Below are positions 1 through 64,000 of a DNA stretch of 64,000 nt, piece after piece. Source of the DNA: Nonomuraea dietziae (GTDB lineage Bacteria > Actinomycetota > Actinomycetes > Streptosporangiales > Streptosporangiaceae); assembly GCF_014195505.1 (NCBI RefSeq), contig NZ_JACIBV010000001.1, positions 7,936,001-8,000,000 of the forward strand, in the 5' to 3' direction. How positions within the stretch are numbered: the stretch's first letter is position 1; each line of letters opens with the position of its first letter. Under the pieces are notes generated by a model. That model did no database searches and was not told where the DNA came from. It saw nothing but the letters and a program-made list of their open reading frames with translations. The translations under genes were made by a program, and so were the position numbers.

Positions 1-727
1 GGGATGCTCCAGCCACACGTTGGCCTCGACGTACACGCCGAGGTTCTGCTCGGGGGAGGCCAGCACGGGGGCGATGCCGCCCTCGACCGCGTTGGGGCCA
101 GGCTTGAGGGCCGAGCCCGTCCACTCGTGCCACTGGTCGAGCGTTCCCGTGATCGTCATGGCGAACGGCGCCACCTTGACGAAGCGGGCGCCGAGCCGTT
201 CGTGCGCGCGCAGCCACGGGTCCTCGGACAGGCCGTCCTCACGCCGCCTGGAGAGGTACTCCTCCATGGACAGCATGGGGTGGCGGGTCTTGCCCGTCGG
301 GCGGTGGGACCACCAGCCTGTCCAGGCCGCTGGCCCTGGCCTGTTCGCGCAGCCCGTTCAGCGCGACGGCCGCGATGCCCGCACCCCTGCGGTCCGCGGC
401 GACCTGGACGTCCAGCGCGCTCAGCGCGGTCGGCGCCCTGCCGTCGAGAGCGTCCTCCACCGCCCAGATGATGGCGCCGTCCCAGCCGTGGTCGGGCAGG
501 TGCTCACGCTCGGGCGTCGGGAACGCCAGCGGCACGCTGACCGCCCTCGCCACGGGGACGTCACCGTCGAGCACCACCAGGAAGAACTCGGGCCAGCGCT
601 CGGCCAGGCGCCTGGCCCTGGTCAGGATCGCCACGGGGTCGTGCTGCATGAACTCGCTGCCGATGTCGCCGAGGCGCAGCGCGGGCTCGAGAAGGTCCGG
701 CCGGGCCGAGAGGTTCTGGATGTGCAT
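1..727 (-). pseudogene. GNAT-like acetyltransferase, frameshifted and cut by the window edge
   Basis: The frame starting at 727 encodes a GNAT-type N-acyltransferase N-terminal half, including an acetyl-CoA loop-like RRGAGIAA followed by a helix ALNGLREQARASG. After about codon 140 (around 301-312) the frame ends in unrelated residues. The next frame on the same strand continues the family pattern (RPTGKTRHPMLSMEEY, then EDPWLRAHERLGARF and MTITGTLDQWHEWTG) to the window start. Removing one base, or adding two, near CCCACCGCCC rejoins the halves. The C-terminus lies outside the window. GNAT enzymes transfer an acyl group from acyl-CoA to an amine; the substrate here cannot be told. It may be a real pseudogene or a sequencing error. 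The next gene is divergent. Confidence 0.7.
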
Positions 728-867
728 GGGCTCCCGCCTTCCTCATGGGCAACGATCAGGGCGGAACCCTAGCGCGTCGTCCAGGGGGAAAGGCCGACGG
801 CGGGGCGAGCGGGGCCACGGGATATCGGATCGCGGACGCCGGAGCCGAAGTGGTGGAATGCGGCGCT

Positions 868-1110
868 GTGACCGCGCTGAGCAACCTCGTCCGTCCCGAC
901 GTCTACCCCGGCTCCTCCCTGTTCGGCCCCGCGTGGCGGGTGGGCCTGGACATGGGGCCGAACCCGCTGTGGCTGCTGGAGGACCTGTCGGCGGACCTCG
1001 GACTGAAGCCGGGCATGCGGGTGCTCGACCTCGGCTCGGGCATGGGGGCGACCTCGGTGTTCCTGGCCCGTGAGTTCGGCGTGGAGGTCGTGGCGGCCGA
1101 CCTGTGGATC
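868..1110 (+). pseudogene. Truncated SAM-dependent methyltransferase, N-terminal 81 residues
   Basis: From a GTG at 868 (preceded by a GGTGG-like stretch) the product reads through a classic motif I for S-adenosylmethionine binding (MRVLDLGSGMGATSVFLA) and strand two ending VEVVAADLWI. A normal enzyme of this type is about 240-260 residues; homology stops at 1110, exactly after the second strand. The frame then runs into a low-complexity proline/glycine/arginine tail encoded by the GC-rich repeat at 1134-1263. The catalytic and substrate-binding parts are missing, so this is a remnant. The deletion joint lies at or just before the repeat. Confidence 0.75.
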
Positions 1111-1133
1111 GTTCCTCTCCTTCGCCCTGGTGA

Positions 1134-1263
1134 CCGCCCGGAAGTAGCCGGGCCGCCCGGAAGTAGCCGGGGCCGCTCGGAAGTACCCGGGGGCGGCTCG
1201 GAAGGAGCCAGAGGGCCGCCCGGAAGCGGCCGGGGCCGCCTGGAAGGAGCCGGAGGGCCGCCC
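1134..1263. repeat. Degenerate 20-22 bp GC-rich tandem repeat, about six copies
   Basis: Six imperfect units with consensus CCGCCCGGAAGNAGCCGGGG follow one another, varying by 1-2 bp in length. They lie between the methyltransferase remnant and the 3' end of the MarR gene. Each unit carries a potential CCGG-containing small hairpin. No protein of recognisable type is encoded here. Confidence 0.8.
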
Positions 1264-1279
1264 GCGCGCAGGGGAACCG

Positions 1280-1795
1280 TCAGGCGAGGAACCGTCCGGC
1301 GATGATGGTCCAGTTGTCGTCGGAGCGGTCGCTCGTCTGCGCGGTGACCCGGTCCGCGGCCGCGGTGAACGCCCGTAGACCGCGCAGCAGGGCCTTGCGG
1401 GCCTCGGGCGGCATCTCGTCCACGACCCTGGCGAGGTCGTCGCGGCGCCGGGCGCGCAACTCCTCCAGCAGGGCCTTTCCCGACGGGGTGAGGCCGATGG
1501 TCAGCTCGCGCCGGTCGTCGGGGGAGACCGAGCGGCGCACCCATCCCGTGGCCTCCAGCCGGTCGCACAGGCGGCTGGTGGAGGAGGGCAGCGCGCCCAG
1601 GGCCTCACCGAGCCTGGCCAGGTTGACCTCCTGGTGGCGTTCGATGGTCAGGAGCGCCTGCATCTGGATGGAGGAGACCTTGGTGGCCGCGGTCTGTCGG
1701 GAGGAGGCCCAGACAGCGACCAGAGCGGCGGCGGCGTTCTCGACGGCGGCGCCGGTCGCGGGATCGAGGTGACCGAGCTCACGATGGTCGTTCAT
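1280..1795 (-). CDS. MarR-family transcriptional regulator
   Basis: This 171-aa protein has the all-helical dimerisation ends and central winged helix of MarR proteins: recognition region LARLGEALGALPSSTSRLCD at about 59-78, wing residues VSPDDRRELTIGLTPSGKAL, and a C-terminal helix. MarR regulators usually repress a neighbouring gene and are released by small aromatic ligands or oxidants. The gene lies 36 bp downstream of the phosphatase-like gene on the same strand and is probably co-transcribed with it. No obvious ribosome binding site is seen before the ATG. The ligand is unknown. Confidence 0.85.
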   Translation of the reverse strand: MNDHRELGHLDPATGAAVENAAAALVAVWASSRQTAATKVSSIQMQALLTIERHQEVNLARLGEALGALPSSTSRLCDRLEATGWVRRSVSPDDRRELTIGLTPSGKALLEELRARRRDDLARVVDEMPPEARKALLRGLRAFTAAADRVTAQTSDRSDDNWTIIAGRFLA

Positions 1796-1831
1796 ACGGC
1801 GATTCCAGTTCGGGCAGGGTGCGGGGGCACC

Positions 1832-3034
1832 TCAGACAGCATCTCCCCTCGCGGGGGGAAGGGCTTCGACGGTCTGGTCGGCGGTCCAGTCGAGGCACAC
1901 CACGACGGCGTCGTCGAAGACGTCGACGCCTTCCCTGAACGTCAGCATGCCACGAATCATTGTCCTGACGGCCTCGTCGGCCGGTTGCAGCCGGGTGGAT
2001 CTGACGACGGACTCGAGGAGCGCCTCGCCGAACTGCTCCTCGGCCGAGGAGCGCGCCCCGTAGACCCCGTCGCTGATGACGACCATCCTGTCGCCGGGCT
2101 GGAGCGACACGGACTGCTCGACGTAGGTGGTGTTGCCGAACATGCCGAGGGGCAGTTGCTGGTCGAACTTGATGGTCTCGACGTCGAGTCCGCGCAGGCG
2201 GATTAGCCTGGGCGATCCCGCGTCGACGGCGAACAGCTGGCCGGTGGCGGCCTCGAAGCGCAGCAGGAGGGTCGAGACGTACTCGCGCCCGCCGTACTGC
2301 GCGTAGATCGCCTCGTCGGCGAGGCCGGCCTGCTCTTCCAGGCCCGCCCCCGACCTGCGGGCGTTGCGCAGGGCGGTGACGGCGAGCGTGGTCAGCAGCG
2401 CCGCCCGCATGCCCTCGCCCATGCCGTTGGTGATCGAGAGCCCGAGCGAGTCGGGGTCGCAACTCCAGTCGAAGTTGTCGCCGTAGACGGCGTAGGCCGG
2501 TTCGAGCTGGCCGGCGAGGCGGTAGCCCTTGCCCGTGTGGCCGTAGCCGGGCAGCAGCCCCCACTGCATCTCGGCGGCCAGCGTCATCCTGGCCATGCGG
2601 CGGGCCCGCTGGTAGCGGTCGGTGAGACGGTCCGCGCCGCGCAGGCCGTGGCCGAGGGCCTCGGCCACCTCCAGGAGCTCGCCGACGTCGTCGAGCTCGG
2701 GCGCGATGGGCAGGCGGACGCTGAGCACGCCGAAACGCTCGCCGCACGCCGTGACCGGCAGGTGGAGCGTGCTGTGAGATTCCTCCCATTGCGCCTGCTG
2801 GGAGGCGAAGGCGCGGCCCGCGTCGCTGGAGTCGATACGGATCTCGTCGTCGCCGAGAACGGGCGTGTCGAGCACGGGTCTCAGCGCGACCAGCGCGTAG
2901 TCGGCCAGCAGCAGTTCCGCGCTCTGCACGGGCGTATGAGCGACGAGCGCGTCGCGGACCACCTCCGCCAGCGCGTACGGCGCGGCCGAGTGGAGAGCCT
3001 CGTAGACGGCGCTCAGGCCATTGCTGATAGCCAC
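1832..3034 (-). CDS. PP2C/SpoIIE-type serine phosphatase-like protein with a changed metal site
   Basis: The start is set at GTG 3034 because GAGG lies 6 nt upstream; in-frame starts at 3049 and 3100 are possible. The 400-aa product has a GAF-like N-terminal half (about 25-150) and a SpoIIE-type phosphatase half (about 165-385). Family landmarks are [18 protein letters not shown] in place of [17 protein letters not shown] and a final DDAVVVCLD. At the usual GDVxGHG motif it reads SITNGMGEG, so one metal-binding Asp appears to be replaced. Such proteins normally dephosphorylate anti-anti-sigma factors. Activity here is doubtful. The gene is divergent from the hybrid kinase, which suggests a shared signalling role. 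Confidence 0.8.
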
Positions 3035-3162
3035 GTTCTTCCTCGTCACATGGGAGGTTGTTGCCTCTAGCAAATACCGTTGAGGGAGCGAATTGTCCAA
3101 TAGCGATCACCTGGACTAATCTCCTGGCCGTATATTTGCCCTATGGCAAGGATAGCGAGGGG

Positions 3163-7428
<4,266 letters not shown>

Positions 7429-7444
<16 letters not shown>

Positions 7445-9807
7445 GCCGCCCCGACCAGCACAGGAGTCAGAGATTGCAGTCTTCGTCCACGCCGGGAGGC
7501 GAGCATGCCGGAATCGGCAGGCTCGCGGCCACGATCGAACGCCTGCGCCGTGAGGTGCAGGAGGCCCAGCAGGCGGCGGACGGTCGTGCGCTGATCGAGC
7601 TCGCCAGGGGCATCCTGATCGAACGGCTGCAGTGCGGCCCGACGCAGGCGGCCCAGCAGCTCGCCACGCTGGCGGAGGAGGCCGGCGTCTCGCCTCTGGA
7701 GCTGGCTGTCGACCTGATCAACCAGGCCGCGCGCGACCGGCTGGCCTATGTGGCGAGCGAGTTCCTCGGCGAGGCCCCGCCGGCGGAGACCCGCAGCTCC
7801 GCGGTACGGCTGCGCGCCGCCGAGACCGGGATCGTGCACGCCCCCGACACCCAGGCGGTGGCCGTCTCGCTCCTCGAGCACGCGCTGGGACCGCTCGGCG
7901 CCACGGCCGTCGCCGTGTGGGCCGCCGGGCCTGACGCCTCGCTCAGCCTGGCCGGTTACGCGGGCTTCAGCAGCGAGGAGGCCAGGCGGTGGCACTACGT
8001 GCCGCCAGGGGTCACCACGGCGGCGCGCAAGGCGCTGACCGAGCGCAGCACGGTCTGGTTCGACTCGCTCAGGCATGCCGGGCTGCCCACGATCGGGCAC
8101 CGGCAGCTGTCGGGAGGGCGCGTCACCGTGCCCGCGGGCACGGGGGGCCGGTTGCTTGGCGTGCTCGAGATCGCCTGGCCGCATGACCTCGAACCGCCGT
8201 CGCCGCAGATCCGCAAGCAGGTGGAGGCGCTGGCCGAGCTGGTCGCCCACACCCTCGAAGTGCCCGCGGGCGAGTTGCCCGTCCCCGCCGGCGACGCCTA
8301 CTCCGAGCTGGTGGACCTGGCCGACGGCCTGCACGATCCCGCCCTGGTCCTGACGCCCCACCTCGACGGCCAGGGTCACCTGGTCGACTTCCACATCAGC
8401 CACGCCAACGGCCCCTTCCTCGACCCTGCGGGCCGTCCGAGGGGCGAGGTCGTCGGCACGATGCTGCTGGAGACCTATCCGCTGCTGGCGGGCGACGGCG
8501 GCATCTACGAGAAGGTCCAGCACGTCTACGCCACGGGCGAGCCGTTCCGCGCCGACCGGATGGCGCTCACCACGCTCGTCGACCAGGTGCCGCTGAGCGT
8601 CGTCATGCGCCTCAGCCTCAGCCGCCAGGGCGGCGGCGTGCTGGTGGTCTGGGCGATACTCGACGAGACGACCCGTCTGGCCAGGCTGCTCCAGCACGCC
8701 CAGCGCCTCGGCCGCATCGGCGGCTTCGAGGAGGACGCCGTCCTCGGTGAGATCACCTGGAACGAGCAGCTGTTCGAGCTCTACGGCCTCGAGCGGTCGG
8801 CCGCGCCCATCCCGATCGACAGGCTGGCCGAGCACGCCCACCCCGACGACGTCCCCGAGGTCGGGCGCTTCCTGCGCGCGCTGCTGCACCACCGGCGCCC
8901 CGCCTCGCTCACCTTCAGGCTCCTGCGGCCCGACGGCATCAGCCGTCACATCCGCGTCATCGCCGAGCCGGTCTTCGACGACCGTGCCACGCTGCTGGCC
9001 ATCCGCGGCGCCTTCCAGGACATCTCCGCACAGCACTGGACCGAGGTGGCGCTGGCGGCCACGCAGGACCAGCTCGTCCAGACCGAGCAGCAGGCCGCCG
9101 AGCAGAACCGCCTGGCGCTCCAGCTGCAGCAGGCGATCATGCCGCCCACCCGGGGGCCCATGGACGCCTTCGACCTGCAGATCGCCGTCCGCTACCGCCC
9201 CGCGGAGAAGGAGCACCTTGTCGGCGGCGACTGGTACGACGCCATGGTCCTGCCGTCCAAGCAGATCCTGCTGTCGGTGGGCGACGTCGCAGGGCACGGC
9301 ATCGAGGCGGCCACCGGCATGGTCATCCTGCGCAACGCCCTGCGAGGGCTGGCCGTCACCGGAGCGGGGCCGGCCCAGCTGATGTCCTGGCTGAACCTCG
9401 TCACGCACCAGATGATCGACAACATCACGGCGACCGCGGTCTGCGCGCTCTACAACCCCGAGACCAGGGTGCTGCGCTGGGCCAGGGCCGGGCATCTGCC
9501 GCCCATCCTGATCCGCGAGGACAGGGCCGCCGAGCTGCCCATGATCGGCGGGATCCTGCTGGGCGCGGTGAGCGAGGCCGACTTCGAGGAGGGCCGCATC
9601 GAGCTGCAGCGCGAGGACACGCTGCTGATGTACACCGACGGCCTGATCGAGCGGACGGACACGACGCTGGAGGACACCCAGCGCCAGCTCCTCGTCTCGG
9701 CCAGCCGGCGCGCCCCCAGCCTGGAGGAGCGGCTGGACCACCTGCTCGCGAACAACCGCTCCGACACCGACGACGACACCTGCCTCATCGGCGTCGGCCT
9801 GCGCTGA
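7429..9807 (+). CDS. ANTAR-GAF-PAS-PP2C (SpoIIE-type) phosphatase
   Basis: The ATG at 7429 overlaps the end of the hybrid kinase gene by 16 bp, so the two are translationally coupled. The 792-aa product begins with a coiled coil and an ANTAR RNA-binding-type domain (about 40-105, LARGILIERLQCGPTQAAQQ). A GAF domain follows (about 120-285), then PAS-type sensor domains (about 290-420 and 425-540) and a PP2C/SpoIIE phosphatase (about 560-792). The phosphatase motifs are intact: GGDWYD at about 598-603, SVGDVAGHGIEAA, MYTDGLIE at about 734 and a final DDDTCLIG. It likely dephosphorylates an anti-anti-sigma factor, acting downstream of the kinase. N-terminal placement of ANTAR is uncommon. Confidence 0.85.
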
Positions 9808-9818
9808 CCCTCCGCCGA

Positions 9819-9840
9819 CCACGGGCGGCCGTTCCCGTGG
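9819..9840 (+). terminator. Hairpin terminator after the phosphatase gene
   Basis: A perfect 7-bp stem CCACGGG/CCCGTGG with an 8-nt loop starts 12 nt after the stop codon. There is no clear T-run, as is common in high-GC actinomycetes. Confidence 0.55.
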
Positions 9841-9929
9841 GATGACGTCGTCGGCAGGCGGCGGAAGACGATTCGCGCGTGCGGCGAAGTGTGGGTGACA
9901 GTCGATCCTTCACCCGGAGGCACCCGCAC

Positions 9930-9950
9930 ATGACCGAGACCGCGACGTGA
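9930..9950 (+). CDS. Possible six-codon leader peptide (MTETAT) coupled to the sigma factor
   Basis: The best Shine-Dalgarno sequence in the area, GGAGG at 9916-9920, lies 9 nt before an ATG at 9930. That frame encodes only MTETAT and stops at a TGA that overlaps the GTG start of the sigma factor (GTGA, 9947-9950). It could be a short leader that couples translation. It could also be the true start of the sigma gene followed by an indel. Confidence 0.35.
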   Translation: MTETAT

Positions 9951-10519
9951 CCGCCGACGTGGGCGAACAGGTGACGGACGCCGAGCTCGCGGCCGGGTTC
10001 GCGCGCGACCCCGAGCTGTTCACCGTCGTGCACGACAGGCACTTTCGCGACATCTATCTCTACGTGGCCGGACGGCTGGACGCACAGGCGGCAGAGGACA
10101 TCGCCGCCGAGACGTTCCTGACCGCCTTCAGCAGGCGCGGCAGCTTCGATCCAGGACGCGGCAGCCTGCGGCCCTGGCTGTTCGGCATCGCCACCAACCT
10201 GGTGGCGCGTCACCGGCGCAAGGAGGCCCGCCACTACCGGGCGCTGTCCCGTCTGGGCCCCGAACCGGCGGCCGAGGGGCACGAGAACCGGGTCGTCACC
10301 TCGGTGGCCGCCCAGCGCATGCAGCCGCAGCTGGCCAAGGCGCTCGCCACGCTGCCCAGGGGCGAGCGCGATGTCGTGCTGCTCGTCGCCCTTGGCCAGC
10401 TCAGCTACGACGAGGTGGCCGAGGCGCTCGGCATCTCCCCAGGCACCGTGGGCTCCAGGCTCAGCCGCGCCCGCGCGAAGCTCCACGACGTCATCGACCA
10501 GGAGGCAGTCCATGGATGA
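9947..10519 (+). CDS. ECF-type RNA polymerase sigma factor
   Basis: This 190-aa protein has sigma region 2 (about 20-90: DRHFRDIYLYVAGRL, AAEDIAAETFLTAF, SLRPWLFGIATNLV) and region 4 (about 125-185: LATLPRGERDVVLLVALGQL, then a helix-turn-helix SYDEVAEALGISPGTVGSRL). Region 3 is absent, as expected for ECF factors. The GTG start overlaps the stop of a six-codon upstream frame with a strong ribosome binding site. The next gene overlaps this one by 8 bp and encodes a single-pass membrane protein that may act as its partner. No classical zinc-finger anti-sigma factor is present. Confidence 0.9.
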   Translation: MTADVGEQVTDAELAAGFARDPELFTVVHDRHFRDIYLYVAGRLDAQAAEDIAAETFLTAFSRRGSFDPGRGSLRPWLFGIATNLVARHRRKEARHYRALSRLGPEPAAEGHENRVVTSVAAQRMQPQLAKALATLPRGERDVVLLVALGQLSYDEVAEALGISPGTVGSRLSRARAKLHDVIDQEAVHG

Positions 10520-11411
10520 CCTGCAGACTCTCGCCACCGTGCTGGCCAGGCCCGAGCCGTCCGCCGAGGTGGTCGAGCGCAGCAGGCGGCGGCTCCAGCG
10601 CAGGATCCGAGGACCGGTCCGCGTGTACAGGAGGCCGAGCCTGCTGATCAGCGGCCTCGGCCTGACGGCCGCGGCGGCCGCGGCTGCGGTGGTGATCGTC
10701 TCGGGGACGACCGCGCCCACGGCCACCCCGAACAGCCCGCCCGCCGCCGCCCAGCTGTCCGCCCGCGACGTCCTGCTCACGGCCGCCGCCACGGCGGAGC
10801 GGGTCCCCGAGGGCACGGGCGCCTACTGGCACGTCAGGACGGACACGAGAGAGGGTTCGCCCTTCGAGAGCTGGACCAGCCGCGACGGCAGGGCCTGGTT
10901 CAGGGGAGCGAAGACGGAGGGCGAGGTGGTCGAGATCCACCGGCCCGTCCCGTTCAGGCTGGGCGGGCCCGAGGTGAGCTTCGAGCAGCTCGAGGGGCTG
11001 CCTACCGAGCCCGACGCGCTGAAGGCGTGGATCGCCGGCAACCTGGAGCGGAGCGACGTCAGGACCAGCGCCGGACGGCCGGACGCCGCCATGCGGGAGC
11101 AGTTCGTCTTCGACGGGCTGATCTCCCTGGTGTGCCAGTTGCCCGCCCCGCCGGAGGTTCGCGCCGCCGCCTTTCGCGCGATCGCCGCCTACCCGAACGT
11201 CGAGAGCCTCGGAGCGGTCGAGGGCGGGCAGGGCCTGCTCATCTCCTTGCCGGAGGGGAGCCAGGTGAGGCAGGCGCGGCTGGTCGTCGATCCCGGGAGC
11301 TCGCAGGTCCGCGACGCCAACTTCTTCGTCACCACGGACGGCGGGGTGGCCTGGGTGCCGGACGGCAGCGCGAAGCTCCTCGCCGGGTGGACGGACGAGC
11401 TGCCCGAGTAG
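10512..11411 (+). CDS. CU044_5270-family single-pass membrane protein
   Basis: This 299-aa protein has a cytosolic N-terminus of about 45 residues (DDLQTLATVLARPEPSAEV, Arg-rich RRRLQRRIRG), one membrane helix (about 48-70, LLISGLGLTAAAAAAAVVIV) and an extracytoplasmic domain with WFRGAKTEGEV and a C-terminal beta-rich part. This matches the CU044_5270 group of actinobacterial proteins, which often follow an ECF sigma gene. The ATG lies inside the end of the sigma gene (8-bp overlap). A role as sensor or anti-sigma-like partner is inferred from position and topology only. Confidence 0.75.
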   Translation: MDDLQTLATVLARPEPSAEVVERSRRRLQRRIRGPVRVYRRPSLLISGLGLTAAAAAAAVVIVSGTTAPTATPNSPPAAAQLSARDVLLTAAATAERVPEGTGAYWHVRTDTREGSPFESWTSRDGRAWFRGAKTEGEVVEIHRPVPFRLGGPEVSFEQLEGLPTEPDALKAWIAGNLERSDVRTSAGRPDAAMREQFVFDGLISLVCQLPAPPEVRAAAFRAIAAYPNVESLGAVEGGQGLLISLPEGSQVRQARLVVDPGSSQVRDANFFVTTDGGVAWVPDGSAKLLAGWTDELPE

Positions 11412-11427
11412 GCCGCCCGGCGGACGG

Positions 11428-11460
11428 CAGGGCGACGAGGACGGTGGCCCCGTCGCCCTG
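11428..11460. terminator. Bidirectional hairpin between convergent genes
   Basis: A perfect 10-bp stem CAGGGCGACG/CGTCGCCCTG with a 13-nt loop sits between the 3' ends of the CU044_5270 gene (11411) and the convergent propeller gene (11472). Either transcript could end here. Confidence 0.65.
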
Positions 11461-11471
11461 GCGAACGCGGA

Positions 11472-13478
11472 TCACCGCCCCTGGTGATACCTGAACAGCT
11501 TGGGGCCCTCAGCGAAGTACACGTCTCCTGACCCGTGCACCGCGAGCTGGTGCACGGGTCCGTCCTTCAGGACGGCGTGCCGCCCGGTGAACGGGTCGAG
11601 GGAGAAGACCGAGCGTCCCGCGTGCGCGCCGTACAGCCGGCGATCACGGGGGTTGAACGCGAGCTGCCCGCTGGAGCTCTTGCTGTCGGACAGCGTGACC
11701 CGCTTGACCACCTTGCGCAGGTGGGTGTTGACGGCGAAGACCTCGCCGCCCGCGACGCCCCACAGCCTGCCCAGGGAGTCGAAGGCCAGAGCCGGGACGG
11801 CAGGCTTGCCAGGAGCGGGGGTGATCTCCCACAGCATCCTGTTCTCCGCCACCGACCAGGCGAAGAGCCTGGCCTCCTTCTGGGTGGGCGGGGTGGCCGA
11901 CTGGCCACTGTAGATGGAGGTGCCGCCGTAGACGACGCCGTCGCGGTAGGCGAGCGAGACGATCGACTGGTCGGTGACCACGTTGCGCTGGGAGTGCCTG
12001 AGCCTGCCCTCGACCGGGTCCCAGATGGCCAGCACGCCGCCGAGGTGGCCGAGGTCCGGCATGGTGCCGACGGCCAGGTACCGGCCCGCGGACACCATGG
12101 CCCTCGGTCTGATCTGCTTGTCGGCCGCGAGGTCGAACAGCCTGGCCGGGTTGGGCGCGGGGCCAGGCTCGGGGCTCGGGGAGTACTCGGTGCTGTTCCA
12201 CGGCAGCTTCGGATCGTAGGAGTAGACCCTGGCGTCGGGGTAGGCGCCGACGTAGAGCCTGCCGTCGTGGCTGACCATGTCCTCGCTCTGCGAGAAGGTG
12301 TGGAACTCCTCGGCCTTGCCCGTCTCGGCGTTCATCGCGGCGAAGCCGCCGTTGAGGAAGCCTCCCGCGTACATGCGCCCGTCGGGGCCCTGCGACAGCG
12401 CCGTCACGTCGATCGGCTCGCCCCTGATGCCGGACTGGACGAACGACTTGGCGCCGGTCTGCGGGTTGTAACGGAACATCATGCCCCGCCACAGCAGGCC
12501 CACGAGGCTCTTGCCGGGGTAGTCGGGCAGGCCGAGCTCGGCCCAGCCGATGCCCCGGGTGTTGGCGACCCTGCCGGTGACCGGCACGCCCGTCGGCGTG
12601 GTGGTCTTCGTCCTCGGGTCGTAGCGCACCAGCTCGCCCGCCTTGACGAAATAGACGCGCCCCTCCTCGTCGGGGGGTGACACGTCCAGGCCGTGCGCGG
12701 GGTCCACCGTGTCGATCCATGTGCCGGAGGCGAGGTCCCACACGTGCAGCGGACCGGGGAAGGCGCCGCCGAACCGCACGTAGAGATGGCCCGCCGCCAC
12801 GTTCACGTCGTAGGCCCACTTGCCCGCGGGGTCGAGGCCGGGCGGCAGGGGCAGCTGCCTGACGGCGCCGCCGGCCGCGTCGATCTCGAAGAGCGCGGCG
12901 GGGGCCTCCGTTCCCGCGTAGATCTTGCCGTCGGCGTAGGAGACGCTGCGGACGTAGGCGTGCGAGGGGGAGAGCCTGCCGTAGTCGCGTACACCGGTCG
13001 CCGGGTCGTAGCCGAACAGCCTGCCGCCCGGCGACGTGCCGCCGTAGACGGTGGCGCCCTCGCCCGCGGCCAGCGTCCAGACGAAGGTCTCACCCCGCAG
13101 GGGGTTGCCGAGGTCCTTGACGCCGTCCTTCTCCGTCCAGCGGAACAGGTGGCTGTCGCCGTAGGTGCCGGCGTAGACGCTGCCGTCTGGGGTGGCGTCG
13201 ACCGCCCACGCCCCGCCCGCGTCCGGCAGGTCGAACCTGGCCACCTCGGCCCCTGTGGCGGGGTCGACGGCGTTCAGGTGGGCGGGGACTCCCGAGGAGG
13301 CGCTCCAGATCACGGTCTTGCCGCCGGGGCCCGGCGCGACGACGCCGCCGAGGAGGAGCACGTCCTGCAGGGGAACGCCGAGGTCCTCGATGACGGGAGG
13401 CGCGGCGTAGGCGGGGGACGCGGTGAACACGGCGGTGGCCGCCATCCCGGCCGCGATCAGCCTGCGAATTAAGGTCAT
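11472..13478 (-). CDS. Secreted beta-propeller (PQQ/WD40-like repeat) protein
   Basis: The start is placed at ATG 13478, where the signal peptide begins (MTLIRRLIAAGMAATAVFTA, cleavage near AYAAP). The mature part of about 640 residues is built of beta-propeller blades, repeating patterns such as VYAGTYGDSHLFRW, IYAGTEAPAALFEID and MYAGGFLNGGFAAMN; two propellers would fit the length. Such proteins bind ligands or act as scaffolds outside the cell. No catalytic residues can be named. The start codon sits at the expected transcription start of the promoter at 13479-13514, so the mRNA is probably leaderless. Confidence 0.75.
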   Translation of the reverse strand: MTLIRRLIAAGMAATAVFTASPAYAAPPVIEDLGVPLQDVLLLGGVVAPGPGGKTVIWSASSGVPAHLNAVDPATGAEVARFDLPDAGGAWAVDATPDGSVYAGTYGDSHLFRWTEKDGVKDLGNPLRGETFVWTLAAGEGATVYGGTSPGGRLFGYDPATGVRDYGRLSPSHAYVRSVSYADGKIYAGTEAPAALFEIDAAGGAVRQLPLPPGLDPAGKWAYDVNVAAGHLYVRFGGAFPGPLHVWDLASGTWIDTVDPAHGLDVSPPDEEGRVYFVKAGELVRYDPRTKTTTPTGVPVTGRVANTRGIGWAELGLPDYPGKSLVGLLWRGMMFRYNPQTGAKSFVQSGIRGEPIDVTALSQGPDGRMYAGGFLNGGFAAMNAETGKAEEFHTFSQSEDMVSHDGRLYVGAYPDARVYSYDPKLPWNSTEYSPSPEPGPAPNPARLFDLAADKQIRPRAMVSAGRYLAVGTMPDLGHLGGVLAIWDPVEGRLRHSQRNVVTDQSIVSLAYRDGVVYGGTSIYSGQSATPPTQKEARLFAWSVAENRMLWEITPAPGKPAVPALAFDSLGRLWGVAGGEVFAVNTHLRKVVKRVTLSDSKSSSGQLAFNPRDRRLYGAHAGRSVFSLDPFTGRHAVLKDGPVHQLAVHGSGDVYFAEGPKLFRYHQGR

Positions 13479-13514
13479 GACCGGAAACCTAAGAACCGGT
13501 CTTGGTGTCGTCAA
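13479..13514 (-). promoter_or_regulatory. Leaderless promoter of the propeller gene
   Basis: On the minus strand, -35 TTGACG (13514-13509), a 17-bp spacer and -10 TAGGTT (13491-13486) are followed by 7 nt and the ATG at 13478. This is near consensus for the main vegetative sigma factor. No Shine-Dalgarno sequence lies between. Confidence 0.7.
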
Positions 13515-13563
13515 GACCTGGATTCCGGTTCAGACCGAATCTGGAGGAAGCCGGTCTGCTCCG

Positions 13564-14595
13564 TCAGGCGTCGCCGGATGCCTTGAGCTTGTGCGCCTCG
13601 GCGATCAGCTCGTAGGAGCGGATGCGGTTGGCGCCGCCGTACACGCCGGTGGTGATCATCAGCTCGTCGGCCCGCGTGCGCTCGCGCAGGGCGCCCAGCC
13701 CCGCGCGGACCTCCGCGCCCGTGCCCTTGACGACGTTGCGGAGGTAGCCGTCGACGAAGGTCTGCTCGACGTCGGAGTACGGGTAGGCCTCCGCCTCCTC
13801 TGGCGAGGGAATGGGCGAGGGCCGCCCGCGGCGCAGGCGGAGCATGGCGAGGGCGAGCGTGCGCGACAGGCGGAGCGCCTGCTCGGAGCTGTCGGCGGCG
13901 ACGGCGCTCACGCCGATCATCGCGTACGGCCTGTCGAGCCACCGCGAAGGGCGGAACGTCGAGCGGTAGAGGTCGAGCGCCGGCTCGGTGTTCTCCGCGC
14001 TGAAGTGGTGGGCGAAGGCGAAGGGCAGGCCGAGCAGCCCCGCCAGCTGGGCGCTGAAGCCGCTGGAGCCCAGCAGCCAGATGGGCGGGCGGTCGGCGTT
14101 GAGCGGGTAGGACTGCAGGCCGCCGGGCGCCTCGCCGTCGAGGAAGGCGGTCAGGGCGGAGACCTCCTCGGGGAAGGCGTCGGCGTCGCCCCTGCGCATC
14201 GCGCTCGCGGTGGCGGGATCGGTGCCGGGGGCGCGGCCGAGTCCGAGGTCGATGCGGCCGGGATGCAGGGCGTGCAGGGTGGCGAACTGCTCGGCCACGA
14301 TGAGCGGCGGGTGGTTGGGCAGCATGACGCCGCCGGAACCGAGGCGGATGCTCTCGGAGTTGGCCGCGAGGTGCGCGATCAGGACCGCGGGGGAGGAGCT
14401 GGCCACGCTCGGCATGCCGTGGTGCTCGGCCACCCAGTAGCGGTGGTACCCCCATCGCTCGGCGTGCCGTACGAGCTCGGTGCTGGTGCGCAGGGCGTCG
14501 GTGGCGGTGCCGCCCTCGCTGACGGTGGCCAGGTCGAGGATGGACAGGGGGACGTCGGCCTCGCCTCGCGCGAGGCCCCTGATCTGATCGGTCAT
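13564..14595 (-). CDS. LLM-class flavin-dependent oxidoreductase, MsnO8/TIGR03558 type
   Basis: This 343-aa luciferase-like TIM barrel carries the family marks [20 protein letters not shown] near the N-terminus, [40 protein letters not shown] and [13 protein letters not shown]. They match the group-1 luciferase family (TIGR03558, MsnO8-like). These enzymes use FMNH2 or F420H2; the substrate cannot be predicted. It is probably cytosolic and monocistronic. It is separated from the protease gene by a terminator. Confidence 0.88.
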
Positions 14596-14668
14596 TCCTC
14601 GGGCAACCAGGGAAAACGGAGGGTTATTCCATTTCCGCTCCGCCCGTCGCCTTCGCCGGACAGCAGGC

Positions 14669-14697
14669 GGCGGCCGCCCCCCTGGGGGACGGCCGCC
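14669..14697 (-). terminator. Terminator of the serine protease gene
   Basis: The stem GGCGGCCG/CGGCCGCC (8 bp, perfect) encloses C6/G5 runs that can extend the stem. It begins 18 nt past the protease stop codon on the minus strand. Confidence 0.6.
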
Positions 14698-14714
14698 GGC
14701 TGGAGGGAGGGGGC

Positions 14715-16160
14715 TTACGGGCGGTTCACTCCGAGGGTGTAGGAGCCTGAGCCGCTGTAGGCGTGCACGCGGTAACGGTAGTAGCCCGCCGAGCCGTTGT
14801 AGCTGATCGATTCGTCAGGGTTGGGGCTGTCGCTCGTGGCGACCGTGGCCCACGAGGAGCCGTTCCACTTCTGCAGGTAGAGGTCGAAGTCGACGCCGCT
14901 GGGGCCGTCCAGGCAGCCGGCGTGGGTGCCGGACACGGTCGACTGGTAGTAGGAGTTGTTCGGCTGGTACTGGTTGGCGCCACTGGCCAGCGACCCGTTG
15001 TAGGTCTCGCGGTAGTTCTGGCAGCCGGTGGGCGGGTTGCCGCCGCCGGTGACCAGGGTGAGCCCGTACGCCGAGAGGATCTCGTTGACCGGCTGGAAGT
15101 AGGTGGTGCCGCCGGAGCTGCAGTTGCCCGAGCCGCCCGAGGTGACGCCCTGGGCCTGGTTGCCCGAGATGTAGGAGCCGCCGGAGTCTCCTGGCTCGGC
15201 GCACACGCTGGTCCTGGTCACCTCGTTGACGGTGCCCTGGGGGTAGGTGACGCTGGTGTTGAGCTGCTGCACGGTGCCGCAGTGCCAGCCGGTGGTCGAT
15301 CCGGCCCTGCAGATGGAGGAGCCGACGGGCGCGACGGTGGAGCCGTTGACCGGGATGATGCCCGCGCTGTAGCCGTTCACGACGCCGACGGGGGTCCAGC
15401 TGGTGTTGACCTCGACCCAGGCGTAGTCGTTGCCGGGGAAGGACGAGCCGCGGAAGGTGCCCTGGGCCTGCTGGTTGGCGCCCCGGGTGGTGGCGCCGAC
15501 GCTCCCGCAGTGTCCTGCGGTGACGAAGCCGCCGTTGGTGCCGGGCTTGGTGACGGAGAAGCCGACCGAGCAGCGCGAGCCGCTGCCGATGTAGTAGGCG
15601 TCGCCGCCGCGGATGTCGGCGTAGGGCACGGGCTGCTCGCTCGACTGCTCCACCCTGATGAGCGCCTTGTCGGCGCCGCTGGCCGCGATGAACGCCTCGG
15701 CGTCGGCGGGCACGGAGGAGAGGATCACGACGCTGTTGGTGGGCACGTCGACGTACCAGACCGGCGCGGTCTTGGGGGCCTTGTCCGCCGCCTTGTCGAG
15801 GGCCTCCTTGGCGGCGTCGAGCTTGGCCATGGAGTGGGCGACGACCCTGAGCTCGGCGCCGGAGACTCGGCGCTGAGACGGGTTGGTGGTGGCGACGACG
15901 AGCGTGCTCTCGGGGCCCTCGACCCAGGCGCCCGCGTAGTCGGCGCCCAGGCGCTTGGCGAGCCCTGGTGCGGTACGGCCGGCCTTCTGCTCGTTGACCA
16001 GACGCTTCTTCGCCTGCTCCTCTGTGAGGTTCAGGTCGCGCTGCATGGCCTTGACCAGTCCGTCGGGCGGGTTGCCCGCCGGGGCCGAGGCGACCGCGGG
16101 GGTGGCGGTCAGCGCTAACGCGCCGATCGCGATGGCGATCAGCGTGCGGGTGCGAAGCAT
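14715..16160 (-). CDS. Secreted streptogrisin/alpha-lytic-type serine protease with C-terminal PPC-like domain
   Basis: This 481-aa preproprotein has a signal peptide (about 1-28, ending AVASAPA), an alpha-lytic protease-type prodomain (about 29-190), and a chymotrypsin-fold S1E domain with His217 (TAGHCG), Asp245 (NDYAWV) and Ser326 (GDSGGS). Paired cysteines frame these sites. The final ~110 residues (after GGGNPPTGC) form a bacterial pre-peptidase-type beta domain ending in [20 protein letters not shown]. This is the streptogrisin C-like layout. It is a secreted, self-processed protease. A terminator follows the gene and a LysR gene lies upstream on the same strand, with a gap of about 87 bp. 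Confidence 0.93.
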
Positions 16161-16247
16161 GGGGGTCTCCTTCGCTTGCTGGGGGTGCCGTCAACGTAAC
16201 GGCCGTCCAGACGGCGGAGGAGCTACCACTTCACCCCTATCGCGGTG

Positions 16248-17177
16248 TTATGGGGAGGTGCCCCAGCCGGGGTTGCGCACCAGCCAGTCGTGGTAGACGG
16301 GGCTGCGCCGTACGGCGTCGGCGTGGGCGGCCTTGGCGTGCTCGGCCACCCACGACGCGCAGGGAGAGGCCGGGTGGTGGCCGAGGACCTGACGCCACCG
16401 CAGCGGAGCGCCCGCGAGCGGCACCATCACCAGGCCCTGGGCGAAGGGGTGGGTGGCCTGGCACAGCACCACCGCCCTGCCCACCTGGGCCAGGTGGACG
16501 CAGGTGGCCACGTCGGTCTCGTACATGGTGGAGGGGGTGAACCCCGCCCGTGTGCAGGCGGCGGCGAAGCAGTCGCCGAAGCAGCCGTCGCCGGGGGTGA
16601 CGGCCCACTGTTCGTCCGCCAGGTCGGATAAGGCCAGCTCCTTCGCTCCCGCCAGCCGGTGGTCCTCGGCGAGCAGGACGAAGACGGGGTCGATCGCGAT
16701 GGTGATCCAGGTGATGTCCCCGGCGGGCGGTCCCTCGCCGCACGCGCCCGCCAGGACGTAGTCGAGCCTGCCCTGGGCGATCATCGAGGCCAGCTCGCGC
16801 GCCGACCATGAGGTGTAGGTGCTGACGGGACCGGCCGCGGCCAGCCGGTCCACCAGGCCGCCGAGGACGGGCCCGTTGGTCGCGCCGATGCGGTAGCCGC
16901 CCTCCGTGGCGTTGGCGAAGCGCAGCGCCTCGTCCTGCAGTTCCTGCGCGGCGGGAAGCAGCACGCGAGCGCGCGAGAGCACGAGCTCGCCGAGCGGCGT
17001 GGGCCTCGCGCCGTAGCGGTCACGCTCGAAGAGCGTGCCACCGAGCGCGCGCTCGATGCGTTTGAGCTGGGCGGTCAGCGCCGGCTGGGCCACCCCGAGC
17101 CGGGTCGCCGCCTTGCTGACGCTGCCCGACTCCGCGACCGCTCGGACGATCTTGAGGTGCCGGAGCTCGAGGTCCAT
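16248..17177 (-). CDS. LysR-family transcriptional regulator
   Basis: The start is placed at ATG 17177 (MDLELRHLKIVRAVAESGSV), the usual LysR N-terminus; an in-frame start 42 bp upstream is less likely. Residues 1-60 form the helix-turn-helix (VSKAATRLGVAQPALTAQLK, IERALGGTLFERDRYGARPT). Residues 90-309 form the periplasmic-binding-like effector domain. It probably controls the divergent small genes at 17276 or the protease downstream, but no target is proven. A CCACAAC/GTTGTGG inverted pair lies in the divergent intergenic region. Confidence 0.9.
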   Translation of the reverse strand: MDLELRHLKIVRAVAESGSVSKAATRLGVAQPALTAQLKRIERALGGTLFERDRYGARPTPLGELVLSRARVLLPAAQELQDEALRFANATEGGYRIGATNGPVLGGLVDRLAAAGPVSTYTSWSARELASMIAQGRLDYVLAGACGEGPPAGDITWITIAIDPVFVLLAEDHRLAGAKELALSDLADEQWAVTPGDGCFGDCFAAACTRAGFTPSTMYETDVATCVHLAQVGRAVVLCQATHPFAQGLVMVPLAGAPLRWRQVLGHHPASPCASWVAEHAKAAHADAVRRSPVYHDWLVRNPGWGTSP

Positions 17178-17195
17178 ACCGGGAACGTAAAACCG

Positions 17196-17247
17196 CCACA
17201 ACGTCCCCGCAATCCCCATATGTCAGGAAAATTGACGGATGTTGTGG
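17196..17247. promoter_or_regulatory. Candidate LysR-binding inverted pair
   Basis: CCACAAC (17196-17202) and GTTGTGG (17241-17247) form a 7-bp inverted pair with centres 45 bp apart between the LysR gene and the divergent gene at 17276. LysR tetramers bind paired sites at such spacing. This is pattern-based only. Confidence 0.3.
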
Positions 17248-17275
17248 GGAGGGTTCTCCGGGTAGGTGAAGAGGC

Positions 17276-17491
17276 ATGGGAATCGATCCAAAGGACCTTT
17301 CGGAAGACGACCTGATGCGCGAGCTGGCACACCTCTACCAGACGAGGATGGAGGCGCTCATGCACGGGCCCGACGACGCGCTGGCCCGGCACACCTCGCG
17401 CACCAACGAGCTGGAGAGCGAGTACCTGCGCCGCCACCCCGACCGCGACATCGACCCCGGACGGTTGAGGGAGGGGGCGAGGGCCAGGTGA
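17276..17491 (+). CDS. DUF6158-like small protein
   Basis: This 71-aa protein starts MGIDPKDLSEDDLMRELAHL and ends RRHPDRDIDPGRLREGARAR. It matches my recollection of the actinobacterial DUF6158 group. It is mostly helical and charged, with no membrane segment. GAAGAGG just upstream of the ATG serves as ribosome binding site. Its stop overlaps the next start (GTGA), so the two are coupled. Function is unknown. Confidence 0.7.
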   Translation: MGIDPKDLSEDDLMRELAHLYQTRMEALMHGPDDALARHTSRTNELESEYLRRHPDRDIDPGRLREGARAR

Positions 17492-17724
17492 GCAGGCCCC
17501 ACGACGTCCAGTCCCTGTCCGGCACCGACCTGACCGTCTACGAGGCCGTCGCGGCGATCGCGGTCGGCGGCGAGACGGCGTCGCTGCCGGGCGTGGCCGG
17601 GATGACGGGTCTGACCGAGGAGCAGACGCGGGCCAGCCTGGCCACCCTCGTGGAGAGAGGCCAGGTGGTGCCCAGCGGCGACGGGTTCACGCTGGGTCGT
17701 CACGACTTCGAGGTCGACTACTGA
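17488..17724 (+). CDS. Hypothetical protein with winged-helix-like character
   Basis: From GTG 17488, overlapping the previous stop, a 78-aa product begins MSRPHDVQSLSGTDLTVYEA. The order of two helices, a turn with TGLTEEQTRASLATLVERG and a short wing-like end (QVVPSGDGFTLGRHDFEVDY) suggests a small winged helix. I do not recognise the family. Its 3' end overlaps the convergent helical-repeat gene by 7 bp. Confidence 0.6.
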   Translation: MSRPHDVQSLSGTDLTVYEAVAAIAVGGETASLPGVAGMTGLTEEQTRASLATLVERGQVVPSGDGFTLGRHDFEVDY

Positions 17725-18368
17725 CCCAGGGCCCTCAGCACCGCGGCCTGCTCGGCGGTGACCCCTCGGGCCCGCTGGGCCGCGGCCTCGACGGGGTCCA
17801 TACCCGCCGCGCACCAGGCGGCGACCTCCTCGACCGGCACCGCCCCCCACCACGAGGTGACGAGCGAGACCGCGTCGACGCCCACGCGCGCGGCCTCCGC
17901 CGCGGTGAAGCCCAGGGCGGCGAACAGCCGCGCGTCACCGGGGTCGATCCTGCGCCTGGCCCACTGCTCGGCCTCCTGCCCGTCCCACCCGGCGTCGGCG
18001 TACCCGCGCGCGACGTCGGCGGGGATCCCCGCGCGCAGCAGCTGCCTGATCGGGCCCGCGGGCACGGCGGGGGCCTTGGAGAACCACGACACCCTCCTCG
18101 GCCGCTCGCCGCACAGGTGCCTCCTGGCCGCGTCGTGCGGAGCCACGCCCAGCTCGTGCCAGCGCACCGCCTCGGTGGGCGTCATCCCCGCCCGCTGCCA
18201 GGTGATGACGGTCTCGGGCGTGGCCCCCGCCGTGCGCCAGAGCCTGGCGTCGCCGGGATCGTCCACGCCCGCTTCCCTCCACGCGGAGGCGTGCGCGGGT
18301 TCGAAGCCCGCGTGCCGCCAGCGCCGCATCTCCCCCTGCGTGAACCCCTCCCACTCGCTCTCTCTCAT
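17718..18368 (-). CDS. Helical-repeat hypothetical protein (W..AG..P..A repeats)
   Basis: The ATG at 18368 overlaps the VWA gene stop (ATGA), so this 216-aa protein is the third gene of the AAA/VWA operon. It consists almost wholly of about twelve imperfect 13-15-residue units of the kind RHAGFEPAHASAWREAGV, WRTAGATPETVITWQRAGM and WCAAGMDPVEAAAQRARGV. Each unit is a short helix, an AG turn, then TPxxAxxW. It probably folds as an alpha solenoid and binds a partner. I do not recognise a named family. No signal peptide or membrane helix is seen. Confidence 0.7.
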   Translation of the reverse strand: MRESEWEGFTQGEMRRWRHAGFEPAHASAWREAGVDDPGDARLWRTAGATPETVITWQRAGMTPTEAVRWHELGVAPHDAARRHLCGERPRRVSWFSKAPAVPAGPIRQLLRAGIPADVARGYADAGWDGQEAEQWARRRIDPGDARLFAALGFTAAEAARVGVDAVSLVTSWWGAVPVEEVAAWCAAGMDPVEAAAQRARGVTAEQAAVLRALGQ

Positions 18369-19432
18369 GCCGCCACCCGCACCACGCGCGCCCACGGGGG
18401 AGTGGGGCGCTCCTCCAGCAGGCAGACGATCACCTGCGCACGCGGACGGCGTTCGGGCCACGGGGTGTCGCCGTCGGTGAGGGCGATCAGCACATCCGGC
18501 CTCAGAGCGCGCGCCGCCTCGAACCCGGCCCGCAGATCGGTGCCCCCGCCTCCCACCAGCTCGACGTCCGCGGCCCTGGTGACCCGCTGGACCGGATGGG
18601 CCGCCGCGTCGCAGCAGACCACCTCGACCTGCCCCGTTCCGCAGGCGCGCAGGATGCCGTCGATCTCGCCGAGCACCCGCCGCAGCGCGGGCTCGGTGAC
18701 GCTGCCCGAGGTGTCGACCAGGACGACGACGCGCGGCAGGGGCCGTACCAGCGAGGGCAGCACGACGCCCTGGACGTTGCGCCTGGAGGGGCGCCGGTAG
18801 CTGTAGTCGACCCTGCCGGAGGCCTGGGCGAGGCCACGCCGTACGAGCGCGGCCAGCACGACCCGCCAGTCGGCCTGCGGGCGCAGGATCGACTCGGCCC
18901 AGCGCCGCCAGCCGTACGGCGCCTCGCCTCTGATCCGGGAGGCGACCGCCCTGGCCAGCAGGTCGCGTTCAAGCGCGGACATGACGGCCGGCCCGGTGAA
19001 CGGCGCGCCGGCGCAGGCCTCCAGCTCGGGCGGCACGTCGATGAGGTCGAGCAGCCGGTGGTACTCGGCGGCCATCAGGCCGCTCGGCAGGCCCAGCCTG
19101 TCGGGGGTGACCGCCGTGGCGGGCGCGCCGTCGAGGTCGTCGTTGATCTCCGCGTCGTGCGCCGTGTTCCAGCGGGGGCCGTCCTCTCCCACGCCGAGGT
19201 GCCCGCGCAGCAGGTGCCCGACCTGGTGCAGCAGCGACCAGGCCAGCTCCTCCACTGGCACGGGTCCCGGGCCGAGGTGCAGGTTCCAGTTGGCGTCGGC
19301 GCACGCGCCCTCGGCGTCCTCGTGGACCAGGGGGGTCAGCGCGAACAGCGCGGAGGCCAGGTAGGGCGCGCGGGTGGCCGCCAGCAGTCGCGCCGCCGCG
19401 AAGCGCTCCATCACGCTCGTGCCCCCGCTCAT
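18365..19432 (-). CDS. VWA-like domain protein (DUF2201 type) with metallopeptidase-like N-terminus
   Basis: This 355-aa protein has an N-terminal zincin-like part (about 1-200) with HQVGHLLRGH at about 70-79, in a position where related proteins carry HExxH-like motifs; here Glu is replaced by Val. A C-terminal VWA-like domain (about 225-355) carries a metal-binding DTSGS at 240-244. The ATG overlaps the AAA gene stop (ATGA), so the two are co-translated. MoxR-type AAA ATPases and VWA proteins commonly work together as metal-chelatase-like or chaperone pairs; that function is inferred here. Confidence 0.85.
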   Translation of the reverse strand: MSGGTSVMERFAAARLLAATRAPYLASALFALTPLVHEDAEGACADANWNLHLGPGPVPVEELAWSLLHQVGHLLRGHLGVGEDGPRWNTAHDAEINDDLDGAPATAVTPDRLGLPSGLMAAEYHRLLDLIDVPPELEACAGAPFTGPAVMSALERDLLARAVASRIRGEAPYGWRRWAESILRPQADWRVVLAALVRRGLAQASGRVDYSYRRPSRRNVQGVVLPSLVRPLPRVVVLVDTSGSVTEPALRRVLGEIDGILRACGTGQVEVVCCDAAAHPVQRVTRAADVELVGGGGTDLRAGFEAARALRPDVLIALTDGDTPWPERRPRAQVIVCLLEERPTPPWARVVRVAA

Positions 19433-20472
19433 CGCAGCAGTCCCGCCGCGCGCAGGATCGGGGCCAGCTCCAGCATCGCGGAGGGCAGCTGCGCGCCGTA
19501 CGGGCGGGCGGCCGCCAGCGACCGCGCCGCCCCCGCCGCCACGTCAGGCGTACGGCGGGCGACCCTCGCGATGAGCGGCCAGGCCCGCTGCCAGGTCTCC
19601 GCTCCGCCGTCGGCGGCCACGTAGGCCACCACCGAGCCGAGGACCGCATGCACCCTGTCGAGCCGCTCGGGCAGCGGCGCACCGGGATCGGACAGCAGCG
19701 TCTCGGGGTCGGGCAGGTCGAGGTCGCGCAGCCACGACAGCAGTTCGAAGCCCGCCGCGTCGCCCACCGCCCCCCGCACCAGCTCGGCCGCGACCTCACC
19801 GTGCGCGCAGGCCACCGCGATCGCGGCCAGCTCCCACGTGCGCGGGCTCGGCCACGCCCTCGCAGGCCCGTCGGGAACGGCGAGCACGAGCTCGGGCCGC
19901 ACCCGCAGGAACGCACCCACCAGCGCCTTCGCCCGGCCCACCGCCGCGGGCGAAGGCACGGGCCATGCCCCCACCTCCGGCACGGCGAAGCCGCCCGTGA
20001 AGCCCTCGGCCACCGAGACCGCGCTCACCCGCCAGTCGAGGTGGATCAGCCGGTTGGCCAGCGGGGCGGACAGCTCCCACCCGTCGGCGGCCTGCTCGGG
20101 CGGGTTGGCCGCGGCGACGATGCGCACCTCACCGGGAAGGGCCAGGTCGCCCACGGTCCTCTCGAGCACGACTCTGAGCATCGCGGCCTGGACGGCGGGC
20201 GGCGCGGTGGTCAGCTCGTCGAGGAACAGGATGCCGCGCCCCGCCCTGGCCAGCCGCTCGGCCCAGCGGGGCGGCGCGAGCCAGGTGCCGCCCTCTCTGA
20301 TCACGGGAAGGCCCGCGAAGTCGCTGGGCTCCCTGATGGAGCCGACGACCACCTCGACGGGGAGCCCGAGGCTCGCTCCCAGCGCCAGGACGGAGGAGGT
20401 CTTCCCCGTTCCCGGCGCGCCCCACAGGATGACAGGGAGGTTGGCGGTGACGGCGACGGCCAGCGCGTCCAT
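19429..20472 (-). CDS. MoxR-type AAA ATPase
   Basis: The start is placed at ATG 20472, 8 codons inside the longest frame, giving 347 residues. Walker A is GAPGTGKTS at about 17-25, Walker B is GILFLDELTTAPPAVQAAML and sensor 1 lies near VRIVAAANPPEQAADGWELS. This is the MoxR-like layout. It is first in a three-gene operon (AAA, VWA, helical repeat) in which each start overlaps the previous stop. A 52-bp palindromic operator lies directly upstream. It is likely an ATP-driven remodeller acting with the VWA protein. Confidence 0.9.
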   Translation of the reverse strand: MDALAVAVTANLPVILWGAPGTGKTSSVLALGASLGLPVEVVVGSIREPSDFAGLPVIREGGTWLAPPRWAERLARAGRGILFLDELTTAPPAVQAAMLRVVLERTVGDLALPGEVRIVAAANPPEQAADGWELSAPLANRLIHLDWRVSAVSVAEGFTGGFAVPEVGAWPVPSPAAVGRAKALVGAFLRVRPELVLAVPDGPARAWPSPRTWELAAIAVACAHGEVAAELVRGAVGDAAGFELLSWLRDLDLPDPETLLSDPGAPLPERLDRVHAVLGSVVAYVAADGGAETWQRAWPLIARVARRTPDVAAGAARSLAAARPYGAQLPSAMLELAPILRAAGLLR

Positions 20473-20481
20473 GGTGGTTCC

Positions 20482-20542
20482 ACCTCTGTGCGTCAACTGA
20501 TGTTGACGTCAACTCTGGTTGACGCACAGAGGTTTTGTCAAC
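20482..20542 (-). promoter_or_regulatory. Large nested palindromic operator of the AAA/VWA operon
   Basis: Two perfect 16-bp arms, ACCTCTGTGCGTCAAC (20482-20497) and GTTGACGCACAGAGGT (20518-20533), enclose a perfect 12-bp palindrome GTTGACGTCAAC (20502-20513). A further GTCAAC lies at 20537-20542. The hexamer GTCAAC/GTTGAC thus occurs five times in 50 bp. It is centred about 35 bp upstream of the AAA start codon. It is probably bound by a dimer or tetramer; the regulator is not recognised in the window. Confidence 0.7.
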
Positions 20543-20546
20543 GTGG

Positions 20547-20708
20547 TCAGATGGGCCGGATGCGGGACCAGACGAGGAAGACGCCGCCCACGACCGCCAT
20601 GGAGATGCCCGTCCAGAGGTTGACGGGGGTGCCGAACACCCCCGCCACGATCAGGATCACCCCGTAGACCAGGAAGAGCCCGCCGATCACCAGCCTGATG
20701 TCCTTCAC
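20547..20708 (-). CDS. 53-aa two-helix membrane protein paired with the SSS symporter
   Basis: GTG 20708 overlaps the symporter stop (GTGA). The product begins MKDIRLVIGGLFLVYGVILI, forms two membrane helices (about 5-22 and 28-47), and ends VFLVWSRIRPI. I do not recognise a named family. Its coupling and size suggest an accessory subunit of the transporter. Confidence 0.65.
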   Translation of the reverse strand: MKDIRLVIGGLFLVYGVILIVAGVFGTPVNLWTGISMAVVGGVFLVWSRIRPI

Positions 20709-22333
20709 AGGATCACTCCGTACATCGCGATGGCCAGGACGACCGCCCCCGCGCCGAGCAGGACGGGGGAGCGGTACCACTTCGCGTCTCCCGCGAGCGC
20801 GTCGTCCTCGAGGTCGACCGTGAGCCCGTAGACCAGCCCGCGCAGCTCCGAGTCCGGCTTCGCCGTGGTGACCAGGGTGACGACCACCGACACGAGCACG
20901 TCGACGCCGAAGGCGATGCCCGCGCCCCAGAAGCTGGCGTTGAGCTCGGTGCCGAACGCGACCACGCCGGACTTGTAGAGGATGTAGGAGGTGAAGGCGG
21001 CCAGCGTCCCCGCCAGCAGGCCCCAGAAGCCCGCCCACGGCGTCATCCGCTTCCAGAACAGCCCGACGATGAACGTCGCGAACAGCGGCGCGTTGAAGAA
21101 GGAGAACAGCGCCTGCAGGTAGTTCATGATGTTGCTGTAGCCGGCGGCGATGAACGCCGTCCCGACGCCCATGAACACGCCGACGACGGTGGCGATCCTG
21201 CCGACCCGCAGGTAGTAGCCGTCGGGGCGGTCCTTGACGAGGTGCGCCTGCCAGATGTCGTTGGTGAAGACCGTGTTGAACCCGCTGATGTTGGCCGCCA
21301 TGCCCGCCATGAAGGAGGCCAGCAGCCCGGTGACCGCGACGCCCAGCACGCCGTTGGGCAGCAGGTCGCCCATCAGCAGCGGGATGGCGTCGTTGTAGGC
21401 CCTGTCCTGCCCGAGATCGCCGAAGAGCACCAGCGCGATCAGGCCGGGCAGCACCGTCACCAGCGGGATGAAGATCTTCGGGTACGCGGCGATGATCGGG
21501 GTGAGCCTGGCGGCGTTGGTGTTGCGCGCCGACAGGGCCCGCTGCACCTCGGCGAAGTTCGTGGTCCAGTAGCCGAAGGACAGCACGAAGCCGAGCCCGA
21601 AGACGATGCCGATCCAGTGGGCGTGCATGGGGTTGTCGCCCGCGGTGCCCGCCCAGGTGTGCAGGCCGCCCTCACCGAGCGGGCTCTGCCGTACCTTCTC
21701 GAACAGGCCCGACACGCCGCCGACCTTGATCAGGCCGAGGACGGTCAGCGGGATCAGTCCCGCCAGGATCACGAAGAACTGCAGCACCTCGTTGTAGATC
21801 GCCGAGGACAGGCCGCCGAGCGTGATGTAGGACAGCACGATCACCGCGGAGACGACCACGGAGACCGGCAGCGGCCAGCCCAGCAGGGCCTCCATGACCA
21901 GCGCGAGCGCGTAGAGGTTCACGCCCGCGATGAGGATCTGCGCCACCGCGAAGGTGATCGCGTTGAGCAGCTGGGTGGCGCCGTTGAAGCGCCTGCGCAG
22001 GAACTCGGGGACGCTCCTGACCTTGGAGCGGTAGTAGAAGGGCATCATCACGATGCCGAGGAAGACCATCGCGGGGATCGCGCCGATCCAGTAGAAGTGC
22101 ACGGTCATCGCGCCGTACTGGGCGCCGTTGGCCGCCATGCCGAGGATCTCGATCGCGCCCAGGTTCGCCGAGACGAAGGCGAGTCCGGTGATCCACGCGG
22201 GTAACCCACGTCCCGCGAGGAAGAAGTCGAGGCTGGTGGTGATCCGACGGCGGGCGGCGAACCCGATGGCCAGCACGGTGGCGAAGTAGATCGCGATGAG
22301 GGCGTAGTCCAGCAGGTTGACGTCGAGTCGCAC
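20705..22333 (-). CDS. Sodium:solute symporter (SSS family, SGLT-like)
   Basis: This 542-aa protein from GTG 22333 has about 14 predicted membrane helices. It carries SSS marks: ISTFxxxA-like early region (TSLDFFLAGRGLPAWITGLA), an SANLGAIEILGMAANGAQYG stretch and the conserved central FSxFNAPLFATFI-type region. It imports a solute, probably a sugar or related polyol, with Na+. It is translationally coupled to a 53-aa membrane protein downstream. It is divergent from the sugar ABC importer genes, which supports a carbohydrate role. Confidence 0.88.
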   Translation of the reverse strand: MRLDVNLLDYALIAIYFATVLAIGFAARRRITTSLDFFLAGRGLPAWITGLAFVSANLGAIEILGMAANGAQYGAMTVHFYWIGAIPAMVFLGIVMMPFYYRSKVRSVPEFLRRRFNGATQLLNAITFAVAQILIAGVNLYALALVMEALLGWPLPVSVVVSAVIVLSYITLGGLSSAIYNEVLQFFVILAGLIPLTVLGLIKVGGVSGLFEKVRQSPLGEGGLHTWAGTAGDNPMHAHWIGIVFGLGFVLSFGYWTTNFAEVQRALSARNTNAARLTPIIAAYPKIFIPLVTVLPGLIALVLFGDLGQDRAYNDAIPLLMGDLLPNGVLGVAVTGLLASFMAGMAANISGFNTVFTNDIWQAHLVKDRPDGYYLRVGRIATVVGVFMGVGTAFIAAGYSNIMNYLQALFSFFNAPLFATFIVGLFWKRMTPWAGFWGLLAGTLAAFTSYILYKSGVVAFGTELNASFWGAGIAFGVDVLVSVVVTLVTTAKPDSELRGLVYGLTVDLEDDALAGDAKWYRSPVLLGAGAVVLAIAMYGVIL

Positions 22334-22451
22334 CGCAGCCCGCTACCCCGGAAAATCACCGCATCACCTGGCAAAAATGTGACAAGTTCGCACGCCCCCG
22401 CCAAAGGGGAGGGTACCGCCACTCCTGACACGGCAACTCAGGGGGCACGCG

Positions 22452-23570
22452 GTGAAAGCACAGGTCATCGGCGGTGTGCTGGCCATTGTGGGGCTGCTGG
22501 CCGGCTGCGGCACGGCGGGACAGTCCGGCCAGACAGGCGGCGCCAGGGGCGGCACCGCCAGCCCGAACGCCATCGGCTCGATCGACGAGGGCTTCAAGAT
22601 CGGCCTGTTGCTGCCCGAGTCGAAGACGGCCAGGTACGAGAAGTTCGACAGGCCGTACATCACCGCCGACATCAAGGCCCAGTGCCCCAAGTGCGAGGTC
22701 GTCTACAACAACGCCAACCAGGATCCCAACCAGCAGCAGCAACAGGTCGACTCGATGCTGACCAACGGGGTGAAGATCCTGATCCTCGACGCGGTGGACG
22801 CCAAGGCCATCGCCTCCTCGGTCGCCAAGGCCAAGAGCCAGGGCGCGAAGGTGGTCGCCTACGACCGGCTGGCCGGCGGTCCCGTGGACGCCTACACCTC
22901 CTTCGACAACCTGCAGGTCGGCAAGGCGCAGGGACAGGCGCTGCTGGACGCGATCAAGGCGGGGGGCGACCCCAAGCGCGGCCCCATCGTCATGGTCAAC
23001 GGCTCGCCCACCGACCCGAACGCCGCCGACTTCAAGAAGGGCGCCCACTCGGTGCTCGACGGCCAGGTCACGATCGGCAAGGAGTACGACACCCCTGACT
23101 GGAGCCCCGACCAGGCCAACACCGAGGCCGCGGGCGCCTTCACCGCGCTGGGGGCCGACAAGGTGATCGGCGTGTACGCGGCCAACGACGGCATGGCGGG
23201 CGGCATCGCCAGGGCCATGCAGAACGCGGGCGTCAAGAAGGGCACCCCCCTGACCGGCCAGGACGCCGAGCTCGCCGCGATCCAGCGGATCCTGCTCGGC
23301 ACCCAGACGATGACGATCTACAAGCCGATCAGGCCCGAGGCCAAGAACGCCGCCCAGCTGGCGATCAGCCTCGCCACGGGGCAGGGCGTCACCGGCACCA
23401 CCACCGTGGACAACGGCGCCAACTCCGCCATCCCCGCGCAGATCATCGCGCCGATCGTGGTCACCAAGGAGAACATCAAGGACACCGTGATCAAGGACGG
23501 GTTCTGGAAGGTCGAGGAGATCTGCACCGCGGCAGTGAAGCCGGCCTGCGTAGCGGCTGGGATCTCCTGA
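22452..23570 (+). CDS. Sugar ABC transporter substrate-binding lipoprotein (xylose/ribose type)
   Basis: This 372-aa product from GTG 22452 has a lipoprotein signal ending LLAGC (Cys19). The mature part has the PBP1 sugar-binding fold: KIGLLLPESKTARYEKFDRP, NANQDPNQQQQQVDSMLTNG, VKILILDAVDAKAIASSVAK, then YDRLAGG and a GVYAANDGMAGGIARAM segment typical of xylose/ribose-binding proteins. It sits outside the membrane as a lipid-anchored receptor. The ATPase and permease genes follow at once, forming a three-gene operon. The exact sugar is not proven. Confidence 0.9.
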   Translation: MKAQVIGGVLAIVGLLAGCGTAGQSGQTGGARGGTASPNAIGSIDEGFKIGLLLPESKTARYEKFDRPYITADIKAQCPKCEVVYNNANQDPNQQQQQVDSMLTNGVKILILDAVDAKAIASSVAKAKSQGAKVVAYDRLAGGPVDAYTSFDNLQVGKAQGQALLDAIKAGGDPKRGPIVMVNGSPTDPNAADFKKGAHSVLDGQVTIGKEYDTPDWSPDQANTEAAGAFTALGADKVIGVYAANDGMAGGIARAMQNAGVKKGTPLTGQDAELAAIQRILLGTQTMTIYKPIRPEAKNAAQLAISLATGQGVTGTTTVDNGANSAIPAQIIAPIVVTKENIKDTVIKDGFWKVEEICTAAVKPACVAAGIS

Positions 23571-23571
23571 G

Positions 23572-24336
23572 ATGGCTCCGGTCCTCGCCCTTGAGCGCAT
23601 CTCCAAGCGGTTCGGCGCCGTCCAGGCGCTGACGGACGTCGAGCTCGAGGTCGACGCGGGCGAGGTCGTGGCGCTGGTCGGCGACAACGGCGCGGGCAAG
23701 TCCACGCTGATCAAGGTGATCGCGGGGGTGGGCCCTCCCGACGAGGGCCGCATCATGTGGGAGGGCAGGCAGGCCACGATCGCCACCCCCTCCGACGCCC
23801 AGGCTCTCGGCATCGCGACCGTCTACCAGGACCTCGCGCTCTGCGACAACCTCGACGTGGTCGGCAACCTCTACCTCGGCAACGAGATGACGACGATGGG
23901 CGTCCTCGACGAGGTCGCGATGGAGAAGCGCTCGCGCGATTTGCTGGAGACCCTGTCGATCAAGATCCCCAGCGTGCGGATCCCCGTGGCGTCGCTGTCG
24001 GGAGGCCAGCGGCAGACGGTGGCCATCTCCCGCTCGCTGCTGGGCGACCCCAAGATCGTGCTGCTGGACGAGCCGACCGCCGCGCTCGGCGTCGAGCAGA
24101 CCGCGCAGGTCCTCGACCTGGTCGAACGGCTGCGCGGCCAGGGGCACGGCGTCATCCTGATCAGCCACAACATGGTCGACGTCAAGGCCGTGGCCGACCG
24201 CATCGCGGTGCTCAGGCTCGGCCGTAACAACGGGGTCTTCGACGCGAAGACCACCACCCAGGAAGAGATCATCTCGGCGATCACCGGCGCCACCGACAAC
24301 GCCGCGTCCCGCAGGAGCAGGAGGCTCAGTGAGTGA
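23572..24336 (+). CDS. Sugar ABC transporter ATP-binding protein, single-domain form
   Basis: This 254-aa ATPase has Walker A GDNGAGKST (about 41-49), signature LSGGQRQTV (about 143-151) and Walker B IVLLDEPTAAL followed by the switch His in LISHN. Monosaccharide importers such as XylG/RbsA usually carry two fused ATPase domains of about 500 residues; this one has a single domain and must dimerise. It lies 1 bp after the binding protein stop and overlaps the permease by 8 bp. Confidence 0.9.
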   Translation: MAPVLALERISKRFGAVQALTDVELEVDAGEVVALVGDNGAGKSTLIKVIAGVGPPDEGRIMWEGRQATIATPSDAQALGIATVYQDLALCDNLDVVGNLYLGNEMTTMGVLDEVAMEKRSRDLLETLSIKIPSVRIPVASLSGGQRQTVAISRSLLGDPKIVLLDEPTAALGVEQTAQVLDLVERLRGQGHGVILISHNMVDVKAVADRIAVLRLGRNNGVFDAKTTTQEEIISAITGATDNAASRRSRRLSE

Positions 24337-25555
24337 ATCCCCGGTCGACCCGCGGCTGGTGGTCAGCGAACAGGGTCTCACTGGATACCTGGGCGAGTTC
24401 AGGCGGAAGGTGAAGGGCGGCGAGCTCGGCCCGCTGCCGGTGGTCATCGGCCTGATCGTCATCTGGCTCGTCTTCCAGAGCCTGAACAGCCAGTTCCTTT
24501 CCGCGCAGAACCTGTCCAACCTCAGCGTCGACATCGTCCCGACCGGGTTGATCTCGGTGGGCATCGTGTTCGTGCTGCTGCTGGGGGAGATCGACCTGGC
24601 GGCGGGCGCGGTCAGCGGCGCCTGCGCGGCGGTCCTGGCCGTGCTCAACGTCAACATGGGCATGAGCCCGGGCCTGGCCATCCTGCTCGCCGTCGCCGTC
24701 GGCGCCGTGCTCGGCCTGATCCACGGCTTCTTCTTCGCCAAGATCGGGGTGCCCTCCTTCGTGGTCACGCTGGCGGGCTTTCTCGCCTGGACCGGCTTCC
24801 AGCTGTGGGTCCTCGGGCCCAACGGCACCATCAACCTGCCGAGCGACGGCTTCGTCGCCGGCCTGACCAGCACCTACTTCATCTACGTGATCGCCGCCTA
24901 CGGCCTGGCGGCGCTGGGCGTGGCGGGCTTCCTCGCCGTGTCGCTCATCGGCAACAACAGGCGCCGCGCGGCGGGGATCCCGTACAGGACGACGGGCGAC
25001 ATCGTCTTCCGCACAGTCGTGCTCGCGGTGGTGGCCTTCGGCGCGGCCTACATCCTCAATCTCTACCAGGGGCTCCCGCTCGCGCTGCTGATCTTCCTGG
25101 TGGTCGTCGTCGGCACGGACTTCGTGCTGCGCCGTACCAGGTACGGGCGCAGCATCTTCGCGGTCGGCGGCAACATCGAGGCCGCCAGGCGGGCCGGCAT
25201 CAACGTGCCGTTCATCAGGATCTCGGTCTTCGTCATCTCGGGCTCGTTCGCGGCGGTCGGCGGCATCTTCGCCGCCTCCCGCATCTCCAGCGCCAGCCAG
25301 GCGACGGGGCAGAGCAACGTGCTGCTGATGGCGATCGCGGCGGCGGTGATCGGCGGCACCTCGCTGTTCGGCGGGCGCGGCACCACGTACTCGGCGCTGC
25401 TGGGCATGCTGGTCATCCAGTCGATCGCCTCAGGGATGGCGTTGCAGGGTGTCAGCAACTCCATCCAGTTCATGGTCACGGGCGCGGTGCTGCTGGCCGC
25501 GGTGGTCATCGACTCGATCTCGCGCAGGAGCCAGAAGGCGGCAGGCCGGGCGTAA
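24329..25555 (+). CDS. Sugar ABC transporter permease (XylH/RbsC family)
   Basis: This 408-aa membrane protein with about 10-11 predicted helices belongs to the branched-chain-amino-acid/monosaccharide permease superfamily. Marks are LLLGEIDLAAGAVSGACAAV, GVPSFVVTLAGFLAWTGFQL, RTRYGRSIFAVGGNIEAARR and AVIGGTSLFGGRGTTYSALL. It forms the channel for the ABC importer. The start overlaps the ATPase end by 8 bp. There is an unusually long middle segment (about 200-250) between helices compared with XylH. Confidence 0.9.
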   Translation: MSESPVDPRLVVSEQGLTGYLGEFRRKVKGGELGPLPVVIGLIVIWLVFQSLNSQFLSAQNLSNLSVDIVPTGLISVGIVFVLLLGEIDLAAGAVSGACAAVLAVLNVNMGMSPGLAILLAVAVGAVLGLIHGFFFAKIGVPSFVVTLAGFLAWTGFQLWVLGPNGTINLPSDGFVAGLTSTYFIYVIAAYGLAALGVAGFLAVSLIGNNRRRAAGIPYRTTGDIVFRTVVLAVVAFGAAYILNLYQGLPLALLIFLVVVVGTDFVLRRTRYGRSIFAVGGNIEAARRAGINVPFIRISVFVISGSFAAVGGIFAASRISSASQATGQSNVLLMAIAAAVIGGTSLFGGRGTTYSALLGMLVIQSIASGMALQGVSNSIQFMVTGAVLLAAVVIDSISRRSQKAAGRA

Positions 25556-25564
25556 CGTGGGGTC

Positions 25565-26335
25565 ATGGCAGACCCCCGGAGTGCCTTGACCCCCGACCAG
25601 GCCCGGCGCCGCTTCAGGGCGGGGGAGCGCAGACCGACAGCGGGGTGGTGCGACGGCTGGACCCAGGCCAACCTGATCGCGGTCCCCGAGAGCCTGGCAG
25701 GCGACCTCAAGCTGTTCGCCGAGCGTAACCCGCAGGCCTGTCCCGTGCTCGACGTCGGCGAACCAGGAGCCACCAGCACCGCGATCTTCAACGGCGACCT
25801 GCGCACCGACCTGCCCGGCTACCGCCTCTACCGCGAGGGCAGACCGGTCGCCGACCTCGACGAGGTCGTCGAGCACTGGCGCGCCGACCTCGTCCCCTTC
25901 CTGATCGGCTGCAGCTTCACCTTCGAGGCGGCGCTCGCGAGGGCGGGCGTCCCCGTGCGCCACGTCGAGCTGGGCGTCAACGTGCCGATGTACCGCACCG
26001 CCGTGGCCTGCGCTCCCGCGGGGGTGCTCCACGGCCCGCTCGTGGTCTCGATGCGGCCGGTACCCGAGGCGCTGGTGGCCACCGCGATCGAGGTCAGCGG
26101 CCGCTACCCCCGGGTGCACGGCGCGCCCGTGCACGTGGGCGACCCCGCCGCGATCGGCATCGGCGACCTGTCGCGTCCCGACTTCGGCGACCCCGTTCCC
26201 GTACGGCCGGGCGAGGTGCCCCTGTTCTGGGCCTGTGGCGTCACCCCGCAGCAGGCCGTGATGGCCTCCGGCGTCGAGTACGCCATCGGCCACCTGCCGG
26301 GCCACATGGCGATCACCGACCTTCGAGAGACCTAG
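25565..26335 (+). CDS. DUF1445 / D-glutamate cyclase-like putative hydro-lyase
   Basis: This 256-aa protein matches the DUF1445 family (putative hydro-lyase; PF07286, D-glutamate cyclase) along its whole length: ARRRFRAGERRPTAGWCDGW, QANLIAVPESLAGD, FLIGCSFTFEAALARAGV, VPMYRTAVAC and FWACGVTPQQAVMASGVEYA. Related mammalian enzyme cyclises D-glutamate to 5-oxo-D-proline; bacterial members are poorly studied. It lies 9 bp after the sugar permease but need not share its role. Its 3' end overlaps the convergent UvrA-like gene by 23 bp. Confidence 0.88.
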   Translation: MADPRSALTPDQARRRFRAGERRPTAGWCDGWTQANLIAVPESLAGDLKLFAERNPQACPVLDVGEPGATSTAIFNGDLRTDLPGYRLYREGRPVADLDEVVEHWRADLVPFLIGCSFTFEAALARAGVPVRHVELGVNVPMYRTAVACAPAGVLHGPLVVSMRPVPEALVATAIEVSGRYPRVHGAPVHVGDPAAIGIGDLSRPDFGDPVPVRPGEVPLFWACGVTPQQAVMASGVEYAIGHLPGHMAITDLRET

Positions 26336-28469
26336 CCAGGTGCTTGGCGGTGTGCGTGGAGGCGTGGACCAGCTGCGCGGGCGTGCCCTCGAAGACCACC
26401 TCGCCGCCGTGCCGGCCTGCCTCGGGTCCCATGTCGATCACCCAGTCGGCGCGCTTGACCACCTCGAGCTCGTGCTCCACCACGATGACGGTGTTGCCCG
26501 TGTCGACGAGGCGGTCGAGCAGCGCCATCATCGTGTCGACGTCGGCCATGTGCAGCCCTGTCGTCGGCTCGTCGAAGACGTAGACGTTGCCGCTCTCGCG
26601 CAGCCGATGGGCCAGCTTCAGCCGCTGCCGCTCACCGCCCGACAGCGTGGTGAGCGGCTGGCCCAGCGTCAGGTAGCCGAGGCCGAGCTCGCCGAGCGTC
26701 GCCAGCCCCTCGAGCCCGAACAGCTCGTGCGCCTCGTCGGCGGTCATGGCCAGCACGTCGGCGATCGTCCGCCCCTCGTAGCGGTGCGAGAGCGCCTCGG
26801 AGCTGTAGCGGCGGCCCTCGCACGTGTCGCAGACGGTGGTCACCGGGTCCATGAACGCCAGATCCATCGTGATCGTGCCCCTCCCTCCGCACGCGGGGCA
26901 GGCGCCGGCCGCGTTGAAGCTGAACAGGCTCGCGTCCACGCCGTTCGTCTCGGCGAAGAGCCTGCGGATCCTGTCCATGACGCCGAGGTAGGTGGCGGGG
27001 GTGGAGCGGATCGATCCGCCGATCGCCGACTGGTCGATCGCGATGCCCTCGGCGTACGTCATGAGCGTGCTCTTGCCCGAGCCCGCCACCCCCGTCACCG
27101 CCGTGAGCACGCCGAGCGGCACCCTGACGCTCACCTTCTTGAGGTTGTGCAGCGACGCTCCCTCGATGGGCAGCCAGCCCTTCGGCTCGCGGAGCTCGGG
27201 CTTCAGGCCCGTGATCCGCCTGAGCATGCGGCCGGTGAGCGTCCGCGACCTGCTCAGCCCGGCCACCGTGCCCTCGAAGACCACCTCGCCTCCGCTCGCA
27301 CCCGCCCCTGGACCCATGTCGACGACGTGGTCGGCCATGGCGATGATGTCGCGGTCGTGCTCGACGACGATCACCGTGTTGCCCGCGTCGCGCAGTTCGA
27401 GCAGCAGCTCGCCGAGCATGTGCACGTCGCGCGGGTGCAGGCCGGCGCTCGGCTCGTCGAAGATGTAGGTCAGCCCCGACAGCGACGAGCCCAGGTGCCG
27501 CACGGTCTTCAGCCGCTGCGCCTCGCCGCCCGACAGCGAGCTGGTCTCCCTGTCGAGGCTGAGATAGCCGAGCCCGATCGCCTCGATCCTGTTCAGCGCC
27601 TCGATCGCGGGCTCGGCGACGCCGTTGCCGAGCCCCCTGAGCGTCTCGGCCAGGTCGCTGATCTCCATGGCGGAGTAGTCGGCGAGGTTGAGCCCGTCGA
27701 TCCGCGAGGCGAGCGCCGCGGCGTTGAGCCGCGCGCCCGCGCAGGCGGGGCAGGGGCCCTCGGTGATCATCCGCCTGGTCGCCTCGGTGTCGCGCTTGAG
27801 GTGCAGGCGGTTGAAGCGGTCCACCACGCCTTCGTAGGTGCCGCGCTCCAGCTTGAACTTCTCGCCGTGAAGGAGCAGGCGCCACTCCCGCTCGGTGAAC
27901 TCGCCGACCGGCTTGTCCAGGTCGAACAGGCCGGAGTCGGCGTACAGGCGCCAGGCGTAGGAGCCGACGGGGAAGACCCTGATCGCGCCCTCGTTGATGG
28001 AGAGCGTCCTGTCGATCGCCAGGTCGAGGTCGAGGCGCACGGCCCTGCCCAGGCCGTGGCATTCGGGGCACATGCCCTGGGGGTCGTTGAAGGAGTAGGC
28101 GGTCGCGGGGCCCGCCGACGGCGTGCCGTACCTGGAGAACAGCACGCGCAGGATGGGATGGATCTCGGTCATGGTGCCGACGGTCGAGCGGGCGCCGCCG
28201 CCCACCCGCTTCTGGTCGATGACGACCGCGGGGGTCAGGTGGGCCAGCCGTTCGGCGAGCGGACGCTCGAACTTGGGCAGCCTGTTCCTGATGAAGGCGC
28301 TGTAGGTGGCGTTCATCTGCCGCTGCGACTCGGTGGCGACGGTGCCGAAGACGACTGACGACTTCCCCGAGCCCGACACGCCGGTGAAGACGGTCAGCCG
28401 CTCCTTGGGCAGGCGGAGGGAGACGTTCTTGAGGTTGTTCTGTCGAAGTCCGGCGAGAAGGATGTCCAT
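26313..28469 (-). CDS. UvrA-like ABC protein (short, UvrA2/DrrC type)
   Basis: This 718-aa protein has two ABC ATPase cores with Walker A GVSGSGKSS (about 31-39) and GVAGSGKST, signatures SLSGGEAQRLK and TLSGGERQRLK, and Cys pairs CPECHGLG, CPACAGARL, CPACGGRG and CDTCEGRRY. Canonical UvrA is about 950 residues; the UvrB-binding and insertion regions are reduced here. Short UvrA paralogues of this kind include UvrA2 and the daunorubicin-resistance protein DrrC. They bind DNA and are linked to drug or damage tolerance. GGGAG 7 nt upstream serves as ribosome binding site. A TetR gene is divergent. Confidence 0.88.
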   Translation of the reverse strand: MDILLAGLRQNNLKNVSLRLPKERLTVFTGVSGSGKSSVVFGTVATESQRQMNATYSAFIRNRLPKFERPLAERLAHLTPAVVIDQKRVGGGARSTVGTMTEIHPILRVLFSRYGTPSAGPATAYSFNDPQGMCPECHGLGRAVRLDLDLAIDRTLSINEGAIRVFPVGSYAWRLYADSGLFDLDKPVGEFTEREWRLLLHGEKFKLERGTYEGVVDRFNRLHLKRDTEATRRMITEGPCPACAGARLNAAALASRIDGLNLADYSAMEISDLAETLRGLGNGVAEPAIEALNRIEAIGLGYLSLDRETSSLSGGEAQRLKTVRHLGSSLSGLTYIFDEPSAGLHPRDVHMLGELLLELRDAGNTVIVVEHDRDIIAMADHVVDMGPGAGASGGEVVFEGTVAGLSRSRTLTGRMLRRITGLKPELREPKGWLPIEGASLHNLKKVSVRVPLGVLTAVTGVAGSGKSTLMTYAEGIAIDQSAIGGSIRSTPATYLGVMDRIRRLFAETNGVDASLFSFNAAGACPACGGRGTITMDLAFMDPVTTVCDTCEGRRYSSEALSHRYEGRTIADVLAMTADEAHELFGLEGLATLGELGLGYLTLGQPLTTLSGGERQRLKLAHRLRESGNVYVFDEPTTGLHMADVDTMMALLDRLVDTGNTVIVVEHELEVVKRADWVIDMGPEAGRHGGEVVFEGTPAQLVHASTHTAKHLARSLEGR

Positions 28470-28482
28470 TCAGCCACTCCCA

Positions 28483-28508
28483 ATAGCTTTGGCTACTAGT
28501 ATTAGCTT
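28483..28508. promoter_or_regulatory. Putative TetR operator and overlapping divergent promoters
   Basis: Between the UvrA-like gene and tetR, TAGC/GCTA blocks recur (TAGCTTTGGCTA, then TAGTATTAGCTT) around an ACTAGT palindrome. On the plus strand TAGTAT (28497-28502) lies 6 nt before the TetR ATG and can act as its -10. The region holds one of the lowest-GC stretches nearby. TetR autoregulation is inferred. Confidence 0.45.
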
Positions 28509-29117
28509 ATGTCAGATCGCAGGGCTCGTCGAAGGGCCGAGACGCAGGAGGAGATCCTCGGCATCGCGCTGGAGGTCATGGCGGCCGACGGGGTCGCGGC
28601 GCTGAACATGGCGACCGTGGCCAGGCGGCTCGGCATCCAGCCGCCTTCGCTGTACAAGTACTTCCCTTCGAGGGCGGCCGTCTACGACGAGCTGTTCAGG
28701 ATCGGCCAGGAGGGCTACCTCGACGCCGTACGGCAGGCCGCCCGCGGACACGAGGGCCTGGCCGCGATGGGCGCCTCCCTGGAGGCGGGCGCACGGTGGA
28801 TCATGGACCACCAGGTGCTGGCCCAGCTGCTGTTCTGGCGGCCCGTCCCCGGCTTCACGCCCTCGCGGGAGGCCTACGCCCCCGCCCTGGAGATCCACCG
28901 GCACTTCGCCACGCTGATCCGCGCGGCGGTGGAGCGCGGCGAGGTGCATCCCGACGCGGCGGGCGAGGAGGGCCTCGCGCTGGCCGCGAGCCTGATCGCG
29001 GGCGTGATCTCGCAGCAGCTGGCCAACGAGCCGGGCGTCACCTACGAGTCGGGCGCCTTCACCCGGCTGGTTCCGCGCCTTCCCGCCGTGTTCGCGGCGG
29101 CATACCCGCCGCCCTGA
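28509..29117 (+). CDS. TetR-family regulator with WHG-type C-terminal domain
   Basis: This 202-aa protein has a TetR helix-turn-helix at about 10-58 ([40 protein letters not shown]). Its C-terminal half, with [16 protein letters not shown] and [20 protein letters not shown], resembles the WHG group. No Shine-Dalgarno sequence precedes the ATG and a -10-like TAGTAT lies 6 nt upstream, so the mRNA is probably leaderless. It likely represses the divergent UvrA-like gene. Its 3' end overlaps the convergent kinase gene by 59 bp. Confidence 0.88.
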
Positions 29118-29655
29118 GCTGCGACTCCAGGTCGGACGCGCCCCTGCGGTTGTCGATCTCCAGATGAGGTACGGCCGGCGGCTCGTCCACCCTGATCGCC
29201 TTCAGGTAGGCGTCGAAGGCCGCAAGCTTGCCGTCGTCCCTGGCCAGGCCCCTGGCTGTCAGGCGCTCGCGCAGCGTCGGCCCGTCGGAGCGGAGCCACA
29301 CCAGGTGGACGGGCGGCCCCCCGAGCTGCTCGACCCACCTCTCCCACAGCGTCGCGGAGTGCACCTGGGAGGTGAAGGGGCCGTCGAGCATCACGGGGCA
29401 GCCGTGCCCCCTGATCGTCCTGGCCAGCCTGGTCAGGCCGTCGTACTCGTGCCGCTTCACGTGCTCGTCGTACCAAGGGCCCTCGCGCTCGCCCTGCGGC
29501 CTGCCGTACGCGCTCAGCATCTCGTTGACGAAGTCGCCGTAGACGGTGTCCTTGTCGAGCAGCGCGGGGACCGGGTCGAGTCGCCCGAGCAGCGCGGCGG
29601 CGACGGTCGACTTGCCCGCGCCAGGCGGGCCGCTGATCACCCAGACAGGAACCAC
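29059..29655 (-). CDS. P-loop AAA/kinase-type protein
   Basis: The start is placed at GTG 29655, giving 198 residues and beginning [20 protein letters not shown]. Walker [10 protein letters not shown] is at about 9-17, followed by [36 protein letters not shown] and [20 protein letters not shown]. This is the small zeta-toxin/gluconate-kinase-like nucleotide kinase fold. The substrate is unknown. It is convergent with TetR and overlaps its 3' end by 59 bp. No antitoxin-like partner is next to it. Confidence 0.8.
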
Positions 29656-29664
29656 AAGGTCAGA

Positions 29665-29725
29665 GCGTACGCGGATCTGCGTACGCCGGTGCCGCGTACG
29701 GACGGACGCCCCGCCGCCCGTACGC
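29665..29725. repeat. Four GCGTACG(C) palindromes upstream of secY
   Basis: GCGTACGC occurs at 29665-29672 and 29679-29686, GCGTACG at 29694-29700 and CGTACGC at 29719-29725, all in the 85-bp gap between the kinase and secY starts. They may be operator sites or base-pairing arms; no regulator is known. Confidence 0.6.
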
Positions 29726-29740
29726 GGCCAGACTCGGCGC

Positions 29741-31012
29741 ATGCTCACCATGGTCGTGCGCGCCTTCGGCATCCCGGAACTGCGCAAGAAGCTGCTCTTC
29801 ACGCTGGGCGTCATCGTGCTGTTCAGGTTCGGGCAGATCCTGCCGTCGCCCGGGGTGGACACCGCGGCGGTCCGGCAGTGCCTCGGCGGCGCGCGCGGCG
29901 GGCTGGTCGACATGGTGCAGCTGTTCAGCGGCGGGGCCATGCTGAAGCTGTCGGTGTTCGCGCTGGGGGTCATGCCGTACATCACGGCCAGCATCATCAT
30001 GCAGCTGATGGCGGTGCTCATCCCGCGCCTCGAGGCGCTGCGCAAGGAGGGGCAGAACGGCCAGGCGAAGATCACGCAGTACACCCGCTACCTCACCGTG
30101 GCCCTGGCCGTGCTCAACGCCACCACTGTGGTCGCGCTGGCGCGGGGAGGCGCGCTGTTCCCCGGCTGTTCGCGGCAGGTGCTCTACGACACGAGCCTGT
30201 TCGGGGTGAGCGTGCTGGTGGTCGTGCTGGTGGCGGGGAGCTGCATGGTGATGTGGCTGGGCGAGAAGATCACCGAGAAGGGGATCGGCACCGGCATGTC
30301 GATCCTGATTCTCACCCAGGTCGTCGCCGTCTTCCCCTCCTACATGTCCAACCTCTTCGTGGTGAGCCCCTTCGCGACGGTGGTGATCCTCGTCTCCGGC
30401 CTGTTCCTGGTGGCGGCCGTGGTCTTCATGGAGCAGGCCCAGCGGCGCGTGCCCGTGCAGTACGCCAAGCGGATGGTCGGCCGCCGCATGTACGGAGGGA
30501 CCAACACCTACATCCCGCTCAAGGTCAACCAGGCGGGCATCGTCCCGGTGATCTTCGCCTCGTCGCTGCTCTCCATCCCCGCGCTGGTCGGCGGCCAGGT
30601 GCCGTGGATCAACCAGTACCTCGCCGGCGACCACCCGCTCTACATGCTCGGCTACTTCCTGCTGATCGTCGGGTTCGCCTACTTCTACGTCTCGATCACC
30701 TTCAATCCCATGGAGGTGGCCGACAACATGAAGCGCTACGGCGGCTTCGTGCCGGGGATCAGGCCCGGACGGCCGACCGCGGAGTACCTGGGCTTCGTCC
30801 TGTCGCGGCTGACCGCGCCGGGGGCCCTCTACCTGGGTGTGCTGGCCCTGGTGCCGCTGGTGGCCTTCGCGCTGCTGCGCGACCCCTCCACGCAGCAGAA
30901 CTTCCCCTTCGGGGGGACGAGTGTGCTGATCATGGTGGGGGTGGGCCTGGAGACGGTGAAGCAGATCGAGGCCCAGCTCCAGCAGCGCGCCTACGAGGGC
31001 CTGCTCAGGTAG
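29741..31012 (+). CDS. secY: Second preprotein translocase subunit SecY
   Basis: This protein of about 423 residues (ATG 29741; ATG 29750 also possible) has the SecY ten-helix pattern: [91 protein letters not shown] and [19 protein letters not shown]. SecY is the protein-conducting channel. The canonical gene lies in the ribosomal protein operon next to adk and map. This copy stands alone between a kinase and a two-component pair, so it is either a duplicate or an accessory SecY. No SecA or SecE gene is near. Confidence 0.88.
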
Positions 31013-31022
31013 CCGGCTCCGG

Positions 31023-31676
31023 TCAGGTGGGCAGGACCAGGCCCGCGCGCATGGCGAAGACCACGAGCTGCGCCCTGTCGCGGGCGTGCAGCTTCACCAT
31101 GGCCCTGCTGACGTGCGTGCGGACGGTGTCGCGGCTGATCACCAGCTCCTTGGCGATCTCCTCGTTCGACCGGCCTGTCGCCACCCATGCCACGAGCTCC
31201 CTCTCTCGAGGGGTCAGGGTGTCGACGCCGTCCACGGGCCGCTCGCCGCCGTGCCTGCCGAACAGCCCGATGACCTTGCGGGTGATCGCGGGGGAGAGCA
31301 GCGCCTCGCCCGCGGCCACCACCCTGATGGCGCTCACCAGCTCGTCGGGGGCGCTGTCCTTGAGCAGGAAGCCGCTCGCCCCGGCCTGCAGGGCGGCGAA
31401 GACGTACTCGTCCACGGCGAACGTCGTCACCACCACGATCCTGGTGCCGTGAAGGGAGGGGTCGGCCGCGATGGCGCGCAGGACCTCCAGGCCGTCCATG
31501 CCGGGCATCCTGATGTCGAGCAGCAGGACGTCGGGGCGCTCCCTGCGCACCAGCGCCACCGCCTGCCCGCCGTCGGCCGCCTCACCGACCAGCTTGAGGT
31601 CGGCCTCCCTGGCGATGAGCGCGCCGAGCCCCATCCGCACGACCGCCTGGTCGTCGGCCACCCCGACCCTGATCAC
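31023..31676 (-). CDS. LuxR-type response regulator (NarL/DesR-like)
   Basis: The start is placed at GTG 31676, with GGAGGTGAAG just upstream, giving 217 residues. The receiver domain has the acidic pair VADDQ, the phosphorylated Asp54 in VLLLDIRMPGMDG and KDSAP near residue 103. The C-terminal LuxR helix-turn-helix is LTPRERELVAWVATGRSNEE then VISRDTVRTHVSRAMVKLHA. The gene lies 58 bp downstream of the histidine kinase on the same strand. It is convergent with secY, with only about 10 bp between. Confidence 0.92.
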   Translation of the reverse strand: MIRVGVADDQAVVRMGLGALIAREADLKLVGEAADGGQAVALVRRERPDVLLLDIRMPGMDGLEVLRAIAADPSLHGTRIVVVTTFAVDEYVFAALQAGASGFLLKDSAPDELVSAIRVVAAGEALLSPAITRKVIGLFGRHGGERPVDGVDTLTPRERELVAWVATGRSNEEIAKELVISRDTVRTHVSRAMVKLHARDRAQLVVFAMRAGLVLPT

Positions 31677-31734
31677 ACCTTCACCTCCCACGCCCGCACC
31701 CTCCCGCCCGGGGTTCATGCGGTCGTCCCTGAGG

Positions 31735-32826
31735 TCACGCGGTCTCCCGCGGGAAGCGGGCGATCACCTGGAAGCCGCCGCCGTCCCTCGGGCCCGCGGT
31801 GAACTGGCCCCCCGCGTTCCGCACCCGCTCGCGCATCCCCGCCAGCCCCCTGCCCTCGCCTGCCTCCGTGACGCCGACGCCGCGGTCGGCCACCTCCAGC
31901 ACGAACCCGCAGGGGTCGTCAGCCACCCTGACGAGCGCCCTGGTCGGCCCCGCGTGCCTGATCACGTTCGTCAGCGACTCGCGCACCACCCGGTAGACGG
32001 TGCCGCGCAGGTGCGAGGGGACGGCGGGCTCGCCGGGCTCCATGTCGACGGGCAGCCCCGCCGCCCGCACCCCGTCGATCAGGGCAGGCAGGTCGTCGCG
32101 GCTCGCGACCGGCTCGCCGGGGTCGATGAGATCGAGAGCGGCCCGCAGCTGGGCCAGCGCGCCGAGGCTGGTCTCGCGGATCGCCCGCAGCGACTCGCGC
32201 GCCTGCTCGGGGCTCTCCTCCAGCACGAGCAGGGCGAGTCCGGCCTGCATCGCGATGGTCGAGAAGCCGTGTCCCGCCGCGTCGTGGACCTCGCCGGCGA
32301 TCCTGGCCCGCTCCCGCGCCAGCTCCCGCGCCACCGCCGCGCCGTCAGCTTGGGATGCCTCGCCGGCGCCAGGCGACCCCCAGGCCGGGCCCGGGACGTG
32401 GGCTCCGGAGCCGCCCATGGCATGGGGAGTCGGTGCGGAGATCCCGCCGGCGGCGCGGGCGGCGAGGCAGGGGAGGCCGCCGTCGCCCGCGTAGGCCGCG
32501 GGCTGGGGGCCTGGCCAGGCGTCGGATGCTGTGGCGCCGCGGGCGAACCCGGCCCAGCCCTTTCCGGGCTTCGGCGGGGTGGTGAACGTCGGGGTCTTCG
32601 CGCGATGGCCCACGGCCGTCTGCGCGGCCTCCTGCGGGGTCTCGTGTCCCGCCGCGATCGCCGCGCGGGCCTGTGCCAGGCCGCTGAGCGACAGGGGGAC
32701 GGCCAGCCAGCCCGCCCACACCAGCACGAGCACGGCGGGCATGTCGCCCAGGCGGGCAGCACGGGACACCGCCGCGGACATGGACTCCCACAGGCGGCGG
32801 ACAGGGCGTCGTTCCCGTGTCACCAT
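31735..32826 (-). CDS. Sensor histidine kinase (HisKA_3 type) with a low-complexity insert
   Basis: This 363-aa protein has one membrane helix (about 29-50, MPAVLVLVWAGWLAVPLSLS), then about 90 residues rich in Pro, Gly and Ala (about 70-160), then HisKA_3 with His181 in AGEVHDAAGHGFSTIAMQAG. The HATPase_c part carries VVRESLTNVIRHA, ADRGVGVT and GRGLAGMRERV. HisKA_3 kinases of this class usually have 4-6 N-terminal helices; here there is one, so the sensor part looks shortened or replaced. It pairs with the response regulator 58 bp downstream. Confidence 0.88.
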   Translation of the reverse strand: MVTRERRPVRRLWESMSAAVSRAARLGDMPAVLVLVWAGWLAVPLSLSGLAQARAAIAAGHETPQEAAQTAVGHRAKTPTFTTPPKPGKGWAGFARGATASDAWPGPQPAAYAGDGGLPCLAARAAGGISAPTPHAMGGSGAHVPGPAWGSPGAGEASQADGAAVARELARERARIAGEVHDAAGHGFSTIAMQAGLALLVLEESPEQARESLRAIRETSLGALAQLRAALDLIDPGEPVASRDDLPALIDGVRAAGLPVDMEPGEPAVPSHLRGTVYRVVRESLTNVIRHAGPTRALVRVADDPCGFVLEVADRGVGVTEAGEGRGLAGMRERVRNAGGQFTAGPRDGGGFQVIARFPRETA

Positions 32827-32902
32827 TCCGCCCCGATCCTAGCCAGTTTCAGGGGGAGCGGTTCGCCGACCGGCCGGGGTGCCGCCTCAGGAAGGGGGGC
32901 GC

Positions 32903-34093
32903 TCAGCGCAGGACGGCGCGGTCGACGGTCCCGGGCGCCAGGACGTGCTCGATCACCATCACGGCCGCCCCCACGACGCCCGCCCTGTCGCCCAGCTCAC
33001 TGGTCCTGATGCTCAGGTGCTGGGTGGCCAGCGGGAGCGACCTGCTGTAGATGACCTCACGGACCCCCGCCAGCACGTGCTCGCCCGCCTCGGCGATGTC
33101 GCCGCCGATCACTATCACCGCGGGGTTGAAGAAGTTCACGATGGAGGCCAGCACGTCGCCGACCTCGCGCCCCGCCTGCCTGATGAGCTGGACGGCCTGG
33201 GTGTTGCCCTGCCGTACGAGGTTGACCACGTCGCGGCTGTTGGAGGCGGGCACCCCGGCCGCGGCCAGCTTGGCGGCCACGGAGGCGCCGCCCGCGACCG
33301 CCTCCAGGCAGCCAGTGTTGCCGCACCTGCACACCACGTCGGCCGCCGAGGACACCCGCACGTGGCCGATGTCGCCCGCCGCGCCCTGCGCGCCCCTGTG
33401 CAGGCGACGGTCGGAGATGATGCCGCACCCTATGCCGGTGCCGATCTTGACGAACACCAGCTGGTCGGCCTCGGGCCTGGCGGCCCAGTGCTCGCCGAGG
33501 GCCATGATGTTCACATCGTTGTCCACAAGGACGGCGGCGCCGAGCCGCTCCCCGAGCCACTCGGGGACGGGGAAGCCGTCCCAGCCGGGCATTATCGGCG
33601 GGTTGATCGGCCGTCCCGAGGCGTGCTCGACGGGCCCTGGAAGGCCCACGCCCACGCCGCACACCTGCTCGACGGTGTGCCCCGTCTCGTCGAGGAGCTC
33701 GAGGAAGGTGTCGAGGAGCCATTGCAGCGTCGGCTCGGGGCCCTTGTCGATGGCCAGGTCAGAGGTGCGTTCGGCGAGGACGGTGGTGGCCAGGTCGGTC
33801 ACCGCGACCCTCGCGTGGGTGGCGCCGAGGTCGGCGGACAGGACGACGCGGGCGGAGCTGTTGAACGCGAACGCCACGGCGGGCCTGCCGCCGGAGGAGA
33901 TGGCGTCCTCGGTGGGCACGATCCACTGGTGGGTGAGCAGGGCGTCGAGGCGCTGCGAGACCGTGGACCTGGCCAGACCGGTGAGCTGGACGAGCTCGGC
34001 CCTCGTGCGGGCCTGGCCGTCCCTCAGGATCGCGAGCAGCGCGCCTGCTCCGGCGACCGTGCCGACCGGTTCGTTCAGCATGTCCGGAGACAA
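32903..34093 (-). CDS. ROK-family transcriptional regulator
   Basis: The start is set at TTG 34093 because AAGGAG lies 5 nt upstream; ATG 34081 or ATG 34120 are alternatives. The 396-aa protein has an N-terminal winged helix (LAILRDGQARTRAELVQLTG, LARSTVSQRLDALLTHQWIV) and a ROK sugar-kinase-like domain. It includes an ATP-site-like LSADLGATHARVAVTDL and the zinc motif CRCGNTGCLEAVAGG. Such proteins repress sugar uptake or glycan-use genes and respond to sugars. The nearby GH74 and sugar importer genes are possible targets. No operator is proven. Confidence 0.9.
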   Translation of the reverse strand: MSPDMLNEPVGTVAGAGALLAILRDGQARTRAELVQLTGLARSTVSQRLDALLTHQWIVPTEDAISSGGRPAVAFAFNSSARVVLSADLGATHARVAVTDLATTVLAERTSDLAIDKGPEPTLQWLLDTFLELLDETGHTVEQVCGVGVGLPGPVEHASGRPINPPIMPGWDGFPVPEWLGERLGAAVLVDNDVNIMALGEHWAARPEADQLVFVKIGTGIGCGIISDRRLHRGAQGAAGDIGHVRVSSAADVVCRCGNTGCLEAVAGGASVAAKLAAAGVPASNSRDVVNLVRQGNTQAVQLIRQAGREVGDVLASIVNFFNPAVIVIGGDIAEAGEHVLAGVREVIYSRSLPLATQHLSIRTSELGDRAGVVGAAVMVIEHVLAPGTVDRAVLR

Positions 34094-34211
34094 CGCCGCT
34101 CCTTCCGCCGCCTGAAACATGATATGTCGAATTGAATCACACTTCTGCTTGACCATCGGCGGAAGAATCATGTCTTCCTTTAGTGTGCCGCGTGGTCCGA
34201 GCTGGCGTGCT

Positions 34212-34345
34212 CTTGGGGCGGGGAGGGGACTCGAGGGGGCGGGGGGTGGGCCGGGAGGGGGTGGTCCCGGCAGGCGGGGGAGCCCTGCGAGCGGGGGGTG
34301 CGCCGGGAAGGGTGGTCCGGCGGGCGGGGGATGTCGGTGGGGCGC
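34212..34345 (+). other. G-rich tract with strong G-quadruplex potential
   Basis: The plus strand carries more than ten runs of three or more G, such as GGGGCGGGGAGGGG, GGGGGCGGGGGG and GGGAGGGGG, separated by short loops. It fills the gap between the phosphotriesterase-like stop (34347) and the ROK promoter region on the minus strand, whose RNA would be C-rich. No gene is seen. Confidence 0.6.
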
Positions 34346-34346
34346 G

Positions 34347-35249
34347 TCAGCCGTTGGTCAGCCAGCGGATCGGGTTCACCCGGGTGATCGCCTGGATCGT
34401 CTCCTCCTCCACGCCGCCCTCGCGCAGCAGGGGGAGCAGCGTGCGGAAGACGTGGGAGTAGCCCGCGCCGCCGTACCTCTGGAGCTGGGCGACGCGGGAG
34501 ACACCACTGCCGAGCAGCAGGCGCTCGCGGTGCCCCTCGGAGATCAGCTCCATCGCCACCCTGGCCGCCTGCGGGGCGCCGAGGCCCACGGAGGAGAGGC
34601 TGACGTACGCCCCGGCCTCGGCGATCTTGCGGGCGACGGCGACGTCGTCGCCGGTGAAGGAGACGCTGACCCGCGAGCCGGGCAGACCCTCGCCCAGCAG
34701 GATCTCCAGCAGCGCGGGCCCGTTCTGTCCGTGGGTGGCGACGGGCAGGCGGCTGGACAGGGAGGCGCGGGCGGCGGCGACCAGGCAGCGCTCCTCCACC
34801 GGCGACGGCTCCTGGCCCCAGGCGCCGACCTCGCCGATGACGCCTGGCAGCACGCCCGTGCCGTCCAGGCCCGAGGTGATCTCGTCCATCAGCCGCGCGG
34901 TGAGGGTGTCGACGTCGTCCTCGCGGACCTGGGTGAACGGCTCGGCGAACAGCCCTGTCGAGGCGATGACGGGCACCCTGCTGCCCGCGGCGACGCGGGC
35001 GAGGGAGGTGGCGTCCCTGCCCATGCCGATGCAGGACAGCTCGACGGTGAGACCGAGATCGTCGGACTGGCGCAGCTCGCGGAGCTCGTGGGTGACGGTG
35101 CGCTCCTCGTCGAGCCAGCGGTATGGGTCGGAGTCGATACCGACCGCCCAGCGCAGGTCGCAGCGCAGGTGCTCATGGGGGAGGACGGCGCCGGTGATCG
35201 CGTCGGCGCGGATCTGACCGGTGACGGTCCGTAGAAGGGCCTCAGGCAT
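34347..35249 (-). CDS. Phosphotriesterase-like protein lacking two metal ligands
   Basis: The start is placed at ATG 35249 (300 residues; ATG 35258 is possible). The fold is clear from VLPHEHLRCDL (His-x-His pair), GVIGEVGAWGQEPS (bridging Glu) and PVATHGQNGPA (third His). The family fourth His, in a motif such as IGHxGD, is replaced by VSVSFTGDD. The C-terminal Asp, in a motif such as LSHD, is replaced by LLLGSGVSR. A full binuclear metal site is therefore unlikely. It may be a non-catalytic relative or use one metal. The divergent GH74 gene starts about 200 bp away; the ROK gene is downstream on the same strand. Confidence 0.8.
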   Translation of the reverse strand: MPEALLRTVTGQIRADAITGAVLPHEHLRCDLRWAVGIDSDPYRWLDEERTVTHELRELRQSDDLGLTVELSCIGMGRDATSLARVAAGSRVPVIASTGLFAEPFTQVREDDVDTLTARLMDEITSGLDGTGVLPGVIGEVGAWGQEPSPVEERCLVAAARASLSSRLPVATHGQNGPALLEILLGEGLPGSRVSVSFTGDDVAVARKIAEAGAYVSLSSVGLGAPQAARVAMELISEGHRERLLLGSGVSRVAQLQRYGGAGYSHVFRTLLPLLREGGVEEETIQAITRVNPIRWLTNG

Positions 35250-35317
35250 GGACGACATTAACCCGTATTTGCCGGTGAACGCCTTATGTCTGCCGAAAGC
35301 TTTACCTGATGAATGTT

Positions 35318-35327
35318 TCAGCGCTGA
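35318..35327. promoter_or_regulatory. LacI-like palindrome between phosphotriesterase-like and GH74 genes
   Basis: TCAGCGCTGA is a perfect 10-bp palindrome with the AGCGCT core common in LacI-type operators; AAAGCTTT lies 20 bp upstream. The 202-bp divergent gap otherwise shows no clear promoter. Function is a guess from pattern and from the carbohydrate context. Confidence 0.3.
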
Positions 35328-35451
35328 CCTGCGAAGAGTCCGGCCGCGTTTGACCGCCGGATGGCGGGCGGGTGACTCTCCACGCGACATGCGCGCCGCG
35401 GTCGACGGTCAGGGTCTCCGGGCGACTCCTGGACGAAGGGACAGGCCGTAC

Positions 35452-38070
35452 ATGATTCGGTGGATACTCGCAGCGCTGTTGACGATCTCGGCGGCCGCGG
35501 TGGTCGTCTCCGCGCCCGCGCTGCGGGAGGCCGCGGCGCTCGCCGCGCCGGCGCAGGAGACCTACGAGTGGAAGAACGTGCGGATCGACGGAGGCGGCTT
35601 CGTCCCCGCGATCGTCTTCAACCAGAGCGAGAAGAACCTGATCTACGCCAGGACCGACATCGGCGGCGCCTACCGATGGGAGCAGGCCACCAAGACGTGG
35701 ACCCCGCTGCTCGACTGGGTCGGCTGGGACAGGTGGGGCTACAACGGCGTGGACAGCCTGGCCACCGACCCGGTGCAGCCCACCAGGGTGTACGCGGCGG
35801 TCGGGATGTACACCAACAGCTGGGACCCGAACAACGGCGCGATCCTGCGCTCGGCCGACAAGGGCGCCACCTGGCAGGTCTCGCCGCTGCCGTTCAAACT
35901 GGGCGGCAACATGCCGGGCAGGGGCATGGGTGAGCGGCTGGCCGTCGATCCCAGGGACAACAGGACCCTCTATCTCGGCGCGCCCAACGGCAACGGCCTG
36001 TGGAAGAGCTCCGACTACGGCGCGACCTGGGCGAAGGTGTCCTCCTTCCCCAACCCTGGCGACTACGCGCCCGACCCGAGCGACCCCAACGGCTACGCCA
36101 GCCACAGGCCGGGCGTGGTCTGGGTGACGATCGACCCGGTGACCAGGGCGATCTACGCGGGCGTCGCCGACAAGGAGAACATCCTCTACCGCTCCGCCGA
36201 CAACGGCGCGACCTGGCAGCGCGTGCCGGGCCAGCCGACCGGCCACCTGCCGCACAAGGGGGTGCTCGACCACGTCAACGGCCTGCTCTACCTGGCCACC
36301 AGCGACACGGCCGGCCCCTACGACGGGGCCAAGGGCGACGTGTGGCGCCTCGACACCCGCACAGGCGAGTGGACCAGGATCAGCCCGATCCCCTCCACCA
36401 ACGAGGACGACTACTTCGGCTACAGCGGCCTGACCATCGACAGGCAGGACCCGCAGACCCTCATGGTCGCCACCCAGATCTCCTGGTGGCCCGACGTGAT
36501 CTTCTTCAGGTCCACCGACGCGGGCGCGACCTGGACGAGGGTGTGGGACTGGGCCTCCTATCCCAACAGATCCTTCCGCTACACGATGGACGTCTCCTCC
36601 GCTCCGTGGCTGACGTTCGGCGGCAACCCGCAGCCGCCCGAGGTCACGCCGAAGCTGGGCTGGATGACCGAGTCGCTGGAGATCGACCCCTTCGACTCCA
36701 ACAGGATGATGTACGGCACCGGCGCCACCATCTACGGCACGGAGGACCTGCTCAAGTGGGACACAGGGGGCCGGTTCACGATCAGGCCGATGGTGAGGGG
36801 GCTGGAGGAGACCGCCGTGCTCGACCTGGTCAGCCCGCCCACGGGAGCCCCGCTCGTCAGCGGTCTCGGTGACATCGGCGGGTTCAGGCACGCCTCGCTC
36901 GACGCGGTGCCGCCGATGATGTTCACCTCGCCAGGATTCACCTCGACCACCAGCCTCGACTACGCCGAGAAGAACCCCGCCGTGATGGCCCGCTCCGGCA
37001 ACGCCGACGGCAGCAACGTGGCCTTCTCCACCGACGGCGGCGCGAACTGGTTCCAGGGCTCGGAGCCTTCGGGCGTGACGGGAGGCGGCACGATCGCGGC
37101 GGCGGCCGACGGCTCGCGCTTCGTGTGGTCGCCGCAGGGCGCCGCGCCGCACTACTCGGTCGGCTTCGGCACCTCGTGGACCGCCTCGGCCGGCCTGCCC
37201 TCCGGCGCGGTCGTCGAGTCGGACCGGGTGAACCCGTCGACGTTCTACGCCGTGGCGGCCGGCACGTTCTACCGCTCCACCGACGGCGGCGCCACCTTCA
37301 CCGAGACCGCCGCACCCGGCGCGGGCACGTTCAAGGCGGTCCCCGGCCGCGAGGGCCACCTCTGGCTGGCAGGCGAGGGCGGTCTGTTCCGCTCCACCGA
37401 CTCCGGAGCCACCTTCACCAAGCTGCCGGGGGTCACCGGCGCGGTCAACATCGGGTACGGCAAGGCCGCCCCTGGCGCTTCCTACCCCGCGCTGTACGCG
37501 GTCGCCACGATCGACGGCGTGACGGGCGTCCACAGATCCGACGACACGGCCGCCACCTGGACCCGCATCAACGACGACAGACACCAGTACGGGAACATGG
37601 GCGAGGCGATCACCGGCGACCCCCGCGTGTACGGGCGGGTCTACCTGGGCACCAACGGCCGCGGCATCCTGTACGCCGAGCGCTCGGGCTCCGACCCGAC
37701 CCCGACGCCCACCCCGTCGCCCACGCCCACCCCGTCGCCCACGCCCACCCCCACGCCCACCCCGGGGACCGGCGGGTGCTCGGCCGCCTACAAGGTGACC
37801 GGCTCGTGGCAGGGCGGATTCCAGGGCGAGGTCACGGTCAAGGCCGACAAGGCGATCAAGGGGTGGACCGTGTCGTGGGCCTTCCCCGCAGGCCAGCGGA
37901 TCACCCAGCTCTGGAACGGCGCGCACACCCAGTCGGGGGCCGACGTGACGGTCGGGAACGTGGCGTGGAACGGCTCGCTGGCCCAGGGCGCGACGGCGAC
38001 GTTCGGCTTCACCGCATCGTGGACAGGGTCGAACGGCGTGCCTTCCCCGATCGGCTGCGCCGCTTCGTGA
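35452..38070 (+). CDS. Secreted GH74 xyloglucanase with CBM2
   Basis: From ATG 35452, at the start of a signal peptide (about 1-33, MIRWILAALLTISAAAVVVS), the product has 872 residues. The GH74 double seven-blade propeller spans about 40-745: NVRIDGGGFVPAIVFNQSEK, LIYARTDIGGAYRWEQATKT, PLLDWVGWDRWGYNGVDSLA, then several RSxDxGATW blade repeats. A Pro-Thr linker (749-771) and a C-terminal CBM2 cellulose-binding domain (about 775-872, beginning GCSAAYKVTGSWQGGF) follow. It cuts xyloglucan outside the cell. GAAGGG lies about 14 nt before the ATG. A hairpin terminator follows. Confidence 0.95.
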   Translation: MIRWILAALLTISAAAVVVSAPALREAAALAAPAQETYEWKNVRIDGGGFVPAIVFNQSEKNLIYARTDIGGAYRWEQATKTWTPLLDWVGWDRWGYNGVDSLATDPVQPTRVYAAVGMYTNSWDPNNGAILRSADKGATWQVSPLPFKLGGNMPGRGMGERLAVDPRDNRTLYLGAPNGNGLWKSSDYGATWAKVSSFPNPGDYAPDPSDPNGYASHRPGVVWVTIDPVTRAIYAGVADKENILYRSADNGATWQRVPGQPTGHLPHKGVLDHVNGLLYLATSDTAGPYDGAKGDVWRLDTRTGEWTRISPIPSTNEDDYFGYSGLTIDRQDPQTLMVATQISWWPDVIFFRSTDAGATWTRVWDWASYPNRSFRYTMDVSSAPWLTFGGNPQPPEVTPKLGWMTESLEIDPFDSNRMMYGTGATIYGTEDLLKWDTGGRFTIRPMVRGLEETAVLDLVSPPTGAPLVSGLGDIGGFRHASLDAVPPMMFTSPGFTSTTSLDYAEKNPAVMARSGNADGSNVAFSTDGGANWFQGSEPSGVTGGGTIAAAADGSRFVWSPQGAAPHYSVGFGTSWTASAGLPSGAVVESDRVNPSTFYAVAAGTFYRSTDGGATFTETAAPGAGTFKAVPGREGHLWLAGEGGLFRSTDSGATFTKLPGVTGAVNIGYGKAAPGASYPALYAVATIDGVTGVHRSDDTAATWTRINDDRHQYGNMGEAITGDPRVYGRVYLGTNGRGILYAERSGSDPTPTPTPSPTPTPSPTPTPTPTPGTGGCSAAYKVTGSWQGGFQGEVTVKADKAIKGWTVSWAFPAGQRITQLWNGAHTQSGADVTVGNVAWNGSLAQGATATFGFTASWTGSNGVPSPIGCAAS
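37696..37764 (+). repeat. Pro-Thr/Pro-Ser linker repeat in GH74
   Basis: Hexamers of the type CCSACS encode PTPTPTPSPTPTPSPTPTPT, the flexible O-glycosylatable linker between the GH74 catalytic part and CBM2. Confidence 0.85.
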
Positions 38071-38114
38071 CGGCGGGGACCGGAGTCCCGCTGGAGCGCG
38101 CGTGATGGACGGCC

Positions 38115-38137
38115 GGCCACCGGTGACCCCGGTGGCC
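38115..38137 (+). terminator. Terminator after GH74
   Basis: A perfect 9-bp stem GGCCACCGG/CCGGTGGCC with a 5-nt loop begins 45 nt after the GH74 stop codon. No T-run follows. Confidence 0.65.
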
Positions 38138-38259
38138 GTGCGGGGGCTTGCCGTACCGGAGGGAGAACGAGGGGCATCGGACGGTACATGGATGCCCATT
38201 TCGGCCCCTTGGTCATGGCTTGGGCGCGGCGTTCTGCCGAGCAGCTCTATTCGGGCTAT

Positions 38260-38271
38260 TAGGCTGGATGG
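38260..38271 (+). promoter_or_regulatory. -10 hexamer for a leaderless transcript
   Basis: TAGGCT at 38260-38265 lies exactly 6 nt before the GTG start at 38272. No ribosome binding site is present. No clear -35 is seen. Confidence 0.45.
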
Positions 38272-38712
38272 GTGGCAATCGACTCCGAAACCGGTGACGC
38301 CGACAAGCTGAAGGACGAAGCGGCGCGCCGCTCCGGCATTCACGGCTGGCTCGACGGCATCCGGTCCACTCGGACCGGTGCCCTCACCCTCAAGATCATC
38401 ATTGGTGTGATCGGCACCGTGATGGTCGTGGGCGGCCTGATCATGGTGCCCTTCCCCGGGCCGGGCTGGCTGGTCGTCTTCGCGGGGCTGGCGGTGCTGG
38501 CCACCGAGTTCCACTGGGCGCACAAGGTGCTGGAGTTCGGCAAGAGCGTCCTGCAGGCCTGGACCGAGTGGTACAAGCAGCGCGGCTGGACGGTGCGCAT
38601 CATCGTCCTGCTCGTCACGCTGGCCGCCATGGGCGTGATCATCTGGGCGGCGCTGAAGTTCAGCCTCGGCATCGACCTGTTCGCCGAGGGGCGCAGGCTG
38701 CTCGGCGTCTAG
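38272..38712 (+). CDS. TIGR02611/PGPGW-family membrane protein
   Basis: This 146-aa protein has a charged N-terminus, two early membrane helices (about 45-75 and 105-130) and the family motif FPGPGWLVVFAGLAVLATEF at about 62-81. It matches the actinobacterial TIGR02611 / PGPGW putative transmembrane family. Function is unknown. The start is a GTG with a -10-like TAGGCT 6 nt upstream and no Shine-Dalgarno sequence. Confidence 0.88.
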   Translation: MAIDSETGDADKLKDEAARRSGIHGWLDGIRSTRTGALTLKIIIGVIGTVMVVGGLIMVPFPGPGWLVVFAGLAVLATEFHWAHKVLEFGKSVLQAWTEWYKQRGWTVRIIVLLVTLAAMGVIIWAALKFSLGIDLFAEGRRLLGV

Positions 38713-38761
38713 CCTCCATACCGGTTCGGTCTGCGCGCAAGCGGACGAGGTGGGCGCTCCC

Positions 38762-38773
38762 TAGGCTGCCGCC
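38762..38773 (+). promoter_or_regulatory. -10 hexamer for the first propeller paralogue
   Basis: TAGGCT at 38762-38767 lies 6 nt before GTG 38774, the same spacing as at 38260 and 39642. No Shine-Dalgarno sequence lies between. Confidence 0.45.
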
Positions 38774-39640
38774 GTGCTCTCCGTCCTCGTAGCGCTCGCC
38801 CTCATCCCCCTGCCCGGCGCCTCCGTGGTGCTCCACGAGAGACCGGCCGACCCCGTACGGCTGACCGCCTACGGCCTGGGCACCCAGCACGCCTACCTGC
38901 GAGGCCCGGCCGCCTTCGTCAGGCAGCGCGGCGCCTCCGAGGTGGTCGTCTCGCCCGACGGGCGCAGGGCCGCCGCCGTACCCGCCGCCTACCGGGGCGG
39001 CCACGACACGCTCGTCGTCACCGACCGGGCCACGGGCAGGTCCAGGCGCATCCGCACCGTCGCCAGGCCGCTGATGGCCTCCTACGCCTCGTGGTCGCGC
39101 GATGGGAAGAAGGTCCTGCTGACGCTGGAGAAGAAGGTCTCGGGCAAGTGGCGCTCGATCGGCTACGTCACGGTCGACGTCGCCGCGGGCACCTCCCACA
39201 CGACCGTCGTGGCGGGCGCCGACCCCGCCGCCACGTTCTGGTGGACCCCTGACGGCGCGGTGATCGCCCAGCGCGGGGGCGACGCGGTGGTCCACAGGGC
39301 GGGCGCCAAGCCGAAGGTGCTCAAGGGCGTCGGCACGCTCACAGGACCCGATCTGTTCTCGCCCTCGGGCAAGCGCATGACGACCTGGTGCCCCTCCAGG
39401 CTGGCCGAGCACGTCTGCCTGGTGAACCCCGCCACGGGGGCGATCGTCTCCCGCTCGAGGCTCAGGCCCGAGGCGGTGGTCGGCTGGTGGAACGACAGCT
39501 CGCTGATCGCCGTCGTGCCGTACAGGAACAACTACCGGCTCGTGGTCGCAGGCACCTCGGGCTCCGTCGAACGGGTGCTCGCCGAGATCCCCGCCCGCAC
39601 CTGGCGCGCGGAACTCTGGCTGAGCTTCACCCGTAAGTGA
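38774..39640 (+). CDS. Exported beta-propeller-like protein, paralogue 1 of 3
   Basis: This 288-aa product has a short hydrophobic N-terminus (MLSVLVALALIPLPGASVVL) that can act as a signal or anchor. The body shows TolB/WD40-like blades: VVSPDGRRAAAVP, SWSRDGKKVLLTLEKKVSGK, WWTPDGAVIAQ and FSPSGKRMTTWCPS. Two conserved cysteines (WCPS...HVCLVNP) are shared with the next two genes, as is the opening VLHERPADPVRLTAYGLGTQ. It is a paralogue of both neighbours and the most diverged at its N-terminus. Function is unknown. Confidence 0.75.
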   Translation: MLSVLVALALIPLPGASVVLHERPADPVRLTAYGLGTQHAYLRGPAAFVRQRGASEVVVSPDGRRAAAVPAAYRGGHDTLVVTDRATGRSRRIRTVARPLMASYASWSRDGKKVLLTLEKKVSGKWRSIGYVTVDVAAGTSHTTVVAGADPAATFWWTPDGAVIAQRGGDAVVHRAGAKPKVLKGVGTLTGPDLFSPSGKRMTTWCPSRLAEHVCLVNPATGAIVSRSRLRPEAVVGWWNDSSLIAVVPYRNNYRLVVAGTSGSVERVLAEIPARTWRAELWLSFTRK

Positions 39641-39641
39641 G

Positions 39642-39653
39642 TAGGGTGCCTCC
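39642..39653 (+). promoter_or_regulatory. -10 hexamer for the second propeller paralogue
   Basis: TAGGGT at 39642-39647 begins 1 nt after the previous stop codon and lies 6 nt before GTG 39654. This suggests separate leaderless transcription of each paralogue. Confidence 0.45.
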
Positions 39654-40559
39654 GTGAGTCCAAGCACGCTCCTTCTCGCCGCTGCGCTCGTCTTATCCGG
39701 CGCCGACGTCAAACTGCCAGGTCTCGGCGTCACCCTGCACGAGCAGCCCGGCGACCCCAAAAGGGTCAGCGCCTACACGACAGGAAGCTCGTCCTACCTC
39801 AGGGCGGGTGGCTACTTCGCGGGGCAGCGCTCCTACAACGACCTCGCCGTCTCGCCGGGCGGCGCCTTCGTGGCCGCGATCCCGAGGAAGTTCGTCAAGG
39901 GCTACGACAGGGTCGCGATCGTCAACAGGGCCACCGGCAGGGTCACCAAGATCCGCACGGTGAAGGCGCCCATGGTGGCGGGCACGCCGTACTGGTCGCC
40001 CGACGGGCGCAAGGTGGTGCTGACGGTCTCCAGGAGCGACGGGCGAGGCGGCGGCTGGCGCAGCGTCGGCTTCGTCGTCGTGGACGTCGCCGCCAGGCGC
40101 GCCAGGCTGGTCAAGGTCCCGGGCGCCTACCACGACGCGCTCTTCCAGTGGTCGCCCGACGGCAGGCGGGTCGTCTCCGACTACTGGGACGGCGTGCGCT
40201 TCTACCTGACCGACGGGCGGGTGGCCTGGACCCTCTGGCGTACGGGCGGGCTGGTCGGCGGCGAGAGCGCCTTCTCACCCGACGGCAGGCGCATGGCGAC
40301 GTGGTGCCCCAAGAAGCACAAGGCGACGCTGTGCACCTGGAACCCCTACAACGGCAAGCTGGACAAGAAGGTGAAGGTCCCGGCGGTCGCCTCGTACGGC
40401 TGGTGGGACCGCGAGCACCTGATCGCGGTGGGACGCCACGGCAAGGGCTACGCGAGCGTCGTGATCGACCTCGCCGGCAAGCCCGTGCGCCCCCTGGCCA
40501 CCATCAGCCGCACCGCCTGGCGCGACTACGACCTCTACCTGAGCTACACCCGCCGCTGA
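39654..40559 (+). CDS. Exported beta-propeller-like protein, paralogue 2 of 3
   Basis: This 301-aa protein begins with a hydrophobic stretch (SPSTLLLAAALVLSGADV) and GLGVTLHEQPGDPKRVSAYT, nearly the same as paralogue 3. Blade motifs are YWSPDGRKVVLTVSRSDG, FQWSPDGRRVVSDYWDGVRF and ESAFSPDGRRMATWCPKKHK. The Cys pair WCPKK...LCTWNP is conserved. It ends DLYLSYTRR, like paralogue 3 (EVYLSYTDAG) and paralogue 1 (ELWLSFTRK). It lies 13 bp after paralogue 1. It probably binds a ligand at the cell surface; this is inferred from fold only. Confidence 0.78.
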   Translation: MSPSTLLLAAALVLSGADVKLPGLGVTLHEQPGDPKRVSAYTTGSSSYLRAGGYFAGQRSYNDLAVSPGGAFVAAIPRKFVKGYDRVAIVNRATGRVTKIRTVKAPMVAGTPYWSPDGRKVVLTVSRSDGRGGGWRSVGFVVVDVAARRARLVKVPGAYHDALFQWSPDGRRVVSDYWDGVRFYLTDGRVAWTLWRTGGLVGGESAFSPDGRRMATWCPKKHKATLCTWNPYNGKLDKKVKVPAVASYGWWDREHLIAVGRHGKGYASVVIDLAGKPVRPLATISRTAWRDYDLYLSYTRR

Positions 40560-40564
40560 GGCTC

Positions 40565-40578
40565 TATGCTCCGCCTTT
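40565..40578 (+). promoter_or_regulatory. -10 hexamer for the third propeller paralogue
   Basis: TATGCT at 40565-40570 lies 8 nt before GTG 40579, with no Shine-Dalgarno sequence between. Confidence 0.4.
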
Positions 40579-41523
40579 GTGAATCTTCGTCGCGCTGTTG
40601 CCATGTGCGCCGCTTCCTGTGCGCTTCTCCCATTAATCCCAGCCTCTGCCTCCGCTGCCCGTCTCGACGAGAACGAGATCGACACGGGTCTCGGTGTCAC
40701 GCTCCATGAGCGGCCCGGCGATCCGAAGAAGGTCACCGCGATCGTCGGGGCCAAGCCTCATCTGCGCACCGCCGACGACACCTTCGAGGTGGTGCCCGGT
40801 TACTTCGACGTAGCCGTCGCCCCGAAGGGACACCGAGTGGCGGGGCTCCCTGAGAACCCGAAGGGCAGGTACGACTCGGTCGCCATCATCGATGCGGCCG
40901 CCCAGCAGACGACGACGGTGCGCACCTCGAAGCTGCCGTTCAGGACAACGATCGCCTACTGGTCGGCCAGCGGCAGCAAGCTCGCGCTGACCGTCGAGAA
41001 GACGGACGGTAAGAAGTGGCTGCCCGTAGGCTTCGCCACGGCCGACGTGAGGGCCAAGGCAGCCAAGGTGGTGCTGCTGAAGGACCTTTCCAAGGACGCG
41101 GTGTTCCAGTGGACCCCCGACGGCAGGCACCTGATGAGCAGCTACCGGGACGGCGTGCGCTTCTACCGGCCGGACGGCAAGGTGGTCAGAACGCTGCCGG
41201 GCGTCGGCTCGGACATCGGCGGGGAGACGGCGTTCTCACCCTCCGGAAAGTTGCTGGGAACCTTCTGCCCAGCCCGCTATTACGAGAGCTTCTGCACCTG
41301 GGACCTCGCGACGGGCAAGCTGCGCAATCGCGTCGACATCGCAGTCGAGGGATCGTACGGCTGGTGGGACGACAAGCACCTGCTCGCCGCCGTGAAGGGT
41401 GGGAGCGGCTACCAGATGGTCGTCGTCGACCTCAAGGGCAACGTGGTGCGCACCGTGGCTGACATCAGCTCTTCGGCGTGGAAGAAGGACGAGGTCTACC
41501 TGAGCTACACCGACGCCGGTTGA
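40579..41523 (+). CDS. Exported beta-propeller-like protein, paralogue 3 of 3
   Basis: This 314-aa protein has the clearest signal peptide of the three (MNLRRAVAMCAASCALLPLI, cleavage near ASAARL). The rest follows paralogue 2: GLGVTLHERPGDPKKVTAIV, SVAIIDAAAQQTTTVRT, YWSASGSKLALTVEKTDGKK, FQWTPDGRHLMSSYRDGVRF, ETAFSPSGKLLGTFCPARYY and SFCTWDLATGKLRN. The Cys pair is conserved. Codon use looks slightly less GC-rich than its neighbours. A strong hairpin terminator follows, ending the array. Confidence 0.78.
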   Translation: MNLRRAVAMCAASCALLPLIPASASAARLDENEIDTGLGVTLHERPGDPKKVTAIVGAKPHLRTADDTFEVVPGYFDVAVAPKGHRVAGLPENPKGRYDSVAIIDAAAQQTTTVRTSKLPFRTTIAYWSASGSKLALTVEKTDGKKWLPVGFATADVRAKAAKVVLLKDLSKDAVFQWTPDGRHLMSSYRDGVRFYRPDGKVVRTLPGVGSDIGGETAFSPSGKLLGTFCPARYYESFCTWDLATGKLRNRVDIAVEGSYGWWDDKHLLAAVKGGSGYQMVVVDLKGNVVRTVADISSSAWKKDEVYLSYTDAG

Positions 41524-41537
41524 TCGACTGACGGCTC

Positions 41538-41576
41538 GGCCCCGGCGATACGCAAGGACGTCGTCTCGCCGGGGCC
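41538..41576. terminator. Bidirectional terminator between propeller array and GroES-like gene
   Basis: A perfect 11-bp stem GGCCCCGGCGA/TCGCCGGGGCC with a 17-nt loop sits between the convergent 3' ends (41523 and 41624). Confidence 0.65.
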
Positions 41577-41623
41577 GGTCGCCGGGTCGACGCCGCGCAC
41601 GGTCCCGGCTGGAGCCGGGCCGG

Positions 41624-41944
41624 CTAGAGGTATAGGCCGGTGCCGTGGTCGGTTTCCTGGGTGGCGACGGCGTGCAGGTCGCGCTCTCTCATCACCAGGT
41701 AGACCTGGGTGTGCAGCTCGACTTCGTACTGGTCCTCGGGGTTGAGGAGCACCTTGTCGCCGACCTTCACCGAGCGTACGTTGGCGCCGACGCCGCAGAC
41801 CTCTCCCCAGGCCAGCCGGTTGGCCATCTTGACGGTCGCGGGGATCACGATGCCTGCGCCGCTGCGCCGCTCCTCGCCGTCCTTCTCCAGCCGGATCATC
41901 ACCCGGTCGTGGAGCATCTGGATCTCGAACTTGGGGTCTGCCAC
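41624..41944 (-). CDS. GroES-like (Cpn10-fold) protein
   Basis: From GTG 41944, 106 residues: KFEIQMLHDRVMIRLEKDGE, then RRSGAGIVIPATVKMANRLA in place of the GroES mobile loop, WGEVCGVGANVRSVKVGDKV and LLNPEDQYEVELHTQVYLVM. This is a single Cpn10 domain with a divergent mobile loop and roof region. It stands alone with no groEL gene beside it. It may be a paralogue that does not pair with GroEL. No HrcA (CIRCE) element is seen upstream. Confidence 0.8.
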   Translation of the reverse strand: MADPKFEIQMLHDRVMIRLEKDGEERRSGAGIVIPATVKMANRLAWGEVCGVGANVRSVKVGDKVLLNPEDQYEVELHTQVYLVMRERDLHAVATQETDHGTGLYL

Positions 41945-42051
41945 GAACGTCAGTGTACGCGGCGCCTGACCGGCCGATTTCCCCAACGGGCGGCCTGGCC
42001 GTGGGCTATAACGTTCCGGTAACCACCGGCGACTTCCCTGAGGCGGCACGC

Positions 42052-42741
42052 GTGATCCTGTCCGGCGGGCCCGTCAGGAAGGGGCCGCGGCCCGAACCGC
42101 CGGCCGGGGCGCGGACGGCGGCGCTGGTGCCCGCCTACTTCGCTCCCGACGCCGCCCCGGGGGAGTGGCGGCGGCTGCTGGCCGCTCCTCCGCGCCTGGT
42201 CGTCGTCTCCGTCGATCACGGCCCCGGCGCCGTCAGGCAGGCGGCCTACGTGCCGTGCGTGGCGGCCCTGCTGGCGGCGGGCTGCGAGGTGCTCGGCTAC
42301 GTCGACACCGACTTCGGCCTGCGCCCATCCGAGGAGGTCCACGCCGACCTGCGCCGCTACCGGCACTGGTACGGCCTGCGCGGCTTCTTCCTCGACCAGG
42401 TCGCGGCCTCGGAGGAGCGCCTGCCGCACTACGCGGACCTGGTCGACGGCGTGCGCGGGACGGTCGTCCTCAACCCCGGCGTCTACCCCGATCCCGGCTA
42501 CGCGGCGCTCGCCGACCTCCTGGTCACCTTCGAGGGCCCGCTGTCGGCCTACCGCTCCATGCGCGAGCCCGCCTGGGCCCGCGCCTTAGCCAGGGGCCGC
42601 TTCTGTCACCTGGTCCACGACGTGCCCCACAGGCAGGTGGAGCCGACCCTGCGCAGGGCCGTACGGCACGCCGCCGTCGTGCACGTGACGGACAGGACGG
42701 GCGCCGCTCCATGGCGGGATCTTCCAACATATTTCGGGTGA
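42052..42741 (+). CDS. Spherulation-specific family 4 (spherulin-4-like) protein
   Basis: The start is GTG 42052 with GAGG 8 nt upstream; 229 residues. Family marks are ALVPAYFAPDAAPGEWRRLL, LVVVSVDHGPGAVRQAAYVP, EVLGYVDTDFGLRPSEEVHA, YRHWYGLRGFFLDQVAASE and VVLNPGVYPDPGYAALADLL. This resembles spherulin-4 TIM-barrel proteins, which are related to glycoside hydrolases of the GH114/GH135 type. No signal peptide is seen, so it may be cytosolic. The DUF1349 gene follows by 10 bp. Confidence 0.8.
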   Translation: MILSGGPVRKGPRPEPPAGARTAALVPAYFAPDAAPGEWRRLLAAPPRLVVVSVDHGPGAVRQAAYVPCVAALLAAGCEVLGYVDTDFGLRPSEEVHADLRRYRHWYGLRGFFLDQVAASEERLPHYADLVDGVRGTVVLNPGVYPDPGYAALADLLVTFEGPLSAYRSMREPAWARALARGRFCHLVHDVPHRQVEPTLRRAVRHAAVVHVTDRTGAAPWRDLPTYFG

Positions 42742-42751
42742 GCATGGCAGG

Positions 42752-43324
42752 ATGACCGCCATGATCATGGCCTTTGGCTCCTCCGACTGGCAATGGATCA
42801 ACCCTCCCCGCGAGTGGACCGCTGACGACGGGCTCAGTCTGGTCTGCGATCCCGGCACGGACATGTGGCGGAAGACCCATTACGGCTACACCTACGACAC
42901 CGCGCACCTGTTCGGGAGGATCGTCTCGGGAGACTTCCGGCTGACGCTGACGTTCTCGGGCGACTACGCCGAGCAGTACGACCAGGCGGGCGCGGTGCTG
43001 CGGGTCGACGAGGCCACCTGGATCAAGGCCGGGGTCGAGTACGTCGACGGCGCCTTCCACCTCAGCACCGTCGTGACCCGCGAGGTGTCCGACTGGTCGG
43101 TGCTGCCGCTCGGGCGCGCCACCGGCAGCGTCACCTTCGACCTGGAGCGCAGAGGCGACGCGGTGACCGTCCGCTACGGCCTGGACGGAGCCGAGCCCGA
43201 GGAGATGCTCAGGCTCGCCGCCTTCCCCGAGGGGGTGCCCGCGCTCGCCGGCGCGATGGCGGCGGCCCCCGTCGGCAAGGGCTTCGCCGCCCGCTTCGAC
43301 GACGTGCGCGTCACCGCCCTCTGA
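42752..43324 (+). CDS. DUF1349 concanavalin-like protein
   Basis: This 190-aa protein has the DUF1349 beta-sandwich pattern: WQWINPPREWTADDGLSLVC, TDMWRKTHYGYTYDTAHLFG, LTLTFSGDYAEQYDQAGAVL and WIKAGVEYVDGAFHLSTVVT. It is related to yeast regulation-of-enolase protein 1. It probably binds a glycan. It is cytosolic by sequence and likely co-transcribed with the spherulin-4-like gene. Another ATG at 42767 could be the start. Confidence 0.85.
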   Translation: MTAMIMAFGSSDWQWINPPREWTADDGLSLVCDPGTDMWRKTHYGYTYDTAHLFGRIVSGDFRLTLTFSGDYAEQYDQAGAVLRVDEATWIKAGVEYVDGAFHLSTVVTREVSDWSVLPLGRATGSVTFDLERRGDAVTVRYGLDGAEPEEMLRLAAFPEGVPALAGAMAAAPVGKGFAARFDDVRVTAL

Positions 43325-43340
43325 CCGGCGGGTCCTGGGC

Positions 43341-44273
43341 TCACGGCAGCGTGAGTTCGGCGAACACCGGCCGGTGGTCGGTGTCACTGAGTTCGTGCAC
43401 GCTGAACGCGCGCACTCCCATCCGCCTGTCGGCGAGCACGTGGTCGATCGTCACCCCCGGCAGCGGCCGCCATCCCTGCTGCGGCCAGGTCGCGGTGAAC
43501 CCCTGCCCCGTGACGTCGGCCGCGTCCCTGTAGCCCGAGTCGAGCAGCGCCCGCACCGGCCAGTGGTCGAGGGTGGCGTTGAAGTCGCCCGCCAGCACCG
43601 TCAGCCGCTCGCCCGCCCTGGGCAGCGCGGCCAGTCCCGAGCGCCAGCACGCCATCTTCTCGGCATGGCTGGGCGCGCACGGATGCACCGACACCACCTC
43701 GATCTCGGGTCCTTTCGGGGGCTTGATCACCGCTCTGGCCTGGCGGAACCTGCCCAGTGCGATCAGCGGCCGCTCGGTCAGCGGGTGCAGGGAGTAGAGG
43801 CCGGACCCCCAGACCCCGCCCTGGGACCTGTCCACGACGTGCGGCATCCGCTTGCGCAGGCCGAGCGCGTCGAGCCGCTTCCTGGCCTCGGGGGTGAGCT
43901 CCTGGATGGCGAGCACGTCGGGCTTGAGCCGTTCGACCAGCTGCACCAGCTCCGTGGTGTCTCCCGCACCCACCGCCAGGTTCGCCGCCAGCACCCTGAA
44001 CGTGGCGCCGTTCGCGGGCGGCTGCGCGTCGGTGAAGTACCGGGGCAGGACGGCCAGCGCCAGCGCTCCAGCCGTCACCACGGCCACCGCCATGGGGACC
44101 CACCGCCTCAGCAGGCCGGTCAGCAGCACCGGCACCACCGAGGCGGCGGCCACGTAGGGGGTGAAGGCGACCAGCTGGATCCACCGGTCGGCGATGTCGG
44201 CCCCCGTCACTCTCAGCACCGCCCACACGGCGAACGGCACGACCACCAGCCAGGCGAGGAGAGTCCGGATCAT
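43341..44273 (-). CDS. Membrane-anchored endonuclease/exonuclease/phosphatase family protein
   Basis: This 310-aa protein has three N-terminal membrane helices (about 3-22, 33-55, 61-80). An extracytoplasmic EEP domain follows with RVLAANLAVGAGDTTELVQL, VLAIQELTPEARKRL, VVSVHPCAPSH, TVLAGDFNATLDHWPVRALL and SVHELSDTDHRPVFAELTLP, the metal and catalytic motifs of the family. It acts on phosphate esters, possibly phosphodiesters of nucleic acid or lipid, outside the membrane. The gene has 16 bp to the convergent DUF1349 stop. Confidence 0.9.
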   Translation of the reverse strand: MIRTLLAWLVVVPFAVWAVLRVTGADIADRWIQLVAFTPYVAAASVVPVLLTGLLRRWVPMAVAVVTAGALALAVLPRYFTDAQPPANGATFRVLAANLAVGAGDTTELVQLVERLKPDVLAIQELTPEARKRLDALGLRKRMPHVVDRSQGGVWGSGLYSLHPLTERPLIALGRFRQARAVIKPPKGPEIEVVSVHPCAPSHAEKMACWRSGLAALPRAGERLTVLAGDFNATLDHWPVRALLDSGYRDAADVTGQGFTATWPQQGWRPLPGVTIDHVLADRRMGVRAFSVHELSDTDHRPVFAELTLP

Positions 44274-44316
44274 GGAGCGGAACCTACCGGGTCAATGTGC
44301 AGAAACCGTGAAGAGG

Positions 44317-44652
44317 TCAGACGGTCACCGAGGACTCGACGGGCAGGCCCGCCTCGACCCAGTCCTGGATGCCCTCGCGATAGGTGCGGACGTCGGTGTA
44401 GCCCAGCGCGGTCAGGCGGTTGGCCACGGCCTTGCTGTTGGGGCAGGACGGGTTGGAGCAGTAGGTGACGATCGCCGCGTCCCTGTCGGGCAGCAGCGCG
44501 GCGGCGCGCTCGGCCACCTCGCTCTCGACCAGGGCGATGGCGCCGGGCAGGTGCTGCTGCGCGTAGTAGTCGCCGCCGAGGGCGTCGACCACGGTGACGG
44601 CGCCTGCCTCGATCGCGGCCTTGAGATCGTCGCGGGAGATGTGCACGGTCAT
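44317..44652 (-). CDS. Rhodanese-like sulfurtransferase
   Basis: This 111-aa protein is a single rhodanese domain with DALGGDYYAQQHLPGAI and the catalytic loop TYCSNPSCPNSKAVANRL (Cys about 67), ending YREGIQDWVEAGLPV. GGAGG lies 6 nt before the ATG. The gene is divergent from a TetR gene and the gap contains GGACTACAGTCC, so TetR likely controls it. Such proteins transfer sulfane sulfur. Confidence 0.9.
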   Translation of the reverse strand: MTVHISRDDLKAAIEAGAVTVVDALGGDYYAQQHLPGAIALVESEVAERAAALLPDRDAAIVTYCSNPSCPNSKAVANRLTALGYTDVRTYREGIQDWVEAGLPVESSVTV

Positions 44653-44667
44653 TGCGACCTCCGAGAT

Positions 44668-44717
44668 GGACTACAGTCCGTTTTGTGGATGGCACCGAAA
44701 TTAGCGGACCGCAGTCC
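44668..44717. promoter_or_regulatory. Two TetR-type operators GGACYRCAGTCC
   Basis: GGACTACAGTCC at 44668-44679 and GGACCGCAGTCC at 44706-44717 are near-identical 12-bp inverted repeats with centres 38 bp apart. The first lies in the rhodanese/tetR gap; the second lies just inside the predicted TetR frame. They suggest autoregulation and control of the rhodanese gene. Confidence 0.7.
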
Positions 44718-45344
44718 GGTTCGTCAAGCGAGGTACTGGAGATCCTGCGCACGCGCCCGCCCCAGGAACGGGCCGACGCGGCCCGCAACCGTGAGAAGGT
44801 GCTGGCCGCCGCGGCCACGCTGTTCGCGGACAAGGGCGTCGAAGCGGTCTCCATGGACGCGATCGCCACGGCGGCGGGCGTGGGGAAGGGGACGCTGTTC
44901 CGCAGGTTCGGCGACAAGTCGGGGCTGGCCGTGGCGCTGCTCGACGCCCGCGAGCGCGACCTGCAGGAGCGGATTCTGTCGGGTCCGCCGCCGCTGGGCC
45001 CCTCACCTGAGGCCGGACGGCCCGCCGCGACGCCGGCCGACCGGCTGGCGGCCTTCGTCCAGGCCTACCTCGACTACCTGTTCGCCCACCTCGACCTGGT
45101 GCGGATGTCGGAGACCGCCAGCCCGGGGGCGCGTTACCGCATCGGCGCGTACGGCTTCTGGCACAGGCACGTGGCGATCCTGCTGGGCGAGGCGCTGCCG
45201 GGCGAGGACGCCGAGGTGCTGTCCCACGCCGTCCTCGCCGTCCTGGCCGGGGAGAGCGCCGCCGCGCTCAAGGACAGGTACGGCGAGGAGCGCGCCAAGG
45301 CCGCCCTCGCCACGACCGCCCTGGCCCTCTGCCCCGCGACGTGA
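44685..45344 (+). CDS. TetR-family regulator
   Basis: The GTG at 44685 gives 219 residues; no Shine-Dalgarno sequence precedes it and the second operator copy lies inside its 5' end, so the true start may be further in. The helix-turn-helix is NREKVLAAAATLFADKGVEA, SMDAIATAAGVGKGTLFRRF (about 36-80). The C-terminal domain is divergent. It likely binds the two GGACYRCAGTCC sites. The divergent rhodanese gene is the probable target. Its 3' end is 23 bp from the convergent glycosylase gene. Confidence 0.88.
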   Translation: MDGTEISGPQSGSSSEVLEILRTRPPQERADAARNREKVLAAAATLFADKGVEAVSMDAIATAAGVGKGTLFRRFGDKSGLAVALLDARERDLQERILSGPPPLGPSPEAGRPAATPADRLAAFVQAYLDYLFAHLDLVRMSETASPGARYRIGAYGFWHRHVAILLGEALPGEDAEVLSHAVLAVLAGESAAALKDRYGEERAKAALATTALALCPAT

Positions 45345-45367
45345 CGGCCCTCAGGACGGTTCCCGGC

Positions 45368-46597
45368 TCAGGACCGGCGCCAGCCCTCGGGCATCTTGTC
45401 GCCGTACTCGACGCCGGTGGCGCCGACGAGCGCCGCCAGATCGGCGATCTGCTCGGTGACCGCCTCGCGCAGCGCGGCGGTCGGCCGGACATCTGCCTCC
45501 AGGTACAGACCCTCGATCACCAGGACCGTCCGGCTCCGGTCGTAGCGAGGTGAGAGCCGGCCTGTCAGGCGGTCGCCGTGCAGAATCGGCAGCAGGTAGT
45601 AGCCGTACTCCCGTTTGGCCTTCGGCACGTACATCTCGTTGCGGAAGGCGAAGCCCCACAGCCGTTCGGTGAGGCGCCGGTCGTTGATCAGGTTGTCGAA
45701 CGGCGACAGCAGCGCGGTCCGTCCCTGCCAGTGGCCAGCGCGGATCGACTCCAGCTCGCCCAGCGCCTCGACGTGCACGTACCACGTTTCGGACGGAGGT
45801 CCACCGTCGACCCGCACAGGCACGACGCGGCCCTGCTCCTTCAGGGTGCGCAGGACCTCGGGCAGGCCGGTGTACTGCCCGCGGACGAAGTACTGCCTGA
45901 CGTCCAGCGGGCGGGCCACCCCGAGAGCGCGCAGCGTGTGCTCCGTGGCCGCGGTGACCATCTCCAACGGTGACACCGCCTGCCTGTCGGCCTCCGGCGG
46001 CAGGCAGGCGTCGGGAAGCCCCCACAGCCGCTGCCCCGCGGCCCGGCCCGCCACCATGATCCGGCCCTGCAGCCACAGGAAGGTCAGCATGCGCTCCACG
46101 TTGCGGCCTGCCGTCCAGCCGCTGGAGGGCCAGTCCACCACCGAGCAGTCCTCGAAGGCGTCGGTGGGCAGAGGAGCGCCTTCGCCGAGCCGGCGCAGCA
46201 CGTGCCGGCGAAGCGCGTCGTTCGCCTCCATCCAGCCTCTGGCGTACGAACGGTTCGCGGGGGGATAGGCGTCCATCGTCACCCGGTGGAGCGGGTAGTC
46301 CTCGGTGAGCACGAGGGCCGCGGCGTGGGCCCAGTACTCGAACAGCCACCGCTCGTGCCACCACAGTCCGGGCAGGTGGGAGCCTGCCTGAGGGCCGAGG
46401 CGGCTCCACAGGACGAGATCGTGGCTCGGGGCCACGACGCTGACGGGATCGAGCTGCAGGTAGCGCAGCGACCGGAGGACGGCGCGCAGGCTCTCTTCCC
46501 GCGCGGGCAGGCGGGGGCCCGCCAGGTGCTGCCGCGTGAGGGCCAGCCGGCGCGCGTCCGTCTGGCTGATCGTCAGAGGTCGCTGGGGTGGGGGCAT
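45368..46597 (-). CDS. AlkX/YcaQ-type DNA glycosylase (HTH_42 winged-helix protein)
   Basis: The start is placed at ATG 46597 (409 residues). The protein has the HTH_42 winged-helix architecture with LRYLQLDPVSVVAPSHDLVL near residue 45. The QLD tripeptide matches the Q-x-D active-site motif of AlkX (YcaQ), rather than QxQ of AlkZ. Further marks are WHERWLFEYWAHAAALV, LSPFDNLINDRRLTERLWGF and YLLPILHGDRLTGRLSPRYD. It probably removes alkylated or cross-linked bases. An in-frame start at 46654 exists but the family N-terminus fits 46597. Confidence 0.85.
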   Translation of the reverse strand: MPPPQRPLTISQTDARRLALTRQHLAGPRLPAREESLRAVLRSLRYLQLDPVSVVAPSHDLVLWSRLGPQAGSHLPGLWWHERWLFEYWAHAAALVLTEDYPLHRVTMDAYPPANRSYARGWMEANDALRRHVLRRLGEGAPLPTDAFEDCSVVDWPSSGWTAGRNVERMLTFLWLQGRIMVAGRAAGQRLWGLPDACLPPEADRQAVSPLEMVTAATEHTLRALGVARPLDVRQYFVRGQYTGLPEVLRTLKEQGRVVPVRVDGGPPSETWYVHVEALGELESIRAGHWQGRTALLSPFDNLINDRRLTERLWGFAFRNEMYVPKAKREYGYYLLPILHGDRLTGRLSPRYDRSRTVLVIEGLYLEADVRPTAALREAVTEQIADLAALVGATGVEYGDKMPEGWRRS

Positions 46598-46673
46598 CGC
46601 GGGGTTCCTCGCTCCGTCACCTGGGCCCGTGGGCGTTGCGGTTCGGTGGCACACCCTACGGTGCCCCGCGCCT

Positions 46674-47477
46674 CTAGTGCGCGACAGGGGTGCGCGCCCT
46701 CCTCCGTGCCTCGGGGACGATCAGCGGGGTGCCCGACTGCGGATCGGCGATGATCTCGCACCGCAGGTCGAAGACCTGCTCGACCAGGTCGGGCGTCATC
46801 ACCGCGGCGGGCTCACCCTCGGCCACCAGCACGCCGTCACGCATCACGATCAGATGCGTGGCGTACCTGCAGGCCTGGTTGAGGTCGTGCAGCACCGCCA
46901 CCATGGTCCTTCCCTGCTCGTGCAGGTCGGCGCAGAGGTCCAGCACCTCGATCTGGTGGGAGATGTCCAGGTAGGTGGTCGGCTCGTCCAGCAGCAGGAT
47001 GGGCGTCTCCTGTGCCAGCGCCATGGCCAGCCACACCCGCTGCCGCTGCCCGCCCGACAGCTCGTCCACGATGCGTTCCGACAGCGACGTGACGTCGGTG
47101 GCCGCCATCGCCGAGGCCACGGCCACCTCGTCGGCCTTGGACCACTGCCGCATCAGCCGCTGGTGCGGATAGCGCCCCCTGGCCACCAGGTCCGCCACGG
47201 TGATGCCGTCGGGCACGATGGAGGTCTGGGGGAGCAGCCCGAGCCTGCGAGCCACCTCCTTGGAGGGCAGCGAGGTGATCACGCTTCCGTCGAGGTGGAC
47301 CGCGCCCGTCTTGGGCCTGAGCATGCGGGCCAGCGCTCGCAGCAACGTGGACTTCCCGCACGCGTTCGGGCCGATGATCACCGTGAAGGACTCGTCGGGG
47401 ATCTCCACGTTCAACGACGACGCCACCACCCGCTGCTCGTAGGCGAGGGTGAGGTCCGAGCCGGTCAGACGAGCCAT
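46674..47477 (-). CDS. Iron-siderophore ABC transporter ATP-binding protein
   Basis: The ATG at 47477 shares one base with the permease stop (TGATG). The 267-aa FecE/FepC-type ATPase has Walker A GPNACGKST (about 36-44), signature LSGGQRQRVW, Walker B ILLLDEPTTYLDI and the family end AEGEPAAVMTPDLVEQVF. It powers ferric-siderophore uptake with the two upstream permeases. It is the last gene of a three-gene minus-strand operon under two iron-box sites. Confidence 0.92.
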   Translation of the reverse strand: MARLTGSDLTLAYEQRVVASSLNVEIPDESFTVIIGPNACGKSTLLRALARMLRPKTGAVHLDGSVITSLPSKEVARRLGLLPQTSIVPDGITVADLVARGRYPHQRLMRQWSKADEVAVASAMAATDVTSLSERIVDELSGGQRQRVWLAMALAQETPILLLDEPTTYLDISHQIEVLDLCADLHEQGRTMVAVLHDLNQACRYATHLIVMRDGVLVAEGEPAAVMTPDLVEQVFDLRCEIIADPQSGTPLIVPEARRRARTPVAH

Positions 47478-48490
47478 CAGCGGCGGTCCTTTCTCAGTAG
47501 CAGAGCCAGGTAGGTGCCGCCGATGGCGGCCGTCAGCACTCCGACGGGCAGCTGGGTGGGGGCGAGCAGCCGCTGGGCGGCCAGGTCGGCCGCGGTCAGC
47601 AGCACCGCGCCGGTGAGGGCGGAGGCGATGAGTGTCACGCCGGGGGAGCGGGTCAGCCGCCTGGCCAGCTGCGGCGCGGCCATGGCGACGAACATCACGG
47701 GCCCCGCGGCGGCCGTGGCGACGCCGCACAGCAGCACGCCCGCCACGATCGCCGCCGCCCGCACGGGCTCGACCCTGATGCCGACCGCCCGCGCGGCGTC
47801 GTCGCCCATCTCCATCATCCGCAGCGGCCTGGAGACCGCGCAGCACACGGGGACCAGCACGGCCAGCGCGATCGCGACGGGAAGGGCGTGATCCCAGCCG
47901 CGGCCGCTGAGGCTGCCGTTGAGCCAGGCACCCGCGTTGGCCGCGTCGTTGATGTTGGCCTTGGTCAGCAGGTAGTTGTCGGCGGCCAGCAGGACGGCGT
48001 TGACGCCGATGCCGACCAGGACGAGCCGGTAGCCCTGCACGCCCCTGCGGAAGGCGAGCGCGTAGACCAGGACCGCCGAGATCACGCAGCCGAACATGGA
48101 GCCCGCGGCGATCTGCACCGCCGTACCGCCCATCACCACGGCGAGCACGCCGCCGGTGGCCGCGCCCGCGGTGAACCCGATGAAGTCGGGGCTGCCCAAC
48201 GGGTTGCGGGTCAGGCTCTGGAAGATGGCCCCGCTCAGCCCGAAGGCGGCGCCCACGGCCAGCCCGGTGACCACGCGAGGAGCGCGCAGCTGGCTCACGA
48301 TCAGCTCGGCCACCGGCGTGCCCTGCCCGAACAGGGCGGTGACGATGTCGGCGACCGGCACGGTGAACTCGCCCGTGGAGATCGCCACCAGCGCCAGCGC
48401 GACCGAGGCCGCCACCAGCGCGAGGCTCACCACGAGAGCACGGGGGGCGGGCCGCATGGAGTAGGGCCCGACCCTGACAGGAGTCGTCAT
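47477..48490 (-). CDS. FecCD-type iron-siderophore permease, second subunit
   Basis: The ATG at 48490 overlaps the preceding permease stop (ATGA). The 337-aa protein has about 9-10 helices and the family marks LRAPRVVTGLAVGAAFGLSG, SLTRNPLGSPDFIGFTAGAA and GPVMFVAMAAPQLARRLT. It forms a heterodimeric channel with the first permease. Confidence 0.92.
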   Translation of the reverse strand: MTTPVRVGPYSMRPAPRALVVSLALVAASVALALVAISTGEFTVPVADIVTALFGQGTPVAELIVSQLRAPRVVTGLAVGAAFGLSGAIFQSLTRNPLGSPDFIGFTAGAATGGVLAVVMGGTAVQIAAGSMFGCVISAVLVYALAFRRGVQGYRLVLVGIGVNAVLLAADNYLLTKANINDAANAGAWLNGSLSGRGWDHALPVAIALAVLVPVCCAVSRPLRMMEMGDDAARAVGIRVEPVRAAAIVAGVLLCGVATAAAGPVMFVAMAAPQLARRLTRSPGVTLIASALTGAVLLTAADLAAQRLLAPTQLPVGVLTAAIGGTYLALLLRKDRR

Positions 48491-49542
48491 AGCGCGGCCA
48501 ACCTCCTGCGCCTGGCCAGCAGGATGAAGACGGGCGCGCCGACCACCGCGCACATGATGCCCACCTGCACCTCTCCGGGGGTCGCGATGACGCGCCCCAC
48601 GATGTCCGCGCCGAGCAGCAGCACCGGCGCCAGCACCGCCGCGTACGGCAGCAGCCACCGCTGGTCGGGCCCCACGACCGCCCTGACCGCGTGCGGCACC
48701 GCCAGCCCGACGAACCACAGCGGCCCAGCCCCCGCGGTGGCCGCGCCGCACAGCAGCGTCACGGCGACGGCGGTCAGCACCCTGGTGCGTCCGACGGCCA
48801 CGCCGAGCGCCCTGCCCGCCTCCTCGCCCAGAGCCAGGGCGTTGAGCGGCTTGGCGAGCAGCAGGCCGAGCGCGATGCCTACCGCCATGAAGGGCACCAG
48901 GCGTATGATCACGTCGGAGGTCTGCGCGGCGAGCGAGCCGGTGAGCCAGAACCTCATCCGGTCGAAGGCCTGGGAGTCCATGCGCAGGATCGCCGAGGAG
49001 ACGGCGGTGAAGACCATGCCGAGCGCCACGCCTGCCAGTGCCAGCCGTACGGGGGAGGCGCCCGAACGCGCGGCCGAGCCGAGCGCGTAGGCCAGCGCGG
49101 AGGCCAGCGCGGCGCCCGCGAAGGCGAACCACACGTAGACGGCGGGGTTGGTGAGACCGAGCAGCCCGATCGCGATCGTCGCGCCGAGCGCCGCGCCCTG
49201 GTTGATGCCGAGCAGCCCCGGATCGGCCAGCGGGTTGCGCGTCAGGCTCTGCATGAGCGCACCCGCGAGACCGAGCGCGGCTCCGACGCCGAGGCCGAGG
49301 ATGGTGCGCGGCACCCGCAGCTCGCGGATCACGGTGTGGTCGCTGGACCCGTCGGGCGCGGTGAAGGCGGTGAGAACCGTCGACAGCGGCACCGAGCGCG
49401 CGCCGAGCGCGACGCTCAGCAACGCGACCAGCACGAGCAGGCCGAGCGCGGCGAGCAGCCCCGCCGCGAGTACGGCGGAGCGGCCCCGTGTGGCGGCGGA
49501 GGGCTCCGTCTTCGCGGTGCCCGCCAGGGGAGGCGCGGTCAT
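48487..49542 (-). CDS. FecCD-type iron-siderophore permease, first subunit
   Basis: This 351-aa membrane protein with about 10 helices has LRVPRTILGLGVGAALGLAG, SLTRNPLADPGLLGINQGAA and GPLWFVGLAVPHAVRAVVG. It is first in the minus-strand operon (permease, permease, ATPase), 21 bp past an iron-box. It is divergent from two substrate-binding protein genes. Confidence 0.92.
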   Translation of the reverse strand: MTAPPLAGTAKTEPSAATRGRSAVLAAGLLAALGLLVLVALLSVALGARSVPLSTVLTAFTAPDGSSDHTVIRELRVPRTILGLGVGAALGLAGALMQSLTRNPLADPGLLGINQGAALGATIAIGLLGLTNPAVYVWFAFAGAALASALAYALGSAARSGASPVRLALAGVALGMVFTAVSSAILRMDSQAFDRMRFWLTGSLAAQTSDVIIRLVPFMAVGIALGLLLAKPLNALALGEEAGRALGVAVGRTRVLTAVAVTLLCGAATAGAGPLWFVGLAVPHAVRAVVGPDQRWLLPYAAVLAPVLLLGADIVGRVIATPGEVQVGIMCAVVGAPVFILLARRRRLAAL

Positions 49543-49563
49543 GTTCCCTCTCGTCGTAAAGGG

Positions 49564-49612
49564 TTAGGCAAGGCTAATCTAACAAGTCGTGAATGAGGTA
49601 AGCCTAGCCTTA
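49564..49612. promoter_or_regulatory. Two iron boxes (IdeR/DmdR type) in the divergent gap
   Basis: TTAGGCAAGGCTAATCTAA (49564-49582) and TGAGGTAAGCCTAGCCTTA (49594-49612) match the 19-bp iron-box consensus TTAGGTTAGGCTAACCTAA with few mismatches. They lie between the permease (49542) and first binding-protein (49622) starts. The iron-loaded DtxR-family repressor is expected to bind both. Confidence 0.85.
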
Positions 49613-49621
49613 GGAGTCGAT

Positions 49622-50557
49622 ATGTCGGTATCCAGGAGAGGGTTCCTGGGCCTCGTGCTCGCGGCCACGGCCTGTGGATCCGAGTCGCGCCCGACCCCGA
49701 CCGTCGCGGCGGGGAAGGCATGGTCCTTCACCGACGACCGCGGCAGGAAGATCGATCTGCCGGCGCGGCCGACCCGGGTGGTCGCCCAGGTCAGCGCCGC
49801 CGCCACGCTGTGGGACTTCGGAGTGCGCCCGATGGCGGTCTTCGGCCCGCACCGCCTGGAGGGCGGCGCCAAGGACCCGGAGGCGGGCGACATCGACATC
49901 ACCAAGGTCCAGGCGATCGGCAACGCGTGGGACGAGTTCGACGTCGAGCGGTACATCGCGCTCAGGCCCGAGGTGCTCATCGCGGGGATGTATCTGAAGA
50001 ACGAGCTGTGGTACGTGCCCGCCAAGTCCAGCGCCGCGATCGAGCAGGTGGCCCCGACCATCGGCATCCAGCAGGAGAACAAGGCGGGCGACGAGCTGAT
50101 CAGGCGCTACGAGCAGCTGGCCGTCGCGCTCGGCGGAGCGGCGCAGGCTCAGGCCAGGGAGAGGTTCGTGGCGGCGGAGAAGGCGCTCGTCAAGGCGGTG
50201 GGGCCGAAGGTGCTGTTCTGTGCCGCCTCGCCCGACCAGTTCTGGGTGTGTGACCCGCGCAGGTTCCCCGACCTGAAGTACCTGCTGTCCAAGGGGCTCG
50301 ACATCGTCGTCCCCGACCGGCCCGACGGCTACTTCGAGACGCTCAGCTGGGAGAACGTCGACAAGTACGAGGCCGATGCGATCTTCCTCGACGCTCGCGC
50401 GCAGTCGATGAAGGCCTCGGAGGTGATCGCGAAGCCGACCTGGCCGAAGGGCGCTCAGGTGTACCCGTGGCGGGCCGAGATGCGCTTCAGCCACCAGGGC
50501 TATGCGGCGCTGCTGGAAGAGCTGGCGGTGAATCTGGCAAAGGTAAGGCTAAGCTAA
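49622..50557 (+). CDS. Siderophore-binding lipoprotein, copy 1
   Basis: The start is ATG 49622, with TTAGGAG 6 nt upstream. The 311-aa lipoprotein begins MSVSRRGFLGLVLAATACGS (twin-arginine-like motif SRRGF and a lipobox Cys19). The PBP2 siderophore-binding fold follows: SFTDDRGRKIDLPARPTRVV, LWDFGVRPMAVFGPH and DADAIFLDARAQ-like elements. It is about half-identical by eye to copy 2 downstream. It delivers ferric siderophore to the divergent permeases. Confidence 0.9.
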   Translation: MSVSRRGFLGLVLAATACGSESRPTPTVAAGKAWSFTDDRGRKIDLPARPTRVVAQVSAAATLWDFGVRPMAVFGPHRLEGGAKDPEAGDIDITKVQAIGNAWDEFDVERYIALRPEVLIAGMYLKNELWYVPAKSSAAIEQVAPTIGIQQENKAGDELIRRYEQLAVALGGAAQAQARERFVAAEKALVKAVGPKVLFCAASPDQFWVCDPRRFPDLKYLLSKGLDIVVPDRPDGYFETLSWENVDKYEADAIFLDARAQSMKASEVIAKPTWPKGAQVYPWRAEMRFSHQGYAALLEELAVNLAKVRLS

Positions 50558-50589
50558 CCTCCAGTCCGTTTTAGGTAGGCCTCACCTTA
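50539..50589 (+). promoter_or_regulatory. Two iron boxes before the second binding protein
   Basis: TTAGGTAGGCCTCACCTTA (50571-50589) lies just upstream of the second lipoprotein gene. A weaker copy, AAAGGTAAGGCTAAGCTAA (50539-50557), overlaps the end and stop codon of the first. Copy 2 therefore seems to have its own iron control. Confidence 0.75.
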
Positions 50590-50599
50590 GGAGTTCCAA

Positions 50600-51616
50600 A
50601 TGTCGGTATCCCGTAGGGGATTCGTCGCGGCGGCCACCGGCCTGGGCGCCCTCCTGGCCCTCGCCGCCTGCGGCGGGGAGCCGGCGTCCGCGCCCGCCGC
50701 CTCCGCCGCGAACGCCGCGCAGACGAGCGCCGCCACCCCCTTCTCCTACACCGACGACCGCGGCAAGAAGATAGACCTGCCGAAGACGCCCACGAAGATC
50801 GTCGCGCAGGTCGGCTCGGCCGCCGCGCTCTGGGACTTCGGCGTGCGCCCCATCGCCGTCTTCGGCCCCCACAAGCTCGAGAACGGCAAGACCGATCCCC
50901 AGGTCGGCAACGTGGACATCACCAAGGTCCAGGGCCTGGGCAACGTGTGGGACGAGTTCAACGTCGAGCAGTACATCGGCCTGCAGCCCGAGCTCCTGGT
51001 CAGCAGCATGTACCTGAAGGACGACCTCTGGTACGTGCCCGCCAAGTCCAAGGACACGATCGAGAAGGTCGCCCCCACCGCGGGCGTCATGCTCACCGGC
51101 AGGAACGCCACCGAGGTCATCACCAAGTACGGCGAGCTGGCCGCCAAGCTCGGCGCGAACCTCGACGCCCCCGAGATCACCCAGGCCAAGACCCGCTACG
51201 AGGCGGCGCTGGCCGAGCTCGAGAAGCTCGCGGCGAAGGGCCTGACGATCGAGCTGGTCTCCGGCAGCCCCGACGCGATGTACGTCTCGACGCCCGAGAT
51301 GGTCCCCGACTTCAAGCTGCTGAGCGACGCGGGGCTCGACATCGTCAAGCCCAAGGTCGACGCCCAGGGCTACTTCGAGCCGCTGAGCTGGGAGAACGCC
51401 GACAAGTACAAGGCGGACGTCGTGCTGTTCGACAGCAGGACCCAGGCGCTCGGCCTGGAGGAGATGAGGAAGAAGCCGACCTTCGCCAAGCTTCCCGCGG
51501 TCGCCAAGGGCCAGATCTACCCGATGTGGGTGGAGACTCCTTACAGCTACCAGAAGTGGGCCGACCAGCTCGAAGAGCTCGTCGCCAACCTGCGGAAGGC
51601 TAGTAAGCTCCCCTGA
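50600..51616 (+). CDS. Siderophore-binding lipoprotein, copy 2
   Basis: This 338-aa lipoprotein starts MSVSRRGFVAAATGLGALLA with lipobox LAAC (Cys24). It is closely similar to copy 1: YTDDRGKKIDLPKTPTKIVA, LWDFGVRPIAVFGPHKLENG, NVWDEFNVEQYIGLQPELLV and LWYVPAKSKDTIEKVAPTAG. AGGAG lies 8 nt before the ATG. It has its own iron box. Its 3' end overlaps the helicase-like gene by 17 bp. The two receptors may bind different siderophores. Confidence 0.9.
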   Translation: MSVSRRGFVAAATGLGALLALAACGGEPASAPAASAANAAQTSAATPFSYTDDRGKKIDLPKTPTKIVAQVGSAAALWDFGVRPIAVFGPHKLENGKTDPQVGNVDITKVQGLGNVWDEFNVEQYIGLQPELLVSSMYLKDDLWYVPAKSKDTIEKVAPTAGVMLTGRNATEVITKYGELAAKLGANLDAPEITQAKTRYEAALAELEKLAAKGLTIELVSGSPDAMYVSTPEMVPDFKLLSDAGLDIVKPKVDAQGYFEPLSWENADKYKADVVLFDSRTQALGLEEMRKKPTFAKLPAVAKGQIYPMWVETPYSYQKWADQLEELVANLRKASKLP

Positions 51617-54012
51617 CCTCGACGATCTCGGCCAGCGGGAACTCGAGGTAGTCGCCCGCCTCCTCGCACCAGGCGTCGAGCGTGCCGCCGCGTAGCTCGC
51701 CGTGGCTTATCGTCGCGGTCAGCCCGTCGGTCAGCGTGATGCCCGCCCGCACCCCGCGGTCGACGACGAAGCCGAGCAGCGACTGCTGGGCGGTCGGCAG
51801 CCTGGTGGCGTTCCTGCCGATGATGGCCCAGGTGCGGCCGTTCTGCTCGGCGCCCTCCTGCGACTCCAGCAGGCGGCGGGCGTGCTCGTGCGGGTCGGGC
51901 GGCGGCTCGGCCAGGGCGTAGGCCCCGTGGTGGAGCTGGGAGTCGAGCTCGGCCACCTGGCCGCCGGGCAGCAGGATCAGCTTGCCGTTCTGCGCGTCGG
52001 AGCCTGCGCTTTTGGAGCGCCTGATGGTGATCTCCCCCGTGTCGGCGATCGGCACGGGGGCGTAGCCGTTCTCGCGCAGCGCTGCCAGTGTGCGCTCGGC
52101 GGGTGTGGAGCTGACCAGCACGGTGGGGGCCAGCAGCCGCAGCCCCAGCCTGGACAGGCGGCGATGCGCGGCGATCTCGGCCAGCAGCGCGGGGTCGGAG
52201 GCCTGCACGATGCAGGCCACCGTCGTCACCGTCACCTCACCGTGCCTGCGCGCGACGTCGCGCACGAGGTACTCCAGCGGCTGGGGGATCTGACCGACCT
52301 CGCTCAGCTCGGCGAGCAGCTCGTCGGCGTCGTAGCCCACGTCGAGCGCGCCGCGGACGCTCTCGGTGGTGAAGCGCCACACCGAGGCGGCCCCCCGCGA
52401 CTCGCGCTCGGCCACCCTGTCGAGCAGCTCGGCCAGCTCGGTGGAGGGCGGGGCCCGTGACCACCGCGGTCAGGTCGGGGCCGAACAGCGCGCTCCTGCG
52501 CACGCTGGCCAGCGCCCTGGTCGAGGCCTCCACCAGCACGGGGTCGTGCTCGACGAGCGGGACGGTGTCGTCGTTCTCGTCGCCCGCGTGGGCGGCCAGC
52601 CCCGCCAGCGCCCTTCCGAGGTCGGTGAGCGCGTCGTTGGCCAGCACGCCGAGCAGCCTGGCCTCCTCGAGCGCCGCCGCCGCGCAGTCGGTCAGCAGGG
52701 CCTGGTCGAGCAGCGGCGCGTGCCAGTGGGCGTTGCGGACCAGGCTGCCCCTGTCAGCGAAGGCGGTGCCCGAGGGCAGGTGCGACAGCACCCCCAGCAC
52801 GGCCCTGCGGACCCTGGCGACGGCCGCGCCGCTCTGGTCGTCGCCGAGGACGGTGGGGTACTTGCCCTCGATCTTGCGCAGCGACGAGCGCTCCATGCGC
52901 CACCAGGCCGACAGCAGCACCCGCAGCCTGGCCGAGCCCTCGTCGAGCCGCCACCTGTCGAAGCGCTCGGTGGGGACCATGCCGCCCGACTTCTCGTCGA
53001 AGGCCAGCAGCCTGGAGACCGCGCAGATCTCCAGCAGCAGCCTGGTCTCGTCCTCGTCGCAGCCGGTCTCCTTGGCGACCCTGCGCACCTCGCGCACGCC
53101 CACTCCGCCGGTCTTCAGCAGCGGCAGCGGGGTCTTGGCGGTGTTGTCGAGCAGCGCCGCGCACCGTTCGACGACGTGCGGGGCGGCCAGTGTCATCAGG
53201 TGGTCGACCTCTTCGGGATCGACGGGGATCGTCGCGATCTCGGGAGGCTCGGGGGAGAAGGGCGGGTGGTAGCCGGGCCCGCGCACCGACAGCGCGACCT
53301 CGCGCGGCATCTCGGCGACCTCCCATCGAGGGCGGTAGAGCAGGCCGTGGTCGGCGGCCCACTTCTCCGGCGTGCCCAGCATCACGAACCTGCCGCCGTC
53401 GACGTCGCGGACGGGGCCGTCCCACGCGAAGTCGGCCAGCAGCCGCTCGGTGCCCTCGGGGGCGTTGCGCAGCAGGGCCGCCAGCCGTACGCCGTCGGAG
53501 AGCACCTCGGTCACCCTGGCGATCGTGCGCCGCTTGTTGCCGTGGGGCGGGAGGCCGAGGTTGCGGGCCAGCGCGCGCAGGGTGTCGTTGCTGACGGTCC
53601 AGGAGTTGAGGTAGTGGTCGAGCGGCTCGCCGAGGCCGAGAGGCGCCGCCCACCAGCGGGAGACCGCCTCGGCCAGGTGGACGCGGCCCTCGTCGTCGGG
53701 CCAGGCCAGCGCGTGGTCGTAGAGGACGTCGAGCCAGGGGGTGAGCGTGGCGACGGGCGCGTCGAGGAAGGCGGCGAGGCGATCGGGCGGAGTGCGGTCG
53801 CCGAGCACCAGGCAGGCCTGCGCGATCTCCAGACACGGCAGCGGGAGCGCCCGCATGGCCTCCATGACGGCGAAGCCGTTGCCCAGGCGCTGGGCGAGCG
53901 TGTCGAGCCGCCGCGGCCACGGTGCCGCTATGGCGTCAGGTCGGTTGGAGAGGACGCGCGCGAGCCTCGCTTCGTCCAGTGTTCGCAGCCAGCCGAGCAG
54001 GTGATCATCCAT
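51600..54012 (-). CDS. Helicase-C3 / XPB-Ssl2-like protein with a one-base frameshift
   Basis: Two frames of one gene join near 52446-52455 in the GGGCGGGGCCC tract. The first (54012 down) ends its family match at DLTAVVTGPA; the second continues as STELAELLDRVAERESRGAA to TAG at 51600. Removing one C gives about 803 residues. The family (PF13625, helicase conserved C-terminal domain 3) is similar to the mycobacterial protein encoded beside the XPB-like helicase gene. Marks are LLGWLRTLDEARLARVLSNR at the N-terminus and SVWRFTTESVRGALDVGYDA near the C-terminus. No Walker A is seen, so it is probably not an active helicase. It is a pseudogene or a sequencing error. Confidence 0.8.
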
Positions 54013-54087
54013 CTGTCAGCACTCTCAGTGGGTCGCGCGCGGGGACTCGCCTTGAGCCTTGACCATCCACGTGGCCCTCACTACCAA

Positions 54088-54134
54088 TGAGAAACGTGCG
54101 TCACAGACTCGGAGGCTGGCGCACGTTTTTCTCA
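54088..54134. terminator. Terminator between HATPase and helicase-like genes
   Basis: The arms TGAGAAACGTGCG (54088-54100) and CGCACGTTTTTCTCA (54120-54134) pair with a 2-nt bulge; the second arm holds five Ts. They lie 60-105 nt beyond the HATPase stop on the minus strand. The 180-bp gap 54013-54193 shows no gene. Confidence 0.6.
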
Positions 54135-54193
54135 TGTGATGCGAGGCAGAACTCAGCATACGCGCTCGTTGCCCGGGTGTCCGGGCTTCGCAC

Positions 54194-54703
54194 TCAGGAG
54201 AGAACGGCCCAGACGATCTTCCCGTACGGCGAGAGCGCCGACCAGCCCCAGCGCAGGCTCAGCGACTCCACGATGTGCAGTCCGAGCCCTCCGACGTCGA
54301 GCGGGCCCGGGTAGCGCAGCACGGGAACGGAGGCGGCGGGATCGGTGAACGCGCAGGTGACCAGCGCGCCTCTGCGCACCAGCGACATGCGCACCGGCTC
54401 GTGGTGCCTGGCCTCGGCCAGGGTGAGGCCGTGGCGCAGCGCGTTGGTGGCCAGCTCGGAGACCACGAGCTCCATGCTGTCGGAGAGCTCGCCGAGCCCC
54501 CAGCCCGAGAGCGTGCCGAGGGTGAAGCTGCGGGCGGAGTGGACGGAGGCGGCCGAGGGCGGCAGGACGAAGGTGGCGCTGGCGCCGATCGCCGTGCCGG
54601 GAACGAGGAGGTCGCGCGCCGCCTCAGGCCACCAGCCGACCGGGGGCCACCAGTCGAGGGTGGTCCACAGGCCGAGGGGTTTGGTGGACTGCACATTGAT
54701 CAT
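54194..54703 (-). CDS. ATP-binding SpoIIAB/RsbW-like anti-sigma-type protein
   Basis: The start is placed at ATG 54703 (169 residues); an in-frame start at 54913 would add an unusual Cys-rich leader. The HATPase fold shows ELSDSMELVVSELATNALRH (N box), then FTDPAASVPV and DVGGLGLHIVESLSLRWGW (G box). These single-domain kinases regulate sigma factors or, in actinomycetes, sit next to XRE/DUF397 pairs. It is divergent from the XRE gene. No Shine-Dalgarno sequence precedes the ATG. Confidence 0.85.
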   Translation of the reverse strand: MINVQSTKPLGLWTTLDWWPPVGWWPEAARDLLVPGTAIGASATFVLPPSAASVHSARSFTLGTLSGWGLGELSDSMELVVSELATNALRHGLTLAEARHHEPVRMSLVRRGALVTCAFTDPAASVPVLRYPGPLDVGGLGLHIVESLSLRWGWSALSPYGKIVWAVLS

Positions 54704-54882
54704 TCTGGGGCAGAGTCTCGTGCAGGTGCAAGAGCGAATGCACGTGCAGAAGTAGGGGCCAGCCGCTACGGTTTGCCAGGTATCGGTAAATCGGGTGGCA
54801 AAGGGGGATCTTGTCGCGACCCATGATCTTTGGGGCGCGAGGTGACAGACTGTCTGGTACGGAAACGACCAAGGAGCAGCAC

Positions 54883-55749
54883 GTGTCCATGGATCCGCCG
54901 GGTTCTGGCTCAACCGTTCGGCGCATCATGCTCGGCGCCAGCCTGCGTCGCCTGCGCGAGGAGCGCGGACTCACCCGTGATGTGGCCGGATTCCACATCA
55001 GGGCCTCCGAGTCCAAGATCAGCCGCATGGAGCTCGGCCGCGTCGGCTTCAAGACACGTGATGTGGAAGACCTTCTCACGCTGTACGGCGTCAGCGACGA
55101 CGCCGAGCGGCGGGCCCTGCTGGAAATGGTCCGCGAAGCCAACACCCCCGGGTGGTGGCACAAGTACTCTGCCGTCCTTCCCCAGTGGTTCTCCACCTAT
55201 GTGGGCCTGGAGGAGGCCGCGAGCCTGATCCGCACCTACGAGGTGCAGTTCGTGCCCGGCCTGCTGCAGACGGCGAACTACGCCAGGGCGGTCTACCAGC
55301 TCGGCAACCCCGACGCCACTCCCGAGGACATCGATCAGCGCGTGCATCTGCGCATGCAGCGGCAGGAGCGCTTCACCCGCAAGGACGGCCCCCGTCTGTG
55401 GGCGGTCATTGACGAGGCGACCCTGCGGAGGACGATCGGCGGCGGAGAGGTCATGTCCGAACAGCTTCAGCATCTGCTGCACGTGGCGACCTTCCCCAAC
55501 ATCACCATTCAGGTGATGCCCTTCAGGTACGGCATGCACGCCGCCGAAGGGGGCGCCTTCAGCATCATGCGGTTTCCCGAGTCCGACCTGTCGGACGTCG
55601 TCTACGTCGAACAGCTCTGGGGTGCCCTGTACCTGGACAAGCGTGAGGACATCGACCCGTACCTCACCGCCATGGAGCAGCTGTGCGTGGAGAGCACCAC
55701 GCCGGGCGGCACCGTGGAGCTCATCGACGGTCTTCTCAGAAAGATGTAG
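54883..55749 (+). CDS. XRE-family regulator with DUF5753 domain
   Basis: The start is GTG 54883 because AAGGAG lies 6 nt upstream; ATG 54889 also fits. The 288-aa protein has a helix-turn-helix (about 14-70: LGASLRRLREERGLTRDVAG, HIRASESKISRMELGRVGFK). A C-terminal DUF5753 domain follows (about 105-280: EEAASLIRTYEVQFVPGLLQ, TANYARAVYQ, IDEATLRRTIGGGEVMSEQL, IQVMPFRYGMHAAEGGAFSI). It is the WhiJ-like regulator paired with the DUF397 gene that starts at the next base after its stop. Confidence 0.92.
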   Translation: MSMDPPGSGSTVRRIMLGASLRRLREERGLTRDVAGFHIRASESKISRMELGRVGFKTRDVEDLLTLYGVSDDAERRALLEMVREANTPGWWHKYSAVLPQWFSTYVGLEEAASLIRTYEVQFVPGLLQTANYARAVYQLGNPDATPEDIDQRVHLRMQRQERFTRKDGPRLWAVIDEATLRRTIGGGEVMSEQLQHLLHVATFPNITIQVMPFRYGMHAAEGGAFSIMRFPESDLSDVVYVEQLWGALYLDKREDIDPYLTAMEQLCVESTTPGGTVELIDGLLRKM

Positions 55750-55986
55750 ATGGAGCACACCTACAACGGCATGCCCGCCACCGACCTCACCGAGGTCGCC
55801 TGGCGCAAGAGCCGCTACAGCAACTCGCAGGGCAACTGCGTGGAGCTCGCGGAGCTTCCAGACGGCGGGATCGCGGTTCGCAACTCGCGCTTCCCCGAGG
55901 GCCCCGCGCTGATCTACACCCGTGACGAGATCCGGGCCCTGGTGCTCGGGGTGAAGGACGGGGAGTTCGACGGCCTGCTGGTTTAA
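55750..55986 (+). CDS. DUF397-family protein
   Basis: The ATG directly follows the XRE stop codon. The 78-aa protein has the DUF397 signature WRKSRYSNSQGNCVELAEL and GIAVRNSRFPEGPALIYTRD. DUF397 proteins (BldB-like in Streptomyces) act with WhiJ-like XRE regulators in developmental control. A strong hairpin follows. Confidence 0.93.
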   Translation: MEHTYNGMPATDLTEVAWRKSRYSNSQGNCVELAELPDGGIAVRNSRFPEGPALIYTRDEIRALVLGVKDGEFDGLLV

Positions 55987-55999
55987 CACGGTGTTCACC

Positions 56000-56031
56000 T
56001 CCGGCGCACCCGCTTAACGGGGTGCGCCGGA
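56000..56031 (+). terminator. Terminator after DUF397
   Basis: A perfect 12-bp stem TCCGGCGCACCC/GGGTGCGCCGGA with an 8-nt loop begins 14 nt after the DUF397 stop codon. Confidence 0.75.
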
Positions 56032-56073
56032 AGGCGTAATAGTCCGGTCTCGAGGCTCCTGCAGGATTCACTC

Positions 56074-56331
56074 ATGATCGACCAGATGACGCTCTACCCG
56101 ATCGCCGACGACGTGCTCATCGCGCCAGGCGGCAAGGTGGTGATCCGCACCTACGGCGTGGGCGCCGCCGTCCCCGACGGGACGGTCTCCTACCGCACCT
56201 GGGTCACGGGGGTGCGTGACCAGCCCCGCTACTGGCACTGGGGTCACTTCGAGGACGCCGCCTCGGGGCACCGCAGGGTGCTGGAGTGGCTCACCGGGCG
56301 CGGTCCCCAGCCGGTGCCTGCCGTGGCCTGA
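56074..56331 (+). CDS. Small hypothetical protein
   Basis: This 85-aa protein begins MIDQMTLYPIADDVLIAPGG and ends with VLEWLTGRGPQPVPAVA. It has a central beta-rich part with VSYRTWVTGVRDQPRYWHWG. I do not recognise a family. It is soluble, with no signal peptide. It follows the DUF397 terminator and is followed by about 115 bp with no gene. Confidence 0.6.
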   Translation: MIDQMTLYPIADDVLIAPGGKVVIRTYGVGAAVPDGTVSYRTWVTGVRDQPRYWHWGHFEDAASGHRRVLEWLTGRGPQPVPAVA

Positions 56332-56447
56332 TCACCAAGGGACGTGCCGGTTCGGCCGATTACCGACCTTGGACCCACTTGTGCACGTCTCTCGTTGAGA
56401 TACGCTCGAACCCGAGCAATCGCTTGGTTCGATCTCGGGAGGCCCGT

Positions 56448-57209
56448 GTGCGACGAGGGATCCACCTGCTCGAGGAGGTCGACTTCCGGCCGATGAACTC
56501 CCGCAGGCCGCTGGAGTACCTCACCTGGCTGACGCGCTACAAGCAGGAGGACGCCGGGCGCGCCGCGCCCGAACTGACCGAGGGGATGTCCATCCGCTCC
56601 CGCGAGATCGACCTCGTGGGCGCCTTCTACGCCGTCGGCATCACCGGCCACCAGCAGTTCAAGGCCGTCACGCTGTGGGACTGCCACGGCGGGTGGGAGG
56701 GCGGCTGGCGGCAGATGATGGAGATCTACTCGGGCGTCGACTCGCGCCTGTTCCTGTCCGACATCGACGACCTGCGCTTCTCGGCCTTCTCCAGGCCGCT
56801 CGGCGCCGTCCACGGCAGCCCCGCGCTGTCCTCGACGCGGCCCGCTCCGCTGTTCGTCTTCGAGAGCGCCTCCGTACGGCCGGGCGCCGCCCTCGACTAC
56901 CTCGAGGCCGTCCGCTCCGAACGCCTGCCCATCCTGGCCGACCACGGCCACACGCTGGTCGGCCTGTACGAGGTGCTGTTCTGCGACAGCGAGGTCGTCA
57001 CGGTCTGGGGCACCACCCTCGACGCGCACCTGGCCACGCAGCGGGCCAGGGACGCCGCCCTCGGGCTCGACGACGAGGCCGTTCCCGACGAGCGGCTGCT
57101 CACCTGGGGCAAGCGGGCCCGCGACTACCTGTCGGGGCCCTGGAGGGAGACGCTTCTGGTGCCGTTCCCCGGTAGCAGGCTCTCGCCTACACCGGCGCGT
57201 TCCAGTTGA
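56448..57209 (+). CDS. Hypothetical protein, possibly NIPSNAP-like
   Basis: The start is GTG 56448 because GGGAGG lies 5 nt upstream (253 residues). The N-terminal half has EEVDFRPMNSRRPLEYLTWL and an aromatic motif TLWDCHGGWEGGWRQMMEIY. The C-terminal half, FVFESASVRPGAALDYLEAV...LVGLYEVLFCDSEVVTVWGT, resembles a dimeric alpha-beta barrel such as NIPSNAP. Family assignment is tentative. It is soluble by sequence. Its 3' end overlaps the histidine phosphatase gene by 23 bp. Confidence 0.6.
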   Translation: MRRGIHLLEEVDFRPMNSRRPLEYLTWLTRYKQEDAGRAAPELTEGMSIRSREIDLVGAFYAVGITGHQQFKAVTLWDCHGGWEGGWRQMMEIYSGVDSRLFLSDIDDLRFSAFSRPLGAVHGSPALSSTRPAPLFVFESASVRPGAALDYLEAVRSERLPILADHGHTLVGLYEVLFCDSEVVTVWGTTLDAHLATQRARDAALGLDDEAVPDERLLTWGKRARDYLSGPWRETLLVPFPGSRLSPTPARSS

Positions 57210-57768
57210 GGATCACCGGCTCGGCGTGCTCGAAGCCCAGCCGGGAGTAGGTCCCGGTGTCGAGCCTGAAGAACCTGCCGTTCTGCGGCGGCAGGCCCAG
57301 CCATCTGGCGGTGAGCACGCGCAGGAAGTGACCGTGCGCGACCAGCGCCACCTGGCCCTCGGCCCCCTTCGCCCGCGCGATCACCCGGTCGGCCCTGGCC
57401 GCCACCTGCTCGGCGCTCTCGCCCGGGTGGTCGTGGTCGCCGGGGACCACGCCGTCCCTCCACAGGTACCAGCCAGGACGGCTCTCGCGGATCGTCGGCG
57501 TGGTGATGCCCTCGTAGCCGCCGTAGTCCCACTCCCACAGGTCCTGGTCGACCTCGTAGTCGGTCAGTCCCGCCAGGTCGGCGGTACGGCGCGCCCTGGC
57601 CGCGGGGCTCACCAGCACCAGGTCGAAGGAGCGCGCCTTCACCAGCGGGGCCAGCGCCCTCGCCTGGTCCTCGCCGTGGGGGGTCAGCGGCAGGTCGGTG
57701 CGGCCGGTGTGGCGGCCCGCCCTGCTCCACTCGGTCTCGCCGTGTCTCAAGAGCATCATCTCGTCCAT
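57187..57768 (-). CDS. Histidine phosphatase (phosphoglycerate mutase-like)
   Basis: The start is placed at ATG 57768 (193 residues). The catalytic RHG motif is in MLLRHGETEWSRAGRHTGRT (His about 9). Further marks are LVLVSPAARARRTADLAGL, LWEWDYGGYEGITTPTIRES, GESAEQVAARADRVI and ALVAHGHFLRVLTARWLGLP (second His). It belongs to the acid phosphatase/SixA branch. The substrate is unknown. It is convergent with the NIPSNAP-like gene (23-bp overlap). Confidence 0.9.
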   Translation of the reverse strand: MDEMMLLRHGETEWSRAGRHTGRTDLPLTPHGEDQARALAPLVKARSFDLVLVSPAARARRTADLAGLTDYEVDQDLWEWDYGGYEGITTPTIRESRPGWYLWRDGVVPGDHDHPGESAEQVAARADRVIARAKGAEGQVALVAHGHFLRVLTARWLGLPPQNGRFFRLDTGTYSRLGFEHAEPVILNWNAPV

Positions 57769-57814
57769 ATCAGGACCATCATCTCCGACCGCGCCCGCTC
57801 GCCTTCCCGCCGGG

Positions 57815-57845
57815 TTGACCTCAACTCGGCTTGAGGTTGCATCGT
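57815..57845 (+). promoter_or_regulatory. SoxR-like box in a MerR-type promoter
   Basis: ACCTCAA (57818-57824) and TTGAGGT (57831-57837) form a 7-bp inverted repeat with a 6-bp spacer, overlapping a -35 TTGACC (57815-57820). With a 19-bp spacer the -10 would be CATCGT (57840-57845), which is weak. This matches SoxR boxes seen before oxidoreductase genes in Streptomyces. Confidence 0.65.
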
Positions 57846-57875
57846 GGGTGGCGAGCACCACGAATGGAGAAGCTG

Positions 57876-58820
57876 ATGCACGCCGTCGTCCTGCACGCCT
57901 TCGGCCCCGCCGAGAACCTTTCCTACGAGAGCGTCGAGGACCCTGTGCCCGGCGAAGGGGAGGTGCGCATCGCGGTGAAGGCCGCGGGGGTGCACCTCAT
58001 CGAGACGCTGCTACGCACCGGGGCGACGATCGGCCCGCCGGTGCCCGAGCTGCCTGCCGTCTTCGGCGGTGAGGTGGCGGGCGTGGTGGAGGCCGTAGGA
58101 CCCGGCGTCGACGGGTCGTGGCTCGGCCGCAGGGTCGTGACCGGCAGGAGCAGGCCCGGAGGGTACGCCGAGCTGAGTGTGGCCTCGGTCGAGTCGCTGC
58201 ACGCCGTGCCCGGCGAGCTCGGGTTCGAGGAGGCGGTGGCCATGATCGTGACGGGCACCACCACCATGGCGCTGATCGACCTGGCCGCGCCCACCGCCGA
58301 CGACGTCATCCTGGTCAACTCGGCCGCCGGCGGCATCGGCCGCCTGCTCGTCCAGCACGCGCGCAACCTCGGCGCCAGGGTCGTGGGGGCGGCGGGAGGG
58401 CCGGCGAAGGTGGCGAAGGTGCAGGCGCCCGCCGTCGACTACGACGTGCCGGGCTGGAGCGCGCAGGTCGGAGAGGTGAGCCTGGTCTTCGACGGGGTCG
58501 GCGGCAGCAGGGGCCGCGAGGCGTTCTCGCTGCTGGCCCCCGGCGGCAGGCACATCGTGTACGGCAACGCCTCGCGCGAGGAGACCGAGGGGCCCACGCC
58601 CGAGGAGGTGAAGGCCAGGAACATCACCTCGATCTACGCCATCGAGCGGATCCTCGGCTGGCCCGGCGGGCTGCGCGGCCTGGAGGAGCGCGCCCTCGAG
58701 GCCGCCGCCGCCGGCCGGCTGTCACCGGAGATCCACGCCTTCCCGCTGTCCGAGGCCGCGGCCGCGCACGCCGCGCTGGAGAGCCGCGCCACGACGGGCA
58801 AGGTCGTCCTGATTCCCTGA
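57876..58820 (+). CDS. NADPH:quinone oxidoreductase (zinc-less alcohol dehydrogenase-like)
   Basis: The start is placed at ATG 57876, with GGAG 8 nt upstream (314 residues; ATG 57864 is possible). The product has MHAVVLHAFGPAENLSYESV, then VFGGEVAGVVEAVGPGVDGS and the NADPH fold VNSAAGGIGRLLVQHARNLG, without the zinc-binding Cys of alcohol dehydrogenases. It probably reduces quinones or enals. A SoxR-like box directly upstream suggests induction by redox-active compounds. It is 3 bp from the convergent LLM gene. Confidence 0.9.
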   Translation: MHAVVLHAFGPAENLSYESVEDPVPGEGEVRIAVKAAGVHLIETLLRTGATIGPPVPELPAVFGGEVAGVVEAVGPGVDGSWLGRRVVTGRSRPGGYAELSVASVESLHAVPGELGFEEAVAMIVTGTTTMALIDLAAPTADDVILVNSAAGGIGRLLVQHARNLGARVVGAAGGPAKVAKVQAPAVDYDVPGWSAQVGEVSLVFDGVGGSRGREAFSLLAPGGRHIVYGNASREETEGPTPEEVKARNITSIYAIERILGWPGGLRGLEERALEAAAAGRLSPEIHAFPLSEAAAAHAALESRATTGKVVLIP

Positions 58821-58823
58821 CCC

Positions 58824-59735
58824 TCAGCGACCGGACAGCTCCTCGACGATCGGGGCGAAGGCGTCCAGGTCGCGCTCGTGGTGGAGGACGAAGTAGGACA
58901 GGTCGTAGCCGTCCCTCCAGTGGCGGAGCCTGTCGACCATGTCGCGACGCGTGCCGAGCAGCACCTGCGGAGTCTCGCCCTGTCCCGAGGGGTCGGCCGC
59001 GCTCCACGACTCCACCGGGCCGGCCGTGCCCACCTGCTGGATGCTGGTCCCGAGCTCCAGCCGGTCGTAGCGCTCCCCTGCGGCCTCGCGCACCAGGGAG
59101 AGCTTGGAGAGGAACGCCGCGAGCCCCGCGTCCGCGCCGTCGGGGCCCGTGCCGTCGGCGCGCACCCGCATCCCGAGGTTGACCACGTCGGCCTCGCGGG
59201 CGGCCAGGGTGAGCACGCGGGGGCCGCCGCCGCCCAGCAGGAGCCGTGGGTGCGGGCGCTGGACGGGCTTGGGCTGCTGGTCCAGAGCCTCGATCCGGTA
59301 GTGCGCGCCGGAGAAGGAGAAGGGGCCGGCGCCCCACAGCCCCTTGAGCACGGTCACCGCCTCGGCCAGCCTGGCCACCCGCACGGCGGGAGGGTCGAGC
59401 GGCAGCCCCGCCGCGCTGTAGTCGGCCGCCATCCACCCGGTGCCGAGCCCGAGCTCCAGGCGGCCGTCGGACAGCAGGTCGAGGGTGGCGCTCTCCTTGG
59501 CCAGCACGGCGGGGTGCCTGAAGTCGTTGGCGGCCACCAGCGTGCCGACCCTCAGCCTGGAGGTCGTGCAGGCGGCCGCCGTCATGGCCGAGAAGGGTGC
59601 CAGGCGGGGGCCGACGAGGTGGTCGGGCACCAGGAGCACCTCGAAGCCCGTGGCCTCAAGGCGCCTGGCCTTGTCCGCCCATGCCTTGCCCGACTCCGCC
59701 TGCCGTACGACCGCCGCGAACCTGAACCGCCGCAT
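58824..59735 (-). CDS. F420-type LLM oxidoreductase, TIGR03621 type
   Basis: This 303-aa protein has FRFAAVVRQAESGKAWADKA, GFEVLLVPDHLVGPRLAPFS, LRVGTLVAANDFRHPAVLAK, ESATLDLLSDGRLELGLGTG and LLLGGGGPRVLTLAAREADV, typical of the MSMEG_2516-like F420-dependent group (TIGR03621). GGGAG lies 5 nt before the ATG. The operator CTACCAAGCGTTTGGTAG lies just upstream, overlapping its likely transcription start. The same operator type lies before the divergent dioxygenase operon, so this enzyme is probably in the same pathway. Confidence 0.9.
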   Translation of the reverse strand: MRRFRFAAVVRQAESGKAWADKARRLEATGFEVLLVPDHLVGPRLAPFSAMTAAACTTSRLRVGTLVAANDFRHPAVLAKESATLDLLSDGRLELGLGTGWMAADYSAAGLPLDPPAVRVARLAEAVTVLKGLWGAGPFSFSGAHYRIEALDQQPKPVQRPHPRLLLGGGGPRVLTLAAREADVVNLGMRVRADGTGPDGADAGLAAFLSKLSLVREAAGERYDRLELGTSIQQVGTAGPVESWSAADPSGQGETPQVLLGTRRDMVDRLRHWRDGYDLSYFVLHHERDLDAFAPIVEELSGR

Positions 59736-59744
59736 CCCGACTCC

Positions 59745-59762
59745 CTACCAAGCGTTTGGTAG
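59745..59762 (-). promoter_or_regulatory. TetR-type operator before the F420 oxidoreductase
   Basis: CTACCAAGCGTTTGGTAG is an 18-bp inverted repeat with one mismatch. It begins 2 nt after a -10-like TATGGT (59770-59765) on the minus strand, so a bound repressor would cover the transcription start. It shares the core ACCAAGCG(C/T)TTG with the site at 60515-60528. Confidence 0.75.
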
Positions 59763-59795
59763 ACACCATAGGCCGGGGCGGGCCGCCGGTGAAGC

Positions 59796-60452
59796 TCACC
59801 GGTCGTTCAGCAGGCCCAGCGCGACGCCGCCCATCCCGATCGCCATCAGCAGCCAGGCGCCGCCCGCCGCGAGGTCGCCGAGCCCCGCGAACCAGGGGAC
59901 CGGCACCAGCACGGGAGCGACGATCAGCGTGATCGCCGCCCACCGGGGGGCGGTCCTGCCCAGCAGCGCGGCGACGCCGAGCAGGAGGAAGCCGAGCAGG
60001 CCGAGGAAGAACGACATGCCGAAGATCGAGGTGGGCAGGCTCTCCCCGTAGGCGGTGTAGATCTTGGTGAGGGTGGCGGGGTCCACTCCGGCCTGGACGC
60101 CCGCGTACAGGACGTCGTCGGAGTTGCCCCCCACCGGCACGATCATGACGAAGGCGAGGATCATGGCGACCAGGCCGAGAGCCGGCCTGCCCGCCCGGGC
60201 GACCCTCGCCACGGCCAGGGCGCCGGGGATGATGGTGATCGCGCTGAGAGCCGACAGCCATGCCGAGGCCGGGTAGGAGTCGGCCTCGGCGATGAAGCCT
60301 CCGACGTAGGCCGCGCCCTCGGCGGTGATGTCGCCGGGGGCGAGCAGAAGGGTGAGCGCGAGCGTCAAGGGCGCGATGACGGCCGAGGCGAGCATGGCGT
60401 AGCGGACGAAGGTGTCGGCTCCCGATCGGGGAGTCGTGTCGAGGCTGGTCAT
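59796..60452 (-). CDS. Multi-pass membrane protein of unknown function
   Basis: This 218-aa protein has six predicted membrane helices (about 20-40, 60-80, 88-112, 145-165, 170-190, 195-212), with short charged loops and an extracytoplasmic loop GDITAEGAAYVGGFIAEADS. I do not recognise a named family. It lies between the two operator-linked units. The 18-bp palindrome at 60487-60504 lies 34 bp before its ATG. Confidence 0.7.
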   Translation of the reverse strand: MTSLDTTPRSGADTFVRYAMLASAVIAPLTLALTLLLAPGDITAEGAAYVGGFIAEADSYPASAWLSALSAITIIPGALAVARVARAGRPALGLVAMILAFVMIVPVGGNSDDVLYAGVQAGVDPATLTKIYTAYGESLPTSIFGMSFFLGLLGFLLLGVAALLGRTAPRWAAITLIVAPVLVPVPWFAGLGDLAAGGAWLLMAIGMGGVALGLLNDR

Positions 60453-60486
60453 GCCCAGAGACTCCGCCCCGCGCGCATCCGGCGCA

Positions 60487-60504
60487 TGAGTAGGTCCCTA
60501 CTCA
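60487..60504. promoter_or_regulatory. Perfect-arm palindrome before the membrane protein gene
   Basis: TGAGTAGG/CCTACTCA arms (8 bp, perfect) with a 2-bp centre lie between the membrane protein start (60452) and the dioxygenase promoter. It is distinct from the ACCAAGCG operator and may bind a second regulator. Confidence 0.5.
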
Positions 60505-60507
60505 ATC

Positions 60508-60536
60508 TTGTTTTACCAAGCGCTTGCTCAGACACT
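60508..60536 (+). promoter_or_regulatory. Promoter and operator of the dioxygenase operon
   Basis: -35 TTGTTT (60508-60513) and -10-like GACACT (60531-60536) are 17 bp apart. ACCAAGCGCTTGCT (60515-60528), with the perfect palindrome CAAGCGCTTG, fills the spacer. The ATG follows the -10 by 6 nt, which suggests a leaderless transcript. A bound TetR would block polymerase. Confidence 0.55.
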
Positions 60537-60542
60537 GTGGGC

Positions 60543-61292
60543 ATGGACGTGCGCCCCGCGACCGACGACGAGGTCGCCTTCTTCCACACCAACGGCTGGG
60601 TACGGCTGCCGCGCCTGCTCGACCCCGCAGGCGCGGCCGTCCTGCGGGAACGCGCCCTGGCCAGGATCGGCGAGAGGTCCAGGGTCCACGCGACGCTGGT
60701 CGACCAGGCCTTCGGACAGTCCCGCGACGTCGCGGCGGACGACCCGCTGTTCGGCGAGCTGAGCGCCGCCCTGGCGCCCAACGCCGTGCGGCTGCTGCAC
60801 GGTGTCGCCTCCGTCCGGCTGCAGGTGACCAACCTGCTGGTGAAGGAGCCGGGCGAGCACGGCGCCACCGAGTTCCACCAGGACTTCCCCTGGATGCCCA
60901 TGGACCGCTCGGCCATGCTGACCATCTGGCTCGCGCTGGTCGACGTGCCCGCCGACATGGGCTCGCTGCGCTTCTACAGCGGCTCGCACCGCCACGGCCT
61001 GCTCGGCAGGAGCTTCACCAGGGCGGGCGACGACCAGCTCACCCAGCATCCATGGCTCAAGGAGCTGGAGACCTCACCGCCGCTCGACCTCAGGGCGGGT
61101 GACGCGACCGTGCACCACGCCCTGACCGTGCACGGCGCGCCGGCCAACCGGCGCGACAGCCCGAGGCTGTCGTTCACCGCCACCTACTTCGACGCCGACG
61201 CGCTCTACACCGGCATGCCGTACGGCCAGACCGACGGGCTGGGGCTCGCGGTGAACCAGCCCTTCGACCACCCGAGGTTCCCGTGCCTGTGA
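60543..61292 (+). CDS. Phytanoyl-CoA dioxygenase family protein
   Basis: The start is placed at ATG 60543 (249 residues), 6 nt after the -10. The double-stranded beta-helix carries the iron ligands His112 and Asp114 (TEFHQDFPW) and distal His197 (TVHGAPANRR), with the Arg that binds 2-oxoglutarate following. It is an Fe(II)/2-oxoglutarate oxygenase; the substrate is unknown. First gene of a coupled operon: it overlaps the phosphotriesterase gene by 10 bp. Confidence 0.88.
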   Translation: MDVRPATDDEVAFFHTNGWVRLPRLLDPAGAAVLRERALARIGERSRVHATLVDQAFGQSRDVAADDPLFGELSAALAPNAVRLLHGVASVRLQVTNLLVKEPGEHGATEFHQDFPWMPMDRSAMLTIWLALVDVPADMGSLRFYSGSHRHGLLGRSFTRAGDDQLTQHPWLKELETSPPLDLRAGDATVHHALTVHGAPANRRDSPRLSFTATYFDADALYTGMPYGQTDGLGLAVNQPFDHPRFPCL

Positions 61293-62284
61293 CGGTGAAG
61301 GGCGAGGTCGGCGACCTGGGCGCCACGCTCATGCACGAGCACGTCTTCGGCCTGAGCCCCGAGATCCTCTGGAACTGGCCCGACATCCCCGAGGGGTGGG
61401 ACCTGGAGGTCAGGGCGCGCGAGGCCGCCGCCAAGCTCGACGCGGTGAAGGCGGCGGGCATCGACACCATCGTGGACCTCACCGTGGTCGGCCTCGGCCG
61501 CTACGTCCCCGCCGTCCAGCGGGTCGCCGAGCTGACCGAGGTCAACATCGTGGTGGCCACCGGGCTCTACACCTACGACGCGCTGCCGCCCTACTTCGGC
61601 AACCGCGGCCCGGGTAGCCTGTTCGGCGGCGCCGACCGGCTGGCGGAGTTCTTCGTCAGGGACCTCACCGAGGGCATCGGGAGGACGGGCGTGCGGGCGG
61701 CGATGCTCAAGTGCGCCTCCGACCACCTCGGCATGACGCGGGGCTGCGAGCGGGTCTTCAGGGCGGTGGCCGAGGCGCACGTGGCCACCGGCGCGCCCAT
61801 CACCACCCACAGCGCCCAGCCGGGAGGGCTGGAGCAGCAGCGTGTCCTGGCCAAGGCGGGCGTGGACCTCACCAGGGTGGTCATCGGCCACGCCGGCGAC
61901 TCCACCGACCTGGCCTACCTGGAGGAGCTCATCGCCAACGGCTCCTTCCTCGGCATGGACCGCTTCGGCATCGAGACGATCAGCTCCTTCGACGACAGGT
62001 GCTCGGTGGTGGCCGCCCTGTGCGAGCGCGGCCACGCGGGCAGGCTCGTGCTGTCCCACGACTCCTACTGCTTCAACGACAGGTTCGACCCCGACGTCGT
62101 ACGGCGCCGCCACCCCAACTACCACCTGCTCCACATCCCCACCGACGTCCTGCCCGAGCTGCGAAGGCGTGGCGTGACCGAGGAACAGATCCACCAGATG
62201 CTCGTCGACAACCCGCGGAGGATCCTCGGATGGACTTCGACGTCACCCAGGACTGGCACGTCGCCTCGCCGTACGACTTCCTGA
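61283..62284 (+). CDS. Phosphotriesterase-family metal hydrolase with full metal site
   Basis: GTG 61283 lies inside the end of the dioxygenase gene. The 333-aa product has all metal ligands: LMHEHVFG (His-x-His), MLKCASD (bridging Lys), PITTHSAQPG (His), VVIGHAGDST (His) and VLSHDSYC (Asp). This contrasts with the degenerate homologue at 34347-35249. The last ~15 residues run into the P450 frame (55-bp overlap) and look like a non-conserved tail. It likely hydrolyses a lactone or ester made or used in this pathway. Confidence 0.92.
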   Translation: MPVTVKGEVGDLGATLMHEHVFGLSPEILWNWPDIPEGWDLEVRAREAAAKLDAVKAAGIDTIVDLTVVGLGRYVPAVQRVAELTEVNIVVATGLYTYDALPPYFGNRGPGSLFGGADRLAEFFVRDLTEGIGRTGVRAAMLKCASDHLGMTRGCERVFRAVAEAHVATGAPITTHSAQPGGLEQQRVLAKAGVDLTRVVIGHAGDSTDLAYLEELIANGSFLGMDRFGIETISSFDDRCSVVAALCERGHAGRLVLSHDSYCFNDRFDPDVVRRRHPNYHLLHIPTDVLPELRRRGVTEEQIHQMLVDNPRRILGWTSTSPRTGTSPRRTTS

Positions 62285-63417
62285 GAACGCTGCGGCACCA
62301 GCAGCCGGTCTTCCACAGCGCGCACCTGGGCGCCTACGTCCTGACCAGGTACGCCGACGTGCGCGCGGCCTACGGCGACCCGCGCGTCTTCTCCTCGAAG
62401 GGCTCGCTCACGATCTCTCGCAGCCTCACCGAGGAGACCAGGAGGAGGCTCGGCGAGCACGGCTCGTTCCTGTCCAGCTTCGTGGCCAACGTGGACCCGC
62501 CCGACCACACCCGGCTGCGCCGCTCGGTCTCGCGCGCCTTCACCCCGCGCGCGGTGGCCGCCATGGAGCGCCGCTTCCGCGAGCTCAACGAGAACCTGCT
62601 CGACCGGCTGGCAGGGCGTCGCGAGGCCGACTTCGTCCAGGAGGTCGCGCACGAGCCCTCGGTCAAGCTCACCGCCGCCTTCATCGGCGTGCCGGAGTCC
62701 GACGAGAGCTTCGTCCAGCACCGGGTCAAGGACTGGTTCCAGCTGTTCCTCTCGCCCCAGCCGCCGGACAGGCAGCTGGAGCTGGCCGACAGCTTCCTCA
62801 CCTACCTCGACTACGTCGACAGGCTGGTCGCGGCCAGGGCCAAGGAGCCGCGCGACGACTTCACCTCGCTGATGACCTCTCTCATCGGCAAGGAGCTCAC
62901 CCACCGCGAGGTGGTCGAGCTGATCTCCACGATCCTGCTCGGCGGCAACGACACCGTGCCCAACCAGCTCGGCAACAGCGTGCTGCGCCTGCTGCGCGAG
63001 GGCCTCTGGCCGGTGCCGCCCGAGCGGATCCCGAACGCGGTCGAGGAGTGCATGCGGATCGACGGCGCCTCGCTCGGCTCCTTCCGCCACACCACCGCCG
63101 AGGTCGAGCTGCACGGCGTGCGCATACCTGCCGGGGCGCTGGTGCTGCTGTCGACCGACTCCGCCGCCCACGACGAGACCGTCTTCCCCGACCCCGAGAC
63201 CTTCGTGATCGACAGGGCCAACGCCGACGCGCATCTGGTCTTCGGCTACGGCATCCACTTCTGCGTCGGCGCCGCGCTCGGCAGGCTGCAACTGCGCACC
63301 GCACTGGAGGTGCTCGGCCGCCGCCTTCCCGGGCTCAAGCCGGTCCCCGGCGCGCCCGTCGCCTACCGCAGGTCGATCGTCGGGCGCGGACTGCCGTCCC
63401 TGCTGGTGCAGTGGTGA
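62230..63417 (+). CDS. Cytochrome P450
   Basis: The ATG at 62230 lies within the phosphotriesterase 3' end (55-bp overlap). The 395-aa P450 has an I-helix LLGGNDTVPNQLGN (about 236-249, with GND replacing the common AGxxT), ExxR at Glu273-Arg276 and the heme loop FGYGIHFCVGAALGR with Cys345. It is a soluble bacterial class needing separate redox partners; none is in the window. It is probably the oxidising step after or before the phosphotriesterase. Confidence 0.93.
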   Translation: MDFDVTQDWHVASPYDFLRTLRHQQPVFHSAHLGAYVLTRYADVRAAYGDPRVFSSKGSLTISRSLTEETRRRLGEHGSFLSSFVANVDPPDHTRLRRSVSRAFTPRAVAAMERRFRELNENLLDRLAGRREADFVQEVAHEPSVKLTAAFIGVPESDESFVQHRVKDWFQLFLSPQPPDRQLELADSFLTYLDYVDRLVAARAKEPRDDFTSLMTSLIGKELTHREVVELISTILLGGNDTVPNQLGNSVLRLLREGLWPVPPERIPNAVEECMRIDGASLGSFRHTTAEVELHGVRIPAGALVLLSTDSAAHDETVFPDPETFVIDRANADAHLVFGYGIHFCVGAALGRLQLRTALEVLGRRLPGLKPVPGAPVAYRRSIVGRGLPSLLVQW

Positions 63418-64000
63418 GCCGCTTCGACGGCAAGGTGGCGCTGGTCACGGGGGCGGGCTCGGGCATCGGCGCCGCCTGCGCGGCCAGGCTCGCCGCCGAG
63501 GGCGCCTGCGTCGGCGTGGCCGACCTGCGCTCGGCCGCCGCCAAGAGCACCGCGGCGGCGATCAGGGCGAGGGGCGGCACCGCCATGGCCATCGCCTGCG
63601 ACGTCTCCGAAGAGGTGCAGGTCGCGGCGGCGGTGGCCGACCTGGTGGGCAGCTTCGGCCGCCTGGACGTGCTGCACTCCAACGCCGCCTGCCTCGACCC
63701 CGACGTCTACGGCCGCGACGGCGACCTGGCCGACCTCGACGTCCGGGTGTGGGACAGGACGATGGCGGTCAACCTGCGCGGCGCGATGCTCATGGTCAAG
63801 CACGCCGTCCCCGCCATGGGCAGCGGCTCGGCGATCGTGATCACCTCCTCCCTCTCCGGTTACCTCGGCGACGTCGACCACGCCGCCTACGGCACCTCCA
63901 AGGCGGCGCTCACCGGGTTCGTCCGCTACGTGGCGACCATGTACGGCTCCCGCGGCGTCCGCTGCAACGCCGTCGCTCCCGCCCTGGTCATGACCGAGGC
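63414..64000 (+). CDS. Short-chain dehydrogenase/reductase, cut by the window end
   Basis: GTG 63414 overlaps the P450 stop (GTGA). At least 195 residues are visible: MSRFDGKVALVTGAGSGIGA (nucleotide motif TGxxxGIG), DVSEEVQVAAAVADLVGSFG, LDVLHSNAA and the catalytic Ser then YGTSK (Tyr-x-x-x-Lys). The end lies beyond 64000. It is a classical NAD(P)-dependent SDR, the fourth gene of the operon. It would oxidise or reduce a hydroxyl/keto group of the pathway substrate. Confidence 0.92.
   Translation, partial: MSRFDGKVALVTGAGSGIGAACAARLAAEGACVGVADLRSAAAKSTAAAIRARGGTAMAIACDVSEEVQVAAAVADLVGSFGRLDVLHSNAACLDPDVYGRDGDLADLDVRVWDRTMAVNLRGAMLMVKHAVPAMGSGSAIVITSSLSGYLGDVDHAAYGTSKAALTGFVRYVATMYGSRGVRCNAVAPALVMTE

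Follow-up and report, generated by a model that had tools for sequence, protein, structure and literature searches.

Three consecutive genes in the stretch of the Nonomuraea dietziae genome that we analysed (64,000 nucleotides, referred to as the window) encode free-standing copies of a domain that, as judged from sequence comparison, is the extracellular C-terminal sensor domain of Hanks-type transmembrane Ser/Thr kinases in these actinomycetes. This relationship had been overlooked in an earlier reading of the window made from the sequence alone. The three proteins would be anciently diverged members of an exported, probably six-bladed propeller family. Our best single guess, with a probability of about 0.38, is that they are exported binding modules for the same ligand class as the kinase sensors, and act as co-receptors or decoys.

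Three paralogous genes in a conserved slot

The genes lie on the forward strand at positions 38774-41523, and each starts with GTG. All three encode free-standing propellers. Gene 1 (38774..39640; protein P0001, 288 aa) represents the version that most Nonomuraea spp. have retained. The only close relative of gene 2 (39654..40559; P0002, 301 aa) that was found is the copy in the sister species, genome G006 (90% identity). Gene 3 (40579..41523; P0003, 314 aa) has a signal-peptide-like start and groups, less firmly, with the only copy in N. sediminis. In pairwise BLASTP comparisons, P0002 and P0003 are 46% identical over 278 residues (E 3e-84), P0001 and P0002 are 38% identical over 286 (E 4e-59), and P0001 and P0003 are 35% identical over 276 (E 5e-51), which is far above chance. 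The common opening motif is VVLHERPADPVRL in P0001, VTLHEQPGDPKRV in P0002 and VTLHERPGDPKKV in P0003. A pair of cysteines (C206 and C215 in P0001) is present in all three proteins, and their endings are WLSFT (P0001) and YLSYT (P0002 and P0003). The open reading frames, the BLASTP identities and the motifs thus confirm the three same-strand paralogues with common opening, cysteine pair and ending reported by the sequence-only reading; its claims of duplication and of propeller nature are likewise borne out by the pairwise comparisons and by the TolB-like models described below. The GC content in third codon positions, 0.95, 0.94 and 0.86 in genes 1, 2 and 3, gives no strong sign of foreign origin, perhaps with the exception of gene 3.

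The trio is flanked on the left by the gene of a PGPGW (TIGR02611) membrane protein (38272..38712, forward strand; Pfam/NCBIfam and synteny) and on the right by the gene of a GroES (Cpn10)-like protein (41624..42049, reverse strand; Pfam and synteny), whose true start is probably downstream of the start of the open reading frame. The GroES-like protein adjoins this slot in nearly all loci of the genus, as well as in many other genera, and scores far under the curated GroES cut-offs. Upstream of the trio, positions 35221-38070 encode a probable GH74-type xyloglucanase, a large protein that contains BNR/sortilin-like repeats along with a CBM2 cellulose-binding domain. Several other genera, too, have a homologue close to their PGPGW gene.

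The same domain in receptor kinases

Besides the trio, a profile search of the genome itself (E up to 0.001) retrieved one further sequence, the C-terminal part of a kinase (E 5.2e-48), making four matches in total. This kinase is a 764-aa frame (L096, 6183-8477) that has a kinase domain and, ahead of 'TVYERPGDPIRLTSYE', a hydrophobic stretch plus a Pro/Ser/Thr linker. All 27 sampled long forms match Pkinase and have a hydrophobic stretch ahead of the propeller (mean hydropathy 1.58-2.91). In 26 of them Lys and Arg are in excess on the kinase side of this stretch, and thus the propeller should be outside the cell. The trio proteins have no Pkinase match, which rules them out as Hanks-type receptor kinases in their own right.

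The positions E30, D34, R50, W114, G139, C218, C227 and H255 (P0002 numbering) are conserved in 63-67 of 67 free forms and in 25-27 of 27 kinase forms. In a quick tree of these 94 domains, one branch with support 99 splits the two forms. Within the genus, one or more matches in frames longer than 600 aa were found in each of 36 genomes (including that of the window). In the family, further matches occur in at least 53 of the 56 genomes with a free form (above 200 bits), in a count that ignores kinship and where a further match is not necessarily a kinase. Ten of the genomes were searched again in full. In three of them (G079, G195, G239) nothing but the free form matches at E 1e-6, and hence such kinases cannot be obligatory partners of the free form.

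Strong matches were seen only in the taxonomic family of the window. At least 10 of 296 sampled genomes of the class match at 1e-12, every one from this family, and at least 106 of 297 sampled family genomes, in at least 20 of 68 genera, match at 1e-20; eight candidates per genome were scored in both searches, and thus the counts are lower bounds. Weaker matches occur in 6 of 23 genomes of other families (E 4.9e-4 to 2.1e-6) and in an Acidobacteria contig (L035), which was kept out of all trees.

The same data may be explained in another way. The free propellers could be envelope binding or scaffold proteins with a TolB-like fold and a job of their own apart from kinase signalling, the domain having been borrowed by the kinases or the reverse. 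This explanation comes close behind the kinase-linked one because 3 of the 10 fully searched genomes have the free form and no such kinase. The single clean split of the tree agrees with it. This split counts against the kinase-linked reading, as does the absence of kinases, by Pfam, among the genes neighbouring the trio. The top structural matches, which are TolB propellers, also favour an envelope protein. However, most genomes with a free form have the kinase form as well, the conserved residues are common to both, and no Tol-Pal gene is present among the ten window proteins scanned.

Fold, closest known systems and export

The only Pfam or NCBIfam model above cut-off in the trio is the generic PD40 repeat in P0002 (31.9 bits at a cut-off of 20.9, E 1.2e-7); P0001 and P0003 have no PD40 match. 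In this respect the proteins indeed belong to no recognised named family, as had been noted from the sequence alone. They are not canonical WD40 proteins by Pfam, with 16.2 bits for P0002 at a cut-off of 27 and no match for P0001 and P0003. Membership in TolB proper (TIGR02800) was ruled out, as P0001 and P0002 score 17.5 and 28.2 bits at a cut-off of 343, and P0003 has no match.

The AlphaFold models of P0002 and P0001, each made from four sequences, are all-beta with mean pLDDT 79.6 and 78.1, respectively. The best fold matches of the P0002 model are TolB propellers (Z 17.7, 247 residues, 3.7 A), and so the modelled fold is that of a TolB-like propeller. The likeness to TolB of the Tol-Pal system, which includes the PD40 repeat of P0002, is confined to the propeller part of TolB (chain residues from about 129-164 on), whereas the trio proteins have no room for the TolB N-terminal domain. 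Manual reading of the strands of the P0002 model suggests that there are probably six blades, five full ones and a sixth to which both termini of the chain contribute. The C-terminal strand, with Y/WLSYT, would close the ring jointly with the N-terminal ones, which carry VTLHExPxDPxxV, and this would explain the conservation of both ends. However, the ring-closing strands are modelled at low confidence: in each model pLDDT is below 50 for two stretches among residues 1-42, and near 60 for the C-terminal strand. This counts against the kinase-linked reading.

Many propellers are enzymes. Propeller domains of S9 peptidases stand directly below TolB in the Foldseek list for the P0002 model, and the presumed xyloglucanase gene is situated upstream. 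However, Pfam and NCBIfam detect no enzyme family and no peptidase domain in the trio, and the residues that are most conserved are also present in the kinase sensors. It is thus highly improbable that the free propellers are secreted enzymes, either hydrolases or lyases.

The best PDB sequence match of a four-sequence profile (E 5.4e-7) is PkwA of Thermomonospora curvata, a Ser/Thr kinase with a WD40 propeller (5yzv). It combines a kinase with a propeller, as do the long relatives of the trio, whereas the trio has no kinase, and its fold match to the P0002 model (Z 15.4 over 221 residues) is weaker than that of TolB. The propeller of PknD from Mycobacterium tuberculosis consists of NHL-type repeats. 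This type was ruled out for the trio, which has no NHL match in Pfam at E up to 1. PknD resembles the long forms in having an extracellular six-bladed propeller as the sensor of a Ser/Thr kinase, as stated in a review (PMC3601408), but differs from the trio in being one fused protein. The parts are mostly known, namely the propeller fold and the combination of kinase and propeller sensor as in PkwA and PknD; a description of the free-standing, multiplied form was not found in a search of open-licence papers.

All three proteins had been proposed to be exported. For P0003 this prediction is well supported, since inspection by eye reveals a charged start, a hydrophobic run and the sequence ASASA. 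The N-termini of P0001 and P0002 are hydrophobic and have no charged start, and that of P0001 has no clear cleavage site; export of these two proteins is putative.

Candidate leaderless promoters

Each gene of the trio is preceded by a hexamer resembling the -10 box, found in the sequence and by a scan. TAGGCT (38762..38767) and TAGGGT (39642..39647) end six bases before the GTG of genes 1 and 2, and TATGCT (40565..40570) ends eight bases before that of gene 3, all on the forward strand. The pattern TANNNT ending 6-8 bases ahead of a start codon was observed in 65 of 67 free genes, including the three in the window, as compared to 2 of 1404 GTG or ATG codons in gene bodies; any in-frame GTG or ATG in the zone before the domain was counted as a start. 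The two exceptions are a gene with a short frame (L050) and gene 2 of G006. According to an earlier study (PMC3160421), about a fifth of genes in Actinobacteria are leaderless, with TANNNT some 12 bases ahead of the start codon as their signal; TANNNT promoters are also mentioned in PMC3898074. Given the position of the hexamer, each free gene is probably leaderless, and each gene of the trio is probably read from a predicted promoter of its own. Separate promoters would allow the copies to be expressed apart. The PGPGW gene, too, begins six bases after TAGGCT (38260-38274), and thus is probably leaderless as well.

Copy number and age of the trio

Of 54 Nonomuraea genomes, 39 encode a free form with an E value of at most 1e-58. 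By synteny, the slot between the PGPGW and GroES-like proteins contains three copies in the window, two in G006 and one in 36 genomes. The sequence-only reading had held that occurrence in single copies only would speak against it. Elsewhere in the genus this is nearly what the copy-number check gave (36 of 38 genomes with a copy in the slot), but not in the window and G006. The single copy of G018 is elsewhere in the genome, and in G004 and G065 a second copy, which is diverged, is present outside the slot. In 14 of the 15 genomes of the genus that have no free form the flanks adjoin each other, the slot being empty with no remnant found, whereas the remaining genome is 63% complete and yielded no flank. 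That 14 relatives live with no copy in the slot counts against the kinase-linked reading. The sister species G006 has a remnant of gene 1 (L036, about 6745-6890, reverse strand), in which the first bases and the last part are present and the middle is gone. Another tandem of free propellers, of a different subtype, was observed in a different genus (L105, 3526-5410).

A recent local triplication was rejected. Trees that unite the five tandem genes, three from the window and two from G006, in one clade have AU p 4.2e-7 (38 rows) and 1.4e-6 (31 rows). The 31-row test also rejected clades of gene 1 with gene 2 and of gene 1 with gene 3, each gene taken with its G006 copy, whereas one clade of genes 2 and 3 with the N. 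sediminis copy (p 0.35) and one clade of all slot genes of the genus (p 0.21) are compatible with the data, so that the duplications may be older than the genus or have arisen within it. Thus the proposed gene duplication holds, but according to the trees it is old and not local. Gene 1 branches among the single-copy genes present in most of the genus (support 100/100), gene 2 groups with the G006 copy alone, and gene 3 joins the lone N. sediminis copy with support 96/95 in the 31-row tree and with no resolution in the 38-row tree. In the tree of four joined flank genes (59 loci, nine rows filled under half), the sister lineage of all others consists of the window species and G006, and N. sediminis comes next. 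L034, being on the same contig as L038, was kept out of the trees. The simplest story is that of an ancient tandem array with differing losses, although transfer or conversion between species may also have produced the tree pattern.

Selection for different ligands, as suggested initially, is not borne out by comparison with G006: dN/dS is 0.25 for gene 2 and 0.32 for gene 3, as against 0.09-0.31 for four neighbouring genes, and no positive selection was detected, which counts against the kinase-linked reading. Gene 3 is the most diverged (77% identity, dS 0.47, with dS 0.12-0.28 in the other genes). The mean conservation in the free forms is 0.54 in the BC loop, 0.55 in DA, 0.59 in CD and 0.74 in AB, with the loops assigned by hand. 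The low values for BC and DA are consistent with a variable binding face, and equally with ordinary loop drift.

One possibility is that we observe the birth and death of a dispensable gene, with old tandem copies that drift and get lost, and that were kept here by chance with functions alike. This would fit the 14 empty slots, the deletion of gene 1 and the absence of the -10 hexamer before gene 2 in G006, and the fast divergence of gene 3. However, all three window genes have an intact frame and a -10 hexamer, which together with the dN/dS values of genes 2 and 3 makes this explanation unlikely.

Tandem kinase and pseudokinase-like genes

The survey of kinase forms covered 40 loci, hand-picked from ranked hit lists and thus not random, two of which have no kinase frame. 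Among 58 kinase-type frames, 20 are changed at the catalytic Lys or Asp, a copy being called degenerate if, in the alignment, the Lys, the HRD Asp or the DFG Asp is substituted or falls in a gap. Two or more frames are present in 18 loci; in 17 of these an intact copy is paired with a changed one, and 12 of the pairs are firm. In the 17 tandem loci (L097, L098, L099, L102, L108, L110, L114, L144-L147, L149, L152, L153, L156, L158, L160) the changed, pseudokinase-like gene is upstream of the intact propeller kinase on the same strand. The status of the changed copy derives from Lys to Arg alone in L145, L147, L156 and L160, and the pair in L144 (497 aa) is poorly aligned. Both copies are intact in the tandem locus L103, and L148 has a single, degenerate copy. 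The tandem arrangement makes receptors of two propellers plausible in the relatives. In the genome of the window we found one kinase form, with intact catalytic letters, and no degenerate partner. A literature search on pseudokinases found no paper with such receptors in its title.

Possible role

Under the kinase-linked reading, the free proteins would, once secreted, act at the cell surface and bind, via the variable face formed by the BC and DA loops, ligands of the class recognised by the kinase sensors. They may deliver the ligand to the kinases, compete with them for it or bridge the two, and expression of each gene from its own leaderless promoter would make the copies separately available. 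A more speculative extension, which we consider rather improbable, is a three-form receptor system in this actinomycete family, with the free propellers as its soluble subunits. One sensor domain would be common to an active receptor kinase, a receptor pseudokinase and a secreted propeller. Where only one such kinase and no pseudokinase was found, as in the genome of the window, several free propellers would serve as interchangeable partners that present the ligand.

What bacterial receptor Ser/Thr kinases bind with their globular sensors was listed as an open question in the 2012 review (PMC3601408). A soluble natural relative of a kinase sensor could serve to fish for the ligand. The locus also illustrates that an apparent single-copy orthologue in a fixed slot can represent different ancient paralogues in different species, which is a trap for orthology calls.
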